Positions 1 to 64,000 of a stretch of 64,000 nucleotides of DNA are shown piece by piece. The stretch's first letter is position 1, and every line of letters begins with the position of its first letter. This DNA is from Lachnospiraceae bacterium MD335 (lineage in GTDB: Bacteria; Bacillota; Clostridia; Lachnospirales; Lachnospiraceae): positions 248,001-312,000 of the forward strand of contig KE159629.1 in the NCBI GenBank assembly GCA_000403335.2, in the 5' to 3' direction. Position numbers and translations under genes: made by a program. The notes beneath the pieces are model-generated. The model was not told the DNA's origin and did not search any database. It saw only the letters and a program-made list of their open reading frames with translations.

Positions 1-1
1 G

Positions 2-1045
2 TTTTCTTATATTATGAGAATGGTCGGGTGCGCGGACGGTATTTTGGCGCTAGGACTTGATGCGGAATTTGCGCAATATTGTGACGCGCTTCAAAAGAAC
101 AGGACGCAGTTTCAAAATCTTGAGAAAAATTCGCGAATGGTGCTGCGGTTGAATGCGGCGACAAGCAGTGCGGACGGTATTTTGTTTGATTATATAAAAA
201 TGCTGACGCATATTGATTTAATCCAGTTTAACAGAGTGTTAGGACTGATTCAGCGGCACAGTCAGGATATTTATGAAATTGCGGACAAAATCGGTTATTT
301 GGACGCAGTGATTTCCATTGCGTATTTCAGGGCGGCGCTTTCGTATTATTGCGTGCCGGTTCTGACAAACGGGAAAAATGACACGCTTGTCATAAAAGAC
401 GGCTTCCATCCGTGTATTGAAAATCCTGTTGCAAACAGTGTCAGTCAAAGCCGCGGTATGCTTGTCACAGGTTCCAACGCGTCGGGAAAATCCACGTTTT
501 TAAAGACGGTGGCGATAAACGCCATTCTTGCGCAGAGCATTCATACCTGCTGTGCAAGGTCTTACAGCGGAAACTATTACAGGGTTTATTCGTCGATGTC
601 GCTGCGTGACAGCTTAGAGCAGGGCGAAAGCTATTATATGGTTGAGATTAAGGCAATTAAGCGTATCGTGGATGCGGCGTTTTCCGACAGCGTTAACCCG
701 CTTCTGTGTTTTGTGGACGAGGTCCTTCGGGGGACAAATACGGTGGAACGGATTGCCGCGTCGGTTCAGATTTTAAAGAAACTTTCACGCCAAGGCGTAT
801 ATTGTTTTGCGGCAACGCATGATATTGAACTGACACATCTGCTTGACAGGGAATATGATAATTTTCACTTTGAAGAGGAGGTCAAAGACGGAGACGTGCT
901 GTTTTCGTATCGGCTTCTTGGGGGGCGGGCACACACGCGAAACGCGATACGGCTCCTTGAAATTATCGGATTTTCTGAAGATATTATTAAAAAAGCAGAC
1001 GATATGGCAGGCAGTTTTTTAAGAACGGGAGAATGGAGAAGATAG
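2..1045 (+). CDS. MutS-family ATPase, C-terminal part (5' end outside window)
   Basis: The frame is open to the left edge, so the N-terminus is missing. The visible part holds a P-loop ([10 protein letters not shown], about residue 155) and the Walker B block [10 protein letters not shown] (about residue 240), both typical of the MutS ATPase domain V. MutS relatives use ATP to clamp mismatched or branched DNA. Many Clostridia carry short MutS-like proteins without the mismatch-recognition domain, and the fragment cannot show which type this is, so a role in mismatch repair is not assured. rnhA begins 4 bp after its stop, suggesting one transcript. Confidence 0.8.
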
Positions 1046-1049
1046 ACGA

Positions 1050-1544
1050 ATGTTTGTGAAAATTTTTACTGACGGTGCTGCACGGGGAAATCCGGAAGGT
1101 CCCGGCGGCTACGGAACGGTTTTACAGTATGTTGACTCGAAAAGTCAACTTCACGAGCGGGAGTTTTCGGCAGGCTATAAAAAGACGACAAACAACCGCA
1201 TGGAGCTTATGGCGGTCATTGTAGGGCTTGAGGCGTTGACAAAGCCTTGTGAAGTTGAAATCATATCCGACTCGAAGTATGTGACGGACGCCTTCAACCA
1301 GCACTGGATAGAGGGGTGGCTGAAACGGGGATGGAAAAACAGCGCAAAGCAGGAGGTCAAAAACATCGACCTTTGGCAGCGGCTTTTGCGTGCAAAACAA
1401 GCGCATAAGGTGACGTTTACATGGGTTAAGGGACATGCGGGACATCCTGAAAACGAGCGGTGTGACATGCTTGCGACGGCGGCGGCGGACTGTCCTGACA
1501 AGGACAGCCTGCTTGAGGACGTTGTCGGGGAAATTGTGCTGTGA
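1050..1544 (+). CDS. rnhA: Ribonuclease HI
   Basis: Ribonuclease HI cuts the RNA strand of RNA-DNA hybrids and removes primers and R-loops. The 164 residues contain the family blocks in order: [10 protein letters not shown] with the first catalytic Asp (D8), NNRMELMAV with the catalytic Glu, ISDSKYV with the second Asp, and [12 protein letters not shown] with the last Asp. Length is normal for bacterial RNase HI without a hybrid-binding domain. The ATG at 1050 sits 4 bp after the MutS-like gene, which suggests translational coupling. Confidence 0.93.
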
Positions 1545-1600
1545 GTTCTGTCATGTAGAATGGCTGGAATAAATAAAAATACTGGTTTATGGAGGAAGGT

Positions 1601-3304
1601 ATGAAAAAGGTATTGTCAGTCTATTTAAGACCTTATTACGGGCGAATGCTGATTGGCTTTATCGTTAAATTTATTGGTACGATTATGGACTTATGTCTGC
1701 CTTGGATACTGGCGTACATGATTGATACGATTATTCCCCAGGGCACAAGAAACCTAATTTATCTGTGGGGGCTGGTGATGCTTGTATGCTCGGTGCTGGC
1801 GCTCACTTTTAACGTGCTGGCAAACCGTATGGCATCCAAGGTGGCAAGAGATACCACGGAAACGATACGCCACGATTTATTTGAAAAAATCATGTGGCTT
1901 TCTAATGCAAAGACAGATGAATTTACAAAACCTTCCTTAATATCAAGGCTGACCACTGACACTTACAATGTGCATCAAATGCTCGGCAGAGTGCAGCGGC
2001 TTGGTGTGCGCGCTCCGATTTTGGTCGTTGGCGGGATTCTTGTGACGCTGACATTGGACCCGGTTTTAACGCTTGTGCTGATGTCGGTTATGCCGCTGAC
2101 CGCGTTTGTGACCTATTATTTTTCGAGGAAAAGCATTCCGATGTATCACGCGCTGCAAAAAGCCGTGGATCAGTTTGTGCGGCTGTTAAGGGAGGATATT
2201 GCGGGGATCCGCGTGATTAAGGCGTTGTCAAAGACCGACTATGAAAAGGAAAAATATGAGACGCTCAACAAAGAAGTTGTCACGTTGGAAAAAAAGGCAG
2301 ACGTTACAATGGCGATTGTCAATCCGGCGACCAACCTGTTTTTAAATCTCGGTATTGTGCTTGTCGTGATTGCGGGCGCGTACAGGGTGCATCAGGGGTA
2401 TTCCGAGGTCGGGAAAATTTTGGCGTTTCTTACATATTTTACGATTATCCTAAATGCCATGATCAATATTTCTAAAATGTTTGTCATTATTTCCAAGGCG
2501 ATTGCCTCTGCAAACCGGATTGTGGAAATTATTGACGTTCCACAGGAGGTGGAGCAGACGCTCTGTGAAAAGCTTGCAAAGGACGGGGCGTATATCTGCT
2601 TTGACCATGTGACGTTTTCCTATCATGCCGGGGAGCCAAGTCTGTCGGACATCAGTTTCTCGCTGCAAAAGGGGGAAACGCTTGGCATTATCGGTGCCAC
2701 AGGTGCGGGCAAAAGTACGATTGCCGCGCTTTTGATGCGTTTTTATGATGTCAATGAGGGAACGATTTCTATCGGAGGGGAAAATATCCGCACCATATCG
2801 ACGGGCAGGCTGCGGGAATTGTTTGGCGTGGTATTCCAAAACGACACCATTTTTGAAGATACGATTGCGGAGAATGTCCGTATGGGGCGGACACTGTCGG
2901 ACGATGACATCAGGAAAGCGGTTATGCACGCGAAAGCGAAAGAGTTTGTTGAGGCGGCAGGGCGCGGATATGACAATCAGATGAATGTACGCGGGGCAAA
3001 TTTAAGCGGCGGTCAGAAACAGCGTATCTTAATTGCGCGGGCTTTGGCGGCACATCCGGATATTCTGATTTTGGACGATTCTTCGAGCGCGCTGGATTAC
3101 CGGACGGACGCGTCGCTGCGCCATGAGCTGGCGGTGCATTTTGCGGATACGACAAAGCTGATTATTGCGCAGCGGATTAGCTCCATTATGCATGCGGATC
3201 ATATTATGGTGCTGGAGGACGGAAAAATAGCCGGCTATGGGACACATGAGGAGCTTTTGGAGAGCTGCGGCGTCTACCGCGAAATCAGGGATTCACAGAT
3301 GTAA
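1601..3304 (+). CDS. ABC exporter half-transporter, subunit A
   Basis: Half-size ABC exporter: six-helix membrane domain (about residues 15-310) followed by an ATPase domain with Walker A GATGAGKST, signature LSGGQKQR and Walker B ILILDDSSSALD. The chosen ATG follows a strong GGAGG at 1591-1595; an in-frame ATG at 1589 would overlap that ribosome binding site. The second half-transporter starts 14 bp downstream, so the two probably form a heterodimer. In this subunit Walker B ends in Asp-Asp where a catalytic Glu is usual, so this ATP site may be degenerate, a common asymmetry in heterodimeric exporters. Substrate unknown. Confidence 0.9.
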   Translation: MKKVLSVYLRPYYGRMLIGFIVKFIGTIMDLCLPWILAYMIDTIIPQGTRNLIYLWGLVMLVCSVLALTFNVLANRMASKVARDTTETIRHDLFEKIMWLSNAKTDEFTKPSLISRLTTDTYNVHQMLGRVQRLGVRAPILVVGGILVTLTLDPVLTLVLMSVMPLTAFVTYYFSRKSIPMYHALQKAVDQFVRLLREDIAGIRVIKALSKTDYEKEKYETLNKEVVTLEKKADVTMAIVNPATNLFLNLGIVLVVIAGAYRVHQGYSEVGKILAFLTYFTIILNAMINISKMFVIISKAIASANRIVEIIDVPQEVEQTLCEKLAKDGAYICFDHVTFSYHAGEPSLSDISFSLQKGETLGIIGATGAGKSTIAALLMRFYDVNEGTISIGGENIRTISTGRLRELFGVVFQNDTIFEDTIAENVRMGRTLSDDDIRKAVMHAKAKEFVEAAGRGYDNQMNVRGANLSGGQKQRILIARALAAHPDILILDDSSSALDYRTDASLRHELAVHFADTTKLIIAQRISSIMHADHIMVLEDGKIAGYGTHEELLESCGVYREIRDSQM

Positions 3305-3318
3305 AGTGGAGGGATTCA

Positions 3319-5088
3319 ATGGCGGAAAAGCAAAAAAAATATGAAAAACCAAAAAACCGTAAAGGAACCATTCTGCGGCTTGCGCGTTATATGGTGCAGT
3401 ATAAATACCGGGTGCTGTTCGCCCTGGGTCTGACCGTCGCAAGCAACCTGCTCGCCCTTATGGGACCGATGCTTTCCGGCTATGCCATCGACGCGATTGA
3501 GCCGGGCGTTGGCAGGGTTGATTTTGCGCGCGTGTTTTACTATGCGGCGCTGATGGTTATCTTTTATTTGGTTTCGTCCGCGTTATCCTATGTGCTTTCC
3601 GTTCTCATGATTCATATCAGCCGCAAGGTGGTTTACAAAATGCGCGAAGATGTGTTTACGCATTTGATGGAGCTTCCGGTGGGGTATTTTGACACGCATC
3701 AGACGGGGGATATTATCAGCCGCATTTCGTATGACATTGACACGGTTAACACATCGCTTGCAAATGATTTGGTACAAATTCTCACGACGCTGATTACGGT
3801 TGTCGGGGCATTTTCCATGATGATTGCGATTTCTCCGCGGCTTGTGCTGATTTTTGCGTTTACGGTGCCGCTTTCCACGTTTTTGACAAAACTGATCACG
3901 GGAAAAACGCGTCCGCTGTTTCGGCTGCGTTCGCGTAAATTGGGAGAGTTGAACGGTTTTGTGGAGGAGATGATAACGGGGCAGAAGACACTCAAAGCAT
4001 ATCATCAGGAAGAAAATACGATTCGGAAATTTGACGGAAAAAACGAGGAGGCAGTGGAAGCGTACTATCGGGCGGAATACTATGGAAGTGTGGTAGGACC
4101 GACAGTCAATTTCATCAATAATCTTTCGCTTACGCTTGTCAGCGTGTTTGGCGCGCTGCTGTTTTTGGCGGGAAAAATGCGAATTGGCAGTATTTCGTCA
4201 TTTATTTTATACTCAAGAAAGTTCTCAGGACCGATTAACGAGGCGGCAAATATTATGAGCGAGCTGCAGTCCGCGCTTGCGGCGGCGGAACGTGTGTTTA
4301 ATATGATTGATGAGCCTGCGGAAATGGCGGACAGTGAGAACGCGGTGGAGCTTTGTCAGGTCAGGGGAGATGTACGGCTGGAAAACGTGAGCTTTGGATA
4401 TACGAAAGAGCAGCAGATTATCAAAAATCTGAACCTGCGTGCGCCGCATGGAAAACTGATTGCCATTGTGGGACCGACGGGCGCCGGAAAGACGACGCTG
4501 ATTAATCTGTTAATGCGGTTTTATGACGTGCAGGACGGGTATATTTTTGTTGACAATCGCGAAATCCGCGATGTGACGCGCACAAGCCTTCGAAAGGGGT
4601 ATGCGATGGTGTTGCAGGATACGTGGCTTTTTCAAGGGACCGTTTTTGAGAATATTGCATACGGGCGGCAGAATGCAACGCTTGAAGACGTTGTGGAGGC
4701 TGCAAAGGCTGCAAAGATCCATTCGTATATTATGCGGCTGCCGCAGGGGTATGATACGGTTTTGACGGACGAAGGGACGAATATTTCCAAAGGGCAGAAG
4801 CAGCTTTTGACGATTGCAAGGGCGATGCTTTTAGATGCTCCGATGCTGATTTTAGATGAGGCGACCTCCAACGTGGATACGCGCACGGAGCGGCAGATTC
4901 AGCAGGCGATGCGAAAACTGATGGAGCATAAGACGTGCTTTGTGATTGCGCACAGGCTCTCGACCATTCAGAATGCTGACGAAATTTTGGTGGTCAATCA
5001 CGGGGAGATTGTGGAGCAGGGCACACACGGGGCGCTGATGGAGCGGCAGGGATTTTATTATCAGCTTTATCAAGCGCAGTTTGAATAG
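3319..5088 (+). CDS. ABC exporter half-transporter, subunit B
   Basis: 589 residues: membrane domain (about 25-320), then an ATPase with Walker A GPTGAGKTT, Walker B MLILDEATSNVD with the catalytic Glu, and a signature reading ISKGQKQ instead of LSGGQ. Paired with the upstream subunit, which has a normal signature but lacks the catalytic Glu, this gives complementary defects: one canonical and one degenerate ATP site in the heterodimer, as in TM287/288-like exporters. The stop of subunit A is 14 bp upstream. Substrate cannot be told; multidrug or peptide export are both possible. Confidence 0.9.
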   Translation: MAEKQKKYEKPKNRKGTILRLARYMVQYKYRVLFALGLTVASNLLALMGPMLSGYAIDAIEPGVGRVDFARVFYYAALMVIFYLVSSALSYVLSVLMIHISRKVVYKMREDVFTHLMELPVGYFDTHQTGDIISRISYDIDTVNTSLANDLVQILTTLITVVGAFSMMIAISPRLVLIFAFTVPLSTFLTKLITGKTRPLFRLRSRKLGELNGFVEEMITGQKTLKAYHQEENTIRKFDGKNEEAVEAYYRAEYYGSVVGPTVNFINNLSLTLVSVFGALLFLAGKMRIGSISSFILYSRKFSGPINEAANIMSELQSALAAAERVFNMIDEPAEMADSENAVELCQVRGDVRLENVSFGYTKEQQIIKNLNLRAPHGKLIAIVGPTGAGKTTLINLLMRFYDVQDGYIFVDNREIRDVTRTSLRKGYAMVLQDTWLFQGTVFENIAYGRQNATLEDVVEAAKAAKIHSYIMRLPQGYDTVLTDEGTNISKGQKQLLTIARAMLLDAPMLILDEATSNVDTRTERQIQQAMRKLMEHKTCFVIAHRLSTIQNADEILVVNHGEIVEQGTHGALMERQGFYYQLYQAQFE

Positions 5089-5172
5089 ATTAACTGCTTG
5101 ACGATAACCTATAGACAGTGGTATTATAAATATAGCTTACTGGAAAAGAAGCAGATTGAGAGGTAATGTTTC

Positions 5173-5316
5173 ATGGCAAATTTAATAGAATTTATTCGGA
5201 TGACCTTATCGTATTTATTAACCTTTGCAGTTATTGTTGCCGTAGCGGGCATTGGCGGATTTATCGGTGTGAAATGCTGGAAGCCAAAGGAGAAATCAGA
5301 GCAGGTCAAGGAATAA
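5173..5316 (+). CDS. Small single-span membrane protein, 47 aa
   Basis: ATG at 5173 follows a GAGAGG ribosome binding site. The product has one hydrophobic helix (about residues 11-33, ending GGFIGVKCW) and a short charged tail. A perfect 11-bp terminator stem begins 18 bp after the stop, so the gene closes a transcript, either alone or as the last gene after the ABC exporter. I do not recognise a family. The ribosome binding site, membrane helix and terminator together argue for a real gene. Confidence 0.6.
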   Translation: MANLIEFIRMTLSYLLTFAVIVAVAGIGGFIGVKCWKPKEKSEQVKE

Positions 5317-5333
5317 TAACAAGTGTACGGATG

Positions 5334-5367
5334 AAAATGTACCGATGCAGTTCGGTACATTTTTTTG
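5334..5367 (+). terminator. Rho-independent terminator
   Basis: Perfect 11-bp stem (AAAATGTACCG against CGGTACATTTT) with an 8-nt loop, running into a T tract. It ends the ABC exporter/small membrane protein transcript. Confidence 0.9.
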
Positions 5368-5526
5368 TCTTCCAAAGAGCGTTTGACGTACAAGTGTTCT
5401 TTGTTTTGCGGACCATCTAAGGAGTTTGTTATGTAAAACCAAAATCAGTCAAGAGGAAATATGATATTTCATAAATATTGTAGTTTTTTTATAAATTATT
5501 TTCGGTTTTATTGTGAATCTGTTTAA

Positions 5527-5555
5527 TTGACATAGTATGGTAATTATTCTATACT
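5527..5555 (+). promoter_or_regulatory. Sigma-A promoter of nrdD
   Basis: Perfect -35 TTGACA (5527-5532), 17-bp spacer, -10 TATACT (5550-5555). The predicted start near 5562 gives a leader of about 120 nt before nrdD. The rest of 5368-5526 is AT-rich, with no gene that I can support. Confidence 0.85.
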
Positions 5556-5564
5556 TATAAACAG

Positions 5565-5623
5565 GCACTATATATTGTATAGGGATAAGATTACATATCC
5601 TATAAAAACACAATTTGTAGTAT
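5565..5623 (+). promoter_or_regulatory. Pair of NrdR boxes upstream of nrdD
   Basis: Two 16-bp sites resemble the NrdR consensus ACACTATATATAGTGT: GCACTATATATTGTAT (5565-5580), a strong match, and ACACAATTTGTAGTAT (5608-5623), weaker. They are 43 bp apart start to start, about four helical turns. NrdR is the ATP/dATP-sensing repressor of ribonucleotide reductase genes. Both boxes lie just downstream of the predicted transcription start. Confidence 0.7.
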
Positions 5624-5684
5624 TTTATGCAAACGTCAGAATATTCTGAAAATATGGTGCAAAACATGCGACGGAGGAATGAGA

Positions 5685-7850
5685 ATGAGCGAAGAGACAG
5701 ATTATGGTGCGCTTTACAAGCCCAAAAACACAGTTTATGTTATTAAAAAAGACGGAAGCAGGGAAGCGTTTAACGTGCAGAAGGTGATAACGGCTGTCGG
5801 AAAATCGGCTTACCGCGCACTTGCAAAATTTACGGACGATGACAAGCGCCATATATGCAGCTATGTGATTAACAAGGTGGACGAGATGGAGACGGATGAA
5901 GTTCCGATTCCCGTGATGCACAATATTGTAGAAAGCGCCCTGGAGGAGGTAAAGCCGGTCGTAGCCAAGAGTTACCGCGATTATCGGAATTATAAGCAGG
6001 ACTTTGTGCGCATGATGGATGACGTGTACAAAAAGAGCCAGTCAATCATGTATGTAGGCGACAAAGAGAATGCCAATACGGATTCTGCGCTTGTTTCCAC
6101 AAAGCGGAGCCTGATTTTCAATCAGTTTAATAAAGAGCTGTATCAGAAATTTTTTATGACCACCGAGGAGATACAGGCATGCAGGGACGGCTATATTTAT
6201 GTGCATGATATGTCGGCGCGCCGTGATACGATGAACTGCTGTCTTTTTGACGTGCAGAACGTTCTTTCGGGCGGATTTGAGATGGGCAATATTTGGTATA
6301 ATGAGCCGAAATCGCTTGATGTTGCGTTTGATGTTATCGGCGATATTGTTCTGAGTGCGGCAAGCCAGCAGTACGGCGGATTTACCGTCCCCGAGGTTGA
6401 TAAGATTCTTGCGCCCTATGCTGAGAAAACGTATCAGGCGGCGCTTGAAAAATACAGTTCTCTTGGTATTGAGGAGAAAAAAGCACAGGAAGTGGCGTTG
6501 GCTGACGTGGAACGCGAGTTTGACCAGGGATTTCAAGGATGGGAGTATAAGTTTAACACGGTGGCAAGCAGCCGAGGGGATTACCCGTTTATTACGGTGA
6601 CAGCCGGTATCGGAAAAGAACGTTTTGCGAAAATGGCAACGATTCACATGTTGAATGTAAGAAGGAAAGGACAAGGAAAGAAAGACTGTAAAAAACCGGT
6701 TCTCTTTCCAAAGATTGTCTTTTTATATGATGAAAATTTACACGGGCCGGGCAAGGAGCTTGAGGATGTGTTTGAGGCGGGCATTAAGTGTTCGGCTAAA
6801 ACCATGTATCCCGACTGGCTGAGCCTTACGGGGAAGGGATACATTGCAAGTATGTATAAGCAGTACAAAAAGGCAATATCCCCTATGGGCTGCCGTGCGT
6901 TTCTTTCTCCGTGGTATGAACGGGGCGGAATGCATCCGGCGGACGAGAAAGACTGTCCGGTGTTTGTCGGACGGTTTAATGTCGGCGCCGTGTCGCTGCA
7001 TCTGCCGATGATATTGGCGAAGGCAAGGCAGGAAAGCAGGGATTTTTATGAGGTACTGGACTATTATCTGAATTTAATCCGGCAGCTTCATATCAGAACG
7101 TATGCGTATCTTGGAAACATGCGTGCGTCAACCAATCCGCTTGCGTACTGCGAGGGCGGTTTTTTAGGCGGAAAATTGAAGCTTTCGGACAAGATTAAGC
7201 CGCTGTTAAAGTCGGCTACGGCTTCGTTTGGCATTACGGCGTTTAATGAGCTTCAGATGCTTTATAACGGAAAGTCGCTTGTGGAGGACGGTTCGTTTGC
7301 GCTGGAGGTTTTGGAGTACATTAATAAAGAAGTAAACCGCTTTAAGGAGGAGGACGGAAATCTTTATGCGATTTACGGTACGCCTGCCGAAAATCTCTGC
7401 GGACTTCAGGTGAAACAGTTTCGTGCGAAGTACGGTATCGTTGAGGGCGTTTCTGACAGAGAATATGTCAGCAACAGCTTTCACTGCCATGTGACGGAAG
7501 ATATTACGCCGATTCAAAAGCAAAATTTGGAGTACCGTTTTTGGGAGCTTTCAAACGGCGGAAAGATACAGTATGTAAAATATCCGATTGATTATAATAT
7601 TCCAGCAATCAAAACGCTGGTGCGGCGTGCGATGGAAATGGGCTTTTATGAAGGTGTCAATTTGTCGCTCGCATACTGCGATGACTGCGGGCATCAGGAG
7701 CTTGAAATGGACGTGTGTCCGAAGTGCGGAAGCAAAAATCTGACGAAGATTGACCGCATGAACGGATACCTGTCTTACTCGCGCGTGCATGGCGATACGC
7801 GGCTTAATGATGCTAAGATGGCGGAAATTGCAGAACGCAAAAGTATGTAA
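5685..7850 (+). CDS. nrdD: Anaerobic (class III) ribonucleoside-triphosphate reductase
   Basis: Oxygen-sensitive glycyl-radical enzyme that reduces ribonucleoside triphosphates to deoxynucleotides. The N-terminus carries an ATP-cone (VIKKDGSREAFNVQKVI), the allosteric dATP sensor. Near the C-terminus are four zinc-binding cysteines (CDDCGH and CPKCGS) and the glycyl-radical block DRMNGYLSYSR. Start: GGAGG at 5673-5677 is 7 bp before the ATG at 5685; an ATG at 5679 is too close to it. The activase gene nrdG follows after a 292-bp structured spacer, and NrdR boxes stand upstream. Confidence 0.96.
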   Translation: MSEETDYGALYKPKNTVYVIKKDGSREAFNVQKVITAVGKSAYRALAKFTDDDKRHICSYVINKVDEMETDEVPIPVMHNIVESALEEVKPVVAKSYRDYRNYKQDFVRMMDDVYKKSQSIMYVGDKENANTDSALVSTKRSLIFNQFNKELYQKFFMTTEEIQACRDGYIYVHDMSARRDTMNCCLFDVQNVLSGGFEMGNIWYNEPKSLDVAFDVIGDIVLSAASQQYGGFTVPEVDKILAPYAEKTYQAALEKYSSLGIEEKKAQEVALADVEREFDQGFQGWEYKFNTVASSRGDYPFITVTAGIGKERFAKMATIHMLNVRRKGQGKKDCKKPVLFPKIVFLYDENLHGPGKELEDVFEAGIKCSAKTMYPDWLSLTGKGYIASMYKQYKKAISPMGCRAFLSPWYERGGMHPADEKDCPVFVGRFNVGAVSLHLPMILAKARQESRDFYEVLDYYLNLIRQLHIRTYAYLGNMRASTNPLAYCEGGFLGGKLKLSDKIKPLLKSATASFGITAFNELQMLYNGKSLVEDGSFALEVLEYINKEVNRFKEEDGNLYAIYGTPAENLCGLQVKQFRAKYGIVEGVSDREYVSNSFHCHVTEDITPIQKQNLEYRFWELSNGGKIQYVKYPIDYNIPAIKTLVRRAMEMGFYEGVNLSLAYCDDCGHQELEMDVCPKCGSKNLTKIDRMNGYLSYSRVHGDTRLNDAKMAEIAERKSM

Positions 7851-8057
7851 AACACTAAGAGATTCAGCATATAAAAGACATATGCTAAGGATTTCGTTAC
7901 TATTCACGGCTTGGGAGCCGCTCATAGCAACGATTCGGGGCGATATGCAAATTTTGCTTCGCAAAAATCGCCCCTCACATATGAATCATGTTCTCACGGA
8001 ACGCGCAGTAAATGCGCATTCCTGACCCGTGAAAAGTAACAGAATTTCTAAGTGTTT
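7851..8057 (+). repeat. Folded palindromic element between nrdD and nrdG
   Basis: No gene fits here. An outer pair of arms (aaacactaag at the nrdD stop; CTAAGTGTTT at 8048-8057) and an inner pair (ATTTCGTTACTATTCAC at 7891-7907; GTGAAAAGTAACAGAAT at 8029-8045; 14 of 17 paired) enclose hairpins: AGCATAT/ATATGCT, CGGCT/AGCCG (7907-7920), GGGGCGAT/ATCGCCCC (7937-7974) and GGAACGCGC/GCGCATTCC (7998-8022). The design, long terminal inverted arms around several hairpins, suggests a MITE-like intergenic repeat or a structured RNA element. The rest of the spacer to 8142 holds only the nrdG ribosome binding region. Confidence 0.6.
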
Positions 8058-8142
8058 GGAAGAACGCGGGAGAGGCGTTCTTCTGATTGGCGGGATGTTA
8101 TTGATATTATATTAAAATTAAAAACGATTAGAGGTTAGCGGA

Positions 8143-8724
8143 ATGAGGTATCACAATATTACCAAGGACGATATGTTAAACGGCGACGGATTGCGGGTTG
8201 TTTTATGGGTGGCAGGCTGCGAGCATTGCTGCAAAGGGTGTCAAAATCCTGTGACGTGGGATCCGAACGGTGGTTTGGAGTTTGATGAAAGCGCAAAAAA
8301 TGAGATTTTTGAACAGCTTAACCAGTCTTATATAGCAGGGATTACTTTTTCGGGCGGCGATCCGCTTCACTGTGCGAACCGCGGCGGCGTCAAGCAGCTT
8401 GCAATGGAAATTCGGGAAAAATATCCTGATAAGACGATTTGGCTTTACACGGGCGATGTGTGGGAAGATGTGATGAATTACGGACTGATGAGGTATGTGG
8501 ACGTGCTTGTGGACGGTGAGTTTGAGCAGGAAAAGAGGGATACGACACTGATGTGGAAGGGCAGCAGCAACCAGCGCGTTATCGATGTGCAGGCGACGCT
8601 GCAGGCAGATGATAAATCGGTGCCGGTGCTTTATTGTGAAAATTATGACGATATTCCGATGGGGCGTGAGACAAATATCATTCCGTTTAGCGCGGGCGGA
8701 AGCTGTTCAATTCGGAAAGCATAA
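8143..8724 (+). CDS. nrdG: Anaerobic ribonucleotide reductase activating protein
   Basis: Radical-SAM activase that installs the glycyl radical on NrdD. The CX3CX2C cluster motif appears as CEHCCKGC near residue 26, followed by FSGGDPL, the SAM-binding GGE-like block. 193 residues, slightly longer than the E. coli protein. The stop overlaps the ATG of the dUTPase gene (TAATG), so nrdD, nrdG and dut probably form one dNTP-supply transcript. Confidence 0.94.
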
Positions 8725-9206
8725 TGTCATTGGAGAGAAAAAAGAGGTACAGGGTGAAAATTAAGATAAAGTATTTTACGGATAAGGTACAAAAGCTTGA
8801 AAAAATTGCAAAAGGGAACTGGATTGATTTGCGGGCAGCAGAAAACATCGTGATGAAAAAGGGCGAGTTTAAACTGATACCTTTGGGAATTGCAGTGGAG
8901 CTGCCAAGGGGTTATGAGGCGCATGTCGTGCCAAGGAGTTCTACTTTTAAAAATTTCGGATTGATACAGGTAAACCATCAGGGTGTGATTGACGGACCAA
9001 ACAGGGAAACGGGAGAGGGCGGATACTGTGGAAATGATGACGCATGGTTTGTCCCGATGTATGCAATGCGCGACACGGAGATTCATTTAAATGACCGCAT
9101 CTGTCAGTTTCGGATTATGGAGCAGCAGCCGGATATAGAATTTGAGGAGGTCAGTGAGCTGACCGGACCAAACCGCGGAGGATTTGGGTCTACGGGGAAA
9201 AATTAA
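8724..9206 (+). CDS. dut: dUTP diphosphatase (trimeric dUTPase)
   Basis: Hydrolyses dUTP to dUMP, keeping uracil out of DNA and feeding dTMP synthesis. The dUTPase motifs are visible: [21 protein letters not shown] with the catalytic Asp, YCGNDD, and the C-terminal P-loop-like [11 protein letters not shown]. The ATG at 8724 overlaps the nrdG stop by one base. A GTG at 8754 (VKIKIKYF) would give the more typical N-terminus, so the start is uncertain by ten residues. A perfect hairpin follows the stop. Confidence 0.9.
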
Positions 9207-9218
9207 AATGATGATTGG

Positions 9219-9253
9219 AGAGAATGCACTGTAGTTAATACAGTGCATTCTCT
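9219..9253. terminator. Hairpin between convergent dut and gerA
   Basis: Perfect 15-bp stem (AGAGAATGCACTGTA / TACAGTGCATTCTCT) with a 5-nt loop. The T tract is poor, but the position between convergent genes fits a bidirectional terminator. Confidence 0.7.
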
Positions 9254-9280
9254 TAATATGCCGCCTTTAGGCGTTGCTGT

Positions 9281-10681
9281 TTATTTCTGTGATTTTGGCA
9301 GTCTGTAGCGAAACAGTGCATGGCTGACCTTCTTCCAGTTAAACGGAATAAGCGGATAGAGATAGCTTTGTCCGGATACCATTTTGTTTGATACAATTGC
9401 GAACAAAAACAGAACGATGCCTGCAATATACCCCCAAAACTGAAAGATTGACGTCAGTATCAGATTGATAATTCTGAAAAATTTAATTGCATAGCCGAGT
9501 TCATAACTGGGATGCGTATAGTTTGCGATTGCAACAAATGCCATATACAGCATTACTTCCGCGTTGAACCAACCGCTTTTTACGGAAAATTCCCCAAGAA
9601 TCAGCGCTGCCATGACACTGAGCGGAGTCGAAAGCATGTTCGGAGTATTTACGGCGGCAAGACGCAGTCCGTCTATTGCGAGCTCAAGGATTAAGAACTG
9701 CCATATCAGCGGCACATTAATATCTTCCTTGACGACAATAAAGTCAAAAGCAGGCGGTATCCAGTCAGGGTTTTGCATTAACAGCAAAAATGTGGGTGTG
9801 ACAAAGTAGGTAAGAATCAGGATTAAAAAACGCGAAAATCTTAAATACGAGCCCGTTACGGGTGGAAAGTAGAAGTCGTCCGCTTCCTGTATCATATCAA
9901 GGATGCTGATTGGAAGAATCATGGCGGAGGGTGAGTTGTCCACCAATATAATGATACTGCCCTCTAAAACCTGTGCGGCGGCAGTATCGGGACGTTCCGT
10001 GTATTTAAATTTCGGGAACGGGTTGAACCATTTTGAGGTATAAAGGCATTCCGCAAGACTTTCCTGATTTAAGGTAAGCGCATCGACCTTAATATCGTTA
10101 ATCCGGCTGCGGATTTTTTTTAGGAATTCCTTATCGACGCGGCTGTCCATATAGCAGAGTACAATGTCCGTTTTGGAAGCGTTTCCTGCGCTGAGCATTT
10201 CCATCCGCAGATCGGTACTCCGGATACGGCGGCGTATCAGAGCCGTGTTGAATACGATGGTTTCCACAAAGCCGTCCTTTGATCCTCTTAAAACCTTGTC
10301 TTTTTCGGGTTCCGACACGCCGCGGGCGGGATAGGTGCGAGAGTCGATTAGAATACATTCATCAAAGCCTTCAATGATTACCGCAAATACGCCGCAAAGC
10401 ACATTTTTTGCGATTTCATCAAAATTTTTCGACAAATCAACCTCTACATGCGGCAAAAGCTTATTCATATCCTTGGCACTCTGCGGCATGTCATCGCTTT
10501 TCAGTCCCATAAGAAACTGTAAAATTTTTTGCATCATTTCATCTTTACAGAAACCGTCTATGAAATAGAAGGCTGCATTTTTTTCACCGATTGTAATATC
10601 ACGGTTTACAATATCAAAGCATTCGCTCACATGCAGCATTTCGTTCAGATATTGTTTGTTCTCCTCAAATGTCTGATACAT
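9281..10681 (-). CDS. GerA-family spore germination protein (A subunit)
   Basis: 466 residues with the GerA architecture: a soluble N-terminal domain (about 1-270) containing IIILVDNSPSAMILP, then several hydrophobic helices to the C-terminus. GerA proteins are germinant-receptor subunits in the inner spore membrane. The usual B (permease-like) and C (lipoprotein) partner genes are not next to it, so this is an orphan A subunit or the partners lie elsewhere. A GGGGGA ribosome binding site precedes the ATG. Confidence 0.9.
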   Translation of the reverse strand: MYQTFEENKQYLNEMLHVSECFDIVNRDITIGEKNAAFYFIDGFCKDEMMQKILQFLMGLKSDDMPQSAKDMNKLLPHVEVDLSKNFDEIAKNVLCGVFAVIIEGFDECILIDSRTYPARGVSEPEKDKVLRGSKDGFVETIVFNTALIRRRIRSTDLRMEMLSAGNASKTDIVLCYMDSRVDKEFLKKIRSRINDIKVDALTLNQESLAECLYTSKWFNPFPKFKYTERPDTAAAQVLEGSIIILVDNSPSAMILPISILDMIQEADDFYFPPVTGSYLRFSRFLILILTYFVTPTFLLLMQNPDWIPPAFDFIVVKEDINVPLIWQFLILELAIDGLRLAAVNTPNMLSTPLSVMAALILGEFSVKSGWFNAEVMLYMAFVAIANYTHPSYELGYAIKFFRIINLILTSIFQFWGYIAGIVLFLFAIVSNKMVSGQSYLYPLIPFNWKKVSHALFRYRLPKSQK

Positions 10682-10807
10682 AGTAATCCCCCATTCTTAA
10701 TATGCCCGTTATGCGGTTTTGTGCAGCGCATACAGGTGTGAACTCATTTGATGTTGAGTATTGCCAAACGGGAAAAAAATATTCGCGGGGATATTCGAAT
10801 GAAAAAT

Positions 10808-10847
10808 GCTCCGATACACCCGCTTGAGTTAGCGGCTGTATCGGAGC
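10808..10847. terminator. Strong bidirectional terminator
   Basis: GCTCCGATACA pairs with TGTATCGGAGC, extended by CCGC/GCGG, with a T run on both sides (GAAAAATGC and GCGTTTTTG). On the minus strand it ends cotJC transcription after the C-terminal segment. The rest of 10682-10872 holds no gene that I can see. Confidence 0.85.
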
Positions 10848-10872
10848 GTTTTTGTCGATTAAATAAAGAAAT

Positions 10873-10956
10873 TTATTTATCAAATTCCGGATTAAATGCG
10901 TAGAAATTGCGTGAATCGAGATTCTCCTGTGCAATACGCAGCGCTTCACCGAAACG
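10873..10956 (-). pseudogene. cotJC: cotJC segment 3 (C-terminal 27 codons)
   Basis: On the minus strand this reads RFGEALRIAQENLDSRNFYA and on to FNPEFDK, then TAA, which is the usual C-terminus of CotJC. It has no start of its own. Its first five codons (RFGEA) are encoded by the 15-bp core that is repeated at 17082-17096, where the middle segment of cotJC ends. Joining across that core is in frame. The separated segment cannot be translated in a useful form while element 1 is present. Confidence 0.9.
10942..10956. other. Attachment core of element 1, left copy
   Basis: CGCTTCACCGAAACG, identical to 17082-17096. Host side: cotJC C-terminal codons. Element side: GGAGGATTGC. The LSR stop is only 25 bp inside. 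Confidence 0.85.
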
Positions 10957-10981
10957 GGAGGATTGCAGTAACACACAGTGG

Positions 10982-12508
10982 TTACAAATTCCAAGTGATT
11001 TCAAGATTTCCGTCGGCAATCCGAATAACCTTGATCAAAATATCAACTACAGCCTGCCTGTCTTCGAAAGAGAGCGTTTCCCATGTTTTTACATGACCGG
11101 TTATCTGTGCAGGTTTCTGTTTTGTGTCCGCAGAACCTTCTGTCACAAGTTCCTGCTGCAGAAATTTGCGCTGCGCATCTAATTCTGAAACTTTTTCGTC
11201 AATATATTTGATCAGTATACTTCCAGCTCCTGACACCTTGGAAAGAAGTTCTTCGATTTCCTCCTCAATCTGTGTCAGTCGGATTTTTTTTGTCATATTT
11301 GTCTGTGCGTTTGCCATGTCACTTATGGAGGGGCTTATGTTTTCTTGGAGAACCGGAAATTCTGACAGCCGTTTACTGACAGCATTCAATATATATTCTT
11401 CCAAAACATCCGCATAAACCGTACATCCTGCCCCTTTGCAGTTTCCGTGTGTTCCTGAACGGCTGCATATAAAGTAGCGCTCCCATTTCGTCTTTGCCCT
11501 GCGGATTGTCAGTGCATAACCGCATCTGCCGCATTTTACTTTACCCGAAAGCCATGAATTCTTCGGTTTACAGGTCTTTGTGGATTGCCTGTTGTTCAGG
11601 CTCTTTTGCCGGCAGGCTAACCATGTCTGAGAGGAGATAAAGCCTTTATGCGGTGCAAGTACAAGCTCTTTTTCAGACAGGTCGCATTGTTTTCTTGTTG
11701 CGGATACGGTGCCTTTATAGAGATAACAGGCATTATCTCCCGTAAAATCGCATACGGGATTACAAATTACCGCACCCTGATTCTGGAAAAAACGATATAC
11801 GTCGATGTCGGCTTTCACATATACAGGATTGCGGAGCATTTCACTGATACGGGCAGTATTCCAGTCTGCACCGCGCAGATTTTTAATCTGATGTCCATTT
11901 AAGTAGCGAACTATATCGCCCAGGGAAGTACCTGAATCTGCATACATGGAATAAATCAGCTTTAGCTGTTCGCTTTCCGCAGGCACTTCCGTATACATGG
12001 AGGTGCGGATATTATCAATGACCGTATTGGTCAAGCGATAGCCGTAAGGGACGCGTCCTCCCATATAAAATCCGCGTTTGCACCGTGCGTAATAAGTGTC
12101 CGTTACACGTTTTTGGATTGTCTCCCGCTCCAGCTGGGCAAACACAATACAGATATTCAGCATCGCCCTGCCGATTGGTGTCGATGTGTCAAATTTCTCA
12201 GTGGAAGAAACAAACTCCACACGATATTTTTGGAAGAGTTCCATCATGTTTGCAAAGTCGAGAATGGAGCGGCTGATTCGGTCTAGTTTATAGACAATTA
12301 CACGCCTTATTTTGCCCGCCCGAATATCGTTTATCATATTTTCAAAGCCCGGGCGATTAGTATTTTTGCCGGAAAAGCCTTTGTCCGTATATTCGATAAA
12401 GGCTTCTCCGCGGGTTTCATATCTGCAGTATTCAAGCTGGCTTTCAACGGATATGCTGTCTTTTTTTTCAACAGACTGTCTTGCGTATAATGCGTCATAC
12501 ATCTGCAT
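10982..12508 (-). CDS. Large serine recombinase of element 1
   Basis: 508 residues. The N-terminal resolvase domain holds the catalytic Ser in ALYARQSVEKKDS and the helix RVIVYKLDRISRS; next come the recombinase domain (about 165-270), a zinc ribbon (KCGRCGYAL with later cysteines) and a C-terminal coiled coil. Such enzymes integrate and excise DNA at specific sites. The gene abuts the left core of the element and faces outward. No clear ribosome binding site precedes the ATG; it overlaps a 56-codon frame upstream by 14 bp and may be translated by coupling. The frame appears intact. Confidence 0.93.
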   Translation of the reverse strand: MQMYDALYARQSVEKKDSISVESQLEYCRYETRGEAFIEYTDKGFSGKNTNRPGFENMINDIRAGKIRRVIVYKLDRISRSILDFANMMELFQKYRVEFVSSTEKFDTSTPIGRAMLNICIVFAQLERETIQKRVTDTYYARCKRGFYMGGRVPYGYRLTNTVIDNIRTSMYTEVPAESEQLKLIYSMYADSGTSLGDIVRYLNGHQIKNLRGADWNTARISEMLRNPVYVKADIDVYRFFQNQGAVICNPVCDFTGDNACYLYKGTVSATRKQCDLSEKELVLAPHKGFISSQTWLACRQKSLNNRQSTKTCKPKNSWLSGKVKCGRCGYALTIRRAKTKWERYFICSRSGTHGNCKGAGCTVYADVLEEYILNAVSKRLSEFPVLQENISPSISDMANAQTNMTKKIRLTQIEEEIEELLSKVSGAGSILIKYIDEKVSELDAQRKFLQQELVTEGSADTKQKPAQITGHVKTWETLSFEDRQAVVDILIKVIRIADGNLEITWNL

Positions 12509-12665
12509 ATTTTTTAAAAATCCGATAGAGATTTGCAGAAGCTTCCTGTCGGACTTCCGGTTTGGTTTTTTTTTGAAAGACAGGATAGATATTCGTTGCG
12601 GTCAGCCTCATTTTGTCTGTTTGTATTTGTGTTCCGGGTATTGGGATGTTTTCGTTTTTCTGCAT
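12495..12665 (-). CDS. Small protein upstream of the element 1 recombinase, 56 aa
   Basis: Starts MQKNENIPIPGTQ and ends RIFKKYADV, overlapping the recombinase start by 14 bp. It is preceded by GAGGT. It is basic (many Lys and Arg) and has no family that I recognise. Its place directly upstream of, and coupled to, the LSR makes it a candidate recombination directionality factor. That is inference from position only. Confidence 0.5.
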   Translation of the reverse strand: MQKNENIPIPGTQIQTDKMRLTATNIYPVFQKKTKPEVRQEASANLYRIFKKYADV

Positions 12666-12985
12666 AAATGTTTTTACCTCATGTTTTTTTCATTTTATGA
12701 GAAGCGGCAAGTACACTATAACCGGCTGGCAGACGTAGTTGGATAACGGCAAAATTCCTCTTGTATTTGTTGACATAATTTGGTATGATAAATTCAATAC
12801 GCTAATTTACTTTTTTGAGTGCAAATCGAGCCAAAAAATCAAAATTGGCGTATTGTTTTGTAATTGTTTCACAATTTATTTGTAGACCAGATTGTATTAT
12901 GGAACAGGGGGGAGAACTGGAACGAATACAGAAAAAGAATGCAGTAAGATAAAACAAAAATTTTGAGAAGACAGAGGGATTTTAT
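12666..12985 (+). promoter_or_regulatory. Leader region of the giant secreted protein, with inverted repeat
   Basis: Non-coding. CAATACGCTAATTT (12795-12808) pairs with AAATTGGCGTATTG (12842-12855), 13 of 14 bases, around a 33-nt loop containing GCAAATCGAGCC. A TTGACA near 12769 could be a -35, but its -10 is weak. The rest is AT-rich. The hairpin may be an operator or an RNA control element for the downstream gene. Confidence 0.4.
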
Positions 12986-15900
12986 ATGAAGAAGAAATTT
13001 TTATGTATGCTGTTATCGGCTGCAATGCTGTTTACGACAGGCGATTTTTCCGCACTGACTTTGGTACAGGCCAGGGAGACGCAGGAAGCTGTTGAGGAAA
13101 CCGAAGAAGTGCAGGAGGAGCGTTCTGCAGATTTTGAGAGCACGACGGTGCAGTATGAGACAACGCAGGAAACGCAAGAAGATACCGTGTCCAAGGAATG
13201 TGAAGAAGTATCGGAACCGCAAGAACAGGAGCCGGAAAGCCAAGAGCCGCTTGAGGAGGAATCCGTACAGGAAACAGGATCGGGAACGGAAACCATATCA
13301 GATGAAGAAATTGCAGAAAGCACTGTGGAGGTAACGACCGAAGAAACGGGCGCAAGTGAGGAAAACGAAAGCAGTGAAGAAACTGAAAGCAGTGAAGAAA
13401 CCGAAAGCAGCGAAGAAACAAGCAAAGAAGATACCGAAAAAAAGCCAAAACAATTGAAGCTTCAGGCGGCATATCATACGCCTGACGAAATCAGGGAATT
13501 TTTAGAACAGGAAACTGCTGTAAGTACGGATGGAATCACCTATGCGGCAGAGCCTGACTTTGCCTCTCCTTACGAAACGGGCGTTTTGTCCAACACTGCG
13601 TTGGACGCGGCAAAGGCTTATATCAGACAAATTCGTTTTATTGCCGGAGTGTCGTATGATGTGTCTTTTCGTGACGAGTACAGTCGCTTAAGCCAGGCGG
13701 CGGCATTTGTAAACTGCATGAATGGCGAATTGAGCCATGAACCTGTGCAGCCGCAGGAAATATCGGAGGAGTTATATGGAATTGCATGTGACGGCGCGCT
13801 CAATTCCAATCTTACATATACAAACGGAAATCCGTCGGTTTGGGAAATCCTGAATGCTTCCTGTTTAATGGGCAGTGATACGGACAATTTTTCTGAAATC
13901 AATCTGCGCAGGCAGATTTTAAATCCGTCTGCGCAGCAGTTCGGATTTGGCGCGGTAAAGGACGGTAAGGGCGTTTACAGCGCTGTATATGCGGCAGATT
14001 GCTCCGACAGTGACGAGACCGTAATGAGTGTCGCGTGGCCTGCACAGACAATGCCGGTTACTTATTTTGACAAAGAAAGTTTTTGGTCTGTCTCAACCGG
14101 CGAGGCATTGAACACAGCAGATATTCATGTGAATCTTACACGCAAGTCTGACGGTGCGCAATGGCACTTTTCAGCAGATGCGGCAGACGGAGATTTTTAT
14201 GCGGATGATAACGGCATTATCTTTCGCCCAAAACTCTCGGATGCGGAAACGTATGCAGACGGAGATTTATATCAGGTAGAAATTACAAAAAATGAAGAAG
14301 AATATCTCTGCTATCAGGTCGAATTCTTTTCCGTTTCAAAGGACACAGAAGAAACAGCCGAAGATGAGCCTTTGCAGTATACCGTAACTTTTGAAACAAA
14401 TGGCGGAACAACTGTAGCGGCGCAGTCGGTTCCTGAAAATAAAACTGCAGCACACCCAAAAAATCCGATTAAAGAAGCCTGCCTGTTTGACGGCTGGTAT
14501 AAAGACCCGGAGTGTACGAACGCATGGGATTTTGAGACGGATATGGTTACGTCGGATATAATTCTGTATGCAAAATGGACGCAGGAAACGGAAACCGTGC
14601 CGGCGCAGAGTGTTTCCGATGTGTTAAAAGCTTCCGAGGAAAAGATTGACTTAGCGGCTGCGAATGTCACAATCTCAAAAATAAAGCCAAAGATGTATGA
14701 CGGTATGTCTTATACACCGGTAGTAAAAGTTACTGTTAAGGATGGGAAAAAACAGGTGACGCTTACGGAGGGAGTGGATTATTCCGTAAAGTATACCAAC
14801 AATGTCAATGCAGGAACCGGTCAGGTCATCATACAGGGCGGCGGTAATTATACAGGATCGGTCACACAGGAGTTTACGATTAATAAAAAGCCGATAAGCA
14901 AACTGAAAATTGTTGCGGACGGCATGACCGTTAACAGTAAAGCGGCTCCGTCAATATGGATTTATGACGGTTCCCGGATGGTGGCAAAAAGGGATTACAA
15001 GCTTGAATATGACAGCAGTCTGACACAAAAAAAGACGGCATCGGCAAAGGTAAAGGTAATCGCTGCGGAAACCAGTAATTATACCGGTTCTGCTTATGCA
15101 AAGGTTGCCGTATATGAGCTGAAAGAATCGGAGATGCTTATCACTTCGAAACACGTTACGTTTACAACAAGAACTGCTGAATTTACAGGAAAGCCGATTA
15201 CCACCGATGTTGAACCAATCGTAAAAGTCAATCAGATAACGCTGGAGAAAAATAAAGACTATACAGTACAGTATCAGAATAATGTCAATGCCGGTGATGC
15301 CTATGTGATTGTTACAGGAAAAGGAAACTATAAGGGGAAAGTAGTCGGTTCGTTTAAGATTACACCTGCATCAAAATCAGAGCTGGAAATTAAGGCAATT
15401 CCGGATCAGACTTATACCGGAACACTGCAAAAACCTGCGGTATCGGTAAAGGCAGGAAAGAAAACGCTCAAATTAAACAAGGATTATACGGTTGCTTATG
15501 GGCGTAACCTGAATGCAACGACAGCAGCGGCTGTTACGGTAACAGGTATCGGGAACTATGCGGGTGCAAAGAAAAGCGTTACGTTTGTGATTAAACCGCA
15601 GAACATATCAAAGGCATCCATACAGGGCTCAATGACATCAGGCATTACGTTACTGTATAATAAAAGAATGCTGCAGTTAGGCAGGGATTATAATGCACCG
15701 GTTTATTCTACCGTAAAAGGCAGCAGTATTGCAGTTACAATAACCGGAAAGGGGAACTTTACGGGTGAAATGACAAAGTCTGCAAAGATTGACGTGCCTG
15801 CCTCGAAAATGACACCTGTCATTTCCACCAATATGAACAGGCATAATTATGTATCATTTAACGGTTCACTTATGAGCTCCTACCTGGTAGAGGCAGACGG

Positions 15901-16993
15901 TAACCTGATGCGCGTGGAATATGTTGGCGGCAAAGGGGTATATGCAGAAATCTTTAACGAAGACTTTACATTTGTTTCCCGCAAATATATTAAGATGGAG
16001 TTACCGAAATTCGGTGGATTTTTTGAAGGAAAAGATTATTACTTCCTTGTATTTGGACAGCGGAATCCGGAAGAGAGCAACGATGTTGAGGTTATGCGCG
16101 TTGTAAAATATGATAAGAAATGGAAGCGCAAAGGTGCACTGAGTATATACGGGGCAAATACGATTGATCCGTTTAAGAACGGAAGTCTTCGCATGGAGGA
16201 ATGCGGCGATATGCTGTTTATCCGTTCCTGTCATCAAATGTATAAAAGCTATGACGGAAATAATCATCAGGCAAGTATGGCATTTAGTGTTAGAATTTCA
16301 AAGATGGAATTAATAGAACAGGTTACAGGTATTTCGCAAACAGCGTATGTAAGTCATTCCTTTAACCAGTTTATACTGCGGGACGGTTCCGACTTGCTTG
16401 CAGTTGATCACGGCGATGCTTATCCGCGCTCCGTTGTATTGGCAAAATATGCCAGGAAGGCAGAGGACGAAAAGGTTATAAACGGCGGATGTTACCGTAT
16501 CAGCGTATTGCCGATTCAGGGAAAAGTAGGCAATCCTTATACGGGAGTATCGGTAGGCGGGTTAGAAGCATCAAACACGGCTTATCTGACTGCCGGAAAT
16601 TCAGTGGAACAAAACCCTGCAACATACAATTCTTCAGGTGTACGGAATATTTTTGTAACAAGCACATTAAAAGACAATTATACAAATGAGGGGACAACGG
16701 TTCATTGGATTACTAACTATAAAGAAACCACGGACCCGACTGTTTCGACACCGCAGTTGGTGAAAATAAGCGGCGATGAGTTTATGCTAATGTGGATGGA
16801 AGGAACACAGGTAAAGTGTGTATTGCTCAATGCATTGGGTGAGCTGGTAACGGGAATTTACGGATTTGACAGTGCATTGTCAGACTGCAAGCCGATTGTG
16901 ATTGACAAAAGTGTGGTTTGGTATTATACAAACAACAGTGAACCGGTGTTTTGCACTTTGAAGATTGAAGATGTCAGAAATCAGACAAAGTAG
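12986..16993 (+). CDS. Giant secreted multi-domain protein (cargo of element 1)
   Basis: 1335 residues. Signal peptide (KKKFLCMLLSAAMLF), then a Glu/Ser/Thr-rich stretch to about residue 150 with SSEETE repeats; a domain (about 155-360) that may be CAP-like; an InlB-type B-repeat (about 465-540, VTFETNGGT to ILYAKWT); three or more Ig-like repeats of about 85 residues (545-945) sharing a YDG or YTG start and a VNAG-type turn; and a C-terminal region (about 950-1335) of repeated short strands, possibly a propeller. No LPXTG anchor is visible. Probably exported to the surface or medium. Why it travels inside a cotJC element is unknown. Confidence 0.8.
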   Translation: MKKKFLCMLLSAAMLFTTGDFSALTLVQARETQEAVEETEEVQEERSADFESTTVQYETTQETQEDTVSKECEEVSEPQEQEPESQEPLEEESVQETGSGTETISDEEIAESTVEVTTEETGASEENESSEETESSEETESSEETSKEDTEKKPKQLKLQAAYHTPDEIREFLEQETAVSTDGITYAAEPDFASPYETGVLSNTALDAAKAYIRQIRFIAGVSYDVSFRDEYSRLSQAAAFVNCMNGELSHEPVQPQEISEELYGIACDGALNSNLTYTNGNPSVWEILNASCLMGSDTDNFSEINLRRQILNPSAQQFGFGAVKDGKGVYSAVYAADCSDSDETVMSVAWPAQTMPVTYFDKESFWSVSTGEALNTADIHVNLTRKSDGAQWHFSADAADGDFYADDNGIIFRPKLSDAETYADGDLYQVEITKNEEEYLCYQVEFFSVSKDTEETAEDEPLQYTVTFETNGGTTVAAQSVPENKTAAHPKNPIKEACLFDGWYKDPECTNAWDFETDMVTSDIILYAKWTQETETVPAQSVSDVLKASEEKIDLAAANVTISKIKPKMYDGMSYTPVVKVTVKDGKKQVTLTEGVDYSVKYTNNVNAGTGQVIIQGGGNYTGSVTQEFTINKKPISKLKIVADGMTVNSKAAPSIWIYDGSRMVAKRDYKLEYDSSLTQKKTASAKVKVIAAETSNYTGSAYAKVAVYELKESEMLITSKHVTFTTRTAEFTGKPITTDVEPIVKVNQITLEKNKDYTVQYQNNVNAGDAYVIVTGKGNYKGKVVGSFKITPASKSELEIKAIPDQTYTGTLQKPAVSVKAGKKTLKLNKDYTVAYGRNLNATTAAAVTVTGIGNYAGAKKSVTFVIKPQNISKASIQGSMTSGITLLYNKRMLQLGRDYNAPVYSTVKGSSIAVTITGKGNFTGEMTKSAKIDVPASKMTPVISTNMNRHNYVSFNGSLMSSYLVEADGNLMRVEYVGGKGVYAEIFNEDFTFVSRKYIKMELPKFGGFFEGKDYYFLVFGQRNPEESNDVEVMRVVKYDKKWKRKGALSIYGANTIDPFKNGSLRMEECGDMLFIRSCHQMYKSYDGNNHQASMAFSVRISKMELIEQVTGISQTAYVSHSFNQFILRDGSDLLAVDHGDAYPRSVVLAKYARKAEDEKVINGGCYRISVLPIQGKVGNPYTGVSVGGLEASNTAYLTAGNSVEQNPATYNSSGVRNIFVTSTLKDNYTNEGTTVHWITNYKETTDPTVSTPQLVKISGDEFMLMWMEGTQVKCVLLNALGELVTGIYGFDSALSDCKPIVIDKSVVWYYTNNSEPVFCTLKIEDVRNQTK

Positions 16994-17019
16994 TGTTAAT
17001 CAAATAAGATATGAAAGGG

Positions 17020-17043
17020 CAGGGCAGCAGAAATGCTGTCCTG
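17020..17043 (+). terminator. Hairpin after the secreted protein gene
   Basis: CAGGGCAGC pairs with GCTGTCCTG (one G-T) around AGAAAT. The following T tract is weak. Confidence 0.5.
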
Positions 17044-17081
17044 TTAGACGTAAAAAATCTTTTATTTCATTTTGTACGGTT

Positions 17082-17096
17082 CGCTTCACCGAAACG
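17082..17096. other. Attachment core of element 1, right copy
   Basis: CGCTTCACCGAAACG, identical to 10942-10956. The cotJC codons for RFGEA lie in it and continue into the middle segment. Confidence 0.85.
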
Positions 17097-17426
17097 CTGA
17101 AAATGCACGATTTCCCTTGCACGCAGAAAACGAATCGGTTCACAGACCTCGGGATCTTTTACAAGACGCAGGATATTGTCATACGTTGTGCGGGCTTTTT
17201 GTTCTGCCGCAAGATCCTCGGTCAAATCCGTAATCACGTCGCCCTTTGACTGGAACTCGCACGCGTTAAACGGAATGCCGCCTGCCGCCTGCGGCCAAAG
17301 TGCCAGCGTATGGTCAACATAATATTTGTCAAAACCGGATTTCTCAATTTCCTCCGGCGTAAGATTTCTCGTAAGCTGGTATACAATCGCACAAATCATT
17401 TCAAAGTGAGCAAGCTCTTCAGTACC
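17082..17426 (-). pseudogene. cotJC: cotJC segment 2 (middle part, about 115 codons)
   Basis: Minus-strand codons read GTEELAHFEMICAIVYQL through LTEDLAAEQKARTTYD to REIVHFQRFGEA, the centre of a CotJC manganese-catalase fold with the metal-ligand motifs EELAH and EIVH. At its left edge it ends in the element 1 core; at its right edge it begins at the TACC core of element 2. In place it reads out into foreign DNA at both ends (upstream MYRKSHRIM, downstream NRTK stop). It has no ribosome binding site of its own. Confidence 0.92.
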
Positions 17427-17450
17427 CAGAGAAGCAGCGGTAATGTTCCA
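17423..17450. other. Left end and attachment half-site of element 2
   Basis: Core TACC followed inward by CAGAGAAGC, then AATGTTCCA. The right end of the element, read inward on the minus strand, is GGTA, AGAGAAGC, AATGTTCCA. A further copy of this half-site stands at 21420-21446. Confidence 0.75.
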
Positions 17451-17648
17451 CTTACTGTATTTTGGGACGGGCATGATACGGTGGGATTTCCGATACATAG
17501 CTTTTCGACGTTTGAGAGGATAAAGAAGTATGATGAAAATGAAGATGCGGGGAATGTCGGGAAGCCTTATTCTATCGAAGTTAGAGATACGGAAAGAACG
17601 ATAACTATATATGGCATTGCTTCAACGAGATTTGATATAGCAGGTTAA
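17427..17648 (+). other. Alternative 3' end of the element 2 recombinase gene (used in the circle)
   Basis: 73 open codons beginning QRSSGNVPLTVFWDG and ending TRFDIAG then TAA. They have no start of their own. If the element circularises at the TACC core, they follow in frame after T559 of the recombinase (EHFRGFST) and give a 632-residue protein. A related 68-codon stretch follows the same half-site at 21423. No known domain recognised. Confidence 0.6.
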
Positions 17649-17654
17649 ATTGTG

Positions 17655-17693
17655 TCAGACCTATTTGTTTTATTGTGGACAAGTAGGTCTGAT
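17655..17693 (+). terminator. Terminator-like hairpin at the left end of element 2
   Basis: CAGACCTATTTGT pairs with ACAAGTAGGTCTG (12 of 13) followed by ATTTTAT. It would stop transcripts coming from the recombinase in the circular form. Confidence 0.6.
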
Positions 17694-17696
17694 TTT

Positions 17697-17793
17697 ATGT
17701 AGTAAAGCACACAAGTATAAGATTTGAAGTTGTTCGATTTGATTCGCTTGATTTTTTTGCGTTGAATAGATATAATGTAGTAAAGCACACAAG
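17697..17793 (+). repeat. Two 19-bp direct repeats upstream of abiEi
   Basis: ATGTAGTAAAGCACACAAG occurs at 17697-17715 and 17775-17793, 78 bp apart. They lie in the promoter region of the AbiE operon and could be regulator sites or the scar of a small duplication. Confidence 0.7.
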
Positions 17794-17833
17794 CGATAAA
17801 AAATTTATGCGTATTTTAGTGCAGAGGTGAAAG

Positions 17834-17882
17834 TTTGGAAGTAAACTTCCAAATCTACCTGAATGACGCAGTAAATGCGTCA
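17834..17882 (+). promoter_or_regulatory. Two inverted repeats at the abiEi start, likely AbiEi operators
   Basis: TTTGGAAGT AA ACTTCCAAA (17834-17853) is a perfect palindrome; TGACGCA GTAAA TGCGTCA (17864-17882) is a second one touching the ribosome binding site. AbiEi antitoxins are known to repress their own operon by binding paired inverted repeats. Site assignment is by position. Confidence 0.6.
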
Positions 17883-17895
17883 GAAGGAGGAAATA

Positions 17896-18504
17896 ATGCT
17901 AACACAAAATGATATAAGAATACTAAGCAAAATATTTTCTGATTATGGCTACGTAATGACAACAGCACAGCTTACAAATGAAAAATTGTTTTATAGAGAT
18001 ATTCAACGTATGCTGGAACAAGGATTGATTGAAAGAATAAAAAGGGGCTGTTACCATTGGGTGGATGACTATGGTACGAGTGAGGTGGTTATTGTCAACC
18101 GCCTGTTCCCTGATGCAGTTCTTTGTATGGAAACAGCCCTTTTCTATTATAGATACAGTGACAGGAATCCCGCTGAATGGAATATTACCATTGACAAAAA
18201 TACTTCCAGAAAGCGTACAAATATAGATTATCCTTTTATTAAGGCTTATCGGGTTGAGCCAGAGCTGCTTTCCATTGGAAAAACAAAAGGGGAAATTGAC
18301 TTCCAAGAAGTTCATATTTATGACCGTGACCGTACCATTTGCGATGTGCTGAGGAATATGAATAAGATGGATAAAGAGATTTTTAATAAGGCAATACAGG
18401 GCTATGTAAAAGACCAGAAGAAAAATATTCCGAACCTTATGCAGTACGCAAAGACTTTGCGGGTGCAAAAGCGTGTAAAGGATTTGATTGGAGTGTGGTT
18501 GTAA
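17896..18504 (+). CDS. abiEi: AbiEi-type antitoxin/autorepressor
   Basis: 202 residues from the ATG at 17896, which follows AAGGAGG (17884-17890). The N-terminal winged helix (TQNDIRILSKIFSDYGYV; QGLIERIKRGCYHW) is typical of AbiEi, the DNA-binding antitoxin of type IV toxin-antitoxin pairs that act in phage abortive infection. The toxin gene abiEii overlaps its stop by one base. Palindromes sit directly upstream. Confidence 0.88.
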   Translation: MLTQNDIRILSKIFSDYGYVMTTAQLTNEKLFYRDIQRMLEQGLIERIKRGCYHWVDDYGTSEVVIVNRLFPDAVLCMETALFYYRYSDRNPAEWNITIDKNTSRKRTNIDYPFIKAYRVEPELLSIGKTKGEIDFQEVHIYDRDRTICDVLRNMNKMDKEIFNKAIQGYVKDQKKNIPNLMQYAKTLRVQKRVKDLIGVWL

Positions 18505-19400
18505 TGGCAGATAAGGCAGCGTCCGTTCTTGCGAAATTGAAAAACAAAGCTAAGATTTCTGGAATCAGCTATCAACAGTGTTTGCAGTTGTTTATGCAGG
18601 AGGAATTTTTGCGGAAACTTTCAAAATCTGGTTATGAAGACAATCTTATTCTGAAAGGCGGATTGTTCATCTATACGCTTACTAATTTTGAAAGCCGCGC
18701 AACGATAGATGTTGATTTCCTGCTTCGTGGATTTTCCAATTCCATAGAAGATGTAAAAAGTATGATTGGTAAGATTATTGAGACATCAACAGGAAATGAC
18801 TTTGTTTCCATGACAGCAAAGGGATTTGAAGAAATTTCCCCACAGAGGAAATACCACGGCATCAGCACTCAAATTATCGGTCAGATAAAAAATGTCCGTG
18901 TGCCGTTTAATGTGGATATTGGTGTGGGAGATATTATTGTGCCAAAAGCGGAGGAAAGAAGAATCAATACACAGCTTCCAGATTTTGAAAAGCCAGTGAT
19001 AAAAACGTATTCTTTGGAAAGTACGATAGCAGAGAAATTTGACGCTATTTTGCAACGATTTGAATTGACTGGCAGGATGAAAGACTTTTACGATATATAT
19101 TATCTAGCAAGAACATTCGATTTTGAGGGAGCGAAGCTACGGGCGGCAATTTTTGAAACATTGAAGAAAAGAGAAACGCCTTATGACAGAGATAGCTTTA
19201 AGCGTATTCTGGCACTTTCCGAAGATGAAGATATGCAGAAGCGGTGGAGATATTTTTTAAAAAATATTAAAGATGATACGTTGGAATTTGCGGTGGTTAT
19301 TAAGGAGATGCAGAAATTTCTTGAGCCAGTGTTTGATGCGATAGTGGATGAAGAAGAGTGGAAGAAGAATTGGACTTTCAAACAGAAATGGAACAGATGA
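18504..19400 (+). CDS. abiEii: AbiEii nucleotidyltransferase toxin
   Basis: 298 residues. The nucleotidyltransferase core is visible: LILKGGLFIY, then RATIDVDFLLRG with the catalytic Asp pair, and later STIAEKFDAI and RMKDFYDIYYLA, all typical of AbiEii/AbiGii toxins, which block growth by nucleotide transfer (to tRNA in studied members). Start: ATG overlapping the abiEi stop (TAATG); a longer GTG start at 18495 is unlikely. Together with abiEi it forms a complete pair. Confidence 0.9.
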   Translation: MADKAASVLAKLKNKAKISGISYQQCLQLFMQEEFLRKLSKSGYEDNLILKGGLFIYTLTNFESRATIDVDFLLRGFSNSIEDVKSMIGKIIETSTGNDFVSMTAKGFEEISPQRKYHGISTQIIGQIKNVRVPFNVDIGVGDIIVPKAEERRINTQLPDFEKPVIKTYSLESTIAEKFDAILQRFELTGRMKDFYDIYYLARTFDFEGAKLRAAIFETLKKRETPYDRDSFKRILALSEDEDMQKRWRYFLKNIKDDTLEFAVVIKEMQKFLEPVFDAIVDEEEWKKNWTFKQKWNR

Positions 19401-19418
19401 ACAAAGGGGGGATACAGA

Positions 19419-19553
19419 ATGGGTAAAGTTCTTGAATTGGAACAGAGGGAACAGGCAGGTTCTAGTTCATATAATCGTTTTGAGTATCAAGTTCACTGGA
19501 TTGTGTGTCATATTATAGGTCAACTTGAAAATAACGCAGGTATTGTATTATGA
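19419..19553 (+). pseudogene. Truncated ABC-three-component effector (DUF4297-like N-terminus)
   Basis: 44 codons: KVLELEQREQAGSSSYNRFE then YQVHWIVCHII. The REQAG...YNRFEYQVHW pattern resembles the start of DUF4297/Cap4-type nuclease effectors. The frame stops after GIVL and the nuclease body is absent, so an internal deletion has probably removed it. A GGGGGG ribosome binding stretch precedes the ATG. Assignment rests on a short match. Confidence 0.45.
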
Positions 19554-19687
19554 GCAAAGATTCAGCAAAGAAATTTGAGACAGAACAAAAATATCGACTT
19601 TTAATAAGATATATGCGAAAAAGAGAGGAGGAAAAGAAAAATGAAAAGGCTGATAATAAAAAAACTGATTGTAATCAGTCAGAGTGA
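19550..19687 (+). CDS. Small Lys-rich protein, possible remnant of an ABC-three-component middle subunit
   Basis: 45 codons (KDSAKKFETEQKYRLLIRYM to DCNQSE) overlapping both neighbours: its ATG overlaps the stop of the truncated effector, and its end overlaps the ATPase start by 47 bp. In ABC-three-component conflict systems a middle component lies between effector and ATPase. This may be the C-terminal stub of one. Low certainty. Confidence 0.4.
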   Translation: MSKDSAKKFETEQKYRLLIRYMRKREEEKKNEKADNKKTDCNQSE

Positions 19688-21389
19688 GTCACGTTCATTA
19701 GAAGTTCCTTTTTCGAAAGGATTGAATATTATTTTAGGTGGGAATAAGACTGGAAAATCTTCAATCATTAAAAGCATTTTTTATACTTTTGGGTGTGAAC
19801 TTAAAAGAATAGAAAAGGATTGGAAAGAGCTTATATCTTCATATTTAATCTTTTTTCAATATGGGAAAAATCAATATGTCATAATACGGCAAGGTAAAAA
19901 ATTTCAAATTTTTGAGCAGTCGAAAGGCGAATATTTATGTATAATTGAATCAGATGAATTTCATAAATATAGCAATTCCTTAATGGATATTTTTGGAGTT
20001 AAAATGCCGTGTATTTCAAAAGAGGGGAAAGAGTTTAATATAACACCCCCTTTACTTTTTAGGTTCCAATATATCGACCAGGATGAAGGGTGGAACAAAA
20101 TAGCTGACGCTTTTGATAAAGTGGGATATATTAAAGATTGGAAAAAGAATACAAATAAATATGTTTGTGGTTATCTTGATGATAAGTATTATTCTCTTCA
20201 AACCCAAAAAGCGCAACATATAATGGAGAAAGAGGAAAAGAAAAAGGAATTAAATCACAATCAGAACTTTGTTGAACAGATTTCTAATTCTTTGTCACAA
20301 TTGGATAATTCAAAGTCTATTGAGGAAGCAACTAGAGAAATTGAGAATCTAGTACAACAAGCAGATGCTTTACGAAAAGATATTTTTTCTATAAAAGCGG
20401 AAATGACAATCTATGAAAATGAGACGTATATGAATCAACATAAATTGCATATTGTTGAACAAAATCTTATTGAAACAGAAAAAGATATAGAATTTGCAAT
20501 GAAACAAGAAAATGAATTAGTTTGTCCAACTTGCGGTGCTGTTTATTCTAATGGATTAACGGAGCAAATGAATATAAGTTCTGATTATGCTCATTGTGAA
20601 AAATTAAAAATGGAGCTAACAGAAGCATTAGATGTGACTGAAAATACTTTATCTGATTTGGCACAAAAATATGAGCAGATTAGTAGGCAATTGGAGTCAC
20701 TTGAATTAAAAATACAAAAATCACAAGAGTTTATATCATATTCTTCATACTACAAAAATAAAGGTCAATATGAAATGTATGAGGCGTGTGGGCAACAGTT
20801 GGACATCCTTGAGAAAAAAGTGGATAAAATTTCATTTGAAATTGCAAAGTTAGATGATGAAATTAATGAAATGAAATCTAAAAAAAGGTCAAAAGAAATT
20901 AAGGATAAGATTGAAGGAAATTGCCGTATATTGGCAGATAAAATTAATGTACCAAAGACATTCATAAAATTACGAGATTTTGTGCAAGTAATTGACCACA
21001 CTGGTAGTGAAACACCTCGAATAGTTTATATGTATCAATCAGCATTATATTTATATAATCTTGAAAGAACAGACAGTCCTTTTAACTTTTATATAATTGA
21101 TACTCCAAATCAGCAGGGACAGGATACAGATAATTTGGAAAGTATATTTAAGTCTCTGAAATTAATCATGTCAGACGATGGGCAAGTTATAGTTGGTACG
21201 GAACGTGAAACGGGTATAGAGGATAAAGCTAATAATGTGATTAGATTAATAGAAAAACGTAGATGTCTATCTTCTGAAAAATACAATGAACACATTGAAT
21301 TGTTTCAAAAATTACAGAAATTAGCTTTAAATTGGGTTGCAGAAAATCATAAGAAACAAAAAGAAGTTGCGGATGAGATGATTGAGTAA
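19641..21389 (+). CDS. SMC/Rad50-like ATPase of an ABC-three-component defence locus
   Basis: 582 residues: N-terminal P-loop GGNKTGKSSI, long coiled coils (about 190-440) around a zinc hook CPTCG (about residue 295), and a C-terminal Walker B region FYIIDTPNQQGQD followed by a switch-like VIVGTERETG. This is the form of the ATPase partner in ABC-three-component systems. An AGAGGAGG ribosome binding site precedes the ATG. AT-rich compared with neighbours. With the effector truncated, the locus is probably not functional. Confidence 0.75.
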   Translation: MKRLIIKKLIVISQSESRSLEVPFSKGLNIILGGNKTGKSSIIKSIFYTFGCELKRIEKDWKELISSYLIFFQYGKNQYVIIRQGKKFQIFEQSKGEYLCIIESDEFHKYSNSLMDIFGVKMPCISKEGKEFNITPPLLFRFQYIDQDEGWNKIADAFDKVGYIKDWKKNTNKYVCGYLDDKYYSLQTQKAQHIMEKEEKKKELNHNQNFVEQISNSLSQLDNSKSIEEATREIENLVQQADALRKDIFSIKAEMTIYENETYMNQHKLHIVEQNLIETEKDIEFAMKQENELVCPTCGAVYSNGLTEQMNISSDYAHCEKLKMELTEALDVTENTLSDLAQKYEQISRQLESLELKIQKSQEFISYSSYYKNKGQYEMYEACGQQLDILEKKVDKISFEIAKLDDEINEMKSKKRSKEIKDKIEGNCRILADKINVPKTFIKLRDFVQVIDHTGSETPRIVYMYQSALYLYNLERTDSPFNFYIIDTPNQQGQDTDNLESIFKSLKLIMSDDGQVIVGTERETGIEDKANNVIRLIEKRRCLSSEKYNEHIELFQKLQKLALNWVAENHKKQKEVADEMIE

Positions 21390-21419
21390 TGATGAAGTGT
21401 GCTATTTGAAAAATTTTCA

Positions 21420-21629
21420 ACCTAGAGAAGCAGCAGTAATGTTCCATTATCACAAAGTAATGAATCATCTGATTTTACAGGCTTTTTAGTATATTCATTA
21501 AAGACTTCGGATAAGGTGGTACGGTATGGTGAAAATAATCAAGTTGAGTTTTCGGAACATCCGACAGTGGTTCAACGAGGTAATGAACGTACAATTAACC
21601 TTTTGGTATCTACTCCCGATGTTGCATAG
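21420..21629 (+). other. Second left-end half-site with a homologous recombinase tail
   Basis: ACCTAGAGAAGCAGCAGTAA then TGTTCCA (21420-21446) repeats the left half-site at 17424. After it, 68 codons (RSSSNVPLSQSNESSDF to LLVSTPDVA, TAG at 21627) resemble the tail at 17427: both share RSS-NVPL, a GF--YS or GF--HS block and ERTI near the end. Here the codon after ACC is TAG instead of CAG. It looks like the left end of an older, related element. Confidence 0.6.
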
Positions 21630-21634
21630 TTGGA

Positions 21635-22089
21635 CAAGTAAGGTTGTCCTTGTTGATTGTATGCCGAGTTTGGGTATGCTGACAATCAATGCGCTTGCGG
21701 CTGCTGACAGCGTGGTTATCCCGACACAGCCCCATTATCTTTCCGCCAAAGGCTTAGAGCTGTTGCTTCGCTCCGTGTCTAAAGTGAAACGGCAAATCAA
21801 CCCGCACCTGCGGATTGACGGCATCCTTATGACGATGGTAATGCCACGCACGAACATCTCTAAGGAAATCACGGCAACGGTGAAAAGTGCCTACGGGCAG
21901 AGGATTAAAGTATTTGACACACAGATACCCCACTCCATCCGAGCCGTGGAAGCCACCGCAGAGGGAAAGAGCATTTTTGCCTACGACAAAGGCGGCAAGG
22001 TAGCCGCCGCTTACGAGCAGTTCGGAAAGGAGGTGACAGAGCTTGGCGAGAAACAGAGAAAACAAAATCGAGCTGACCGCATACGATGA
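21635..22089 (+). pseudogene. ParA/Soj ATPase, C-terminal fragment
   Basis: From VVLVDCMPSLGMLTINALAA onward the sequence is the C-terminal half of a ParA-type partition ATPase of ICE origin (VVIPTQPHYLSAKG, later MVMPRTNISKE). The P-loop half is missing and the frame enters from unrelated DNA near 21635, so it is a deletion remnant. The end overlaps the parB start, as in intact ICEs. Confidence 0.75.
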
Positions 22090-25000
22090 CCTCTTTGAAA
22101 CGGACGAGAGCCGTGCGGAAGCGAACCTAAGCAAGATTAGGGAAATCCCGATTGCGGAGATTGACGAGTTCCCAGACCACCCGTTCAAGGTCTTAATGGA
22201 CGAGGACATGGAGCAGCTTGTGGACAGCGTAAGGCGGAGCGGAATAATGACCCCTGCCACTGTCCGCCAGAAAGAGGACGGGCGGTATGAGCTTATCAGC
22301 GGTCACAGGAGGAAAAAGGCTTGCGAGCTTGCAGGGCTTGAAACGCTCAAATGCGAGATTAAGGAGCTGACCCGTGACGAAGCGATTATTGTCATGGTTG
22401 AGAGTACCCACACCTATGACGGCGCAGGGAACGCCATGAGGTATAATTCCAGTGCGAACATCGGCGGTCATACCGCAGGCGGCACGGGCGAATACAAGTA
22501 CCGCATGTATGTGGACGGGGAAACGGCGTTCTGCCTTCAGCCGGGCGTACCCTTAAAAACAGGCAACACGCTGGCAAAAGCGTCTTCCAACACATGGAAC
22601 GCCCTCTCCGCAGACCAGAAAAAGGCGGTGGGGCTTACCCTGCTCTACGGCTATCAGGGGAACAGCGGAAATTTATCTGGAAGCGACGATGAGAAATGGC
22701 TTGCCACGCAGACCCTTGTGTGGGAGTTTGTTACGGGATGCCGTAACTCTGCAAGCCCGTACAGCCAGACAAGCACGACCGTTTACAGCCTGCACTTTGG
22801 CTCGAACTATGCAAACAGCGGGGCGAGGGCGGCTTACGACCAGATTGTGTCATTCATGACAAGGCACAGCACGATTCCGAGCTTCATGTCGGCGGGCAAG
22901 AAAGATATTACAAAAGAACTTGCCTATAAGGACGGGAAGTACAGCCTGACATTGACGGATAAGAATAATGCTCTTTCCGAGTATTCCTTTACCAGTTCCG
23001 ACAGCAGTGTGAAAGTTTCCAAATCTGGGAACAAGCTCACCATCACCTCAAAAAAAGCGATTGACGGCAAGGCGAGGATTACAGCAACGAGGAACAACAC
23101 GCCGACGGTCAGCAGCGGGGCGAAGATGATTGCCTACGGCGACCCGAATTTACAGGATGTCATTACGGGCGTGGAGAACGTGGACACCATGACGGCGTAT
23201 ATCAACGTGGAAACGCCGACAGGCACGGTCGCATTGAAAAAGACTTCCGAGGACGGCGTTGTTGCAGGGATTTCCTTTACCATCAAGGGCGACGGCTTCA
23301 ACAAGACCGTAAAGACAGATAAAGACGGGAATATCACGGTGGAGGGCTTATTCCCTGGCACTTACACTGTCACGGAGCAGTCCATCGACCGCTACGAGCC
23401 TCAGAAAACCCAGACCGTGACAATCATCGGCGGGAAAACTTCTACGGTCACGTTCAGCAATACCTTGAAGCGTGGCAGTCTGGAAGTCGTGAAAACATCC
23501 GAGGACAATCTTGTGGAGGGCGTGAAGTTCCACCTTTACGGCACATCTTTAAGCGGATTGGCGGTTGATGAATACGCCGTGACCGATAAGAACGGGCTGG
23601 CGAAGTTTGAGAACGTCCTTATCAGCGGCAGCACGCCGTACACCCTTGAGGAAGTGGACACGGCTATCCGCTACGTCGTCCCTGCATCCCAGACCGCCCC
23701 GATTGAGTGGAAGAAAGCCACAAAACGCAGCTTTACCAACATCTTAAAGAAATTCAACGTCACGGTATTAAAGACCGATGTGGAAACGGGGAAGAAGCCG
23801 CAGGGAGACGCCACCCTTGCAGGTGCGGTTTACGGCATCTATAAGGGCGAGGAACTGGTTGACACCTACACCACCGACGAAAACGGGCAGTTCACAACGA
23901 AATATTATATCTGCGGGAACGATTGGAGCGTCCATGAGATTGCCCCGTCCGAGGGCTATCTTCTGGACACGACCGTACACCATGTAGGGGCAGAGCCAGA
24001 GCTTTACACCGTGGAATATAATTCTGCAAAGAATGATGTGAATGAGCAGGTTATCAAAGGCAATATTGCCATCATAAAGCACACAGACAACGGCGAAACC
24101 CAGATTGAAACGCCAGAGGAGGGGGCTGTTTTTGAGGTATATTTGAAATCCGCAGGCAGCTTTGATGCGGCTGAGGAAACCGAGCGTGACACGCTTATCT
24201 GCGATGAGAACGGCTTTGCCTAGACAAAGGATATGCCGTATGGCATCTATACCGTACACCAGACCTCTGGATGGGACGGGCGTGAGCTGATGAAAGACTT
24301 TGACGTGTTCATCTGCAAGGACAGCCAGACTTACCGCTACCTTATCAACAACGCCAACTTTGAGAGCTATATTAAAATCGTTAAGAAAGACGTGGAAACG
24401 GGCAAGGTCATCCCCTATGCGGGCGCAGGCTTCCAGATTTACGACCCAGAGGGAAACCTTGTAACAATGAAATTCACTTATCCTGAAGTGACGGAGATTG
24501 ACACGTTCTACACGACAGCGGACGGCGGGCTTATCACGCCGCAGACACTTGAATACGGCAAGGGATATTCGCTTGTGGAAGTGCAAGCCCCATACGGCTA
24601 TGTTTTAGACTCCGAGCCAGTCTATTTTGATGTGGAGCAGGAAAATTCCGAGGAGGAAAGCGGCGTCACCATTGTCAAGGTGGAACGCTCCAACGTGGCG
24701 CAGAAAGGGAAAATCACGGTATCCAAGTCTGGGGAGGTATTCAGCAGGGTATCGGGAAACAAGGGGCTGTACCAGCCGATTTTTGCCGTGGATAATTTAG
24801 AGGGCGCAGTCTATGAGATTACCGCAGCCGAGGATATTATTACGACAGACGGAACAGTAAGAGCCAAGAAAGGCGAGGTTGTAGATACGCTCACTACGGG
24901 CGAGGACGGCACAGCGGAAAGCAAAGAGCTTTATCTCGGAAAGTATGAGGTTAAGGAAGTGACCGCCCCATATGGAATGGTGCTGAATGATGAAGCCCAT

Positions 25001-25132
25001 GCCGTGGAGCTTGTGTATGCGGGGCAGGAAATCGAAGTGACGGAAACAGGCACGGAGTTTTACAATGAGCGTCAGCGTGTGGAAATCAACGTAATCAAGA
25101 GCCTTATGTCAGCGGCGGCATCGTGGAGATAA
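22043..25132 (+). pseudogene. ParB N-terminus fused to a thioester/SpaA-repeat adhesin, with an amber stop
   Basis: A TTG start behind AAGGAGGTGA begins ParB (DEFPDHPFKVLMDEDMEQLV, RYELISGHRRKKACELAG). Near 22405, after IIVMVES, it passes in frame into a surface adhesin: a thioester domain (FCLQPGV; ATQTLVWEF) and about six SpaA/Cna-B repeats. A TAG at 24221-24223 (DENGFA-stop-TKDMPYG) breaks the frame; the same frame continues to 25132, where it ends in MSAAASWR, another deletion scar. Two deletions and a nonsense change mark a dead locus, though a 726-residue product without signal peptide or anchor could still be made. Confidence 0.8.
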
Positions 25133-25171
25133 TACAGAATCTATCCGTGGCAAGCCTTGCTTCTTTAACCG

Positions 25172-25350
25172 CTACGGACGAGCTTGATTTGGATGTTTCC
25201 CTTCCAGTTCGATTGCTTGCAGATGCCGTGGCGAAATATCAAGTGTTTCTGCCAATTTCTCCCGTGTTATCTTTTGGGCTTCACGAAAAGTTTTGATGTC
25301 AAGCCCTATTGGAGTAAAGTCAAATCCGTATCTGTTTTTCTTGTTTTTTC
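25172..25350 (-). pseudogene. XRE-type regulator fragment
   Basis: The minus strand reads FTPIGLDIKTFREAQKITRE then KLAETLDISPRHLQAIELEG and stops at NQARP. This is the helix-turn-helix half of an XRE regulator common in Firmicute ICEs. No good start codon is present and the C-terminus is cut. The surrounding DNA from 25133 to 25500 holds no other gene. Confidence 0.6.
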
Positions 25351-25616
25351 CATTTCCATATATCCACCGCCTGTTCTAAAGTTTAATATGTTCCATTTTA
25401 CAGAGATAGAAGTTCTCATTAAACGAGATAGAATCTCTATGTATAGGAACTACAAATGCTATATTGGAGAACAAGCAGCATTGGATTATTGAGTTTAAAC
25501 ATAAAAAGTGCTATAATATAAAAAGTCCTATTTCATATCGAAAAATGATGAAAGGGAATACGAGAAGAAAAAGTTTATTTGATACTTTGATGTGAAGCTA
25601 TCGTTTGGAGGATATT

Positions 25617-25673
25617 ATGTGTAGGAATAAAAAAAGAAAAAATAAAGGTTTACTCCATGCAAAGCCAGTGTAA
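25617..25673 (+). CDS. 18-residue leader peptide
   Basis: ATG behind GGAGG (25607-25611) encodes MCRNKKRKNKGLLHAKPV, then TAA. The last codons lie inside two competing RNA stems (see next entry). Short, basic and next to alternative hairpins, it looks like a ribosome-sensing leader of the kind that controls antibiotic-inducible genes. Confidence 0.6.
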   Translation: MCRNKKRKNKGLLHAKPV

Positions 25674-25729
25674 TAAGCGACATTTGCATGGAGAAATATA
25701 AGTCGCTGATATAAAATATCTGGCTTTGC
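25653..25729 (+). promoter_or_regulatory. Attenuator with mutually exclusive stems
   Basis: CTCCATGCAAA (25653-25663) pairs with TTTGCATGGAG (25683-25693). GCAAAGCCAG (25659-25668), overlapping the first arm, pairs with CTGGCTTTGC (25720-25729). The stems exclude each other, and the first arms lie in the leader peptide codons, so ribosome stalling could choose between them. GCGAC/GTCGC adds a third small stem. A further hairpin CCTAAA/TTTAGG precedes the next gene. Confidence 0.6.
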
Positions 25730-25799
25730 TGCTTGACATTAGAACCTAAAAATACACATTTCATGTGGTCTTTAGGAGAATCAAGGAGGAAGCCTGCGT

Positions 25800-26063
25800 A
25801 TGAAATATGTGAATGCAAATGACATTCTCCCCGACATGCTGATTGAGGAATTACAAAAATATGTCCAAGCAGGATATATTTATATTCCAGTTAAGAACGA
25901 ACAGCATAAATCTTGGGGTGAATTGTCTGGTTATCGGAAAGAACTTGAAAGGCGCAATAACGCTATCATTGAAGAATACCGCAGAGGTGTTTCTATTGAG
26001 AAACTTGCGGACAAATATTATCTTTCGATATATGCTATAAGAAAAATAATATATCAGAAATAA
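25800..26063 (+). CDS. CD3324-family helix-turn-helix protein
   Basis: 87 residues beginning MKYVNANDILPDMLIEELQ and ending SIEKLADKYYLSIYAIRK, a pattern of small CD3324/Mor-like DNA-binding proteins. AAGGAGG at 25783-25789 precedes the ATG. It is the first gene after the leader-peptide attenuator. Target unknown; the neighbouring acetyltransferase is a candidate. Confidence 0.7.
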   Translation: MKYVNANDILPDMLIEELQKYVQAGYIYIPVKNEQHKSWGELSGYRKELERRNNAIIEEYRRGVSIEKLADKYYLSIYAIRKIIYQK

Positions 26064-26066
26064 TTG

Positions 26067-26102
26067 GAGAGGGCTGCCGTATCAATGGCGGCTCTCTTTT
26101 AT
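26067..26102 (+). terminator. Terminator after the CD3324-family gene
   Basis: AGAGGGCTGCC pairs with GGCGGCTCTCT, with a short mismatch, then TTTTAT. Confidence 0.7.
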
Positions 26103-26194
26103 ACTGATTATTTCTGCATCATTCTATGTATTGAGGATGTAACAACGAAAGGATAAAATTACGGTGTATTATGTGTTGACAGGAGGATAACAAG

Positions 26195-26821
26195 ATGGCA
26201 GATTTGCAAAAAATATTTCCGAGGACAGGGGATACACAGACTATCTATTTAAAAAACGTGGTTACTAATCCAAATATTGAGATTGGCGATTATACGATGT
26301 ATAACGATTTTGTAAGTGACCCTGCGGAATTTGAGAGGAATAATGTACTGTACCATTATCCAATCAATCACGATAAGCTCAAGATAGGAAAATTCTGTTC
26401 TATTGCTTGCGGGGCAAAATTTCTTTTCAACAGCGCAAACCATACGATGGCGTCCTTATCCACCTATCCGTTTCCGTTGTTTTTTGAAGAATGGGGGCTT
26501 GAGAAAAAGAGTGTCACAGAAGCATGGGATAATAAAGGGGATATAAACATCGGGAATGATGTATGGATTGGGTATGAAGCGGTTATTTTAGCAGGCGTGA
26601 CGGTTGGAGATGGAGCAGTTATTGGAACTCGTGCGGTTGTCACGAAAGATGTGCCGCCTTATACTATTGTGGGTGGCGTCCCTGCAAAACCAATAAAAAG
26701 ACGTTTTTCAGATGAAAAAATAGAACAGTTGCTTAAAATGAGATGGTGGGACTGGTCGGAAGAAAAGATTGCTTTGAATATTAGAGCGATACAAGCAGGC
26801 TGCTTGGAACAACTGGAATAG
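26195..26821 (+). CDS. Vat/CatB-type hexapeptide acetyltransferase
   Basis: 208 residues, left-handed beta-helix acetyltransferase. [32 protein letters not shown] with the catalytic His, and [17 protein letters not shown] are the blocks of Vat (streptogramin A) and CatB (chloramphenicol) xenobiotic acetyltransferases. AGGAGG precedes the ATG. The substrate cannot be fixed from sequence; streptogramin A or a related drug is plausible. Neighbours are regulators and a MATE pump, so this is probably a drug-response cassette. Confidence 0.8.
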
Positions 26822-26860
26822 GCGTAATAGAATGGATGATAGCTAAAAAGGAAATATCTC

Positions 26861-26903
26861 TTGACTTTTACTATCATCAATAGTAATATTGATGATAGTA
26901 AAA
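26861..26903 (+). promoter_or_regulatory. Promoter with a large palindromic operator upstream of padR
   Basis: -35 TTGACT (26861), 17-bp spacer, -10 TAATAT (26884). A perfect inverted repeat with 17-bp arms, TTTTACTATCATCAATA (26866-26882) and its complement at 26887-26903, covers the spacer and -10. It fits autorepression by the downstream PadR protein. Confidence 0.8.
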
Positions 26904-26917
26904 ACGGAGGTGAGAAT

Positions 26918-27442
26918 ATGTCATCCATAGATTTGGTAATTCTCGGAATTGTTATGGAGAAACCGCAGAGTGCATACGACATCCAGAAAGATGTTGAATA
27001 CCATCATCTTTCAAGATGGACAAAGATTAGCGTCCCGTCCATTTATCGGAAAGTGCTTCAAATGAATGAGCAGGGCTATTTAGAGAGCAGTATTGTGAAA
27101 GGGGATAAATTCGCTGATAAAGCGGTTTATTCCATCACGGATAAGGGACGGGCGTATTTTGGGCAGCTTATGGAAACTTACGCAAGCCAGAAAGTCCCAT
27201 TGCTGTTTGACTTCAATGTTGTCATTACAAACTTAAACAAAATGGACAGGGAAAAAGCACTGGATTTGATAAAGAAGCTGCGGGACAATTTTACGGCTTC
27301 AGCAAAGTCCATTGATGAATATGACGCCAGCTATCCAGATATTCCGTTAGGAGGGAAAGCGATTTTTGAACAGCAGCGTTTGTTATACCAATCCCTGTTA
27401 GAATGGCTTGATAAATTTGAAAGCCAGTTTAAAGGGAGTTGA
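26918..27442 (+). CDS. PadR-family transcriptional regulator (first copy)
   Basis: 174 residues: PadR winged helix (IDLVILGIVMEKPQSAYDI; SVPSIYRKVLQMNEQGYLE) followed by a C-terminal helical dimerisation domain. ATG at 26918 follows CGGAGGTGA. PadR regulators often respond to drugs or phenolic compounds. The perfect palindrome over its promoter suggests that it represses itself and the yjdF/KTR genes behind it. Confidence 0.88.
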   Translation: MSSIDLVILGIVMEKPQSAYDIQKDVEYHHLSRWTKISVPSIYRKVLQMNEQGYLESSIVKGDKFADKAVYSITDKGRAYFGQLMETYASQKVPLLFDFNVVITNLNKMDREKALDLIKKLRDNFTASAKSIDEYDASYPDIPLGGKAIFEQQRLLYQSLLEWLDKFESQFKGS

Positions 27443-27446
27443 TGGT

Positions 27447-27863
27447 ATGGCAATGAAAAGCAGCTTGACAATTCTGTTTGAAAATCCCTTTTGGATTGGA
27501 TTGTTTGAGCGTATAGACGGTGACAAATATGAGGTTTGTAAGATTACGTTCGGCGCAGAGCCGAAAGATTATGAAGTGTATGATTTTCTGCTCAAAAACT
27601 GGCATAAGCTAAAATTCAGCCCGCCAGTTAAAACAGAAAAAATCGAAAAACGAAAAATTAATCCCAAGCGTATGCAGAGGGAAATCAACAGCCAGTTGGA
27701 AAACAAGGGCATTGGAACGAAAGCCCAACAAGCCTTAAAGCTCCAACATGAGCAGGGGAAACTGGAACGGAAAGTGAAGTCCAGAGAACAGAAAGAAGCA
27801 GAGAAAGAGCGGCAATTCGCTCTGCGGCAGGAAAAGAAAAAAGCAAAGCACAGAGGGAGGTAA
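27447..27863 (+). CDS. YjdF-family protein (DUF2992)
   Basis: 138 residues from ATG 27447: SSLTILFENPFWIGLFERID, KITFGAEPKDYEVYDFLL, then a long Lys/Arg/Glu-rich helix. YjdF proteins are linked to an azaaromatic-binding riboswitch in Bacillus and Clostridia and may bind RNA. No obvious yjdF riboswitch is present here; the gene sits 4 bp after padR, which may control it instead. Confidence 0.85.
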   Translation: MAMKSSLTILFENPFWIGLFERIDGDKYEVCKITFGAEPKDYEVYDFLLKNWHKLKFSPPVKTEKIEKRKINPKRMQREINSQLENKGIGTKAQQALKLQHEQGKLERKVKSREQKEAEKERQFALRQEKKKAKHRGR

Positions 27864-27870
27864 TGTTCTG

Positions 27871-28059
27871 ATGATAGCAAGAGAATGGGTGCGCTGCCCG
27901 ATTTGTTCTAATAAGACCCGTGACAGGATTAGGGAAGATACGGTATTGATAAATTATCCGTTGTACTGCCCGAAATGTAAGCAGGAAACATTGATTGAAG
28001 CGAAAAATTTAAAAATAACAGTCATCAGAGAGCCAGACGCAAAGACGCAGAGCCGATGA
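27871..28059 (+). CDS. Cysteine-rich KTR-domain protein, copy 1
   Basis: 62 residues: VRCPICSNKTRDRIREDT then LINYPLYCPKCKQE. Two CxxC pairs form a zinc ribbon with the KTR signature. Often found beside resistance genes in Firmicute elements; function unknown. A second copy is at 34326. A terminator overlaps its 3' end. Confidence 0.85.
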   Translation: MIAREWVRCPICSNKTRDRIREDTVLINYPLYCPKCKQETLIEAKNLKITVIREPDAKTQSR

Positions 28060-28104
28060 ATTTGTGAGATAGTTTGAAATCACAATACATCGGCTCTGTT
28101 TTTG
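28048..28104 (+). terminator. Terminator after KTR copy 1
   Basis: CAGAGCCGATG pairs with CATCGGCTCTG, with an inner GTGA/TCAC stem, then TTTTTG. The first arm lies in the gene's last codons. Confidence 0.8.
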
Positions 28105-28198
28105 TATTCCGCAATTTTTTACAATTCAAATAATAAGCCTGTTGGTATGATGTAAGCAGGCAAGAGAATTGTCAAAAAATTGAAAGGAAGTGTTGGAA

Positions 28199-28594
28199 AT
28201 GAATTACAAAAATCTGTTTGAAAAATTCAACGAGGGAGGAAAGCTGCTGTTAAAAGATGCCACAGTTACATTTGATGCTATCCCGTGGTCGAAACATCCT
28301 GCTTTTGAGGGTGTGGAGCTGAAGCACATTATCACATCCGAAAGGACAGACGGACAATTTAGTTACCATCTTGTGAGGATAGCCCCTAATAAAAAGATTG
28401 GCAGCCATATCCACGAGAAACAACTGGAAACGCATGAAGTAATCTCTGGCACGGGCGTGTGCGTTAATGACGGTGTGGAATTGCCTTATGAAACGGGCGT
28501 AATATCCATATTTCCCATAGGCGTACCGCATGAAGTGATTGCAGGGGATGACGGGCTTTGCCTGTTCGCAAAGTTTATGCCCGCCCTCTGCTAA
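28199..28594 (+). CDS. Cupin-domain protein
   Basis: 131 residues. Cupin motif 1 appears as IGSHIHEKQLETHEVISGTG and motif 2 as IFPIGVPHEVIAG, so a small beta-barrel metal- or ligand-binding protein. GAAAGGAAG precedes the ATG at 28199. It converges with an AraC-type regulator, and the pair may act together. Ligand unknown. Confidence 0.8.
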   Translation: MNYKNLFEKFNEGGKLLLKDATVTFDAIPWSKHPAFEGVELKHIITSERTDGQFSYHLVRIAPNKKIGSHIHEKQLETHEVISGTGVCVNDGVELPYETGVISIFPIGVPHEVIAGDDGLCLFAKFMPALC

Positions 28595-28607
28595 TAGCTC
28601 TATCTGC

Positions 28608-29417
28608 TTATATCTCTTTCGTATCGCTGAATGGCACGAGTGCCCCAGAGGGTATAGGGGTATTTTGGGGGATAATTCCAGAAGAATATTTATAAGTTAA
28701 AGGCGGCAAGCCTACATATTTTTCAAATTGCTTTATGAAGTGGCTTTGGTCGCAGAAACCCGTGGTCAAAGCTACTTCGGTTATTGTATCAGTTTCATGG
28801 ATTAGGCGTTGCGCCTTGCGGATGCGGTTCTGGATTTGGAACTGGTGCGGTGTAAGCCCTACCTCTGCCTTGAAGCTTCTGATAAAGTGGTATTTGCTGA
28901 TAAAAGCGTTTTGTGCCATTTCCTCGACAGTAAGTTTACATTCTGGGTATAATTCCAACTGTTTTTTTAAGTCGTGGATATAGGGGGTATGGTTTTTTAG
29001 CTGCCAGTTAGAAGAATCCGAGGTTTCATCCAGACAGTTTAATAGCTGTAATATCTGATAGTGACTAATTTTTCCCATATTCAGAGCCTGCATCAGAAGA
29101 AATCTAATATGTTTTTGTATGGTGGTAATATCTACGTTGTTTACAGCATTCTTATCAATGCACAGGGTAAGCAGGGAATAGCTGTCATGTGCCGAAATGC
29201 TATGCGGCTCATATGGAAATATTGCAAATGTTTCGTTTTGCTTATAAGTCCTTGCTTCTTTATTTGTTGTAAGGACTACGGAGCCGTCCAGTATGATGCC
29301 GATTGTCAGTACGGAAACGTGATTATGTAATGGGTAAGATATGGTTGAATCCTTACAGAAAATCAGCTCAATGCCTGTTTCTGCATTATATAAATAGCGG
29401 ATATTGTTTGTAGTCAT
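28608..29417 (-). CDS. AraC-family transcriptional regulator
   Basis: 269 residues: an N-terminal cupin-like sensor (FCKDSTISYPLHNHVSVLTI) and a C-terminal double helix-turn-helix (LTVEEMAQNAFISKYHFIRS; ITEVALTTGFCDQSHFIKQF). Convergent with the cupin gene and followed upstream by a PadR-type gene on the same strand. Effector unknown. Confidence 0.88.
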   Translation of the reverse strand: MTTNNIRYLYNAETGIELIFCKDSTISYPLHNHVSVLTIGIILDGSVVLTTNKEARTYKQNETFAIFPYEPHSISAHDSYSLLTLCIDKNAVNNVDITTIQKHIRFLLMQALNMGKISHYQILQLLNCLDETSDSSNWQLKNHTPYIHDLKKQLELYPECKLTVEEMAQNAFISKYHFIRSFKAEVGLTPHQFQIQNRIRKAQRLIHETDTITEVALTTGFCDQSHFIKQFEKYVGLPPLTYKYSSGIIPQNTPIPSGALVPFSDTKEI

Positions 29418-29458
29418 AGGTTTTCCTCACAGTCTGTTATCCATTTCATGGACTTGGG

Positions 29459-29995
29459 TTATATGTTGGCGTTGCAGCTTTCAAGTAAACGGTTTGTTCC
29501 TGTTATTTCAGCATCTACAAGGTCAATCATTCTTTTTACATTTGCAGAATGGGCAGAAGAAACTTCATTTTCCCATAACGGATTGATTTGTTTATCAATC
29601 CCTGCACGGTACTTTTGCAAAATATTAAGCCGCTCCTGCAAAAGTTCCTGCTGTTCATCAGGGGTAAATGTACTTAGAAAAAAAGCGGCAATAGAAAAGA
29701 TGTTTGTATCATAGTTGAATTGCAGGATTGATGCTTTTAAAGTGTTTATAAATTCGCTTTTCCCCTTATCAGAAAGTTTGTAAACGGTGCGGTCTGGCAT
29801 ATTTCCGACTTTCTCGGTAGTGCCAGATATAAATTCCTTTTTCTCAAGGGTTTTTAATGTCGAATATACCGTTGAATCAGCGATATTAAACCACCATTTC
29901 ACATTCATGTAGTTTAAGAGTTTTATTATCTCGTATGCGTTAAGTGGTTTTTCGTATATGAAACCTAAAAGCATTGTGGCAGGTTTGGACAACAT
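29459..29995 (-). CDS. PadR-family transcriptional regulator (second copy)
   Basis: 178 residues; winged helix LLGFIYEKPLNAYEIIKLLN and STVYSTLKTLEKKEFI, then a PadR C-terminal domain. Divergent from 30117, with an 18-bp perfect palindrome between the two starts, so it probably represses both directions. Confidence 0.88.
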   Translation of the reverse strand: MLSKPATMLLGFIYEKPLNAYEIIKLLNYMNVKWWFNIADSTVYSTLKTLEKKEFISGTTEKVGNMPDRTVYKLSDKGKSEFINTLKASILQFNYDTNIFSIAAFFLSTFTPDEQQELLQERLNILQKYRAGIDKQINPLWENEVSSAHSANVKRMIDLVDAEITGTNRLLESCNANI

Positions 29996-30030
29996 ATTTT
30001 TTCCTCCTTGACATTGGATTGTATTTATAG

Positions 30031-30048
30031 TACTTTATATATAAAGTA
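30031..30048. promoter_or_regulatory. Palindromic operator between padR copy 2 and 30117
   Basis: TACTTTATATATAAAGTA, a perfect 18-bp palindrome in the divergent intergenic space. Likely the binding site of the second PadR protein. Confidence 0.7.
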
Positions 30049-30116
30049 GTTTTTATGAACACTACTATTATAACATATCAATGTAGAAAAAGGAATACTG
30101 GAAAAGGAGGTTTTTT

Positions 30117-30584
30117 ATGCCGCAGCTCAATAAAGGGGGTAAATTTGTATTTGGTCTTTCCGTTATAAACCCCGATTTAACAATACACATCCCGCCACAG
30201 GCATTGTTGGAATATGATGCACTGCGGGATGGAAAAGTGATAATTTTTACGGGAAGCAAAATAACAGGCGGCTTTTGCGTGACGACATATCCGCTGCTGT
30301 CAAATTCAAAACTCAGCCATATATTGGAAGAATGCCCTGCGTTAAGGGACTGCCAGCTTTCCGAGGGTGAGTTTACCCGATATAAAGGGCGTAAATATGC
30401 GTGGATTAACATTGATAAGGACGGAGCTGTTAAATTGCCGCAAGATACGTTGGACGTTTTAGAATTACAGTCTGGAATGGAATTGTTGTCAATCCGCAGC
30501 AGTGATATTGCCTTTACAATGGGAGCAAAAGGACCACTGCTTGAAAAAGCACATAATTTTCATGGAGAAATTAAGAGATATTAG
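30117..30584 (+). CDS. Conserved hypothetical protein, possibly AbrB-like
   Basis: 155 residues: LTIHIPPQALLEYDALRDGK and VKLPQDTLDVLELQSGMELL look like two swapped-hairpin AbrB/MazE-type modules (a PP- or LP-start strand, then VIIF or LLSI). Preceded by AAAAGGAGG. It shares a transcript with the DUF998-like membrane gene that begins 14 bp after its stop. Function unknown. Confidence 0.6.
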   Translation: MPQLNKGGKFVFGLSVINPDLTIHIPPQALLEYDALRDGKVIIFTGSKITGGFCVTTYPLLSNSKLSHILEECPALRDCQLSEGEFTRYKGRKYAWINIDKDGAVKLPQDTLDVLELQSGMELLSIRSSDIAFTMGAKGPLLEKAHNFHGEIKRY

Positions 30585-30597
30585 GGGAGATTGGAAA

Positions 30598-31236
30598 ATG
30601 GGAAATATAATAACCAGTAAGATATTTCATTCAGTTATGCTCTTTACAGTTGTTGGCGAGTTTTTTCTTCCGTGGATATTGTGTCGGTATTATGATGGGT
30701 ACAATAGTAAAACAATGGCAATGAGTGCGTTGGGAAGTCTGCAAAGCCCCGTTCGTGTTATTTATAATACATGGTTAATATGGCTTGGATGTTTTCTGGC
30801 ATTTGCAGCGGTTGCATATTTTTTTATTACGAAAAAAGACTTTCCAATCTTATCGGTTTTACTGTTGTTTTCACTAGGGACATTTGCTGTCGGAGCAGGA
30901 TTGGTTTCGGGAATATTCCATGTGAATGAAAACAAAGACATTGTTACTGCGGCTTCAAAAGTACATGGAATAAGTGCGGCAATCGGATTTATGGCATTAT
31001 TGTTTTTCCCATTGTTAAATGGGATTTTAGCATTTAAGCAGAACAATGTCATTTTTGGCATTATATGTGTTATTTCTTTTATCTTGGCATTAATTTTCTT
31101 TGTCTGTTTTATCATGGGAGATAAAGAGCAGTTTCAAAATACCATGTTGAAATATGAGGGATTGTGGGAACGGCTGTCTTTACTTTGTATGTATATTCCT
31201 CTTACTTACAAGGCTGTCCATAATCTGCTGTCCTAA
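30598..31236 (+). CDS. DUF998-type membrane protein
   Basis: 212 residues with about six hydrophobic helices (for example YNTWLIWLGCFLAFAAVAYF and IIFGIICVISFILA-like stretches). AGGGGAGA precedes the ATG at 30598. It resembles DUF998-family integral membrane proteins. Co-transcribed with the preceding gene under PadR control. Role unknown. Confidence 0.7.
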   Translation: MGNIITSKIFHSVMLFTVVGEFFLPWILCRYYDGYNSKTMAMSALGSLQSPVRVIYNTWLIWLGCFLAFAAVAYFFITKKDFPILSVLLLFSLGTFAVGAGLVSGIFHVNENKDIVTAASKVHGISAAIGFMALLFFPLLNGILAFKQNNVIFGIICVISFILALIFFVCFIMGDKEQFQNTMLKYEGLWERLSLLCMYIPLTYKAVHNLLS

Positions 31237-31290
31237 AGATAGCGGTTAAATGGAAAAAACAGAATGATTGCATGAAATGGAGATAAGATT

Positions 31291-31899
31291 ATGGACTATA
31301 AAGAAACAGATTTCAGTTTTCTATACGATGATTTAACTGAGGAATATGGAAATGAACAAGGTAAACAGCTTTATATTTTAATGTGTGAAAAATATACGAA
31401 TCTATGCGAGAGGGAAGCAAAATCTAAGAATGACGAAATAAATCAGCATATTTTCAAAAGATTGTTGCCAATCATGGGAATATATTTAACTCTTGTTGAA
31501 CAGGGTTTTACCAAAGAACAAGCATTTATGATTGCCTATAAGGAAATACAGCACAATGCACACAGCTTAGCGGAAGAAAATGCTAAATTTACAAAAATGC
31601 CATTTACATATGGTTTATTTAAAATGTTTGCCAAATCGCATATGAGCAAAAAGTACCCAACAGAGGGGTTTACGGTAGAATGGAAAAGACATGATAATAG
31701 AGAAATTCATTTTGATATAGTCCGTTGCCTTTACAAAGATATGTGTGAGAAATATTCCTGCCCAGAACTTTGTACGGTTTTCTGCCAAAGTGATATAATT
31801 GCTTTTTCGGGATATGAACCTAAGATTAGATTTGAACGCATGGGAACAATAGGGGGAGGTGCTAATTGTTGTGACTTTCATTTTATTCATGGAAAATAG
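31291..31899 (+). CDS. L-2-amino-thiazoline-4-carboxylate hydrolase-family protein
   Basis: 202 residues; the family end block NCCDFHFIHG and the acidic N-terminal half match small ATC-hydrolase-like proteins common in Clostridia. The named activity belongs to an L-cysteine pathway in Pseudomonas; whether this copy has it is unknown. Followed by about 200 bp of AT-rich DNA with no gene. Confidence 0.7.
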   Translation: MDYKETDFSFLYDDLTEEYGNEQGKQLYILMCEKYTNLCEREAKSKNDEINQHIFKRLLPIMGIYLTLVEQGFTKEQAFMIAYKEIQHNAHSLAEENAKFTKMPFTYGLFKMFAKSHMSKKYPTEGFTVEWKRHDNREIHFDIVRCLYKDMCEKYSCPELCTVFCQSDIIAFSGYEPKIRFERMGTIGGGANCCDFHFIHGK

Positions 31900-32118
31900 A
31901 TATTCAAGTAAAATCATTGAATGTGAGGAAACGGTATCAGTATAGTTGATTTAGAATACGTTGACTGGAAAGTGGGGGTATTATCATTTAGTGATTTAAA
32001 AACATAGCAAGAATGATGAAAAGATAAAAAACTCCTTGTGCTACAATATTTTATTGGAATACCGTACAGGCATATCATAATGCTTAAAAGTGCGGGAAAA
32101 AGGAAAGGAGGTCGCAAA

Positions 32119-33006
32119 ATGCAAGGTCAGACAGTACGCATTGTTTCACAGGCTATCCGCTATATCGAAGAACATCTGCATGAAAAGATGGATTTAGATA
32201 TGGTGGCATCGGCATTGCACTATTCCAAATACCATTTGCATCGGATTTTTACAAAGACCGTCGGCTTGACTATCCACGACTACGCAAAACGGCGGCAGCT
32301 TACAGAAGCGGCAAAACTTCTGGTGTTTTCTGCAAAACCGATTATTGAGATTGCCATTATGAGCGGTTATGAAAGCCAGCAGGCATTTACGGATATTTTT
32401 AAGGCGATGTATAAGACTTCCCCTGCGGAATTTCGGGAAACGGAAAATTTTTACCCGTTACAGCTTGAAATCTATCTGAAGGAGGAGCTTGTAAAAATGG
32501 ATTTGACAAAAGACAATATAAAATTTGCCACGCCCGAAGATGCGGATGACTGGATGGAACTGGTAAGCCTCACGGTTGACGGCTACCCATGTCTGGATAA
32601 GAAAGATTACGCTGCAAACCTGCATCGGTATATTGCGGATAAAAAGGCTCTAATATTGCGGGATGGCGATATGGCTATTGGCGTGATGGGTTTTTCGCCA
32701 GACACAGGCAGCATAGACTTTCTGGCTGTCCATCCGCAGTATCGGCATCTTGGCATTACAAAGCTGTTCCTTGATAAGCTGGCGGAGGAACTGCTTTGCG
32801 GGAAAGAGATTACCTTGACGACATACCGTGCAGGCGATAAGGCAGATACGGGCTGGCGGGAAGAATACCGCCGTCTTGGATTTGCAGAACGGGAACTGCT
32901 TGTGGAATATGGCTACCCGACGCAGCGTTTCGTGCTTCCACCGAAAAACAAGGAGGAATCAGAGAATGACCGAAGTACAGAAAAACCCGTTAGCAGAGAG
33001 CTTTAA
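32119..33006 (+). CDS. AraC-type DNA-binding and GNAT acetyltransferase fusion
   Basis: 295 residues. Residues about 1-110 form an AraC/XylS double helix-turn-helix (LDMVASALHYSKYHLHRIFT; PIIEIAIMSGYESQQAFTDI). Residues about 125-280 form a GNAT domain (GSIDFLAVHPQYRHLGITKL). AAAGGAGG precedes the ATG at 32119. It overlaps the MATE gene by 41 bp, suggesting coupled expression. It may sense or modify a compound and activate the pump. Confidence 0.85.
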   Translation: MQGQTVRIVSQAIRYIEEHLHEKMDLDMVASALHYSKYHLHRIFTKTVGLTIHDYAKRRQLTEAAKLLVFSAKPIIEIAIMSGYESQQAFTDIFKAMYKTSPAEFRETENFYPLQLEIYLKEELVKMDLTKDNIKFATPEDADDWMELVSLTVDGYPCLDKKDYAANLHRYIADKKALILRDGDMAIGVMGFSPDTGSIDFLAVHPQYRHLGITKLFLDKLAEELLCGKEITLTTYRAGDKADTGWREEYRRLGFAERELLVEYGYPTQRFVLPPKNKEESENDRSTEKPVSREL

Positions 33007-34306
33007 CGCCCTATCCCTTATCCGATTTGCTTTCCCAAGCATGGTGATGATGCTGTTTATGGGATTATACACCATTGTAGACACGATTTTCGTAGCAAGG
33101 TTTGTAGACACGAATGCCCTGTCGTCCATCAATATCGTCTGCCCCGTCATCAATCTGATTGTCGGTCTGGGGACGATGCTTGCGACAGGAGGAAGAGCGG
33201 TTGTTGCGAAGAAAATGGGGAATGGAAACACAGAGGAAGCCCGAAGCAATTTTACTTTGATTGTCGTGGCAGGGGCGGTTATCGGTCTGCTGATTACAGC
33301 GGCAGGTCTTTTCTTTTTGGATGAAATCATCTGGGGTTTGGGTGCAAGTAAAGTATTGTTCCCATATTGCAGGGATTATCTGACGGCACAGCTTATTTTC
33401 GCTGCCTTTAACATGATGCAGGTGCTGTATCAGAATCTGTTTGTGACGGCGGGGAAACCGACATTAGGCTTAGTGCTTGCTGTTCTGGCGGGGATTGCCA
33501 ACATTGTTTTTGATTATGTTTTTATTGTTTTGCTGCAAATGGGAATCAAAGGGGCTGCTATTGGGACAGGCATCGGATATATGATACCGTCAATCATCGG
33601 TACAATATTTTTTCTGATGAAAAGAAGTGAATTGCATTTTTGCAAGCCTAACATGGACGCATCTGTTCTGTTGAAAAGCTGTTCCAATGGTGCGTCGGAA
33701 ATGGTAAGCCAGTGTTCGACTGCTGTAACTACATTTTTGTTTAATGTAACAATGATGAAATTGTTGGGCGAGGATGGTGTAGCCGCGATTACGGTACTCA
33801 TCTATTCGCAGTTCCTTTTAACAACGCTTTATATTGGCTTTTCTATGGGAACAGCCCCCGTCGTAAGCTATAACTATGGGAGCGGGAATGTAAAACAGCT
33901 AAAAAAGACCGTCCGTATTTGTTTCAGCTTTATAGCAGGGATTTCCATATTCGTATTTTTTATTTCGATGCTTGGTGGAGAAAGCATTGCAAAGGTATTT
34001 GCCGAGGATAACAGGAATGTTTTTGAAATTACAAAGGATGGATTTGTCATTTTTTCATTCAGCTTTCTGTTCTCTGGATGCAATATTTTTTCATCCGCAT
34101 TATTTACGGCATTGTCCAATGGGAAAGCATCTGCAACCATATCTTTCCTGCGGACATTTGGATTTATTACGATATTCCTTTTGGCATTGCCGAAATTTTT
34201 AGAGGTAACGGGCGTATGGCTTGCAGTACCGCTTGCGGAGCTTTTCACGCTTATGCTGACGGTATATCTGTTATGCAGGCATCGGAAACAATACCATTAT
34301 TTTTGA
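32966..34306 (+). CDS. MATE-family multidrug efflux protein
   Basis: 446 residues with about 12 hydrophobic helices. Start blocks FAFPSMVMMLFMGLYTIVDT and FVARFVDTNALSSINIV, and the second-half repeat GFSMGTAPVVSYNYGSGN, are typical of MATE exporters driven by Na+ or H+. AAGGAGG (32950-32956) precedes the ATG. It lies inside the end of the AraC-GNAT gene. Confidence 0.9.
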   Translation: MTEVQKNPLAESFNALSLIRFAFPSMVMMLFMGLYTIVDTIFVARFVDTNALSSINIVCPVINLIVGLGTMLATGGRAVVAKKMGNGNTEEARSNFTLIVVAGAVIGLLITAAGLFFLDEIIWGLGASKVLFPYCRDYLTAQLIFAAFNMMQVLYQNLFVTAGKPTLGLVLAVLAGIANIVFDYVFIVLLQMGIKGAAIGTGIGYMIPSIIGTIFFLMKRSELHFCKPNMDASVLLKSCSNGASEMVSQCSTAVTTFLFNVTMMKLLGEDGVAAITVLIYSQFLLTTLYIGFSMGTAPVVSYNYGSGNVKQLKKTVRICFSFIAGISIFVFFISMLGGESIAKVFAEDNRNVFEITKDGFVIFSFSFLFSGCNIFSSALFTALSNGKASATISFLRTFGFITIFLLALPKFLEVTGVWLAVPLAELFTLMLTVYLLCRHRKQYHYF

Positions 34307-34325
34307 AAGAAAGGCAGGCAAGAAA

Positions 34326-34523
34326 TTGAAACAGACAGAATGGATATTATGCCCTGTCTGCGGGAGCAAAACCCGCAGCAGAATTAGGGAGGATACTATT
34401 CTGATAAATTATCCTCTCTACTGCCCGAAATGCAGGCAGGAAAGATTGATAGAAGTGAGAAATTTACAAACAATAGTCATCACAGAGCCAGACACATTAG
34501 ATGCAGAGCCGATGAACGTGTGA
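34326..34523 (+). CDS. Cysteine-rich KTR-domain protein, copy 2
   Basis: 65 residues starting at a TTG: WILCPVCGSKTRSRIREDTI and LINYPLYCPKCRQE. It is close to copy 1 at 27871 in both protein and downstream terminator. The two copies bracket a 6-kb gene block, which suggests cassette duplication or insertion by recombination. Confidence 0.8.
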   Translation: MKQTEWILCPVCGSKTRSRIREDTILINYPLYCPKCRQERLIEVRNLQTIVITEPDTLDAEPMNV

Positions 34524-34676
34524 GCAATCACAGTTTGTCGGCTTTTCTTTTTACATAACCAAAGGTAGGCACGTCCACCAAATTAAAAAAAACGGCGATT
34601 TGGTGGGCGGTATTGCTATGCCCGAAAGACTTAACAAGCACTCTCCAAACCTGTTTCAAGTTTGGAGGGATTTTTA
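34508..34676 (+). terminator. Terminators in the 34524-34969 gap
   Basis: Just after KTR copy 2, GCCGA with GTGTGA pairs with TCACA with TCGGC, then TTTTCTTTTT (34508-34553). A second hairpin CTCCAAAC/GTTTGGAG (34643-34667) runs into ATTTTT. A third weak one, ACCGTGAGG/CCTTTGCGGT, stands at 34823-34858. The rest of this 445-bp stretch shows no gene that I can support. Confidence 0.6.
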
Positions 34677-34969
34677 TTGCCTGCAAATAGCAATTTTCAT
34701 TTACATATATCATATCGGGGATGGGTGGACAGCCTGTTAAAAAAATCCTTGTCAATGCAAGGGGGTTTTCTACCCAAGAAGTAGAAGTCAAATCTCTACA
34801 TATAAGAACAAATATATCTATAAACCGTGAGGGTGTAACAGCCTTTGCGGTTTTTCTTTTGTCGTTTTTTGTTGGAATACGTTGTAAGGCTGTTTCTAGG
34901 ATTGGATGCCGTTCTCCGCCCGTCAATCTGGATTTTCAAAAAAATTCAGATTGATTGGAGGAAATTGCA

Positions 34970-35440
34970 ATGCTTGAAAAGCATCCAAACCGAAAAAAGG
35001 ACAAGTATAATCCGTACACTTTGACGATAACCGAGGGGCATTATTACCTCTCTTTTAAGGACGGGCGTGGAAAGCAGCAGAGTATTGAGATTGATGAAAT
35101 GCTGTACCAGACGTTTGACAGATTTGAGCTTGAGGACATATCCCATTTGAACAGGGTGAGCAGGCACATTGAACACTCCGAGCTGACCGATGAAACGCTG
35201 AATGACAGAGCTTTTTATAAGGCAGAACGGATTGAGGATATTGTTTCAGAGAGCATCGAATACGAGCAGTTACATAGGGCGGTTTCCGAACTTCCTGAAG
35301 TGCAGCGACGCAGGCTGAAGCTGTACTTTTTCGGGGAGCTGACCTATGAGCAGATTGCAAAGATGGAGGGCTGCAAATATCAAGCTGTCCAGTGTTCCAT
35401 AAAAGCGGCATTAAAGGCGATAAAAAAATTTATGAAATAA
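34970..35440 (+). CDS. Sigma-like ICE regulator (Tn916 Orf7 type)
   Basis: 156 residues. The C-terminal half is a sigma region 4-like helix-turn-helix (LPEVQRRRLKLYFFGELTYE, then QIAKMEGCKYQAVQCSIKAA). Proteins of this type occur in the regulation modules of Tn916/Tn1549 elements. GGAGG at 34957-34961 precedes the ATG. A terminator follows. Confidence 0.85.
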   Translation: MLEKHPNRKKDKYNPYTLTITEGHYYLSFKDGRGKQQSIEIDEMLYQTFDRFELEDISHLNRVSRHIEHSELTDETLNDRAFYKAERIEDIVSESIEYEQLHRAVSELPEVQRRRLKLYFFGELTYEQIAKMEGCKYQAVQCSIKAALKAIKKFMK

Positions 35441-35470
35441 TTGCCTTGTATTGTGGCGGTTGAGTGAGCA

Positions 35471-35510
35471 AACAGGTGAAGGGGCTTAAAAACCCTTTCA
35501 CCTGTTTTCC
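35471..35510 (+). terminator. Terminator after the sigma-like gene
   Basis: AACAGGTGAA with GGG pairs with CCC and TTCACCTGTT, then TTTTCC. Confidence 0.85.
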
Positions 35511-36027
35511 GTTATGGCAAAACGGGACGGCTCTTTGAAAACCGAATACCCATTCACCAAATACATTCTCTTTGTGGCTGTAATAAGTGTAAGCGTGTGC
35601 AGCGATACGCCATGACCCGCCGAAAGGCAGTAAGCGAAAATTATCGACTGAAAATATCGGGCAGCTTCCGATTCCGCCATGACCCACAAAGAGGATAATG
35701 ATACTCCCGTCCAGCCACAGTCCGAGCGGTAACCAATCCGCCGCAGGCAATGGGGGCGGCTCTGTCAGACCGACAGTTGGGGTGTAACTCCCGTGGCGTC
35801 AGTTCGCTGCTGACCGTTTGGTGACTTCCCTTTGCGTTATCACGCATCAGCATTTTCGGGGTGTCGGGGACAAATAGAAAATGCCTTTTATCATAATGCC
35901 AGATGCAGGGCGGTCTATCGGAACAGGGCTTGTTTTATGTGCTTTCGACTTTAAATACTTCCTTGCGTCTGGCTGTTACATAGGCAGGGTATTCCTGCCT
36001 AAATCCAGATAGGAGGTTCTAAAGAAT
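35511..36027 (+). other. Gene-free GC-rich stretch before the toxin gene
   Basis: About 500 bp without a convincing gene in either direction. It contains TAGGCAGG GTATT CCTGCCTA (35981-36001), a perfect hairpin just before the toxin ribosome binding site, and several shorter inverted repeats. Such ICE regions can hold a transfer origin or a regulatory RNA, but I see nothing that proves either. Confidence 0.5.
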
Positions 36028-36477
36028 ATGGAAAGGACAATTAGGCGTGGTGACATCTACTACGCAGAGCTTAATCCCGTTGTCGGTTCGGAGCAGGGCG
36101 GCATACGACCCGTACTTATCATTTCTAATGATATAGGAAATAGCCACAGCCCGACAGTCATTATCGCTGCCATAACAGGTAAAACACAGACAAAGGCAAA
36201 ATTACCGACACATACCGAAGTAAAGGATGTTGAGGGGCTTGACAGGGACTCTATCATCCTGCTTGAACAGATACGGACGATTGATAAGCGACGTTTGCGG
36301 GAATATATGGGAACTCTTGACAGGCGTTTTCTTCCTGCAATGGACAAAGCGTTGGCAATTAGTATTGGTTTAAACGGATATTCGCAATGCCCGATGAGGC
36401 AGGGCAGGCTCTCGGCTTCTTTACCTGCTCATGAATGTTGTCCGCTGCATGATGACAGCGTTCAAAAAAAGGATTAG
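36028..36477 (+). CDS. MazF/PemK-family toxin
   Basis: 149 residues: [20 protein letters not shown] and [12 protein letters not shown] are the MazF fold start; [20 protein letters not shown] is the typical middle. MazF-type proteins are mRNA-cutting ribonucleases. ATAGGAGG precedes the ATG. The last 35 residues (after ISIGLNGY) do not look like the family and may come from a frameshift or fusion. No antitoxin gene is adjacent upstream. Confidence 0.85.
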
Positions 36478-36538
36478 CCCCCTCGTTATATGGTACAATC
36501 ATTCGCTCATACATTGAGAATGAGGGAGGTGCTGTCTG

Positions 36539-36724
36539 TTGGAGCATAGAGAATTTAGGTATGTTGGTGAGCCTGTTCCAGAATTGAATGAGCAGGAACA
36601 CGCAGCATTTCTTATGAATTTTCAAAGGTCAATCCTTTTATCATTAGAAAAACGGAATCTGTTGACCGCATCACAGCGGGAACGCTGTTTGCTTGAGCTT
36701 GAAAAACAATATCGTCTAAATTAG
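36539..36724 (+). CDS. Small protein upstream of the element 2 recombinase, 61 aa
   Basis: TTG start behind AGGGAGGT; EFRYVGEPVPELNEQEHAAF then LMNFQRSILLSLEKRNLLTA. Small helical proteins like this (SHOCT-like) lie next to serine recombinases in many Firmicute elements. Its place 141 bp upstream of the LSR makes it a candidate accessory or directionality factor; not proven. Confidence 0.65.
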   Translation: MEHREFRYVGEPVPELNEQEHAAFLMNFQRSILLSLEKRNLLTASQRERCLLELEKQYRLN

Positions 36725-36865
36725 AAAAAAGCAACGTCAGGCATAACCGCTTGACGTTTTTACATAGTCAAGTGTGAGAATTACAAATTTGCACATTCGA
36801 CATACCATTTTCAATTAACTATACTGAAAATACGGCAAGGGATTGTCGGGAAAGGAGATATTCTT

Positions 36866-38728
36866 ATGTCAATAGATAAATACGAAACACTAAACCAAGA
36901 AAGGAAGATACAGCACACAAAGAGAAAGGTTGCCGCATACTGCCGTGTATCTACGGACAATGAAGACCAGGCAAATTCATTTGAAAGCCAGCAACGCTAT
37001 TTCAGACAGTATATAGAGCGTAATCCCGATTGGGAGCTTTATGAAGTGTTCGCAGATGAAGGCATCTCTGGTACGAATACGAAAAAACGGAAAGAATTTA
37101 ACCGCATGATTGCATGTGCAAAGAACGGTGATTTTGATTTGATTGTAACAAAAGAAATCTCCCGTTTTGCGAGGAATACCCTTGATAGTATATTCTATAC
37201 CCGCGACCTCAAAAAGCACGGCGTGGGTGTTATCTTTCTAAACGATAACATCAACACTTTAGACGGCGATGCAGAGCTTCGCCTTGCCATTATGTCCTCG
37301 ATTGCACAGGAGGAAAGCCGTAAGACTTCCGAGCGTGTGAAATGGGGGCAGAAACGCCAGATGGAGCAGGGAGTTGTGTTTGGGCGGAGTATGCTTGGCT
37401 ACGATGTGAAAGACGGCAAAATGTATATTAATGAGGATGGGGCAAAAGTTGTCCGTCTGATCTTCCATAAGTTTGTAAATGAGGGGAAAGGAACTCATGT
37501 GATTGCCCGTGAGCTTCGGGAGGAGGGCATTAAGCCCATGCGTGTAAAAGAATGGCAGAACACAGTCATTCTCCGTGTTATCCGCAATGAAAAATACTGT
37601 GGTGATTTGGTGCAGAAGAAAACCTATACGCCAGACTTTTTATCCCATGAGAAGAAAGTAAACCTCGGGCAAGAGGAATTTGTGATTATCAAAGACCATC
37701 ATGAGCCGATTATCTCCCGTGAGCTTTTCGATAAGGCAAACCGCATTTTGGATGAAAAATCGCTTTCACAGGAGGGAAAAGCGAAACACAGCAACCGTTA
37801 TCCATTTTCTGGGAAAATCAAATGCGGATGCTGCGGTTCAAGTTATGTGGCGAGATATAAAACCCGAAAAAATGGAAGCCGCTATAAGGCGTGGCGGTGT
37901 CTTGAAGCTGCAAGGCATGGAAGCCCTCATGTGGACAAAGCAGGGAATCAAGTTGGATGCAGTGGACTTAGTATACGCAACGAAGATGCAACCCACATCA
38001 TGTACCTTGTCACGAGCAGCTTAAAATACAATAAGGAGAAAATCACTAATAATCTGCTTGCTATTATCCAGTCTATTATCGCAATGGATACCGCAGGTAC
38101 AGATAGTGAGAAACTAAAATCGCAGATAAAAGCCATTGAACAAAAGCGCACAAACCTCATTGACCTTTATACATCTGGCGATATTACCAGAGATGAATTT
38201 TCAGCAGCAAAAGCAAAATGTGAGAATGAGATTGCTGAACTGCAATCCGTGATAGGTAGCATAGACAAACAAAGGGAGATGATAGAAAAACAGCAAGAGC
38301 TTGTTGATGAAATTACAGAAGCCATGAATGAGCTTATCAATGGTGTGGAATATGAAGATGATTTTTACAAAGAAATCTTAGATAAAATGGTTGTGAATGA
38401 CAAAGACCATATTGACGTGTATTTGAACCTGCTCCCCCTCAAATGGAGCTACACGGTTGCAAAAAGCGTAAACTGTCCGCAGGGTAGACCGCTAAAAAAA
38501 GCGCAAGCCCCTGAGATGGAACATTTCAGGGGCTTCTCTACCGATATCTGTCAAAAGACCTGCCACAGTGTTGTACGGCATTGTATAGCGCTGCGCCAGA
38601 TAGCGCATGGATGCCGCAAGTTCTCCGTCCGGCCCGCCATACTGGGAGATGATAACCTGTGCAATTTTCGGGTTGGTTTGGGTGATTTTTACAGGAAACT
38701 GCAATCTTTTTTCATAATTCCACATTAA
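36866..38728 (+). CDS. Large serine recombinase of element 2 (integrated form)
   Basis: 620 residues as read in the integrated state. Catalytic Ser in VAAYCRVSTDNEDQ; resolvase helix IVTKEISRFARNTLDS; recombinase domain (about 190-300); zinc ribbon IKCGCCGSSY; coiled coil (about 430-500). Residues after T559 are encoded by the antisense of cotJC, because the attachment core TACC (38539-38542) lies in this frame. In a circle the frame would instead enter 17427 and end with a 73-residue tail. AAAGGAG precedes the ATG. It probably moves element 2 in and out of cotJC. Confidence 0.92.
   Translation: MSIDKYETLNQERKIQHTKRKVAAYCRVSTDNEDQANSFESQQRYFRQYIERNPDWELYEVFADEGISGTNTKKRKEFNRMIACAKNGDFDLIVTKEISRFARNTLDSIFYTRDLKKHGVGVIFLNDNINTLDGDAELRLAIMSSIAQEESRKTSERVKWGQKRQMEQGVVFGRSMLGYDVKDGKMYINEDGAKVVRLIFHKFVNEGKGTHVIARELREEGIKPMRVKEWQNTVILRVIRNEKYCGDLVQKKTYTPDFLSHEKKVNLGQEEFVIIKDHHEPIISRELFDKANRILDEKSLSQEGKAKHSNRYPFSGKIKCGCCGSSYVARYKTRKNGSRYKAWRCLEAARHGSPHVDKAGNQVGCSGLSIRNEDATHIMYLVTSSLKYNKEKITNNLLAIIQSIIAMDTAGTDSEKLKSQIKAIEQKRTNLIDLYTSGDITRDEFSAAKAKCENEIAELQSVIGSIDKQREMIEKQQELVDEITEAMNELINGVEYEDDFYKEILDKMVVNDKDHIDVYLNLLPLKWSYTVAKSVNCPQGRPLKKAQAPEMEHFRGFSTDICQKTCHSVVRHCIALRQIAHGCRKFSVRPAILGDDNLCNFRVGLGDFYRKLQSFFIIPH
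38494..38535 (-). terminator. Terminator inside the right arm of element 2, facing cotJ transcription
   Basis: AAGCCCCTGA (38505-38514) pairs with TCAGGGGCTT (38526-38535). On the minus strand it is followed by GCGC and a run of seven T. It would stop cotJABC transcription just inside the element while it is integrated. Confidence 0.8.
38512..38542. other. Right end and attachment half-site of element 2
   Basis: Read inward on the minus strand: core GGTA, AGAGAAGC, then AATGTTCCA. This mirrors the left end at 17423-17450. In the circle the two would form a near-palindromic attP around TACC. Confidence 0.75.
38539..38725 (-). pseudogene. cotJC: cotJC segment 1 (N-terminal 62 codons)
   Basis: Start ATG overlaps the cotJB stop by one base. 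Reads MWNYEKRLQFPVKITQTNPK, IISQYGGPDGELAASMRYLA, then TVAGLLTDIG, where the element 2 core begins. In place the frame runs on into the element (REAPEMFHLRGLRFF, stop at 38492), giving a 77-residue stub without most metal ligands. Joined to the segment starting TEELAHFE it makes LLTDIGTEELAH, the expected CotJC sequence. Confidence 0.93.
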
Positions 38729-39021
38729 TGATATCCCCCTTCCCACGGCCAGTCTTGTGTGGCCCATTTCCATTCTCCGCAATCCGTATCAATGATACTC
38801 AGTACCAAAGGTCCGTACTTTTGTGTATATTCCGTAACCATTTTATTTTTTGCCATATTATAGTGTTTAAATGCTTCCATCGCCTGCTGGTCGTAGGGGT
38901 GGGTGTCCAAATAAAGATTAAGCTCCTTGAGCACAAAATCCACTTTTCCGATTTCCTGTAAAAGGCGTCTTCGTTCCGCGCATGTATCAGCGTTGCATGT
39001 CTTGTACCCTGTATTCATCAT
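38725..39021 (-). CDS. cotJB: Spore coat protein CotJB
   Basis: 98 residues: AERRRLLQEIGKVDFVLKEL, YLDTHPYDQQAMEAFKHYN and a C-terminal DWPWEGGYH, all typical of CotJB. AAGGAGG precedes two adjacent ATGs; the first overlaps the cotJA stop. CotJB is a small coat component made with CotJC in the mother cell. Confidence 0.93.
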   Translation of the reverse strand: MMNTGYKTCNADTCAERRRLLQEIGKVDFVLKELNLYLDTHPYDQQAMEAFKHYNMAKNKMVTEYTQKYGPLVLSIIDTDCGEWKWATQDWPWEGGYH

Positions 39022-39188
39022 TGAACCCTCCTTCCCGTAAACGGTTTGTTCAGTTCCGGAAAGATGGTGCCCGTTTTATAGGCTTCATCAAGGTTTTCAT
39101 ACATGTTACAGTTTCTCTGCCACGGCACGTATGCCATTGCTGCCGGGAACTGTTCCATATAAGGCATCTGAGGTTTCCATTCCTGCAT
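39018..39188 (-). CDS. cotJA: Spore coat-associated protein CotJA
   Basis: 56 residues: MQEWKPQMPYMEQFPAAMAY, VPWQRNCNMYENLDEAYKTG, ending KPFTGRRVQ. The YVPWQ and Y-NLDEAY-TGT pattern is characteristic of CotJA. GAGGAG precedes the ATG. First gene of cotJABC; stop overlaps the cotJB start. Confidence 0.92.
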   Translation of the reverse strand: MQEWKPQMPYMEQFPAAMAYVPWQRNCNMYENLDEAYKTGTIFPELNKPFTGRRVQ

Positions 39189-39223
39189 AATGTCTACACT
39201 CCTCGATTTTTTATATTTAATAC

Positions 39224-39250
39224 CATATTATGTCATAACATGTGATTGGT
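39224..39250 (-). promoter_or_regulatory. Possible mother-cell sigma (SigE/SigK-like) promoter of cotJABC
   Basis: On the minus strand AC, 16 bp, then CATAATATG. This is near the SigK pattern AC-N16/17-CATANNNTA and the SigE -10. Weak consensus, but placed 36 bp before cotJA. The space to 39434 holds otherwise only the DUF305 leader. Confidence 0.35.
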
Positions 39251-39434
39251 TACTGCAGTGTCTCGATTTTTTGTAATGGGATTGCGGGGGCGGACACGGC
39301 AAAATACCAATCTTAACCGGCTGTGAAAAGCGTGGTTTCTTTGTGAGAACATATGTTTTGTTAAATGCAGACAGGAAACAAAAGCGAAGCTTTGCATATA
39401 TTAATAGTAATAACAATCTCAGAACGGAGAATCC

Positions 39435-40007
39435 ATGAACAGACAATGTTTGGAACCGTGCGTTGCAGCATATCTTAATAAATTTTACTGTATTTTTGAT
39501 GAAATGATGCGGGGAATGTCAGGCACAGGAATAAATTGCAGCATTTCCCATAACTTTATCGTGCAGATGATACCGCACCACAAGGCGGCAATCGAGATGG
39601 CGCAAAATCTCCTGCGATATACTTCCAATCCGTCTTTGCAGGAGATTGCATCAGGCATTGTCACGGAACAGACGAAAAGCATTGCGGAGATGGAAAAAAT
39701 ACTGGATTTTTGCTGCGGATATGAAAATTCGCAGGATGAGCTTTGTATTTATTTAAGCAAAATAAATGCCGTGATGAACCGCATGTTTCATAAGATGAGT
39801 CATGTGTGCGCAACCAATCAGATTAATTGTAACTTTATGCGGGAAATGATACCGCATCACGAGGGCGCGGTGGAGATGTCCAAGACGACGCTTCAATTCG
39901 CAATATGTCCGCAGCTTGTGCCGATACTGGATTCCATTATCAGTTCGCAGGAGCGGGGAATTATTCAGATGCAGAATTTAATGAAATGTTTGGGCTGTGA
40001 AGTGTAA
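39435..40007 (+). CDS. DUF305-family protein with two repeats
   Basis: 190 residues made of two similar halves: HNFIVQMIPHHKAAIEMAQN and FMREMIPHHEGAVEMSKTTL. Each HH-bearing helix is the DUF305 (ferritin-like) signature, which can bind metal. Divergent from cotJABC and next to a coat-type protein, so a role in the spore is plausible but unproven. Confidence 0.82.
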   Translation: MNRQCLEPCVAAYLNKFYCIFDEMMRGMSGTGINCSISHNFIVQMIPHHKAAIEMAQNLLRYTSNPSLQEIASGIVTEQTKSIAEMEKILDFCCGYENSQDELCIYLSKINAVMNRMFHKMSHVCATNQINCNFMREMIPHHEGAVEMSKTTLQFAICPQLVPILDSIISSQERGIIQMQNLMKCLGCEV

Positions 40008-40119
40008 CGTTTTTGGTAAATAAATTTCCAAAATATGCATAGCTTTCATAATTCAGGCAATCCTTTTAGTAGGCAGATAGTGCGAATAAAGCTGTTTGCG
40101 GATAAGGAGGATTGTTATT

Positions 40120-40578
40120 ATGCTATTAAAACAGAAAGAAAAAGACGCTATTACAGAATTGCAGACACAGGAAAAGATCTGCGTGGAAAAATACCGCAGA
40201 TACAAGGAGCAGGCAAAGGATCCAGAATTAAAGACGCTTTTTGGCAGACTGGAGCAGGAGGAGCAGAAGCATTACGATACATTGGGACAGGTGTTAAACG
40301 GGAAGGTTCCGTCATGTGACTGCAACGATTCGGACGGAAAGAATTATAAGCCGCAGGTAACATATGAAGGTGTGGCACAGAACGCGGATAAACAGTCCGA
40401 CAACTTCCTGGCTACGGATTGCATCGGAACGGAAAAATATGTTTCTTCCGAGTATAACACAAATGTATTCAAGTTTGCGGACGCTGCACTGCGTAAGCTT
40501 TTGGCAGACATTCAGATTGAGGAGCAGAACCATGCGGAGATGCTGTACAAATACAAGACGGCAAACGGCATGGCATAA
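40120..40578 (+). CDS. Ferritin-like / CotF-type spore coat protein
   Basis: 152 residues. Helical: KDAITELQTQEKICVEKYRR, GRLEQEEQKHYDTLGQVLNG, later IQIEEQNHAEMLYKYKT. The E-xx-H pairs resemble CotF and rubrerythrin-like four-helix bundles. AAGGAGG precedes the ATG at 40120. Neighbour of the cotJ operon, so probably a coat or sporulation protein. Confidence 0.75.
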   Translation: MLLKQKEKDAITELQTQEKICVEKYRRYKEQAKDPELKTLFGRLEQEEQKHYDTLGQVLNGKVPSCDCNDSDGKNYKPQVTYEGVAQNADKQSDNFLATDCIGTEKYVSSEYNTNVFKFADAALRKLLADIQIEEQNHAEMLYKYKTANGMA

Positions 40579-40750
40579 GACGCGTACGGATAATCGGTTG
40601 AAACGGGACTTTTTGTGTATGTTCCTGCAAACTGCACAAAAGGTTCTGTTTTTATATGGAATGATGTGGGAGAGTGTGATAAAATAAAAAGAAAATAAGT
40701 AATTTTAAGAACATATGTTTTATAGATGAACTATAAAAATTTGGAGGCAA

Positions 40751-41617
40751 ATGATGAAAACAGCAGAATTATTTAAGAAAAAAACGGTATTATCCTATGA
40801 GGTTTTTCCGCCAAAAACGACGGACGATGCGCATACGATTTATGAGGCGCTTGACGGGTTACAGGGGCTTTGTCCCGATTTTATCAGTGTTACATATGGG
40901 GCGGGCGGCGGTACGAACTGCGCCAAAACGCTTGATATTGCAGCGGCTGTAAAAAATCAGTACAAAATTGAAAGTGTTGCGCATTTAAGGGGTTTGGATT
41001 TATCGCGTGACGAGGTGCTGCAGATTATCGGGGAGTTGAACGAAAAAGGGATTGAAAACGTACTTGCACTGCGGGGCGATGCGGTACAGGACACGGTTCC
41101 GACGGGGGATTTCAAGCATGCGGACGAGCTGATTGCCTATATCCGTGCACATAGTGATTTGAATATTCTTGCGGCGTGCTATCCGGAGGGGCATCCTGAG
41201 TGCAAGAGTCTTGCGCAGGATATTGCGTACTTGAAGCGCAAGGCGGACGCGGGCGCAAGTCAGTTGATTACACAGTTTTTCCTTGACAATGAGGATTTTT
41301 ACGGCTTTCTTGAAAAGGTACGTGCGGCGGGGATTACACTTCCGATACAGGCGGGGATTATGCCTGTAACAAACAGGAAGTCGATTGAGCGCATGGTTAA
41401 GATGTGCGGGATTAAGCTTCCGAAAAAGTTTATGCGGATTATGGACCGTTATGAACACAGCCCTGCGGCTTTGCGCGACGCGGGGATTGCGTATGCGATT
41501 GATCAGGTGATTGATTTGCTGGCACATGATGTGGATGGGATTCATTTGTACATTATGAATAAGCCGTATACGGCAAAACGGATTTATGAGGCGGTGCAGA
41601 ACATTATTTCGGCATGA
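40751..41617 (+). CDS. metF: 5,10-methylenetetrahydrofolate reductase
   Basis: 288 residues. LSYEVFPPKTTDDA (the catalytic Glu region), DFISVTYGAGGGTNC, and QLITQFFLDNEDFYGF are family blocks. Reduces methylene-THF to methyl-THF with FAD for methionine synthesis. GGAGG precedes two adjacent ATGs (40751, 40754). The 184 bp after its stop carry no gene. Confidence 0.93.
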   Translation: MMKTAELFKKKTVLSYEVFPPKTTDDAHTIYEALDGLQGLCPDFISVTYGAGGGTNCAKTLDIAAAVKNQYKIESVAHLRGLDLSRDEVLQIIGELNEKGIENVLALRGDAVQDTVPTGDFKHADELIAYIRAHSDLNILAACYPEGHPECKSLAQDIAYLKRKADAGASQLITQFFLDNEDFYGFLEKVRAAGITLPIQAGIMPVTNRKSIERMVKMCGIKLPKKFMRIMDRYEHSPAALRDAGIAYAIDQVIDLLAHDVDGIHLYIMNKPYTAKRIYEAVQNIISA

Positions 41618-41801
41618 TTGACATAAGACGCAAAGTGGTGGTTTTCGGTCATAATGCGGACTATGGTAAACGGATTATGTCGGAAAGGTTTACAAAAGAA
41701 CGGTGTTTTGAAAGAAAGACTGCAAGGAATGACAGTTAATATAAAAAAGAGAAACTGTGTCAGGAAACGTAAAATAAGATAAAACGTAGAGAGGAAAACG
41801 T

Positions 41802-42185
41802 ATGAAAATCGAACATATCGCAATGTATGTAAACGATTTGGAAGGAGCGCGGGATTTTTTTACGAAATATTTTCAAGCGGTTTCCAATGAAGGGTATCAT
41901 AATAAAACGACAGATTTCCGTTCTTATTTTCTGACGTTTGAGGATGGGGCGAGGCTGGAAATCATGCATAAACCGCAAATGCAGGATGCCGAGAAATCTG
42001 TTGCACGCACAGGATATATTCATATTGCATTCAGCGTCGGCAGTGCTAAACGGGTGGACGAGTTGACCAAAATGCTGGAAAACGACGGTTATGCGGTGAT
42101 AAGCGGCCCCCGCACAACAGGCGACGGATATTATGAGAGCTGTGTCGTTGGGATTGAGGGAAATCAAATTGAGATAACGGTGTAA
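41802..42185 (+). CDS. VOC/glyoxalase-superfamily protein
   Basis: 127 residues: IEHIAMYVNDLEGARDFFTK at the start, LTFEDGARLEIMHKP, GYIHIAFSVGSAKRVDELTK, and a C-terminal ESCVVGIEGNQIEITV. Two beta-alpha-beta-beta-beta units with His and Glu ligands mark a VOC metalloprotein. The reaction is unknown. GAGAGG precedes the ATG. Confidence 0.85.
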   Translation: MKIEHIAMYVNDLEGARDFFTKYFQAVSNEGYHNKTTDFRSYFLTFEDGARLEIMHKPQMQDAEKSVARTGYIHIAFSVGSAKRVDELTKMLENDGYAVISGPRTTGDGYYESCVVGIEGNQIEITV

Positions 42186-42240
42186 ATGTTTAATATTGAA
42201 TCCCTCTGCGGATACCGTAAAACGACGGACAGGGGACGCC

Positions 42241-43203
42241 TTATACGGGAGTGTCAGTGTGATAATTGGCGATGGAGCAGTCCCGAAACAGGCTGTTTAC
42301 CGCAATTTTGTATTCGCTGTAAGTGGACGCTTTTCGGATTTTTTTGAGGTGTTTTTCTGCGCCTTCAAAGCTTTCGATAAAATAGGTCCACAAGTCTTTC
42401 ATTTTGAAAAGAGTAGGTGTTTCCCCCGACATTTGTGCGGCGTAGCCTTCAAAAATTTCATCGTGAAATGCCTTGAACGTGTCTTTTGAACACGAATTAA
42501 TAATTTTGTGTTCATCTAACTGCGAAACCAATGCAGGATTGCGCAGAATGCCGCGCCCAATCATCACGCAGTCCGTTTGCGGAGCCGCGTCAAGCAGCAT
42601 TGAAAGGCTTTTCGGGGAAGTGATGTCTCCGTTATAGCATAGCGGAATTCCGGGGAGTGCGGCGAGCGCAGATGCAAACGCCTCTTTATGCGGCGTCAAT
42701 TTGTAAAATTCTTTTTGCAGGCGCGGGTGGATAATCAGCTCGGCAAGCGGGTATTTCTCATAAATTGCAAGTATGGTTTCCCACTCGTCAACCGATGCAA
42801 TCCCGATGCGGGTTTTTATGGAAATATGCAGCGGCGACTGTGCGTAGATTTCATATAAAAAGCGGTCAAGTTCGTCAGGCACGCTTAGAAATCCCGCGCC
42901 GCGCTTTCTTGCCGTGACTGTACCGGAAGGGCAGCCGAGGTTGAGATTGACGGTATCATAGCCGTATTCCGCGATTTTGCGTGTAATTTGCAGAAATTCC
43001 TCCGCGCGGTTTGTCAGAATTTGCGGAACGACGCTAAGTCCCTGATTGTGTTCGGGAAGGATTTCGTTTAATTCGCGGCGGTTCATTTTTTTGCTTGCAA
43101 TGAACGGTGTGAAATATTTGTCAATTCCGCCGAAATAGCGGTTGTAGACAGTTCTGTAAATGTATGTCGTAATCCCCTCCATTGGGGCAAGGTAAAATTT
43201 CAT
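42241..43203 (-). CDS. dus: tRNA-dihydrouridine synthase
   Basis: 320 residues from the ATG at 43203 behind GGAGG. FYLAPMEGITTYIYRTVYN, VNLNLGCPSGTVTARKRGAG with the catalytic Cys, SIKTRIG, and MIGRGILRNP are Dus family blocks. FMN enzyme that reduces uridines in tRNA loops. Confidence 0.93.
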   Translation of the reverse strand: MKFYLAPMEGITTYIYRTVYNRYFGGIDKYFTPFIASKKMNRRELNEILPEHNQGLSVVPQILTNRAEEFLQITRKIAEYGYDTVNLNLGCPSGTVTARKRGAGFLSVPDELDRFLYEIYAQSPLHISIKTRIGIASVDEWETILAIYEKYPLAELIIHPRLQKEFYKLTPHKEAFASALAALPGIPLCYNGDITSPKSLSMLLDAAPQTDCVMIGRGILRNPALVSQLDEHKIINSCSKDTFKAFHDEIFEGYAAQMSGETPTLFKMKDLWTYFIESFEGAEKHLKKIRKASTYSEYKIAVNSLFRDCSIANYHTDTPV

Positions 43204-43299
43204 AATTCTCCTCCATTTTGTATCATTCATAACGAATTGTTCTGCAGGCGTACGCATTTATTGTATATGCCACAAGAATGTATGGATTTTATCCATTAC

Positions 43300-43326
43300 A
43301 ATGATGATACAGAATCGTTATCATTA
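43300..43326 (+). promoter_or_regulatory. Possible Fur-type site upstream of the esterase
   Basis: AATGATGATA and GTTATCATTA form an imperfect dyad around 7 bp, recalling the Fur box GATAATGATAATCATTATC. Weak, but placed 50 bp before a siderophore-esterase-like gene. Confidence 0.35.
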
Positions 43327-43374
43327 TAATTTGTAACACGTGTTCAAGTCAAGTTCAGAAACGGAGCATCGGGA

Positions 43375-44076
43375 ATGGAATATCAGAAAATCATAAAAAA
43401 AGAAGAAAGCAACAAAAAAATCACAATTTATCCAGGCAAAGCTTCGGACATGCCTGTGATATACCTGAACGCTGTTTCAGAGGAAGAAGGCGACAAGGTT
43501 TATCAGGTGCTGTCGCAAAATGATTGTCCGGATTTTTCGCTTATTGTGATAAGCGGACTGGAATGGAATCACGATATGGCGCCGTGGGATGCTGCGCCTG
43601 TATTCGACAAAGGCGGTGAGCCGTTTACGCAGGGCGCGGACGCGTATTTAAAACAACTGACGACGGAAATTATTCCAAGCGCTGAATGCTGTATCCAAGG
43701 AAAAGCGGCATGGAGAGGGCTGGCGGGGTATTCCCTTGCAGGTCTGTTCGCCGTTTACGCCATGTATCAGACACCCCTTTTTGACCGAATTGCAAGCATT
43801 TCCGGTTCGCTTTGGTTTCCCGGATTTGCGGCGTATGCTGTTTCGAATGAGTTGGTAAAAAAGCCAAAACGCCTGTACTTTTCGCTTGGTGATGTGGAGA
43901 GTAAAACCAAAAATCCGTATCTGAAAACAGTGCAAAGTCGTACGGAAGAGTTGGAGGCGTTTTATCGCAAGCAGAGCATTGAGACAACGTTTTGCAGGAA
44001 TACGGGCGGACATTTTAAGGATACGGACCAGCGTATGGCGGCAGGGATTTTATGGCTGTTATCAAAACTGCCTTAA
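43375..44076 (+). CDS. Alpha/beta hydrolase, siderophore-esterase-like
   Basis: 233 residues. GLAGYSLAGLFAVYAMY holds the nucleophile Ser in GxSxxG; the late GGHFKD gives the catalytic His. The layout resembles esterase D/BesA-type enzymes that open ferric-siderophore esters. With a possible Fur site upstream an iron role is plausible. Other esters cannot be excluded. Confidence 0.7.
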   Translation: MEYQKIIKKEESNKKITIYPGKASDMPVIYLNAVSEEEGDKVYQVLSQNDCPDFSLIVISGLEWNHDMAPWDAAPVFDKGGEPFTQGADAYLKQLTTEIIPSAECCIQGKAAWRGLAGYSLAGLFAVYAMYQTPLFDRIASISGSLWFPGFAAYAVSNELVKKPKRLYFSLGDVESKTKNPYLKTVQSRTEELEAFYRKQSIETTFCRNTGGHFKDTDQRMAAGILWLLSKLP

Positions 44077-44167
44077 AAATTTAAATTCCGAAGGGCTGGG
44101 AGTTCAATGTAAAAATCATTGAAAGACAGGTGTTTTTATGGTAAGGTAACTTATGAGAGAATCGTGA

Positions 44168-44314
44168 GCCTATAGTCCGGTCACAGAGCTTGTCCGAAAT
44201 TTTGAGAAAGTTCTGAATGCGACATTAGATCAGAAAGGGGTTATTGTTGCCTCGTTTTTGCATAATATTCATAACAGCGTAATTCCTGTCTTAAAATACA
44301 ACGATGAACTTTAA
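44168..44314 (+). pseudogene. Unrecognised C-terminal coding remnant
   Basis: 48 open codons, AYSPVTELVRNFEKVLNATL then DQKGVIVASFLHNIHNSV, ending TAA, with no start codon. It looks protein-like but has no family that I recognise. It fills the 270-bp gap between the esterase and nfo, which otherwise shows nothing. Confidence 0.3.
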
Positions 44315-44347
44315 AGAAAAATAAAAAAGTAGTAGAAGGAGAAATAT

Positions 44348-45184
44348 ATGTATATCGGAAACCATTTATCATCATCAAAAGGATTTGAACATATGGGAAA
44401 AGAAGCGCTCAAGCTTGGGGCAAACACGTTCGCGTTTTTTACAAGAAACCCAAGAGGCGGCGCTGCAAAAGAAATATCCGAAGATGACGCGAATAAATTG
44501 CGGGCGCTTATGGAAGAACACCATTTCGGAAAGCTTGTCGCGCACGCCCCTTACACTATGAACGTGTGTGCGGAAAAAGAAAGCGTGCTAAACTTTTCGA
44601 GAGGTGTGCTTGCGGACGACTTGGCGCGCATGGAGTATCTTCCGCATAACTACTATAACTTTCATCCCGGTTCCCATGTCGGACAAGGCGCGGAAAAGGG
44701 AATAGAACTGATTGCAGACGCACTCAACGCCGCCTTAAAGCCGGAATATCAAACGATAGTTCTTCTTGAGACAATGGCGGGAAAAGGCTCGGAGGTCGGC
44801 AAAAGCTTTGAGGAATTAAAAGCCATTCTTGATCGTATAGAGCTGTCTGACAAAGTCGGTGTCTGTCTTGACACCTGCCATGTGTGGGATGCGGGATATG
44901 ACATCGTGCATGATCTTGACGGCGTGCTCCAAAATTTTGACGAGATTATCGGACTCGACAGGCTCTGCGCCGTACACTTTAATGATAGCATGAACGATTG
45001 CGGAGCGCACAAGGACCGGCATCAGAAAATCGGTGAGGGCAAAATCGGGGCGGATGCGCTGCTTGCCGTTGCATACCATCCGCTGCTTGCGGGCAGACCG
45101 TTTATCTTGGAAACGCCCAATGACGACGAAGGATACGCAAGGGAAATTGCAATGGTGCGAAATGCCGAACCGCTTGCCAAGTAG
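44348..45184 (+). CDS. nfo: Endonuclease IV (AP endonuclease)
   Basis: 278 residues. NFHPGSHVGQGAEKGIELIA, VLLETMAGKGSEVGKSFEEL, VCLDTCHVWDAGYDI and HKDRHQKIGEG carry the zinc ligands of endonuclease IV, which cuts DNA at abasic sites in base excision repair. AGAAGGAG precedes the ATG. Confidence 0.94.
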   Translation: MYIGNHLSSSKGFEHMGKEALKLGANTFAFFTRNPRGGAAKEISEDDANKLRALMEEHHFGKLVAHAPYTMNVCAEKESVLNFSRGVLADDLARMEYLPHNYYNFHPGSHVGQGAEKGIELIADALNAALKPEYQTIVLLETMAGKGSEVGKSFEELKAILDRIELSDKVGVCLDTCHVWDAGYDIVHDLDGVLQNFDEIIGLDRLCAVHFNDSMNDCGAHKDRHQKIGEGKIGADALLAVAYHPLLAGRPFILETPNDDEGYAREIAMVRNAEPLAK

Positions 45185-45224
45185 GCGTTATGGTAGTAAA
45201 ATAAAAACAGGATTGGAGACGACA

Positions 45225-45446
45225 ATGGGGTTCGATGAAAAAATAAAGCGGATTAACGAACTTTATCACAAATCACAAAAGGGCGCTCTTACCGATGAGG
45301 AAAAGCTTGAGCAGGCGAAGCTTCGGGCGGAATATATCGCAAACGTCAGGGCAAACTTAAAAAGCCAGTTGGACAACGTTTCCATACAGGAGGCGGACGG
45401 CAGTATTACAAATCTTGGGGAGAAGTTCGGGAAACAGACGTCATAA
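45225..45446 (+). CDS. DUF896-family protein
   Basis: 73 residues; KIKRINELYHKSQKGALTDE and AKLRAEYIANVRANLKSQLD match the small helical YnzC/DUF896 family. TTGGAG precedes the ATG. Function unknown; linked to the SOS operon in Bacillus. Confidence 0.85.
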   Translation: MGFDEKIKRINELYHKSQKGALTDEEKLEQAKLRAEYIANVRANLKSQLDNVSIQEADGSITNLGEKFGKQTS

Positions 45447-45501
45447 TCAGAATATCAAAATATAACAGAAAGGAAAAGCAGGGAAATCCTGATGCCAAAG
45501 C

Positions 45502-46083
45502 ATGGAAACAAAGGCAGAAATCAGAAAAAGAATACTTGCGGTAAGAGGAGTTCTTACGGATGATGAGATTGCGGCAAAAAGTGACGCAATCGTCCAAAAA
45601 GTTTTAAAAACACCGGAATATATGGAAGCGGTCAACATTCTCCTCTACGCCGACTATAATCATGAAGTCATGACGCGCGGCATTTTTGAAGATGCGATTA
45701 TGCGCAAAAAGCGCGTGTATTTCCCAAAGTTCGACAGGCTTACGAATGCGATGGCCTTTTACCAAACGGTGTCCGTAAAACAGTTGGAAAAGGGTTTTAT
45801 GGGAATTCCCGAGCCGAAAGAAAACATACAGCTTTGTTACAAATTTAATGCAGACGAGGATACGCTTGTAATCCTTCCCGGCGTGGCGTTTGATACGGCA
45901 GGTTTTCGGCTTGGTTACGGAAAGGGCTGTTATGATAAATTTTTATCAGGCAGGCGTCAGCTCTCAACGATGGCGCTTGCGTTTGCATGTCAGATTGTGG
46001 ACGAACTGCCAAGTGAGCAGCATGACATCAAAATGGATAAGCTTGTGACAGAGGAAATTATATATTCTTTTTTGCGGATTTAA
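45502..46083 (+). CDS. 5-formyltetrahydrofolate cyclo-ligase
   Basis: 193 residues. KAEIRKRILAVRGVLTDDEI at the start, FPKF, and RLGYGKGCYDKFLSG near the end, the ATP/folate-binding block. Converts 5-formyl-THF to methenyl-THF, joining with metF in one-carbon metabolism. The preceding ribosome binding site is weak. Confidence 0.9.
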   Translation: METKAEIRKRILAVRGVLTDDEIAAKSDAIVQKVLKTPEYMEAVNILLYADYNHEVMTRGIFEDAIMRKKRVYFPKFDRLTNAMAFYQTVSVKQLEKGFMGIPEPKENIQLCYKFNADEDTLVILPGVAFDTAGFRLGYGKGCYDKFLSGRRQLSTMALAFACQIVDELPSEQHDIKMDKLVTEEIIYSFLRI

Positions 46084-46116
46084 AGAGATTGAAAGATAAA
46101 AAGGGGGGGGACGACT

Positions 46117-47397
46117 ATGACCATTCAGGAAAAAGCCGCGGCAATGAAGCTTGACAGTCCGCAAATGGCTGCAGCGCCGACAGAAATAAGAAACAACGCG
46201 CTTTTAGAAATTAAGGCTGCGCTGCTTGCAAACCGGAAAGCGATTTTTGACGCAAATGCGCAGGATTTAGAGCAGGCGCAGCAAAACAACATACCCGAAG
46301 CGGTTGTAAAACGATTGAAATTTACGGAGCAAAAGCTGCTTGACGTAACAAATGGGCTTGAAAATCTGACTGCACTTGCCGATCAGGTGCATCAGGTTCA
46401 ATTTATAAGGGAACTTGACGAGGGGCTTACCCTTGTGCGCGAAAGCTGTCCGATTGGCGTTATCGGGGTTATTTTTGAGGCAAGACCGGACGCTTTGGTG
46501 CAGATTGCGTCGCTTTGTATTAAGAGCGGAAATTGTGCCATTTTAAAGGGCGGCAGTGAGACAATGCATACCAATAAGGTGCTGTTTGATTTGATTTACC
46601 ACGCGGCAGTGCAAAGCGGACTGCCTGAAAACTGTCTGTTTCAGGCAGAGCTGCGGGAGGAAATCTCGGCGCTTCTAAGCTGTCACGAGTCGGTGGATTT
46701 GATTATTCCAAGAGGCTCAAACGCCTTTGTGCAGTACATAATGAACAATACGAAAATTCCTGTAATGGGACATGCCGACGGTATCTGTCATATTTATGTG
46801 GATAAGGACTTTGATGTGGAAAAGGCAATCCCCGTGATTCTTGACGCAAAGACGCAGTACACGGCGGCGTGCAACGCAGTGGAGACGCTTTTGATTCATA
46901 AGGATGCGCTTGATATTCTGATGCCGCGGTTAAATGAAGCGCTCAAAGCACATCAGATTGAACTGCGGGCGACGCACGAAATTGCCGCGCAATACGAATG
47001 CGTGCCTGCGTCGGAGGAGGATTTTGCAACCGAGTACCTTGACCTGATTCTTTCGGCAAAAACGGTTGAAACGATTGAGGAAGCGGTGCATCATATTAAC
47101 CGGTATGGTTCGCACCATACGGACTGTATTATTACGCAGGACAAAGCGGCGGCAGAATACTTTATGAATATGGTGGATTCTGCAGGCGTTTACCAAAACT
47201 GTTCGACGCGCTTTGCCGACGGGTTCCGCTATGGTTTTGGAGCGGAGGTCGGAATCAGCACTGGAAAAATTCATGCAAGAGGACCTGTCGGTATCGAGGG
47301 GCTTCTAACCTATAAGTATAAACTGTTTGGAAACGGTCAGATTGTTGCGGATTATGCCTCGGGAAAGAAAGCGTTTCACTTTAAAAATTTAAAATAA
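46117..47397 (+). CDS. proA: Glutamate-5-semialdehyde dehydrogenase (gamma-glutamyl phosphate reductase)
   Basis: 426 residues. ESCPIGVIGVIFEARPDALV, DLIIPRGSNAFVQYI, TQYTAACNAVETLLIHKDA with the catalytic Cys, and EVGISTGKIHARGPVGIEGL are ProA blocks. Second step of proline synthesis, using NADPH. A G-rich ribosome binding site precedes the ATG. proB is not adjacent. Confidence 0.95.
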   Translation: MTIQEKAAAMKLDSPQMAAAPTEIRNNALLEIKAALLANRKAIFDANAQDLEQAQQNNIPEAVVKRLKFTEQKLLDVTNGLENLTALADQVHQVQFIRELDEGLTLVRESCPIGVIGVIFEARPDALVQIASLCIKSGNCAILKGGSETMHTNKVLFDLIYHAAVQSGLPENCLFQAELREEISALLSCHESVDLIIPRGSNAFVQYIMNNTKIPVMGHADGICHIYVDKDFDVEKAIPVILDAKTQYTAACNAVETLLIHKDALDILMPRLNEALKAHQIELRATHEIAAQYECVPASEEDFATEYLDLILSAKTVETIEEAVHHINRYGSHHTDCIITQDKAAAEYFMNMVDSAGVYQNCSTRFADGFRYGFGAEVGISTGKIHARGPVGIEGLLTYKYKLFGNGQIVADYASGKKAFHFKNLK

Positions 47398-47429
47398 CAG
47401 ATATAGAAAACGGATAGGAGATACGAATT

Positions 47430-48227
47430 ATGAAAAAAGGAACCAGGAAGCTAATTTTTGCGGCGGCGCTGTTAATCATTGCAGTCGCGTTTACAACCCC
47501 GGCACAGGCGCATGCGCTGAACATTATTCCGATGCAGCTTGAGATGTACTCAACCTCCGCGACACCGGTCTATGCGTCGCCTGACGTTTTTTCACCGATT
47601 GTGACTTATTTGGATCGTTTTCTGAATGTACGTGTTACAGGGATTACAGAAAACGGCTTTTTCCAGGTGGATTTAAACGGTGCGTTCTATATTCCGGGAG
47701 CGTATCTTGTGCCGAAGGTAGAGAAGGAAAAATCGGCATATCAGAAGGCGCATGACAGGCTTGATGAGGTTGCGGAAATATACAGGACACAGCTTCAAAT
47801 GATGGATGGCGCCTGGTCGAAATTTGCGCTTAAAGATGTGACAGGCGATGGCGTGCCGGAGCTGATTGACGATGCCGGAAAAGAGATTTACAGTTGTTAT
47901 GACGACGGGGAATATATGCGGCTTGTAATTCTTTATTATTCGGAAAATCCGGTGACGTTTTATTATTCTAAGAACAATAATAAACTGCTTGGAAAATACA
48001 GATGGAACGATAAAGATTATTGGGAAGTCTACAACAGGGATACGACTTTTGTCCCTTGGGGACAGTTCCGCTGTGTCTCAACAGACGCATCGGCATATAA
48101 AGGAAATGCTGCTGCGATTGAGAGAGACCGCGATAACAATCAGGAAACAAGGAATGATTTGTACAACATTCTCCATGAAATGTTCGGGCTTGGGAAGGAG
48201 CATTCGGAGGAAAAGGAGAATAAATAA
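47430..48227 (+). CDS. Exported SH3-like-domain protein
   Basis: 265 residues. Signal peptide (LIFAAALLIIAVAFTTPAQA), an SH3-like unit (about 40-95, VYASPDVFSPIVTYLDRFLN to YIPGAYLVPK), then a domain starting about 130 with DVTGDGVPELID, a calcium-binding dockerin-like loop. Acts outside the membrane. Its stop overlaps the miaB start by one base. Confidence 0.75.
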   Translation: MKKGTRKLIFAAALLIIAVAFTTPAQAHALNIIPMQLEMYSTSATPVYASPDVFSPIVTYLDRFLNVRVTGITENGFFQVDLNGAFYIPGAYLVPKVEKEKSAYQKAHDRLDEVAEIYRTQLQMMDGAWSKFALKDVTGDGVPELIDDAGKEIYSCYDDGEYMRLVILYYSENPVTFYYSKNNNKLLGKYRWNDKDYWEVYNRDTTFVPWGQFRCVSTDASAYKGNAAAIERDRDNNQETRNDLYNILHEMFGLGKEHSEEKENK

Positions 48228-48403
48228 TGCATAAAGCGACAGACTGGGATAAGATTGACTTAAATTTAGCCCCGCCCACCGAAGAACCGATGCGTCAATA
48301 CTATTTTATGAAAAAAGCGCGCGAAATCGTGGCGGAGGAAAGCAGAAAGCTTGGCAGACGTCTTACGGCAGACGGCGAAACGTTCGGCTGCCCGAACGTT
48401 TGA
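48227..48403 (+). pseudogene. miaB: miaB N-terminal fragment, cut by element 3
   Basis: 58 codons: IDLNLAPPTEEPMRQYYFMK then KAREIVAEESRKLGRRL and GETFGC, the start of MiaB, the radical-SAM enzyme that methylthiolates i6A37 in tRNA. After Gly-Cys the expected QMN is replaced by PNV and a stop. The first cluster-binding cysteine is thus the last native residue. The rest should lie beyond the window, past the right end of element 3. Confidence 0.85.
48378..48401. other. Left junction of element 3, palindromic
   Basis: AAACGTTCGG CTGC CCGAACGTTT: perfect 10-bp arms. The left arm is miaB, the right arm is element DNA. The exact crossover is not fixed without the right end. Confidence 0.6.
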
Positions 48404-48464
48404 GTAAACAGGAATTAGAAATCTATTGATAAATACAAGGCTTTTCCCGGAAAGGAAAAGTTCT

Positions 48465-48707
48465 ATGGAAGGGTTAAAAATTGATGTTATGGGGCGCAAA
48501 TATCCGTATTCGGAATGTAGCGCTTGCCACAAAGTAGCAAACAGAAAATCAGTTGTAGAAGGCGCGGATCTTCGTGTAGGAACCTTGTATTGTATCCACA
48601 TTGGATCGTCAACAAATTTTCTTTGCCAGAATTGCCTTGAAAAGCTGGCTGAAATGTTGAACGATTTTTCATGTTCAGGAAACGGGGTGGCACAATGGGG
48701 AGCGTAA
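48465..48707 (+). CDS. Small zinc-ribbon phage protein
   Basis: 80 residues from the ATG at 48465 behind AAAGGAAAAG. CSACHK and CQNCLE form a probable zinc site. No family recognised. First gene inside element 3; overlaps the next gene by 13 bp. Confidence 0.6.
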   Translation: MEGLKIDVMGRKYPYSECSACHKVANRKSVVEGADLRVGTLYCIHIGSSTNFLCQNCLEKLAEMLNDFSCSGNGVAQWGA

Positions 48708-49831
48708 ATTTTCAGATCGAAGGTGAATTTGTTTGTGACCTGGCCCGCGTCTGGTTTTGGGACGAAGGCCGCGAATATTCAAAGTGTGAAGAACTTCTTC
48801 TTTCATGCCTTGTGACGGATCAAATTACCCTGGAAGAAAAGAAGAAGATTGTCGTCGAAATCCTGGAAGGGCGAAAGAAACTTGTCGGCGTGAATAGCTT
48901 GTCACTTGTGGACGATGGCGCCAGAATCCGGCCGCTGACTGATAAAATAGAAGAATACCGGAAGAATGAAATCATTCGCAAAATCGAAGAAGACATTCAG
49001 CGCCGGCCGCTGGCATACCTGGATCCGTATTCATGCGATCAGGATCCGGCAGATTATAAACCGATTAGCGACAATTTGAACTATGACGACAGAAAAGAGA
49101 TCCGGGAGATATACGGGAAATATTTAACGCCGTATGAAGATTTAAGGTTGTGGGCCTATTCTTCGGATAGTTATTTTTATGGCCGGCGCCTTCTTCCTGG
49201 CTTTTGGAGCGCGGAAGATCGCCCGTATCTGGATCAGGGGCTTTATTTAATCGAACGGCCGCGTCTGGTTTTTGAACTGATCGGCGGCCCGGTAAAGGAC
49301 ACTGACAAATTGATGTTATTGCTTGGGGACTTCCTTCAAGCGCTTGTCGATAAAAAAGGAGTGAATCAGGCCGCCGCCCTGGAAATCATTCACCGGAACA
49401 AAAAATTTGCCGCGGCCCAGGAAGAAAAGCGGTGCCGGATTCCGAAGCCGGAAGAAAAAGAGTTGGCCGAAGACGAATTGAACAAAAGGACGGATCCCGA
49501 TGATTTTCTTTCCGAATACGGCTTGATTGATCCTTCCGGGAATTATTACAGTTGCAAGTTCGCCGGTCATCATGCGAAGGCGTTCCACATTATCGCAAAA
49601 AGAGAAGGCAAGAATCCCGACATATACCCCGGCGATTTCGACAAGGCGCTTGACATATTATATTCTGAAAACTGGGCTATTATCAGGAATCCAGATCCGC
49701 GCGGTTCCGTCTTCTTCGATTTTAGGGGAGATCGGCGGCCGACAAAGAAACAGATTGACGCCGCATTTACGCATATAATCAAATTTAACGAACCGACGCT
49801 TCCGGGAATCGAAAAGTATCTTGAAGATTAA
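48695..49831 (+). CDS. Hypothetical phage protein, 378 aa
   Basis: Starts MGSVNFQIEGEFVCDLARVW behind GGGGTGG. Rich in Asp, Glu and Arg; mostly soluble; no domain that I recognise. GC-rich codons like the rest of element 3. It stands between the left end and the LSR, a place where phages often carry accessory genes. Confidence 0.6.
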   Translation: MGSVNFQIEGEFVCDLARVWFWDEGREYSKCEELLLSCLVTDQITLEEKKKIVVEILEGRKKLVGVNSLSLVDDGARIRPLTDKIEEYRKNEIIRKIEEDIQRRPLAYLDPYSCDQDPADYKPISDNLNYDDRKEIREIYGKYLTPYEDLRLWAYSSDSYFYGRRLLPGFWSAEDRPYLDQGLYLIERPRLVFELIGGPVKDTDKLMLLLGDFLQALVDKKGVNQAAALEIIHRNKKFAAAQEEKRCRIPKPEEKELAEDELNKRTDPDDFLSEYGLIDPSGNYYSCKFAGHHAKAFHIIAKREGKNPDIYPGDFDKALDILYSENWAIIRNPDPRGSVFFDFRGDRRPTKKQIDAAFTHIIKFNEPTLPGIEKYLED

Positions 49832-49869
49832 GGTGCCAGACGAAAATACAACAGAATGGAGAATGTACA

Positions 49870-49986
49870 ATGTACTTTAAATATTTAAAAGACGCTATGG
49901 AATACGCTGAAAAATATAGAAAAGGAATGAAAAATGTCTTCCGATATGACAATGTAGTGAAAATGTTTTATATTAGTCCGATTTAA
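49870..49986 (+). CDS. Small hypothetical protein, 38 aa
   Basis: MYFKYLKDAMEYAEKYRKGM then KNVFRYDNVVKMF. GGAG precedes the ATG. Basic and aromatic. Weak support. Confidence 0.35.
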   Translation: MYFKYLKDAMEYAEKYRKGMKNVFRYDNVVKMFYISPI

Positions 49987-50001
49987 TGGGGGGTGTGCAG
50001 T

Positions 50002-50259
50002 ATGACAATAAAAGATAGTGTAATAGCGGCATACCGGCGCGGAGAAATAAGAACCGACAGCGACTTATTCGATCTTGCCGATTCTCTCAAAATATCAACA
50101 AAGGCAGTTAGTAAAATTGTCTTTCAGGAAATGGCGGCTGGGACAGCTTGCGCCGGGTGTAAAAATATAGGATCAAGATTCTTTAATTCGCCGGCGTTTC
50201 CGTGTTCGATATGCACACGCCGCGACACGGAATTAAAAGATATGTTTGAAGCTGAATAA
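50002..50259 (+). CDS. Small zinc-binding phage protein, 85 aa
   Basis: ATG at 50002 behind GGGGGGTG. A helix-turn-helix-like stretch (SDLFDLADSLKISTKAVSKI) is followed by CAGC and CSICTR zinc pairs. Possibly a DNA-binding regulator. A terminator lies between it and the convergent LSR gene. Confidence 0.55.
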   Translation: MTIKDSVIAAYRRGEIRTDSDLFDLADSLKISTKAVSKIVFQEMAAGTACAGCKNIGSRFFNSPAFPCSICTRRDTELKDMFEAE

Positions 50260-50266
50260 TTAAAAC

Positions 50267-50286
50267 GGGCGGCCGGCTGGCCGCCC
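50267..50286. terminator. Hairpin between convergent genes
   Basis: GGGCGGCC GGCT GGCCGCCC, very stable, at the end of the small zinc protein and of the LSR. T tract weak. Confidence 0.6.
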
Positions 50287-50289
50287 TGG

Positions 50290-52287
50290 TTATTTCTTCC
50301 GATGTTCACACGTGGCAAGCTGGCCGCCGCATATCGGACACACTTCTTTTTCACAATCGGCATGATGAAAGCGGCCGAAGCTGACGCCGCAAGCCGCACA
50401 CGCCGCGACTTTCTTCCCTTCGTATGGATCCCCAGGATCACCGACTTTCACACGGCGATAGTTTTTTCCTTTATAGCTGATTGTTCGGATCCGACAGCTT
50501 ACCGTTTTCCCGATGGTATAACCACACGCGCGGCATTTCGGAAGTTCCGCCGGCGCCGAATATACAAATTCATGTTCAAGCCCATTCACGAACCGGATCT
50601 TCTGGACGCGGCCGTCCAGGGCGACGATCTGATCGACAACCTGATCGACAAAATCTTTTAATATTTCATTATCCAGGTCAAGGCACATTTGAATATAATC
50701 AATGTGCTTTTTTGAAACTATCCGCTGGGCAACAAGGAAGGCGGACGCTTTCTTGATGAATGACAGATCCGCCAGGTCGGAGCCGTCGCCGGATTCCGTG
50801 ATTTCTGAAATCTGGCCTTCAATATCGCGGATCTTCTTTGTAAGTTCCTTTTTCTTTTTTGAAAATTCTTCTTTTGTCAAGGCTTCGGAATCATAAAGAT
50901 ATAGTTCAGTAAGCCTTGAAATGGCGTTCTGGCACTTCTCACGTTCTTTTTCCAGGATAGAACGGCGTTCTGCGATAGAAATATCGTCTTCGCCTTCTGC
51001 AAGCCCTAAATCGGGCAAATAGGCGCCCTTCCCCAGTCCGCTATATGCCAGGGCCGAAAAAGTCGCTTTAAGGCTTGATTCCGTCAATCTGGCGCCGTTG
51101 TATTCATCGCCTTTTAGAAGGGCCGCTTCCAGCTTTTCAAGGGAATCAATCTTTTTGTTTTTAAATTCCTTCTGAACACGCGCCAGGTTAGCAACATAGT
51201 TAAAAATAAAAGGGCCGATATATAAATCGCTTACAATCTTTTTATTCTCACAATCAAGCATTTTCGCCCGGCGGCCGCACCGATAATTTGAAGGCCGGAA
51301 TCCGTTTTCCCTAGCCCGATCCTTTGTCGCTATCATGCCGGAGCCGCACACGGCGCAAATTATTTTTCCGGCGAAAACGTGAGTGTGTACCGTTTCCCGT
51401 ATTTCTGACACGTCGCGCGAAGTTCCGTTTTCGTCCATGATTCTATTACACCGGTCAAATTGTTCCTTGTCAATGATTGCCGGGTGATTATTTTCCCTGA
51501 TGATCCATTCGCTTTCAGGCTTCAAGGGGCCGCGGCCGGATTCCCGGAGATTATAGCGGTATGTCCCTATATAGAAAGGGTTCCTGATTATGTCATGGAC
51601 TAATTTTGAAGACCACATTCCGCCGCGCTTCGATTTCACGTGATTGTTATTCAAGTACCGCGTCACTTGCAAGGCCGAACGTGTCTTTTCGTATTCATCG
51701 AAAATAAATTGAACAATTTTCACTTCTTCGGGATCTGGTTCAGGATATTTCGTTTCATCATTCCAGCGGAAGCCGATCGGCATACGGGCGCCGTTCCACA
51801 ATCCATTTTCCGCCCGGTCAAGCATGATCCCGGTGACACGTTCCGACGTCATGTTCCTTTCAAGTTCTGCGAAAATTAAAATGATCTTCAACATAGCTTC
51901 GCCGATGGCGGTTGAAGTGTCGAATTGTTCATTCATAGAAATAAAAGTGACGCGGTGATCCTTTAATTCCTCATACATGGCCGCGAAATCCAGAAGGTTC
52001 CTTGAAATTCTGTCAACCTTCCAAACGATGATATGTGAAAATTCGCCGGCCCGGACGCGGTTCATCATATCTTGAAAATGCGGCCGATCGGTATTCTTCG
52101 CCGAATAGCCGTCGTCCTCGAATATCTGGAAGGCGTCTATTCCCATAAGTTTACAATATTCTTTTAGCTTCTTCCGCTGGAATGGAAGACTGTCTTTGTC
52201 TACCTGGTAACGTGTAGACACGCGGACGTATAACGCCGCCTTCTTTTTCGTCCATAGCCGGACGGGCTTATTTCTTTTTGATCTCAA
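50290..52287 (-). CDS. Large serine recombinase of element 3
   Basis: 665 residues. Catalytic Ser in AALYVRVSTRYQVDKDS; IIVWKVDRISRNLLDF; recombinase domain (about 170-290); zinc ribbon KIICAVCGSGMI with CGRRAKMLDC; coiled coil (about 470-520); and an unusual C-terminal set of Cys pairs (CRACGY, CAACGV, CPICGG). It probably integrates the element at miaB. Terminators flank it. The frame is intact. Confidence 0.92.
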   Translation of the reverse strand: MRSKRNKPVRLWTKKKAALYVRVSTRYQVDKDSLPFQRKKLKEYCKLMGIDAFQIFEDDGYSAKNTDRPHFQDMMNRVRAGEFSHIIVWKVDRISRNLLDFAAMYEELKDHRVTFISMNEQFDTSTAIGEAMLKIILIFAELERNMTSERVTGIMLDRAENGLWNGARMPIGFRWNDETKYPEPDPEEVKIVQFIFDEYEKTRSALQVTRYLNNNHVKSKRGGMWSSKLVHDIIRNPFYIGTYRYNLRESGRGPLKPESEWIIRENNHPAIIDKEQFDRCNRIMDENGTSRDVSEIRETVHTHVFAGKIICAVCGSGMIATKDRARENGFRPSNYRCGRRAKMLDCENKKIVSDLYIGPFIFNYVANLARVQKEFKNKKIDSLEKLEAALLKGDEYNGARLTESSLKATFSALAYSGLGKGAYLPDLGLAEGEDDISIAERRSILEKEREKCQNAISRLTELYLYDSEALTKEEFSKKKKELTKKIRDIEGQISEITESGDGSDLADLSFIKKASAFLVAQRIVSKKHIDYIQMCLDLDNEILKDFVDQVVDQIVALDGRVQKIRFVNGLEHEFVYSAPAELPKCRACGYTIGKTVSCRIRTISYKGKNYRRVKVGDPGDPYEGKKVAACAACGVSFGRFHHADCEKEVCPICGGQLATCEHRKK

Positions 52288-52326
52288 AATGTCCCCTTTC
52301 TCCAGGCAGACCAGAAAAAAGGGCGC

Positions 52327-52359
52327 AAAAAAGAAAGCCCGTTGATTTTTACGGCTTTC
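52327..52359 (-). terminator. Terminator upstream of the LSR, minus strand
   Basis: On the minus strand GAAAGCC pairs with GGGCTTTC, then TTTTTTG. It isolates the LSR from the upstream minus-strand genes. A second AAATCCGG/CCGGATTT hairpin stands at 52419-52455. Confidence 0.7.
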
Positions 52360-52467
52360 AATGATATAATAGGATTGCTTATTTCCAATATCAGAAGCCG
52401 CTTGTCGGTTGCCTGGTATTAAATCCGGTTGGCGTTTGCAGACGTCGGCCGGATTTTTATTTTGTTT

Positions 52468-52635
52468 TCAACGTCGCGGAATCACTACTTCAAGATTCTC
52501 TTTCCTGAATGTGTGCGTTTCGCCGTTCTTTAATTTCTCATAAGCGGCCAGGATAAACGGGACACATTCGCCAGAAGGCTTTTCAGTTAAACAAACAGCC
52601 GTCTTTGACGGGCATTTATCGGAGTATTCACACAT
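52468..52635 (-). CDS. Small hypothetical protein, 55 aa
   Basis: MCEYSDKCPSKTAVCLTEKP then SGECVPFILAAYEKLKNGET. Four Cys and phage-type codon use. It starts close after the gene at 52639, in a minus-strand group of three. Confidence 0.5.
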   Translation of the reverse strand: MCEYSDKCPSKTAVCLTEKPSGECVPFILAAYEKLKNGETHTFRKENLEVVIPRR

Positions 52636-52638
52636 GAT

Positions 52639-53229
52639 TCATTCCCCGGCTTCGACATCGCCGTTATCTGTATAAACGATATAACTTTGAATCGGCGTTC
52701 CTGAATATAACAACTTCGCGTCGTGTTCTTCACCTTCCACATAATCATATTCCGAAACCATGAGCCAGCCGCCGATCATGTTGATCCGCGCCGTGATATT
52801 CCGGCCCAGGTTCACGATTCCGTGAATTTCGTCTTCTGACTTTATATATTCCTGATAGTATGAAAAAATATAGTCCTGAATTTCCACGTCTTCGGAAATG
52901 ACAGCCAGCCGCCAGTTTCCCGTCACGTCATTATTCACATTGTCATAAAAAACAATATGAAGATCTGAAATATCCTTGTCGCTGACGCCGATTATTTCTT
53001 CACCGGTTCGATGTTCAACTTCTGGCGCCGCCGCTTCTTCTGATTCAGTTCCGTCCGCCACTTCCGCCGCCTTTTCCGGTTCCGATGATTCCGCCGCCGT
53101 TTCTTCCTGGACTTTTTGTTCTGATTCTTCCGGCTTCTTTTCTTCCGGCTTCATAATGAAATAAATGCACACGGCAATAATTAACAATAAAATAATGGCG
53201 ATCATACTTCTTCCCTTTTTACTTTTCAT
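52639..53229 (-). CDS. Membrane-anchored hypothetical protein with acidic linker
   Basis: 196 residues: N-terminal hydrophobic helix (MIAIILLLIIAVCIYFIM), a Glu/Ala/Ser-rich linker (about 30-75), then a soluble domain (about 76-196). Likely faces the outside. Its start overlaps the stop of the next upstream gene (ATGA). Possibly a lysogenic conversion protein; no family recognised. Confidence 0.65.
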   Translation of the reverse strand: MKSKKGRSMIAIILLLIIAVCIYFIMKPEEKKPEESEQKVQEETAAESSEPEKAAEVADGTESEEAAAPEVEHRTGEEIIGVSDKDISDLHIVFYDNVNNDVTGNWRLAVISEDVEIQDYIFSYYQEYIKSEDEIHGIVNLGRNITARINMIGGWLMVSEYDYVEGEEHDAKLLYSGTPIQSYIVYTDNGDVEAGE

Positions 53230-53588
53230 AGCGTCCTTTCTATCAACCTTTTTTCGATGGCGATTTTATAAATATGTTTACATGGTTTATGTGTCCTTTT
53301 AAATTCTTCACACTGGCACATTCCCAGGTTACACCAGTACACGGCCGGATCGCTGGCGCCGCGGATCCGCGCAAGGCCCTTTTCTTCGTCCTGATACTGG
53401 ATAGAAAACGATTCTTCGGACGCCTGGCGCCGGCGCTCTATTTGTTCCGGTTCCCGATGAACGCTTTCGTCCCAGCGGTAAAACGGCCGGACGTTTTCTT
53501 TCTTCTTCCGTTCCCATTTCAAATAGATTCTGATTTTCCAGGCCCACACGCCGAAGAAAAGCGCCAGGGCCACAATTAAGATTTTCAT
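53226..53588 (-). CDS. Membrane-anchored protein with SWIM-like zinc motif
   Basis: 120 residues. One N-terminal helix (LIVALALFFGVWAW), a basic middle, then CNLGMCQCEEFKRTHKPCKH, where CxC and CxxH suit a SWIM-type zinc finger. Overlaps the next gene by 4 bp. Function unknown. Confidence 0.6.
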   Translation of the reverse strand: MKILIVALALFFGVWAWKIRIYLKWERKKKENVRPFYRWDESVHREPEQIERRRQASEESFSIQYQDEEKGLARIRGASDPAVYWCNLGMCQCEEFKRTHKPCKHIYKIAIEKRLIERTL

Positions 53589-53676
53589 TCTTTCCCCCTT
53601 TCTGAATAGTTCAGGTAAGATTTTCCAGTGACTATATAATATAACTTGCGCCCGGCCCTGGAAAGGTGGCGATACT

Positions 53677-53802
53677 ATGGAAAAACATTATATTTATTAT
53701 CACCGAAGGAAAGTCTTCGCGTTGTGTTATGCGTCTTACAGAAAAATATACTACAATTTGAATTTTGAAGGAAAAACCAAACTATATCTTTTAATCTGGT
53801 AG
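53677..53802 (+). CDS. Small Tyr-rich basic protein, 41 aa
   Basis: MEKHYIYYHRRKVFALCYAS then YRKIYYNLNFEGKTKL. GGAAAGGTGG precedes the ATG. Eight Tyr in 41 residues is unusual. Single support from ribosome binding site and codon use. Confidence 0.4.
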   Translation: MEKHYIYYHRRKVFALCYASYRKIYYNLNFEGKTKLYLLIW

Positions 53803-53834
53803 ATTGAAACACGCGGTCGGGCGTATTTTAACGC

Positions 53835-54287
53835 CTAACCGGTTTTCGTTCCTTCATCGGGCTTCTTTGCCGGCGGAAATTGCTTTTCCAGGTCGCCGGG
53901 CGTCCTGGGCGCTTCCGCTATGTAGTCAATGCTTTCTTCTGAATCAATCACACGATAGAAGAAATCACGAACCTTTTCCCGTTGTGCTGGGGCAAGTTTC
54001 AAATATTCATATACCAGATTGAAACTAAAATCGTCAAGGTCAAATTCCTTCTTTAATTGTTCCATAGTGCCGGAAGGCGTTTTTGAAAACATTTCCCCGG
54101 CGCCGGTTCGGAGCCAATCTTCCGATACACTAAACTTTTGACATATATCTAATATTGTCCTATCGGAAGGATTTCGCTTTCCGACTTCGATCAAAGAAAT
54201 AGAATTTCGTTTTAAATTTAACATTTCCGCAAAGTCTGATTGACTTAACTTCAATGTTTCACGAAGTTCTTTGATTCTTCCGTTCAT
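53835..54287 (-). CDS. XRE-family phage repressor (CI-like)
   Basis: 150 residues. Helix-turn-helix RIKELRETLKLSQSDFAEML then LKRNSISLIEVGKRNPSDRT; a helical C-terminal part without the Ser-Lys peptidase of LexA-type repressors. Divergent from 54455, with operators over both promoters, so it probably sets the lysogenic state. Confidence 0.88.
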   Translation of the reverse strand: MNGRIKELRETLKLSQSDFAEMLNLKRNSISLIEVGKRNPSDRTILDICQKFSVSEDWLRTGAGEMFSKTPSGTMEQLKKEFDLDDFSFNLVYEYLKLAPAQREKVRDFFYRVIDSEESIDYIAEAPRTPGDLEKQFPPAKKPDEGTKTG

Positions 54288-54311
54288 TGGATCACCTTCT
54301 TTCTGACATTA

Positions 54312-54427
54312 TCATAACGCCTAAATGCTTACTTGTCAACAAAAATATTTTGATTATTTTTGAAAAAGTGTTGACAAGTAATATTTTCAGTGCTATTATA
54401 TGCTTACAAGTTAGCAATGACTTGTTG
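54312..54427. promoter_or_regulatory. Divergent phage promoters with shared operators
   Basis: Plus strand: TTGACA (54371), 17 bp, TATTAT (54394). Minus strand: TTGACA (54340-54335), 17 bp, TATGAT (54317-54312). TTACTTGTCAACA (54329-54341) and TGTTGACAAGTAA (54369-54381) are perfect 13-bp mirror arms over both -35 boxes. A third dyad ACAAGT/ACTTGT stands at about 54405-54425. Confidence 0.85.
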
Positions 54428-54454
54428 ACAAACCAAAAGAAAGGGGGCCTTTGA

Positions 54455-54625
54455 ATGGCTGACAAAATGGCTATAAAGGAAGCGAATGTCACAACCGTAA
54501 ATGAAGCGGACAGAACATTCATTCGTTCCTTGATGTCACTTTCCCCTGAAAAGAAGATTCTTGTCAAGGGAATCTTGATCGGAATGGATTTACAGGAGAA
54601 GCCGGCAACCGTCGCGGCCCGATAG
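54455..54625 (+). CDS. Small early phage protein, 56 aa
   Basis: MADKMAIKEANVTTVNEADR, FIRSLMSLSPEKKILVKGIL then IGMDLQ. GAAAGGGGG precedes the ATG. First gene after the rightward promoter, the place of cro or an early regulator, but no helix-turn-helix is obvious. The end resembles the KGIL-G motif of small phage regulators. Confidence 0.6.
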   Translation: MADKMAIKEANVTTVNEADRTFIRSLMSLSPEKKILVKGILIGMDLQEKPATVAAR

Positions 54626-54758
54626 TCACGGGCCGGACGTTGAAAATACAGCCCAGGAAACCGACTGCAATCGGGCGGCTGATTTTGGAAATAAGCGCAC
54701 ATTGAAAACTGAATAGTGAAAATGTAACTGGAAATAAGCAAAAAAGGAAGAAAGGAAA

Positions 54759-55616
54759 ATGAATAAAAATAGTTATCGAATCCACGACACTACTATTTAT
54801 TATCGGAACAATACCGTAAAGGCACCGAAGAACGCTGATTCCTGGCGGTTCAAATATCCACATTTCGGAACGCTTCACCGGTTGTTCAATATGCTTCGCG
54901 CTGAAGGATTCACGATTGAAAACGACGCCGAAGTCGCAAAGTGTATCAGGGACGATTATTACATAGGCCGCCGCGGCGATCTGGAACTTTACGCGCACCG
55001 TTACCCGGCCGGGTTTGAAATCATGTTCTTTCAGAATATCGTCATAGAGAACCGGAACGGCGGAAGGTATGATTTCGATAAATTTCAGAAAATGCCCTAT
55101 ATGATCCGCCTTCGGTTTATAAAGTACCGGGATAAGATCATCGCCCTTCTGAAATCCGTTGAAGAACTGGAAGACGACACGAAACAAAGTCCGCGGCTTG
55201 CGGAAGAATGGATCAAGGCCAGATATGCGGAAGAATGGCATCACGAACAGACGGACACAAATTTTCTTCTGTCTGACCTGGACGGCCAGACGCAACCGGA
55301 ATATAACGGCCGCGATCGGGAAGGGCTGACGCTTCACAATGGCGATATAAAGTATTTCAGGGCTTGGAACGGCCGCATTTACCGCGGCCGCGTCTATCAC
55401 AATATCAATAATATGTGGTGGGTTATCGTTGACCGGTTCACGGTTAAAAACGTGGCGTCGTTTGAATTATTCGACTTGAAGCCGGAAGACAACCGGCGGC
55501 GCCAGGCCCGGCCGCGGATCCCGGAAGCGTACCAGAAGCGGCGCCAGGCAATCGAAGACACGAAGACAAAGGAACTTATGAACGAACTTCGCCGGCGCGG
55601 CGTGAAAGTAGGGTGA
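54759..55616 (+). CDS. Hypothetical phage protein, 285 aa
   Basis: Begins MNKNSYRIHDTTIYYRNNTV; contains FKYPHFGTLHRLFNMLRAEG and a C-terminal basic helix (KTKELMNELRRRGVKVG). Soluble and rich in Arg and Tyr, so it may bind nucleic acid. AAGGAAAA precedes the ATG. No family recognised. Confidence 0.6.
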   Translation: MNKNSYRIHDTTIYYRNNTVKAPKNADSWRFKYPHFGTLHRLFNMLRAEGFTIENDAEVAKCIRDDYYIGRRGDLELYAHRYPAGFEIMFFQNIVIENRNGGRYDFDKFQKMPYMIRLRFIKYRDKIIALLKSVEELEDDTKQSPRLAEEWIKARYAEEWHHEQTDTNFLLSDLDGQTQPEYNGRDREGLTLHNGDIKYFRAWNGRIYRGRVYHNINNMWWVIVDRFTVKNVASFELFDLKPEDNRRRQARPRIPEAYQKRRQAIEDTKTKELMNELRRRGVKVG

Positions 55617-55618
55617 AA

Positions 55619-55855
55619 ATGGAAGATATGAATAAGAGCCAGGCGGAAAGCCAGGAACCGGAAGTTGAAAACTTCATCGTCAATTATAGCGATGGCACAC
55701 AACGGATCATTGACAAGGGCTTCTTCTGCGAAATCAAGGAAGAAGAAAACGGAGAAAGCGTCTTGTCCTTCATCATGGCGAATTGTGCCGGCCGCGATCT
55801 GGAAACTATTATTCTTGGTTGCGTCCAGTTGGGCGTTAAGCTGGGAATGATTTAA
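55619..55855 (+). CDS. Hypothetical phage protein, 78 aa
   Basis: Acidic: EDMNKSQAESQEPEVENFIV, then KGFFCEIKEEENGESVLSF. The start is unsure between GTG 55613, ATG 55619 and ATG 55628. It follows the previous gene with no gap. Confidence 0.55.
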   Translation: MEDMNKSQAESQEPEVENFIVNYSDGTQRIIDKGFFCEIKEEENGESVLSFIMANCAGRDLETIILGCVQLGVKLGMI

Positions 55856-55885
55856 TAAATCAACCAAAAGAAAGGAAATAAGCAC

Positions 55886-56842
55886 ATGAAAGAACACAAG
55901 TTTGTAAAAGAAACGCCGGTTACTATCTACGACAAAGACGGGTTCCCGTCTATGATGTTAAAACTTGAAAACACGGCGCCGTCGAAGGAAGAAGCGGATC
56001 CGATTTTCATTGTCAAGGGCCAGGAATACGATTCAGTTTATCTTTCCCGTTTCGTCAATTCCATTATGGACGGCCACGCGGTAAGCCTTCCCTTTATGAA
56101 TCCGGCCGTTTCCCTGGATATGGACGAAATGATCGCCGCTTGCAAGGCGAAGGGCGAAAAGTGGCACTTGCTGACTATCCGTGAATGGCGGTACATAGTT
56201 GACCGGGCGATCGAAGGGCTTCACGGGAATACTTCTTTCGGAAGTTCCCACAAAGACGCCAGCGAACGCGGAATCAAGGGGAATTATGGCCTGACGCTGA
56301 CCGGTTCCGGCCCGGCGTCCTGGTTCCATAATGGCGATAAGGAAACCGGGATCGCCGATGTTGTCGGCCTTGTCTGGAAGACCGTCGCCGGCCTTCGCCT
56401 GAAAAATGGCGTCCTGGAATACATGAAGGACAATGACGCCGCGGCGCCTGACGCTGATTTGTCGGCGGATAGCAAGGAATTTTTACAGATTATGATTGAC
56501 GGCCTTCCGGTAAGAATCGGATCCGACGGCGACGGTTTGAAGATTACCACGGACGAAGTATCGGAATATGACTGGGACGAAAGACGGAATGTCGAAGTTG
56601 ACCTTGTAAACGTGCCGGAGATTTTGAAGGATTTAGGGATCGTCACTGACAACATGGAAGAAAGCCGCGAATGGCTGGCCGCGGATCCTGAACTGGAAGA
56701 ATGTGTCTGTTACGTGGGCGCCGGCTTCAGCAACACGTCGCACTCTGGGCCTTCCGCGTTGAATTTGAACAACGTCCGGTCGGACGTGAACACGGACATC
56801 GGCTTCTTTTCCGCTTTATTGGGGGAACCTGTGATCCGATAA
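55886..56842 (+). CDS. C-type-lectin-fold protein, DGR-target-like
   Basis: 318 residues. The middle WHLLTIREWRYIVDRAIEGL, then HGNTSFGSS, and the end CYVGAGFSNTSHSGPSALNL, NNVRSDVNTDIGFFSALLG match the formylglycine-enzyme/C-type lectin fold of proteins diversified by retroelements. The C-terminal 45 codons hold several AAC codons, as in variable regions. No reverse transcriptase or template repeat is visible in the window. AAGAAAGGAAA precedes the ATG. Confidence 0.65.
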   Translation: MKEHKFVKETPVTIYDKDGFPSMMLKLENTAPSKEEADPIFIVKGQEYDSVYLSRFVNSIMDGHAVSLPFMNPAVSLDMDEMIAACKAKGEKWHLLTIREWRYIVDRAIEGLHGNTSFGSSHKDASERGIKGNYGLTLTGSGPASWFHNGDKETGIADVVGLVWKTVAGLRLKNGVLEYMKDNDAAAPDADLSADSKEFLQIMIDGLPVRIGSDGDGLKITTDEVSEYDWDERRNVEVDLVNVPEILKDLGIVTDNMEESREWLAADPELEECVCYVGAGFSNTSHSGPSALNLNNVRSDVNTDIGFFSALLGEPVIR

Positions 56843-56909
56843 CTGTAAATCTGTATATCCGCCCGATAGGGCGGCTAATAGGCCCAGGAAGGGCCGGAAA
56901 GGTGGAACC

Positions 56910-57416
56910 ATGAGAAAAGCAACGAACCGCACTTCCTACAAGGAAGTATGCGCCTTATACGAAGCCACGGGGCGCACTGATTACCGCTTGCAGACGGTCA
57001 ATGATATTAAAGTCATTCACGGCTTCGACATTCTGGAAACAACCGGCTATGAAGACTTGACGGAAGAACAGAAGGAAACCTTCGTCGCCTATGTCCTGAA
57101 ACACTTGAACAGTGTCGGCATGAACACAAGAATTACAATGTTTCCGTATTCCGTCCACTATGTACGGGAAATCAGTCTTTTAAGCGCCGAAACATGGTGC
57201 GAAGAAGATCAAAGAAATTACCGCGAAGAACTGGGCCGGGAATATCTGATTGTGAAGGCGAACGGCAAAACGAAAAAGTGGAAAAAATTCTTCTACGAAG
57301 AAGGAACTGAAAACAAAGTTGATTCCAGGCGCGAAACGGAATTTCTTCGCGTCGATTGGAAGTACGGAACCGGCCGCGAATGGTTCCACGTTTCAAAGGA
57401 ATTAAGCTATTACTAG
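56910..57416 (+). CDS. Hypothetical phage protein, 168 aa
   Basis: MRKATNRTSYKEVCALYEAT, GFDILETTGYEDLTEEQKET, EWFHVSKELSYY. GGAAAGGTGG precedes the ATG. Upstream lies a CCGCCC/GGGCGG hairpin (about 56860-56873). No family recognised. Confidence 0.6.
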   Translation: MRKATNRTSYKEVCALYEATGRTDYRLQTVNDIKVIHGFDILETTGYEDLTEEQKETFVAYVLKHLNSVGMNTRITMFPYSVHYVREISLLSAETWCEEDQRNYREELGREYLIVKANGKTKKWKKFFYEEGTENKVDSRRETEFLRVDWKYGTGREWFHVSKELSYY

Positions 57417-57431
57417 AAAGGCGGTGAAGCG

Positions 57432-57599
57432 ATGGAAAAGAGCCAGAACACGGCCAGCAAGGCGGAGCGCCTGAAAGATATTCTGAAAGGCTTCGGAATA
57501 AAGACAGCTAAAGACCTTGACGAAGCGTTGTCCGGCGCCTTGGGCGCTATGACGATCGGCATTATGACAGAAAGACCGGTTCAGAAAAATTCGGCATAA
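57432..57599 (+). CDS. Small phage protein, 55 aa
   Basis: ASKAERLKDILKGFGIKTAK then DLDEALSGALGAM. AAGGCGGTGAAG precedes the ATG. It starts 16 bp after the previous stop. No family recognised. Confidence 0.55.
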   Translation: MEKSQNTASKAERLKDILKGFGIKTAKDLDEALSGALGAMTIGIMTERPVQKNSA

Positions 57600-57606
57600 T
57601 AAAAGC

Positions 57607-57646
57607 GGCGCAACGTGGAAAGATTGGAACCCTGACACGTTGCGCC
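57607..57646 (+). terminator. Hairpin after 57599
   Basis: GGCGCAACGTG pairs perfectly with CACGTTGCGCC (11 bp). No T run, so termination is uncertain. Confidence 0.5.
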
Positions 57647-57706
57647 TAAACGGCCACGCGCGAAAAGCGCCGAAGCCTTTAATAATATTAAGGGCTGGAA
57701 AGGAAA

Positions 57707-57937
57707 ATGTCAATAGGGGAATACGAGAAAAGACACCCATTTTATAGCGATGGAATAACAAAAGTGACGGATCCGTTCTGGCGGTCGGTCTGTAAGAAAT
57801 GCGGACACGTGTTTCTTGCTTGCCTGGCGACTTCCAGTTGTCCGGTATGCGGAAGCAACGAAGCGGATCGGCGCCTGGGCGACATTCCCTTCGATCAAGT
57901 TGTGGCCGAACGTGGTTTTCCGATTAAATCCGATTAA
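57707..57937 (+). CDS. Zinc-ribbon protein, 76 aa
   Basis: CKKCGHVFLACLATSSCPVC forms a CxxC-CxxC zinc ribbon of the rubredoxin type. GGAAAGG precedes the ATG. Its last codons lie in the first iterons of the tubC array. Function unknown. Confidence 0.65.
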   Translation: MSIGEYEKRHPFYSDGITKVTDPFWRSVCKKCGHVFLACLATSSCPVCGSNEADRRLGDIPFDQVVAERGFPIKSD

Positions 57938-57997
57938 ATCAGAGAATATCAGAGAATATCAGAGTTTATCAGAATAAATCAGAGTTTAACAGGGTTA
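57921..57997 (+). repeat. Array of 10-bp iterons, candidate tubC centromere
   Basis: About eight units in strict 10-bp register: CGATTAAATC twice, AGAGAATATC twice, AGAGTTTATC, AGAATAAATC, AGAGTTTAAC, AGGGTTA. Most units end AATC or ATC. The array lies directly before tubR and tubZ. TubR proteins bind such tandem repeats as the centromere of type III partition. Confidence 0.8.
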
Positions 57998-58012
57998 GAA
58001 AGGCGGTGAATC

Positions 58013-58261
58013 TTGAATCGGTTAGGTTTTATTATTCTTTCGATTCTTCGCCAGGAAGGAGCCACGAACAAACTTTCGTCTATGACGGTTCGTGAAATCG
58101 CTTCGGCGGAAGAATTTGGAATAAAAGAAAACACAATATTTAAAAAAATAAAGGACTTTGAACAATCCGGCTATATATGCCGCGGTCTGAAAGAGGGCCG
58201 CGCCGCCACATTTTACATAACGCCGGAAGGTTGCGAATGTCTGGAAAGGGAAAAACAATGA
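58013..58261 (+). CDS. tubR: TubR-like winged-helix protein
   Basis: 82 residues from a TTG start behind AAGGCGGTGAA. FIILSILRQEGATNKLSSMT, AEEFGIKENTIFKKIKDFEQ and a wing GLKEGRAATFYITPEG suit a winged helix like MarR or TubR. It overlaps the tubZ ATG (ATGA) and follows the iteron array, the classical tubC-tubR-tubZ order. Confidence 0.8.
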   Translation: MNRLGFIILSILRQEGATNKLSSMTVREIASAEEFGIKENTIFKKIKDFEQSGYICRGLKEGRAATFYITPEGCECLEREKQ

Positions 58262-59289
58262 AAAATAAAATTGCTTTTGTGGCAGTCGGCCAGGCCGGCG
58301 GCAACATTGGAAGACTTTTTGAACAGAAGGGCTTTTCCGTCCTTTACGTGAACACGTCCCAGGAAGATCTTGACACGCTGGATCACGCGAAGTTCAAACA
58401 CCATATCACGGGCGGCGAAGGTTGCAATAAGGACAGAAGGAAGGCGAAACAGCTTGTCGTCGATGATTTCGACAATATCGCCGCGGAAATCGAATCAAAG
58501 ATCAAGGCCGGCATGATTTTTGTTATCTTCGCCAGCGGCGGCGGAACCGGTTCGGGCGCTGGGCCGATGTTGTCGGATCTGTTAATCGACGAAGGAAAAA
58601 CGATCGGCATGATTACGATTCTTCCGGCGCCTGATGAAAGCCCGAAGTCACATATAAATTCTTACGAATGTTTTTCGGAACTGACGGAGATTTCCGGGAC
58701 GGGCGCTTGTTTTATCCTTGACAATGCGAACGGGGAAAAGCTGAACTTAAATTCCGGCTTCGTGGAAGCCTTCACGGCGTTTCTTGAAATCCCGTCGAAA
58801 CATAAGAGCGTAAAGGGGAATATCGACAAGGCAGAAATCGAAGAAACATTGAAAGCGCATGGAATGGCCGTTGTCGTGCGCCAGAAGGCCCAGGACAGCG
58901 CCGGAGTGATTCAGGCTATAAAAGATAACGCCTTCGCGCCCCTGGAAGCCGATCGGGCCGTTAAATACATTACCGCGTCAATGGCCGGGAATGTAAGCAT
59001 GGCAGACATTGAAAAGGCAATCGGGACGCCGCTTGACAACTTCCAGACGTTCAACGATGAAGAAACGATTTGTTGTGTGTCCGGGCTTTCATATCCTCAA
59101 ACGCGGCTTGATGAAATCTATAACAAGGTATCTGAAAACAAGGACACGATCAAGAAAAATCTGGCGGCAACACACGAAACCAGAATGAAAAACGATGTGA
59201 ATTTCCTTTCGGAATCAGAGCCGCCGAAGAAAAAGAGCGAAGCGCCGAAGCCCAAAACAAGGCGCGATATTATGAGCAAATATTTGTAG
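58258..59289 (+). CDS. tubZ: TubZ/FtsZ-like tubulin GTPase
   Basis: 343 residues. GQAGGNIGRLF at the N-terminus and the tubulin signature FASGGGTGSGAGP (about residue 100) bind GTP; a basic tail (KPKTRRDIMSKYL) resembles the TubZ tail that contacts TubR. TubZ forms treadmilling filaments that move DNA. The ATG at 58258 overlaps the tubR stop; longer in-frame starts lie within tubR. Distant from cell-division FtsZ. Confidence 0.9.
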   Translation: MKNKIAFVAVGQAGGNIGRLFEQKGFSVLYVNTSQEDLDTLDHAKFKHHITGGEGCNKDRRKAKQLVVDDFDNIAAEIESKIKAGMIFVIFASGGGTGSGAGPMLSDLLIDEGKTIGMITILPAPDESPKSHINSYECFSELTEISGTGACFILDNANGEKLNLNSGFVEAFTAFLEIPSKHKSVKGNIDKAEIEETLKAHGMAVVVRQKAQDSAGVIQAIKDNAFAPLEADRAVKYITASMAGNVSMADIEKAIGTPLDNFQTFNDEETICCVSGLSYPQTRLDEIYNKVSENKDTIKKNLAATHETRMKNDVNFLSESEPPKKKSEAPKPKTRRDIMSKYL

Positions 59290-59305
59290 ATTGGCGGTGA
59301 TTCTA

Positions 59306-60331
59306 TTGTCTGAAATTAGCTGGATAAAACTTCGGATTGATATGTTCGACGATGAAAAAATCAAGATCATTCAGTCCATGCCGGAAGGCGACGCGCTTCT
59401 TGTTATCTGGATCCGCCTGATCGCCCTGGCCGGCAAATGCAACGCGAACGGCCTTGTCCTGGTTGAAGACGAATTTCCGTATAGCGACGAAATGTTATCC
59501 GTTATTTTCGGGAAACCATTATCAACGGTTAGACTTGCATTAAAAACCTTTGAAAAATTCCGCATGGTAGAAACTACGCAAAAGGGAATCTACATAACGA
59601 ATTTTGAGAAACACCAGAACGTCGAAGGAATGGATCGGATCCGGGAACAAAACCGGATCCGAAAACAGCGCGAACGGGAACGGAAAAAGGCGCTTCGCCT
59701 GGAAGAATCGAAGGTTCCGTCCCTTCCTGATTTTGGCGGTGACGGTTCACGCGACGTCACACAAACGTCACGTGACACTTCACGCGAAGTCACGGAACAG
59801 AGAGAAGATAAAGAGATAGAGAAAGAAATAAATAATATATCTTCTAGCGAAGATATTGTCGGCGAAGCGCCGCCGGCCGCCCTTCCTGAACAGAAGGCGG
59901 AACGCCTGGTTTATAACCTGATTATGGACGATTATAACAAGACGTGCGCTGATTTGCCTAAAATACGGGCTATTTCAGACGCCAGGAAAAGAAGCGTCCG
60001 GGCGCTTCTGAATGAACTTGAAAATCTGAAATTTTTCCCTGGCTTCACGCCGTATGAGAAATTACACCAGATTTTCACAATGGCCCAGGAAAGCGATTTT
60101 CTGTCCGGCAGAAATAAAAAATGGGACGGTTGTTCGTTTGATTGGCTGATGAATAAATCTAACGCCTTGAAGGTGCTTGAAGGAAATTATAAAAACAAGG
60201 GGGGCTTCGATGGACACGACACAAGAATTACACAACCTGGATATAACAGCCCTGACGCGGCAGAGGTTGGAAACACTACGTCGGACGCGCTTGAACGGTT
60301 CCGGCGAAACAACGGCGGAGCCGGTCTATAA
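59306..60331 (+). CDS. Phage replisome organiser
   Basis: 341 residues from a TTG at 59306. EISWIKLRIDMFDDEKIKII and YSDEMLSVIFGKPLSTVRLA form the N-terminal winged helix of phage replisome organisers. A basic/low-complexity linker (130-185) leads to a C-terminal domain (RLVYNLIMDDYNKTCADLP). It opens the origin and recruits the helicase loader next to it. It overlaps the loader by 122 bp. Confidence 0.85.
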   Translation: MSEISWIKLRIDMFDDEKIKIIQSMPEGDALLVIWIRLIALAGKCNANGLVLVEDEFPYSDEMLSVIFGKPLSTVRLALKTFEKFRMVETTQKGIYITNFEKHQNVEGMDRIREQNRIRKQRERERKKALRLEESKVPSLPDFGGDGSRDVTQTSRDTSREVTEQREDKEIEKEINNISSSEDIVGEAPPAALPEQKAERLVYNLIMDDYNKTCADLPKIRAISDARKRSVRALLNELENLKFFPGFTPYEKLHQIFTMAQESDFLSGRNKKWDGCSFDWLMNKSNALKVLEGNYKNKGGFDGHDTRITQPGYNSPDAAEVGNTTSDALERFRRNNGGAGL

Positions 60332-61091
60332 ATGCCCGAAATGCCGTGATACTGGCTGGGAAGAAGTCAAGGGCGAAAACGATTATACTTTTATGCGCGA
60401 ATGTTCGTGTGGCTTGTTGCAACGTCAAAAAATGGATCGGAAATTAAAGTTTGCGGCTATTCCGAAGGAATTTCAGAATCAGACAGTCGAAAGTTTTATG
60501 ACGGATTGTTATTCTACGCCGCAAAATAGAGAACTGGCGCAAATGGCAAAGATTATCGCGAAAAGGTATGTCGAACAATTCGAGGAAATCCAGGAAACCG
60601 GAAAAGGGTTGTATTTTTATTCTTCCGTCAAAGGTTCAGGAAAGACGCGGCTTGCCGTTTCAATCGCAAACGATCTAATACGCCAGAAAATGATTTCCGC
60701 GAAGTTTGCGACTACGCTTCAAATTCTGGATCAGATAAAAGCAACCTGGGGAGAAATTAAAAAAGCCGGCCCGGAAGAAGGCGGATCGGAACAACAGCTT
60801 GTCAATGACATTATTTCCGTTCCCGTCCTGGTTATTGATGATATAGGCGCCGAGAATGTGAAAGACTGGGTAAACGAGAGATTTTATAATATCCTGAATG
60901 GCCGCATGATAGAGAAACGCATAACAATTTTTACTTCAAATTGCCGGATTGAAGACTTGAAACTTGACGAAAGAATCGTCAATCGAATTATAAAAATGGC
61001 ATTACCGATAGAGTTCCCGGCCGAATCTATCCGGGTATCGCTTGCCAGAAAGGAGAATAGCGATCTTCTGGATCGCTTGCTGGGTAAATAA
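60210..61091 (+). CDS. DnaC-like helicase loader ATPase
   Basis: 293 residues from ATG 60210 behind AAGGGGGG. N-terminal zinc motif CPKCRDTGWE with CSCG; Walker A VKGSGKTRLA (about 142-150); VLVIDDIGAENVKDW Walker B; sensor IFTSNCRIEDL. A DnaC/DnaI-type loader brings the replicative helicase to the phage origin. Confidence 0.88.
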   Translation: MDTTQELHNLDITALTRQRLETLRRTRLNGSGETTAEPVYKCPKCRDTGWEEVKGENDYTFMRECSCGLLQRQKMDRKLKFAAIPKEFQNQTVESFMTDCYSTPQNRELAQMAKIIAKRYVEQFEEIQETGKGLYFYSSVKGSGKTRLAVSIANDLIRQKMISAKFATTLQILDQIKATWGEIKKAGPEEGGSEQQLVNDIISVPVLVIDDIGAENVKDWVNERFYNILNGRMIEKRITIFTSNCRIEDLKLDERIVNRIIKMALPIEFPAESIRVSLARKENSDLLDRLLGK

Positions 61092-61444
61092 TTATTGCAG
61101 TAGATTTTGACGGGGTTATTATCCCGGCCGGGTGCTGGCCCGGAGTTGGAGAAGTGAACACGGCGTTGATCGAATGGCTGAAAGAACTTCGTGAAGCTGG
61201 AAACAAATTGATTTTGTGGACGAATCGCGTTGACGAAGCGCTGGATCTGGCCGTTTCGCTTTGTGCAGAACACGGACTTTATTTCGACGCGGTGAACGAC
61301 AATCTTCCAGAAATCACGGAATACTTCGGTTCAAATAGCCGGAAAGTGTACGCGAATGTATATATCGACGATCGCGCCGTATGTATCAGGCATGAAAAGG
61401 GGGTTGAAGCAATCAATGAACGAATCGCAAAACAAAGTTATTGA
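61088..61444 (+). CDS. HAD-like hydrolase with a non-standard start codon
   Basis: About 118 residues. IIAVDFDGVIIPAGCWPGVG is HAD motif I (DxD); KLILWTNRVDEALDLAV is motif II; VYIDDRAVC is motif IV. Upstream of the DxD only ATA (61088) or ATT (61091, 61094) codons are available, overlapping the loader stop; the first GTG (61154) lies after the DxD and would remove the nucleophile. Translation is probably coupled. Phosphatase-like; substrate unknown. Confidence 0.65.
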   Translation: MIIAVDFDGVIIPAGCWPGVGEVNTALIEWLKELREAGNKLILWTNRVDEALDLAVSLCAEHGLYFDAVNDNLPEITEYFGSNSRKVYANVYIDDRAVCIRHEKGVEAINERIAKQSY

Positions 61445-62108
61445 TAAAATCGAAAAACTGTTAGCGCTGGCCGGTTCCGATAATGAGAACGAAGCGAAAT
61501 CCGCTATGATGAAGGCCCGTGAACTTATGGCAAAGTATGAAATCAAGCGCGAACAGCTTCGCGAAGGCCAGGAGGAAGAACGGGCGATCGTTCACTATAC
61601 TTCGCCGCCGTTCCGCGATGATTGGTGTAAAATGATTGCTTCTGTAATTGCGGATAATTTTAGAAGCCGCGTGATTTCAAGTTCGCGGCGCGGTTCCGGC
61701 GGCGCTTACCGTCTGAAATTTTTCGGATATGATGAAGACGCGGAAATATGTATCAATATTTTCAACTATGCCGTGAAGGTTATCAGGAACCGCTTCGCCA
61801 CGTTACGCGCTATCTATGCAGACGCCGGCCGCGAATTTGGAAGAAATGAAAAAATGAATTATGTCGAGGGATTTTGTTATGGCCTGGAAAGAAATTTTGA
61901 AGATCAAAAGGCGCAAAGTGAATCTTTCGCCCTGGCGTTGATTGTTCCGCCGGCCGTGTGTGAATACGTTGATAATATTCCGGGGCTTACAGAATCCGCC
62001 GGCCGGAAATATGAATCAAACAAGGAACACGCGCTTCTTCGGAAGACTGGCTATATTGACGGAAAGAATTTTCAGAACGCCGGCGACAAAGAAAGAATCG
62101 CAAACTAA
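61416..62108 (+). CDS. DUF2786-family phage protein
   Basis: 230 residues from ATG 61416. VIDKIEKLLALAGSDNENEA then KSAMMKARELMAKYEI is the DUF2786 start. The rest is a soluble basic domain. It overlaps the HAD gene by 29 bp. Function unknown, common in phages. Confidence 0.8.
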   Translation: MNESQNKVIDKIEKLLALAGSDNENEAKSAMMKARELMAKYEIKREQLREGQEEERAIVHYTSPPFRDDWCKMIASVIADNFRSRVISSSRRGSGGAYRLKFFGYDEDAEICINIFNYAVKVIRNRFATLRAIYADAGREFGRNEKMNYVEGFCYGLERNFEDQKAQSESFALALIVPPAVCEYVDNIPGLTESAGRKYESNKEHALLRKTGYIDGKNFQNAGDKERIAN

Positions 62109-62127
62109 AAAACGGGAAGGTGGTTGA

Positions 62128-62292
62128 ATGAACTTTGATAAATGCAAGGAAAAGTATTTCGTCATTGTGGAAGGCGAAGAACGCGCGACAATCCGTGAAT
62201 CCCTGGCGGCGGCGGAGAAGAAAAGAAAAAAGCTGGCGAAATATAGCCAGGGAAAGAAGATATTTATTTTCAAGGCGACGGAAAGAAACTGA
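62128..62292 (+). CDS. Small basic phage protein, 54 aa
   Basis: MNFDKCKEKYFVIVEGEERA then TIRESLAAAEKKRKKLAKYS. GGGAAGGTGG precedes the ATG. It occupies the frame opposite a longer spurious one. Confidence 0.6.
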   Translation: MNFDKCKEKYFVIVEGEERATIRESLAAAEKKRKKLAKYSQGKKIFIFKATERN

Positions 62293-62317
62293 ATCCCAGG
62301 ATAAGAAAATTTATAAA

Positions 62318-62803
62318 ATGCTTGAATCCCTGGATTTTAATTTCGGCGGCAAAACCTATAAAGTGGGCGAAGCCGGATTGATGTTCGCTTATGAAATAGG
62401 CATGGAGCGCGGACAGATATACGTTATAGCACTTACGGAAAACTTCGGGACAATTATATTCTACATACCGGAAGAAGCGGAAGAGAGGATAAAAGGGCGC
62501 GTTCAGGAATTACCGTATTCATTGAATGATTATTTGTTTTTCTTAATTGAATTTAAAGATTTTGAAAAAACATTGAAACCATATAAAGCATATGGATTGT
62601 CTATAAACGAAGCCGCCGTCGAGTTCAAAAAAATGCTGATTAACTGCGGAATGTATGCACAGGACGCGGCCGGTTCACTGGCCGCTTTTGCCGCGGCATA
62701 CGGAGAGAAGATCCAGGAGCCGGCGCCGGTTCCGAATAACTGGCTGAAAATACACGGCTTCCCTATGCGGAGAAAAGAAAGGGGGAAAAGAAAAAGTGAA
62801 TAA
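62318..62803 (+). CDS. Hypothetical phage protein, 161 aa
   Basis: LESLDFNFGGKTYKVGEAGL, ENFGTIIFYIPEEAEERIK, and a C-terminal basic end KRKSE. The ribosome binding site is weak (AGGA at 16 bp). Start uncertain. Overlaps ssb by 8 bp. Confidence 0.55.
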   Translation: MLESLDFNFGGKTYKVGEAGLMFAYEIGMERGQIYVIALTENFGTIIFYIPEEAEERIKGRVQELPYSLNDYLFFLIEFKDFEKTLKPYKAYGLSINEAAVEFKKMLINCGMYAQDAAGSLAAFAAAYGEKIQEPAPVPNNWLKIHGFPMRRKERGKRKSE

Positions 62804-63218
62804 ATGGATCGGAAGCGGAAAAGTAACGGAAGAACCAGTTATCAGATATAACGGCGATAAAGCGTCCTTTGTTGCGTTTACCATGATGTGTAAACGGAAC
62901 CGGAGAATAAAAGAAGGCGATCAACCGGTGGATTTTATTGATTGTGTATGCGTCGGACAGAACGCGAAGCTGGCCCAGGAATTTCTTCGCAAGGGAAAGA
63001 AAGTTGAAGTATGCGGCCCGTTACAATCCGGCCACTATGAAAAGAACGGCCGGAAAGTTTACACGAAGACGGTATTTGTCGAAGATTTATCTTTTGCAGA
63101 ATCGAAGGCGGAAGAAGAAGCGCGTCTTCTGGCAGAGAAGGCCGCCCAGACGCCGGCGGAATCAGGATCCGGCTTTATGGATATTCCAGACGTTGACGAC
63201 GGTTTACCGTTTCAATAG
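62796..63218 (+). CDS. ssb: Single-stranded DNA-binding protein
   Basis: 140 residues from a GTG start. WIGSGKVTEEPVIRYNGDKA, DFIDCVCVGQNAKLAQEFL and GHYEKNGRKVYTKTVFVED form the OB fold; the acidic tail ends DDGLPF, the protein-interaction tip. It coats single strands in phage replication. Confidence 0.93.
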   Translation: MNKWIGSGKVTEEPVIRYNGDKASFVAFTMMCKRNRRIKEGDQPVDFIDCVCVGQNAKLAQEFLRKGKKVEVCGPLQSGHYEKNGRKVYTKTVFVEDLSFAESKAEEEARLLAEKAAQTPAESGSGFMDIPDVDDGLPFQ

Positions 63219-63231
63219 GGGGGGCGCGGCT

Positions 63232-63432
63232 ATGAATCAGAATGATATAAAATACAATGCTTCCGGCTATCGTGACAAAGTGGCGGAAACAGCAATCAGG
63301 AAGGCAGACCGGACGCCGCCGGAAATAACGGAACTTGTTGACGTGATTAAAAAGATTTCTGGCGCCTATGGCTATGACGTGGAAGGCCGGATCGCGTTCA
63401 GGTGTAAGAAAACAAATATGATTTACAAGTGA
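63232..63432 (+). CDS. Hypothetical phage protein, 66 aa
   Basis: MNQNDIKYNASGYRDKVAET, ITELVDVIKKISGAYGYDVE. GGGGGGGCG precedes the ATG at 63232. No family recognised. Confidence 0.55.
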   Translation: MNQNDIKYNASGYRDKVAETAIRKADRTPPEITELVDVIKKISGAYGYDVEGRIAFRCKKTNMIYK

Positions 63433-63442
63433 GGTCTGAAAA

Positions 63443-63766
63443 ATGATGAAAACAATATGTATATGTGATCGTTGCAAGAAAGAATTTCCGGCTAAAAAGG
63501 CAAAACGAATTATTTTTGAAAGTTCTTTACCGGAAAAAGAAAATGCCGGTTCAAAAATAGTTGATATGATAATGACTTTGTTTCCCCTTCCGGTATCGCG
63601 TGACTATTGCCCGGAATGTGTTTCTGAAATTAAAGAATTTATGAAAAAGAAAGAAGGTGTAAATGATGAAAACTGTATTGATAAGCATAAGGGCGAAATG
63701 GTGGAAACTGATTCTTTCGGGGAAAAAGACGGTGGAGATCAGGAAGACGGCGCCGGCGGAAATTGA
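63443..63766 (+). CDS. Zinc-ribbon phage protein, up to 107 aa
   Basis: CDRCKKEFPAKKAKRIIFES and DYCPECVSEI give two CxxC pairs. Preceded by TGAGGTCTG. The last 30 codons overlap the ASCH gene and may not be native, so the true end is uncertain. Confidence 0.55.
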   Translation: MMKTICICDRCKKEFPAKKAKRIIFESSLPEKENAGSKIVDMIMTLFPLPVSRDYCPECVSEIKEFMKKKEGVNDENCIDKHKGEMVETDSFGEKDGGDQEDGAGGN

Positions 63767-64000
63767 TTTCCCCTTCCGCGCGATCGTCTATGTTCCGAAG
63801 GTTGGAATCGTCGGTCTGTTTGACTGTGAAGGAATAACGCGGACGAATCTTTATGATTCCCTGACGGAAAGAAGCTGTCTGACGGCTGAACAGATTTCAA
63901 AATATGCTGGCGGCGGTAAGATTTGCGGCTGGCTGATTGAAAAGGGATCGCCGGTGGAATTTGACAATCCGCTTCCCGTTGAAACGTCCGGCCAGACGCG
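63663..64000 (+). CDS. ASCH-domain protein (3' end outside window)
   Basis: MMKTVLISIRAKWWKLILSG then KKTVEIRKTAP is the start of an ASCH domain, a PUA-like fold thought to bind RNA. AAGAAGGTG precedes the ATG. It overlaps the zinc-ribbon gene by 104 bp and runs off the window edge after 112 codons. Confidence 0.75.
   Translation, partial: MMKTVLISIRAKWWKLILSGKKTVEIRKTAPAEIDFPFRAIVYVPKVGIVGLFDCEGITRTNLYDSLTERSCLTAEQISKYAGGGKICGWLIEKGSPVEFDNPLPVETSGQT

What the first reader, a model, noticed from the sequence alone, without database searches (positions are those of the whole stretch)
57921..59289. Type III TubZRC partition unit with a 10-bp iteron centromere in an integrated element
Eight units in strict 10-bp phase precede tubR and tubZ, which overlap by 4 bp. 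Type III partition is known from few Bacillus plasmids and Clostridium phages. Its presence in an element that also has an LSR suggests a life both as an integrated and as a segregating plasmid-like form.
Basis: partly seen in the sequence, partly recalled or inferred. Interest (0 to 1): 0.8.

Follow-up and report, generated by a model that had tools for sequence, protein, structure and literature searches.

The report
Tubulin-like partition unit in integrated prophage
A virus sitting inside a bacterial chromosome carries a small tubulin-like DNA-moving machine, known mainly from plasmids, with two matching DNA handles far apart in its genome, and it probably works when the virus is cut out and copying itself.

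Summary
An array of seven clear and one decayed 10-bp unit (57919-57998) precedes tubR (58013-58261) and tubZ (58258-59289; 4-bp overlap). Both proteins match those of C. botulinum phage c-st in sequence and predicted fold. The element is a 51.6-kb tailed prophage with a large serine recombinase (LSR), integrated in miaB, which it re-caps with its own 5' end. The unit is widespread: 68 related loci in Clostridia genomes and viral contigs, 63 with tubR beside tubZ on the same strand. In 49 of 60 distinct upstream regions the period is significantly 10 or 20 bp, though the unit sequence differs with TubR type. New here: a second array with the same core, inverted, 39.6 kb away near the other prophage end; 6 of 10 elements whose right end was recognised have one. 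A stable plasmid-like form is not shown: this copy is integrated, no circular or plasmid relative was found, and tubRZ seems to lie in an operon behind a divergent repressor promoter. I favour a type III segrosome that moves the excised, replicating phage genome.

The parts
48227..48403 (+). Cut-off native miaB 5' fragment (58 codons); prophage junction with TG at 48389-48390
48391..48409 (.). Left phage arm of the att site; perfect 19-bp inverted copy of the right arm at window-equivalent 99927-99945
50290..52287 (-). Large serine recombinase (integrase), 665 aa
   Evidence: Pfam Resolvase, Recombinase; phrog_95 integrase
53835..54287 (-). HTH repressor-like gene, 150 aa
   Evidence: Pfam HTH_3 2.6e-14
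54311..54399 (.). Divergent promoter-like pair, minus 54339-54311 and plus 54371-54399, each 11 of 12
   Evidence: consensus scan only
57707..57937 (+). Small ORF with weak zinc-ribbon matches; its last codons overlap the array
   Evidence: below Pfam cut-offs
57919..57998 (+). First 10-bp array (tubC-like), seven clear and one decayed unit
58013..58261 (+). tubR, 82 aa winged helix, TTG start
58258..59289 (+). tubZ, 343 aa tubulin/FtsZ-like GTPase
59309..60331 (+). Replisome organiser (Phage_rep_org_N); start at 59291 also possible
   Evidence: Pfam 2.6e-46
60210..61091 (+). DnaC-like helicase loader
   Evidence: phrog_50 1.3e-53

Best explanation
A type III (TubZRC) DNA-segregation unit of an LSR-integrated temperate tailed phage. 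Shown here: TubZ and TubR family identity, the 10-bp array before tubR, integration in miaB, a second inverted array near the other prophage end, and a position just before the replisome organiser. Inferred: after induction or on first infection the phage circularises; TubR coats both arrays in 10-bp register, TubR-array complexes dock on the conserved C-terminal tip of TubZ, and TubZ filaments move or spread the excised, replicating genomes. In the lysogen the unit is probably silent and the genome is inherited with the chromosome. The second array would be a distal centromere that gives the circle two attachment points, 11.8 kb apart across attP and 39.6 kb the other way.
For: Sequence and fold. 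Architecture: tubR beside tubZ on the same strand in 63 of 68 loci with tubZ. Period 10 or 20 bp, significant, in 49 of 60 distinct upstream regions, while the unit changes together with the TubR helix type. The array goes with TubR rather than with the replisome organiser: it is there in loci with room after tubZ but no organiser found (L017, L018, L030, L033, L048, L064, L069-L071, L073), and absent in the 4 organiser-bearing loci without TubZ that had 3-4 kb upstream (L090 and L091 look alike, a fifth locus had 36 bases). Specificity: of 299 family genomes only this one has runs of the unit. Second array; arrays of one element share exact units more than arrays of different elements (0.396 against 0.179; the true pairing is the only one of 720 as good). 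Constraint: TubZ dN 0.006, dS 0.056 against L025 and 0.072, 0.954 against L004. Stage: plus promoter-like site 54371-54399 divergent from the repressor gene and no plus-strand terminator-like site from there to 57450; strong sigma-70 matches before tubR in 2 of 59 loci, 4.6 expected from shuffles.
Against: No binding, GTPase, filament, expression or excision data. The second array is missing by the strict test in 4 of 10 elements whose right end was recognised and in two complete Anaerocolumna chromosomes, so it is not general. In this prophage the two arrays share the 5-base core but no whole 10-mer. A promoter-like match (9 of 12) overlaps the second array, so a regulatory role there is open. 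Of 60 upstream regions 10 show no significant period and 1 a 16-bp period. A weak plus-strand terminator-like site (57788-57806) lies before tubR. No TubY was identified, and none was searched for with a profile. The TubR fold is also close to many MarR-type regulators.
Confidence: 0.6

Rival explanations
1. Plasmid maintenance, the first reader's reading: in part of the population the prophage lives as a circular, replicating plasmid and TubZRC partitions it at cell division.
For: The best characterised relative, c-st, is a plasmid prophage with TubZ and TubR (PMC8026635, passage). A 190-aa tyrosine recombinase that might resolve dimers is present (the use is a guess).
Against: This copy is integrated; no plasmid record with a close TubZ, no circular ends in 6 records tested; tubRZ seems to be read from a repressor-controlled promoter; three genomes hold two such elements with similar units, which would be expected to clash as plasmids (inference).
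Confidence: 0.22
2. Regulation only: TubR on the array controls the tubRZ-replisome organiser operon and sets replication, without DNA movement.
For: tubRZ and the organiser are closely spaced here and in 37 of 60 loci with room; TubR is a repressor in known systems (PMC5016525, PMC7762940, passages).
Against: tubZ is under strong constraint and would have no role; sigma-70-like promoters are not enriched at the array; the second array lies 39.6 kb from tubRZ at the end of convergent genes.
Confidence: 0.1
3. The array is the replication origin, bound by the replisome organiser.
For: Array and organiser gene are 1.3 kb apart; iterated origins are common (recalled).
Against: Arrays occur without the organiser gene and the organiser without arrays; the second array is far away.
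Confidence: 0.03
4. Inert cargo: a captured partition unit with no present use.
For: Integrated DNA needs no partition.
Against: Low dN/dS, retention of order and 10-bp step across divergent lineages.
Confidence: 0.04

Closest known systems
TubZRC of Clostridium botulinum plasmid prophage c-st (TubZ 3v3t/4xcq, TubR 6tey)
   Same: Best sequence and fold match for both proteins; phage-borne tubRZ
   Different: c-st is a 186-kb circular plasmid prophage with one Xer-family tyrosine recombinase (PMC8026635, passage); here a 51.6-kb LSR prophage in the chromosome, the unit directly before a replisome organiser, and a second array far off. A split c-st centromere with two iteron types is recalled, from no call
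TubZRC of Bacillus plasmids pBtoxis, pBc10987, pBsph
   Different: Plasmids; blocks within a single locus as that review describes them; a 12-bp pBtoxis unit is recalled. The three plasmid TubZ hits found are 22-27% identical
AlpAC-alpS of Corynebacterium glutamicum prophage CGP3
   Same: Filament protein, adaptor and upstream repeats in an integrated prophage; induced early on excision; needed for efficient replication of circular phage DNA (PMC4446434, abstract and passages)
   Different: Actin-like filament and a different adaptor
PhuZ of jumbo phages
   Same: Phage tubulin that positions phage DNA (PMC4446434, passage)
   Different: Weaker family match (phrog_4733 4.8e-11 against 2.2e-33 for phrog_17961); no tubR-centromere pair in PhuZ phages (recalled)

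Membership tests
Type III (TubZRC) partition system | TubZ-type tubulin/FtsZ GTPase | tested here: met
   Pfam TubZ_C_3 8e-21; c-st TubZ 4e-35; fold 3v3t E 5e-19
Type III (TubZRC) partition system | TubR-type winged-helix protein encoded directly before tubZ | tested here: met
   6tey 4.9e-8 by sequence and first by fold; 4-bp overlap
Type III (TubZRC) partition system | Iterated centromere-like repeats before tubRZ | tested here: met
Type III (TubZRC) partition system | TubR binds the repeats; TubZ hydrolyses GTP and forms filaments | not testable with these tools
   Needs bench work; invariant GGGTGSG and N188-D190-E193 residues fit
Type III (TubZRC) partition system | TubY regulator gene nearby | not tested
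   No TubY profile at hand; the neighbours scanned bore no such name
Type III (TubZRC) partition system | Stabilises an extrachromosomal replicon | tested here: inconclusive
   This copy is integrated; no plasmid or circular form found; the excised state cannot be seen in an assembly
Phage-plasmid (c-st/P1 type) | Lysogen is an extrachromosomal plasmid | tested here: not met
   This copy lies in a 950,646-base contig inside miaB
LSR-integrated temperate tailed phage | LSR, att sites, structural and lysis genes | tested here: met
   LSR; 19-bp dyad arms around TG; terminase, portal, capsid, tape measure, baseplate, endolysin
PhuZ | Closest family is PhuZ | tested here: not met
   phrog_17961 and c-st TubZ score far better

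The most novel reading that the evidence does not exclude
In a large group of ordinary-sized, chromosome-integrating phages of Lachnospiraceae and other Clostridia, TubZRC is not a plasmid-maintenance device but a repressor-controlled lytic-stage spindle: TubZ filaments pull replicating circles by two inverted centromeres on either side of attP, and TubR bridging of the two arrays also brings the prophage ends together, so that the same segrosome could assist excision.
Probability: 0.25. Interest if true: 0.8.

Novelty: new variant of a known kind. Interest (0 to 1): 0.6.

Why it matters
Type III partition has been studied on a handful of plasmids and one plasmid prophage. Here is a family of dozens of loci, many in phages with an LSR, with a fixed 10-bp step, several unit types that go with TubR types, and in some a natural second array tens of kilobases away. 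That makes three open points testable: how TubR reads and spreads on DNA, why a phage that rides in the chromosome keeps a DNA-moving filament, and what a split, inverted centromere does.

Tried and rejected
Replication-origin, operator-only, plasmid and relic readings: see the rivals. Chance array: rejected. Coding repeat: rejected; the first array is intergenic apart from the last codons of the zinc-ribbon-like ORF and the second lies between ORFs.

Redone tests: the first period test used TubR starts that lay too far upstream in some loci (for example L007); one search is the count used. The first pairing test cut the first array of G301 short; redone. The TubR dN/dS value against L005 is misframed and not used. 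L105 was fetched as a right end but held no recognised right-end gene, and L099 likewise, so both are kept out of the 6 of 10.

Collection scan for four units: 101 stretches matched. Of the 79 loci L106-L184, 10 carry TubR and TubZ in the fetched DNA; L110 and L115 are second arrays of G306 and G301, and L184 lies on the contig of L074; L111, L135 and L152 look like the same unit without TubZ in the fetched DNA; by eye most others are short tandem repeats of other kinds. 18 pattern-bearing records and 3 organiser controls were asked for TubZ: 1 of 21 had it (L143).

Literature: searches (25 of 208 papers listed; none; 3 of 4 listed). No listed title or abstract start, and no passage I read, reports TubZRC in LSR-integrated phages or in Lachnospiraceae prophages; a passage in PMC8597652 ties viral tubulin/FtsZ genes to non-integrated prophages. 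The library holds open-licence papers only; two primary papers asked for were not held. IME8 paper: its tubZ is on a plasmid (passages).

Full report
Observation. The array runs from 57919 to 57998: TCCGATTAAA, TCCGATTAAA, TCAGAGAATA, TCAGAGAATA, TCAGAGTTTA, TCAGAATAAA, TCAGAGTTTA and a decayed eighth unit. tubR (58013-58261) and tubZ (58258-59289) follow with a 4-bp overlap. Four-unit matches occur 4 times in the window and never in 100 shuffles.

Identity. TubZ: Pfam TubZ_C_3 8e-21 and Tubulin 4.1e-15; c-st TubZ 4e-35; the AlphaFold2 model (pLDDT 70.3, pTM 0.75, 15 rows) has c-st TubZ 3v3t and 4xcq as its first two fold matches. In the 15-row alignment the GGGTGSG loop, the stretch G187-N188-I189-D190 with A192-E193, and the tail residues R336, D337, M339, K341, Y342, L343 are invariant. 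The tail tip of c-st TubZ is reported to contact TubRC and TubY (PMC5322520, passages). TubR: 6tey 4.9e-8; model pLDDT 90.6 (25 rows); first fold match 6tey, TubR of pBM400 fourth, with many MarR-type regulators close behind.

The element. Window 48227-48403 is a miaB start that stops after 58 codons; on the other side (window-equivalent 99784-101232) a miaB frame is complete but begins with a different 5' end. In 6 of the 7 other same-genus genomes searched the homologous fragment opens an intact 491-503-aa frame; the seventh and the four genomes of other families had no match. The junctions are TTCGGC-TG-CCCGAACG (TG at 48389) and TTCGGG-TG-TCAG (TG at 99946); the phage arms form a perfect 19-bp dyad around TG, as is usual for an LSR attP (recalled). 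The prophage is thus about 51,557 bp. It holds terminase, portal, protease, capsid, tape measure, tail, baseplate and endolysin genes and a 190-aa tyrosine recombinase. Relatives L003 and L066 also have the miaB start at their left end, and L096 and L097 run into a near-complete miaB at the right; L024 and L025, 94-99% identical to this prophage, sit elsewhere.

Relatives. Scans gave 17 viral loci, 32 genome loci, 30 viral loci by profile, overlapping the first set, and 7 of 299 family genomes including this one. Genome titles are Lachnospiraceae, Clostridiaceae, Blautia, Anaerocolumna, Herbinix, Cellulosilyticum and other Clostridia, unnamed bacteria and one Izemoplasmatales MAG. Dropped before counting: L001 (copy of the window), L002 (weak host FtsZ-like match) and the 362-base L074. 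Of the 68 loci left, 63 have TubR beside TubZ on the same strand; L010, L019, L047, L059 and L075 do not, the first four being cut or partial. An LSR homologue lies in the fetched flank in 20 of 42 loci with at least 9.5 kb upstream, and a Recombinase domain in 13 of 18 viral records searched whole. The replisome organiser follows tubZ directly in 37 of 60 loci with room.

The 10-bp rule. Of 64 upstream regions read (the window and 63 loci) 4 were duplicates. Of the 60 left, 50 have a significant period (at most 1 of 100 shuffles as good): 29 at 10, 20 at 20 and 1 at 16 bp; 10 have none (L046, L049, L050, L052, L054, L055, L057, L060, L061, L072). Apart from the partial L055 these ten have TubZ at most 53% identical to this one. 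Units differ: mostly AAATCAGAGT (consensus of 290 units from 36 distinct arrays), TCCGA in L143, TGAAAT in L048 and L069, AT-rich in L018 and L070, alternating TATGAAA and TAATCC in L071 and L073. The TubR helix region differs in step: NTxxK, VTLHRR, QNLFxR, DTLYRR. This follows lineages and is not an independent-contrast test. It suggests that spacing is the fixed property and that TubR reads the unit.

Second array. Reading 56 kb beyond the window, the same core recurs as six units on the minus strand at window-equivalent 97580-97639 (C13:345580-345639), between the endolysin gene and a leftward set of small genes. Terminator-like sites face it from both sides (plus 97425-97451, minus 97667-97648), and a 9-of-12 promoter-like match overlaps it (consensus matches only). 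Ten elements had their right end recognised by homologues of this prophage's right-end genes: 6 have a second array of four or more units (window, L095, L096, L097, L098, L100), all inverted to the first and at the same place; 4 do not (L101-L104). Window, L098 and L100 are near-identical, so the six are four lineages. L099, right end not recognised, has one in direct orientation about 24 kb away; L105, likewise not recognised, has none. G351 has an inverted three-unit match 38 kb off, and L143 a 12-unit array right after tubZ. Two complete Anaerocolumna chromosomes have only the first array. Over six elements (window, G322, G319, G301, G323, G336) exact units are shared more within than between elements, 0.396 against 0.179, the true pairing being the only one of 720 that good; this prophage itself shares none.

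Specificity. In 299 family genomes 34 have a three-unit match; only this genome has overlapping runs, the other 33 have isolated matches, and the six other TubZ-bearing genomes of the set have none of this unit type.

How it works. In known type III systems TubR binds the repeats and represses tubRZ, and the assembled complex binds the TubZ tail and tracks the shrinking filament end (PMC5016525, PMC7762940, passages). I infer the same here. For the stage: the repressor gene and the early genes diverge around 54287-54455 with two 11-of-12 promoter matches back to back, and none of the six terminator-like sites found at 54000-57450 is on the plus strand. Before tubR, strong sigma-70 matches are no commoner than in shuffles, 2 of 59 loci against 4.6; in the window the only plus-strand match at 57400-58400 is a 9-of-12 one inside tubR, and a weak terminator-like site at 57788-57806 is an obstacle to read-through. 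So tubRZ is probably read from the early promoter after induction. CGP3 AlpAC is the precedent (PMC4446434, abstract and passages). All this is inference from sequence; an own promoter of another type is possible.

Verdict. Real, and a new variant of a known kind: TubZRC in an integrated LSR phage, with a distal inverted centromere-like array. The plasmid-like life is open, not shown.

Noticed in passing
55886-56842 (variable repeat about 56713-56854); template about window-equivalent 93237-93353, reverse transcriptase 93612-94736: Diversity-generating retroelement with two variable repeats, one in a late gene (91646-92716) and one about 36 kb away in an early gene near tubRZ; by eye the differences fall at template adenines.
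   Followed up: partly
48227-48403 and window-equivalent 99784-101232: Integration inside the miaB codons for TFGCQMN; the phage supplies a replacement miaB 5' end.
   Followed up: yes
window-equivalent 68972-69544: 190-aa tyrosine recombinase (phrog_216); Phage_integrase domains occur in 16 of 18 viral records searched. Possible dimer resolution, untested.
   Followed up: no
L025+L031, L030+L032, L049+L050: Three genomes each carry two TubZ loci.
   Followed up: no
57607-57646: Perfect 11-bp inverted repeat; RNA hairpin z -2.58, 3 of 200 shuffles as good.
   Followed up: no
L024:1-600: A near-identical prophage inserted in what reads, by eye, like another phage's structural gene rather than miaB.
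   Followed up: no
L094 about 3702-3800: 11-bp repeat near the replisome-organiser match of a phage without TubZ, possibly its origin.
   Followed up: no
49832-50252: About 420 bp with a small ORF (49993-50259) present here but absent from L003, L024 and L025.
   Followed up: no
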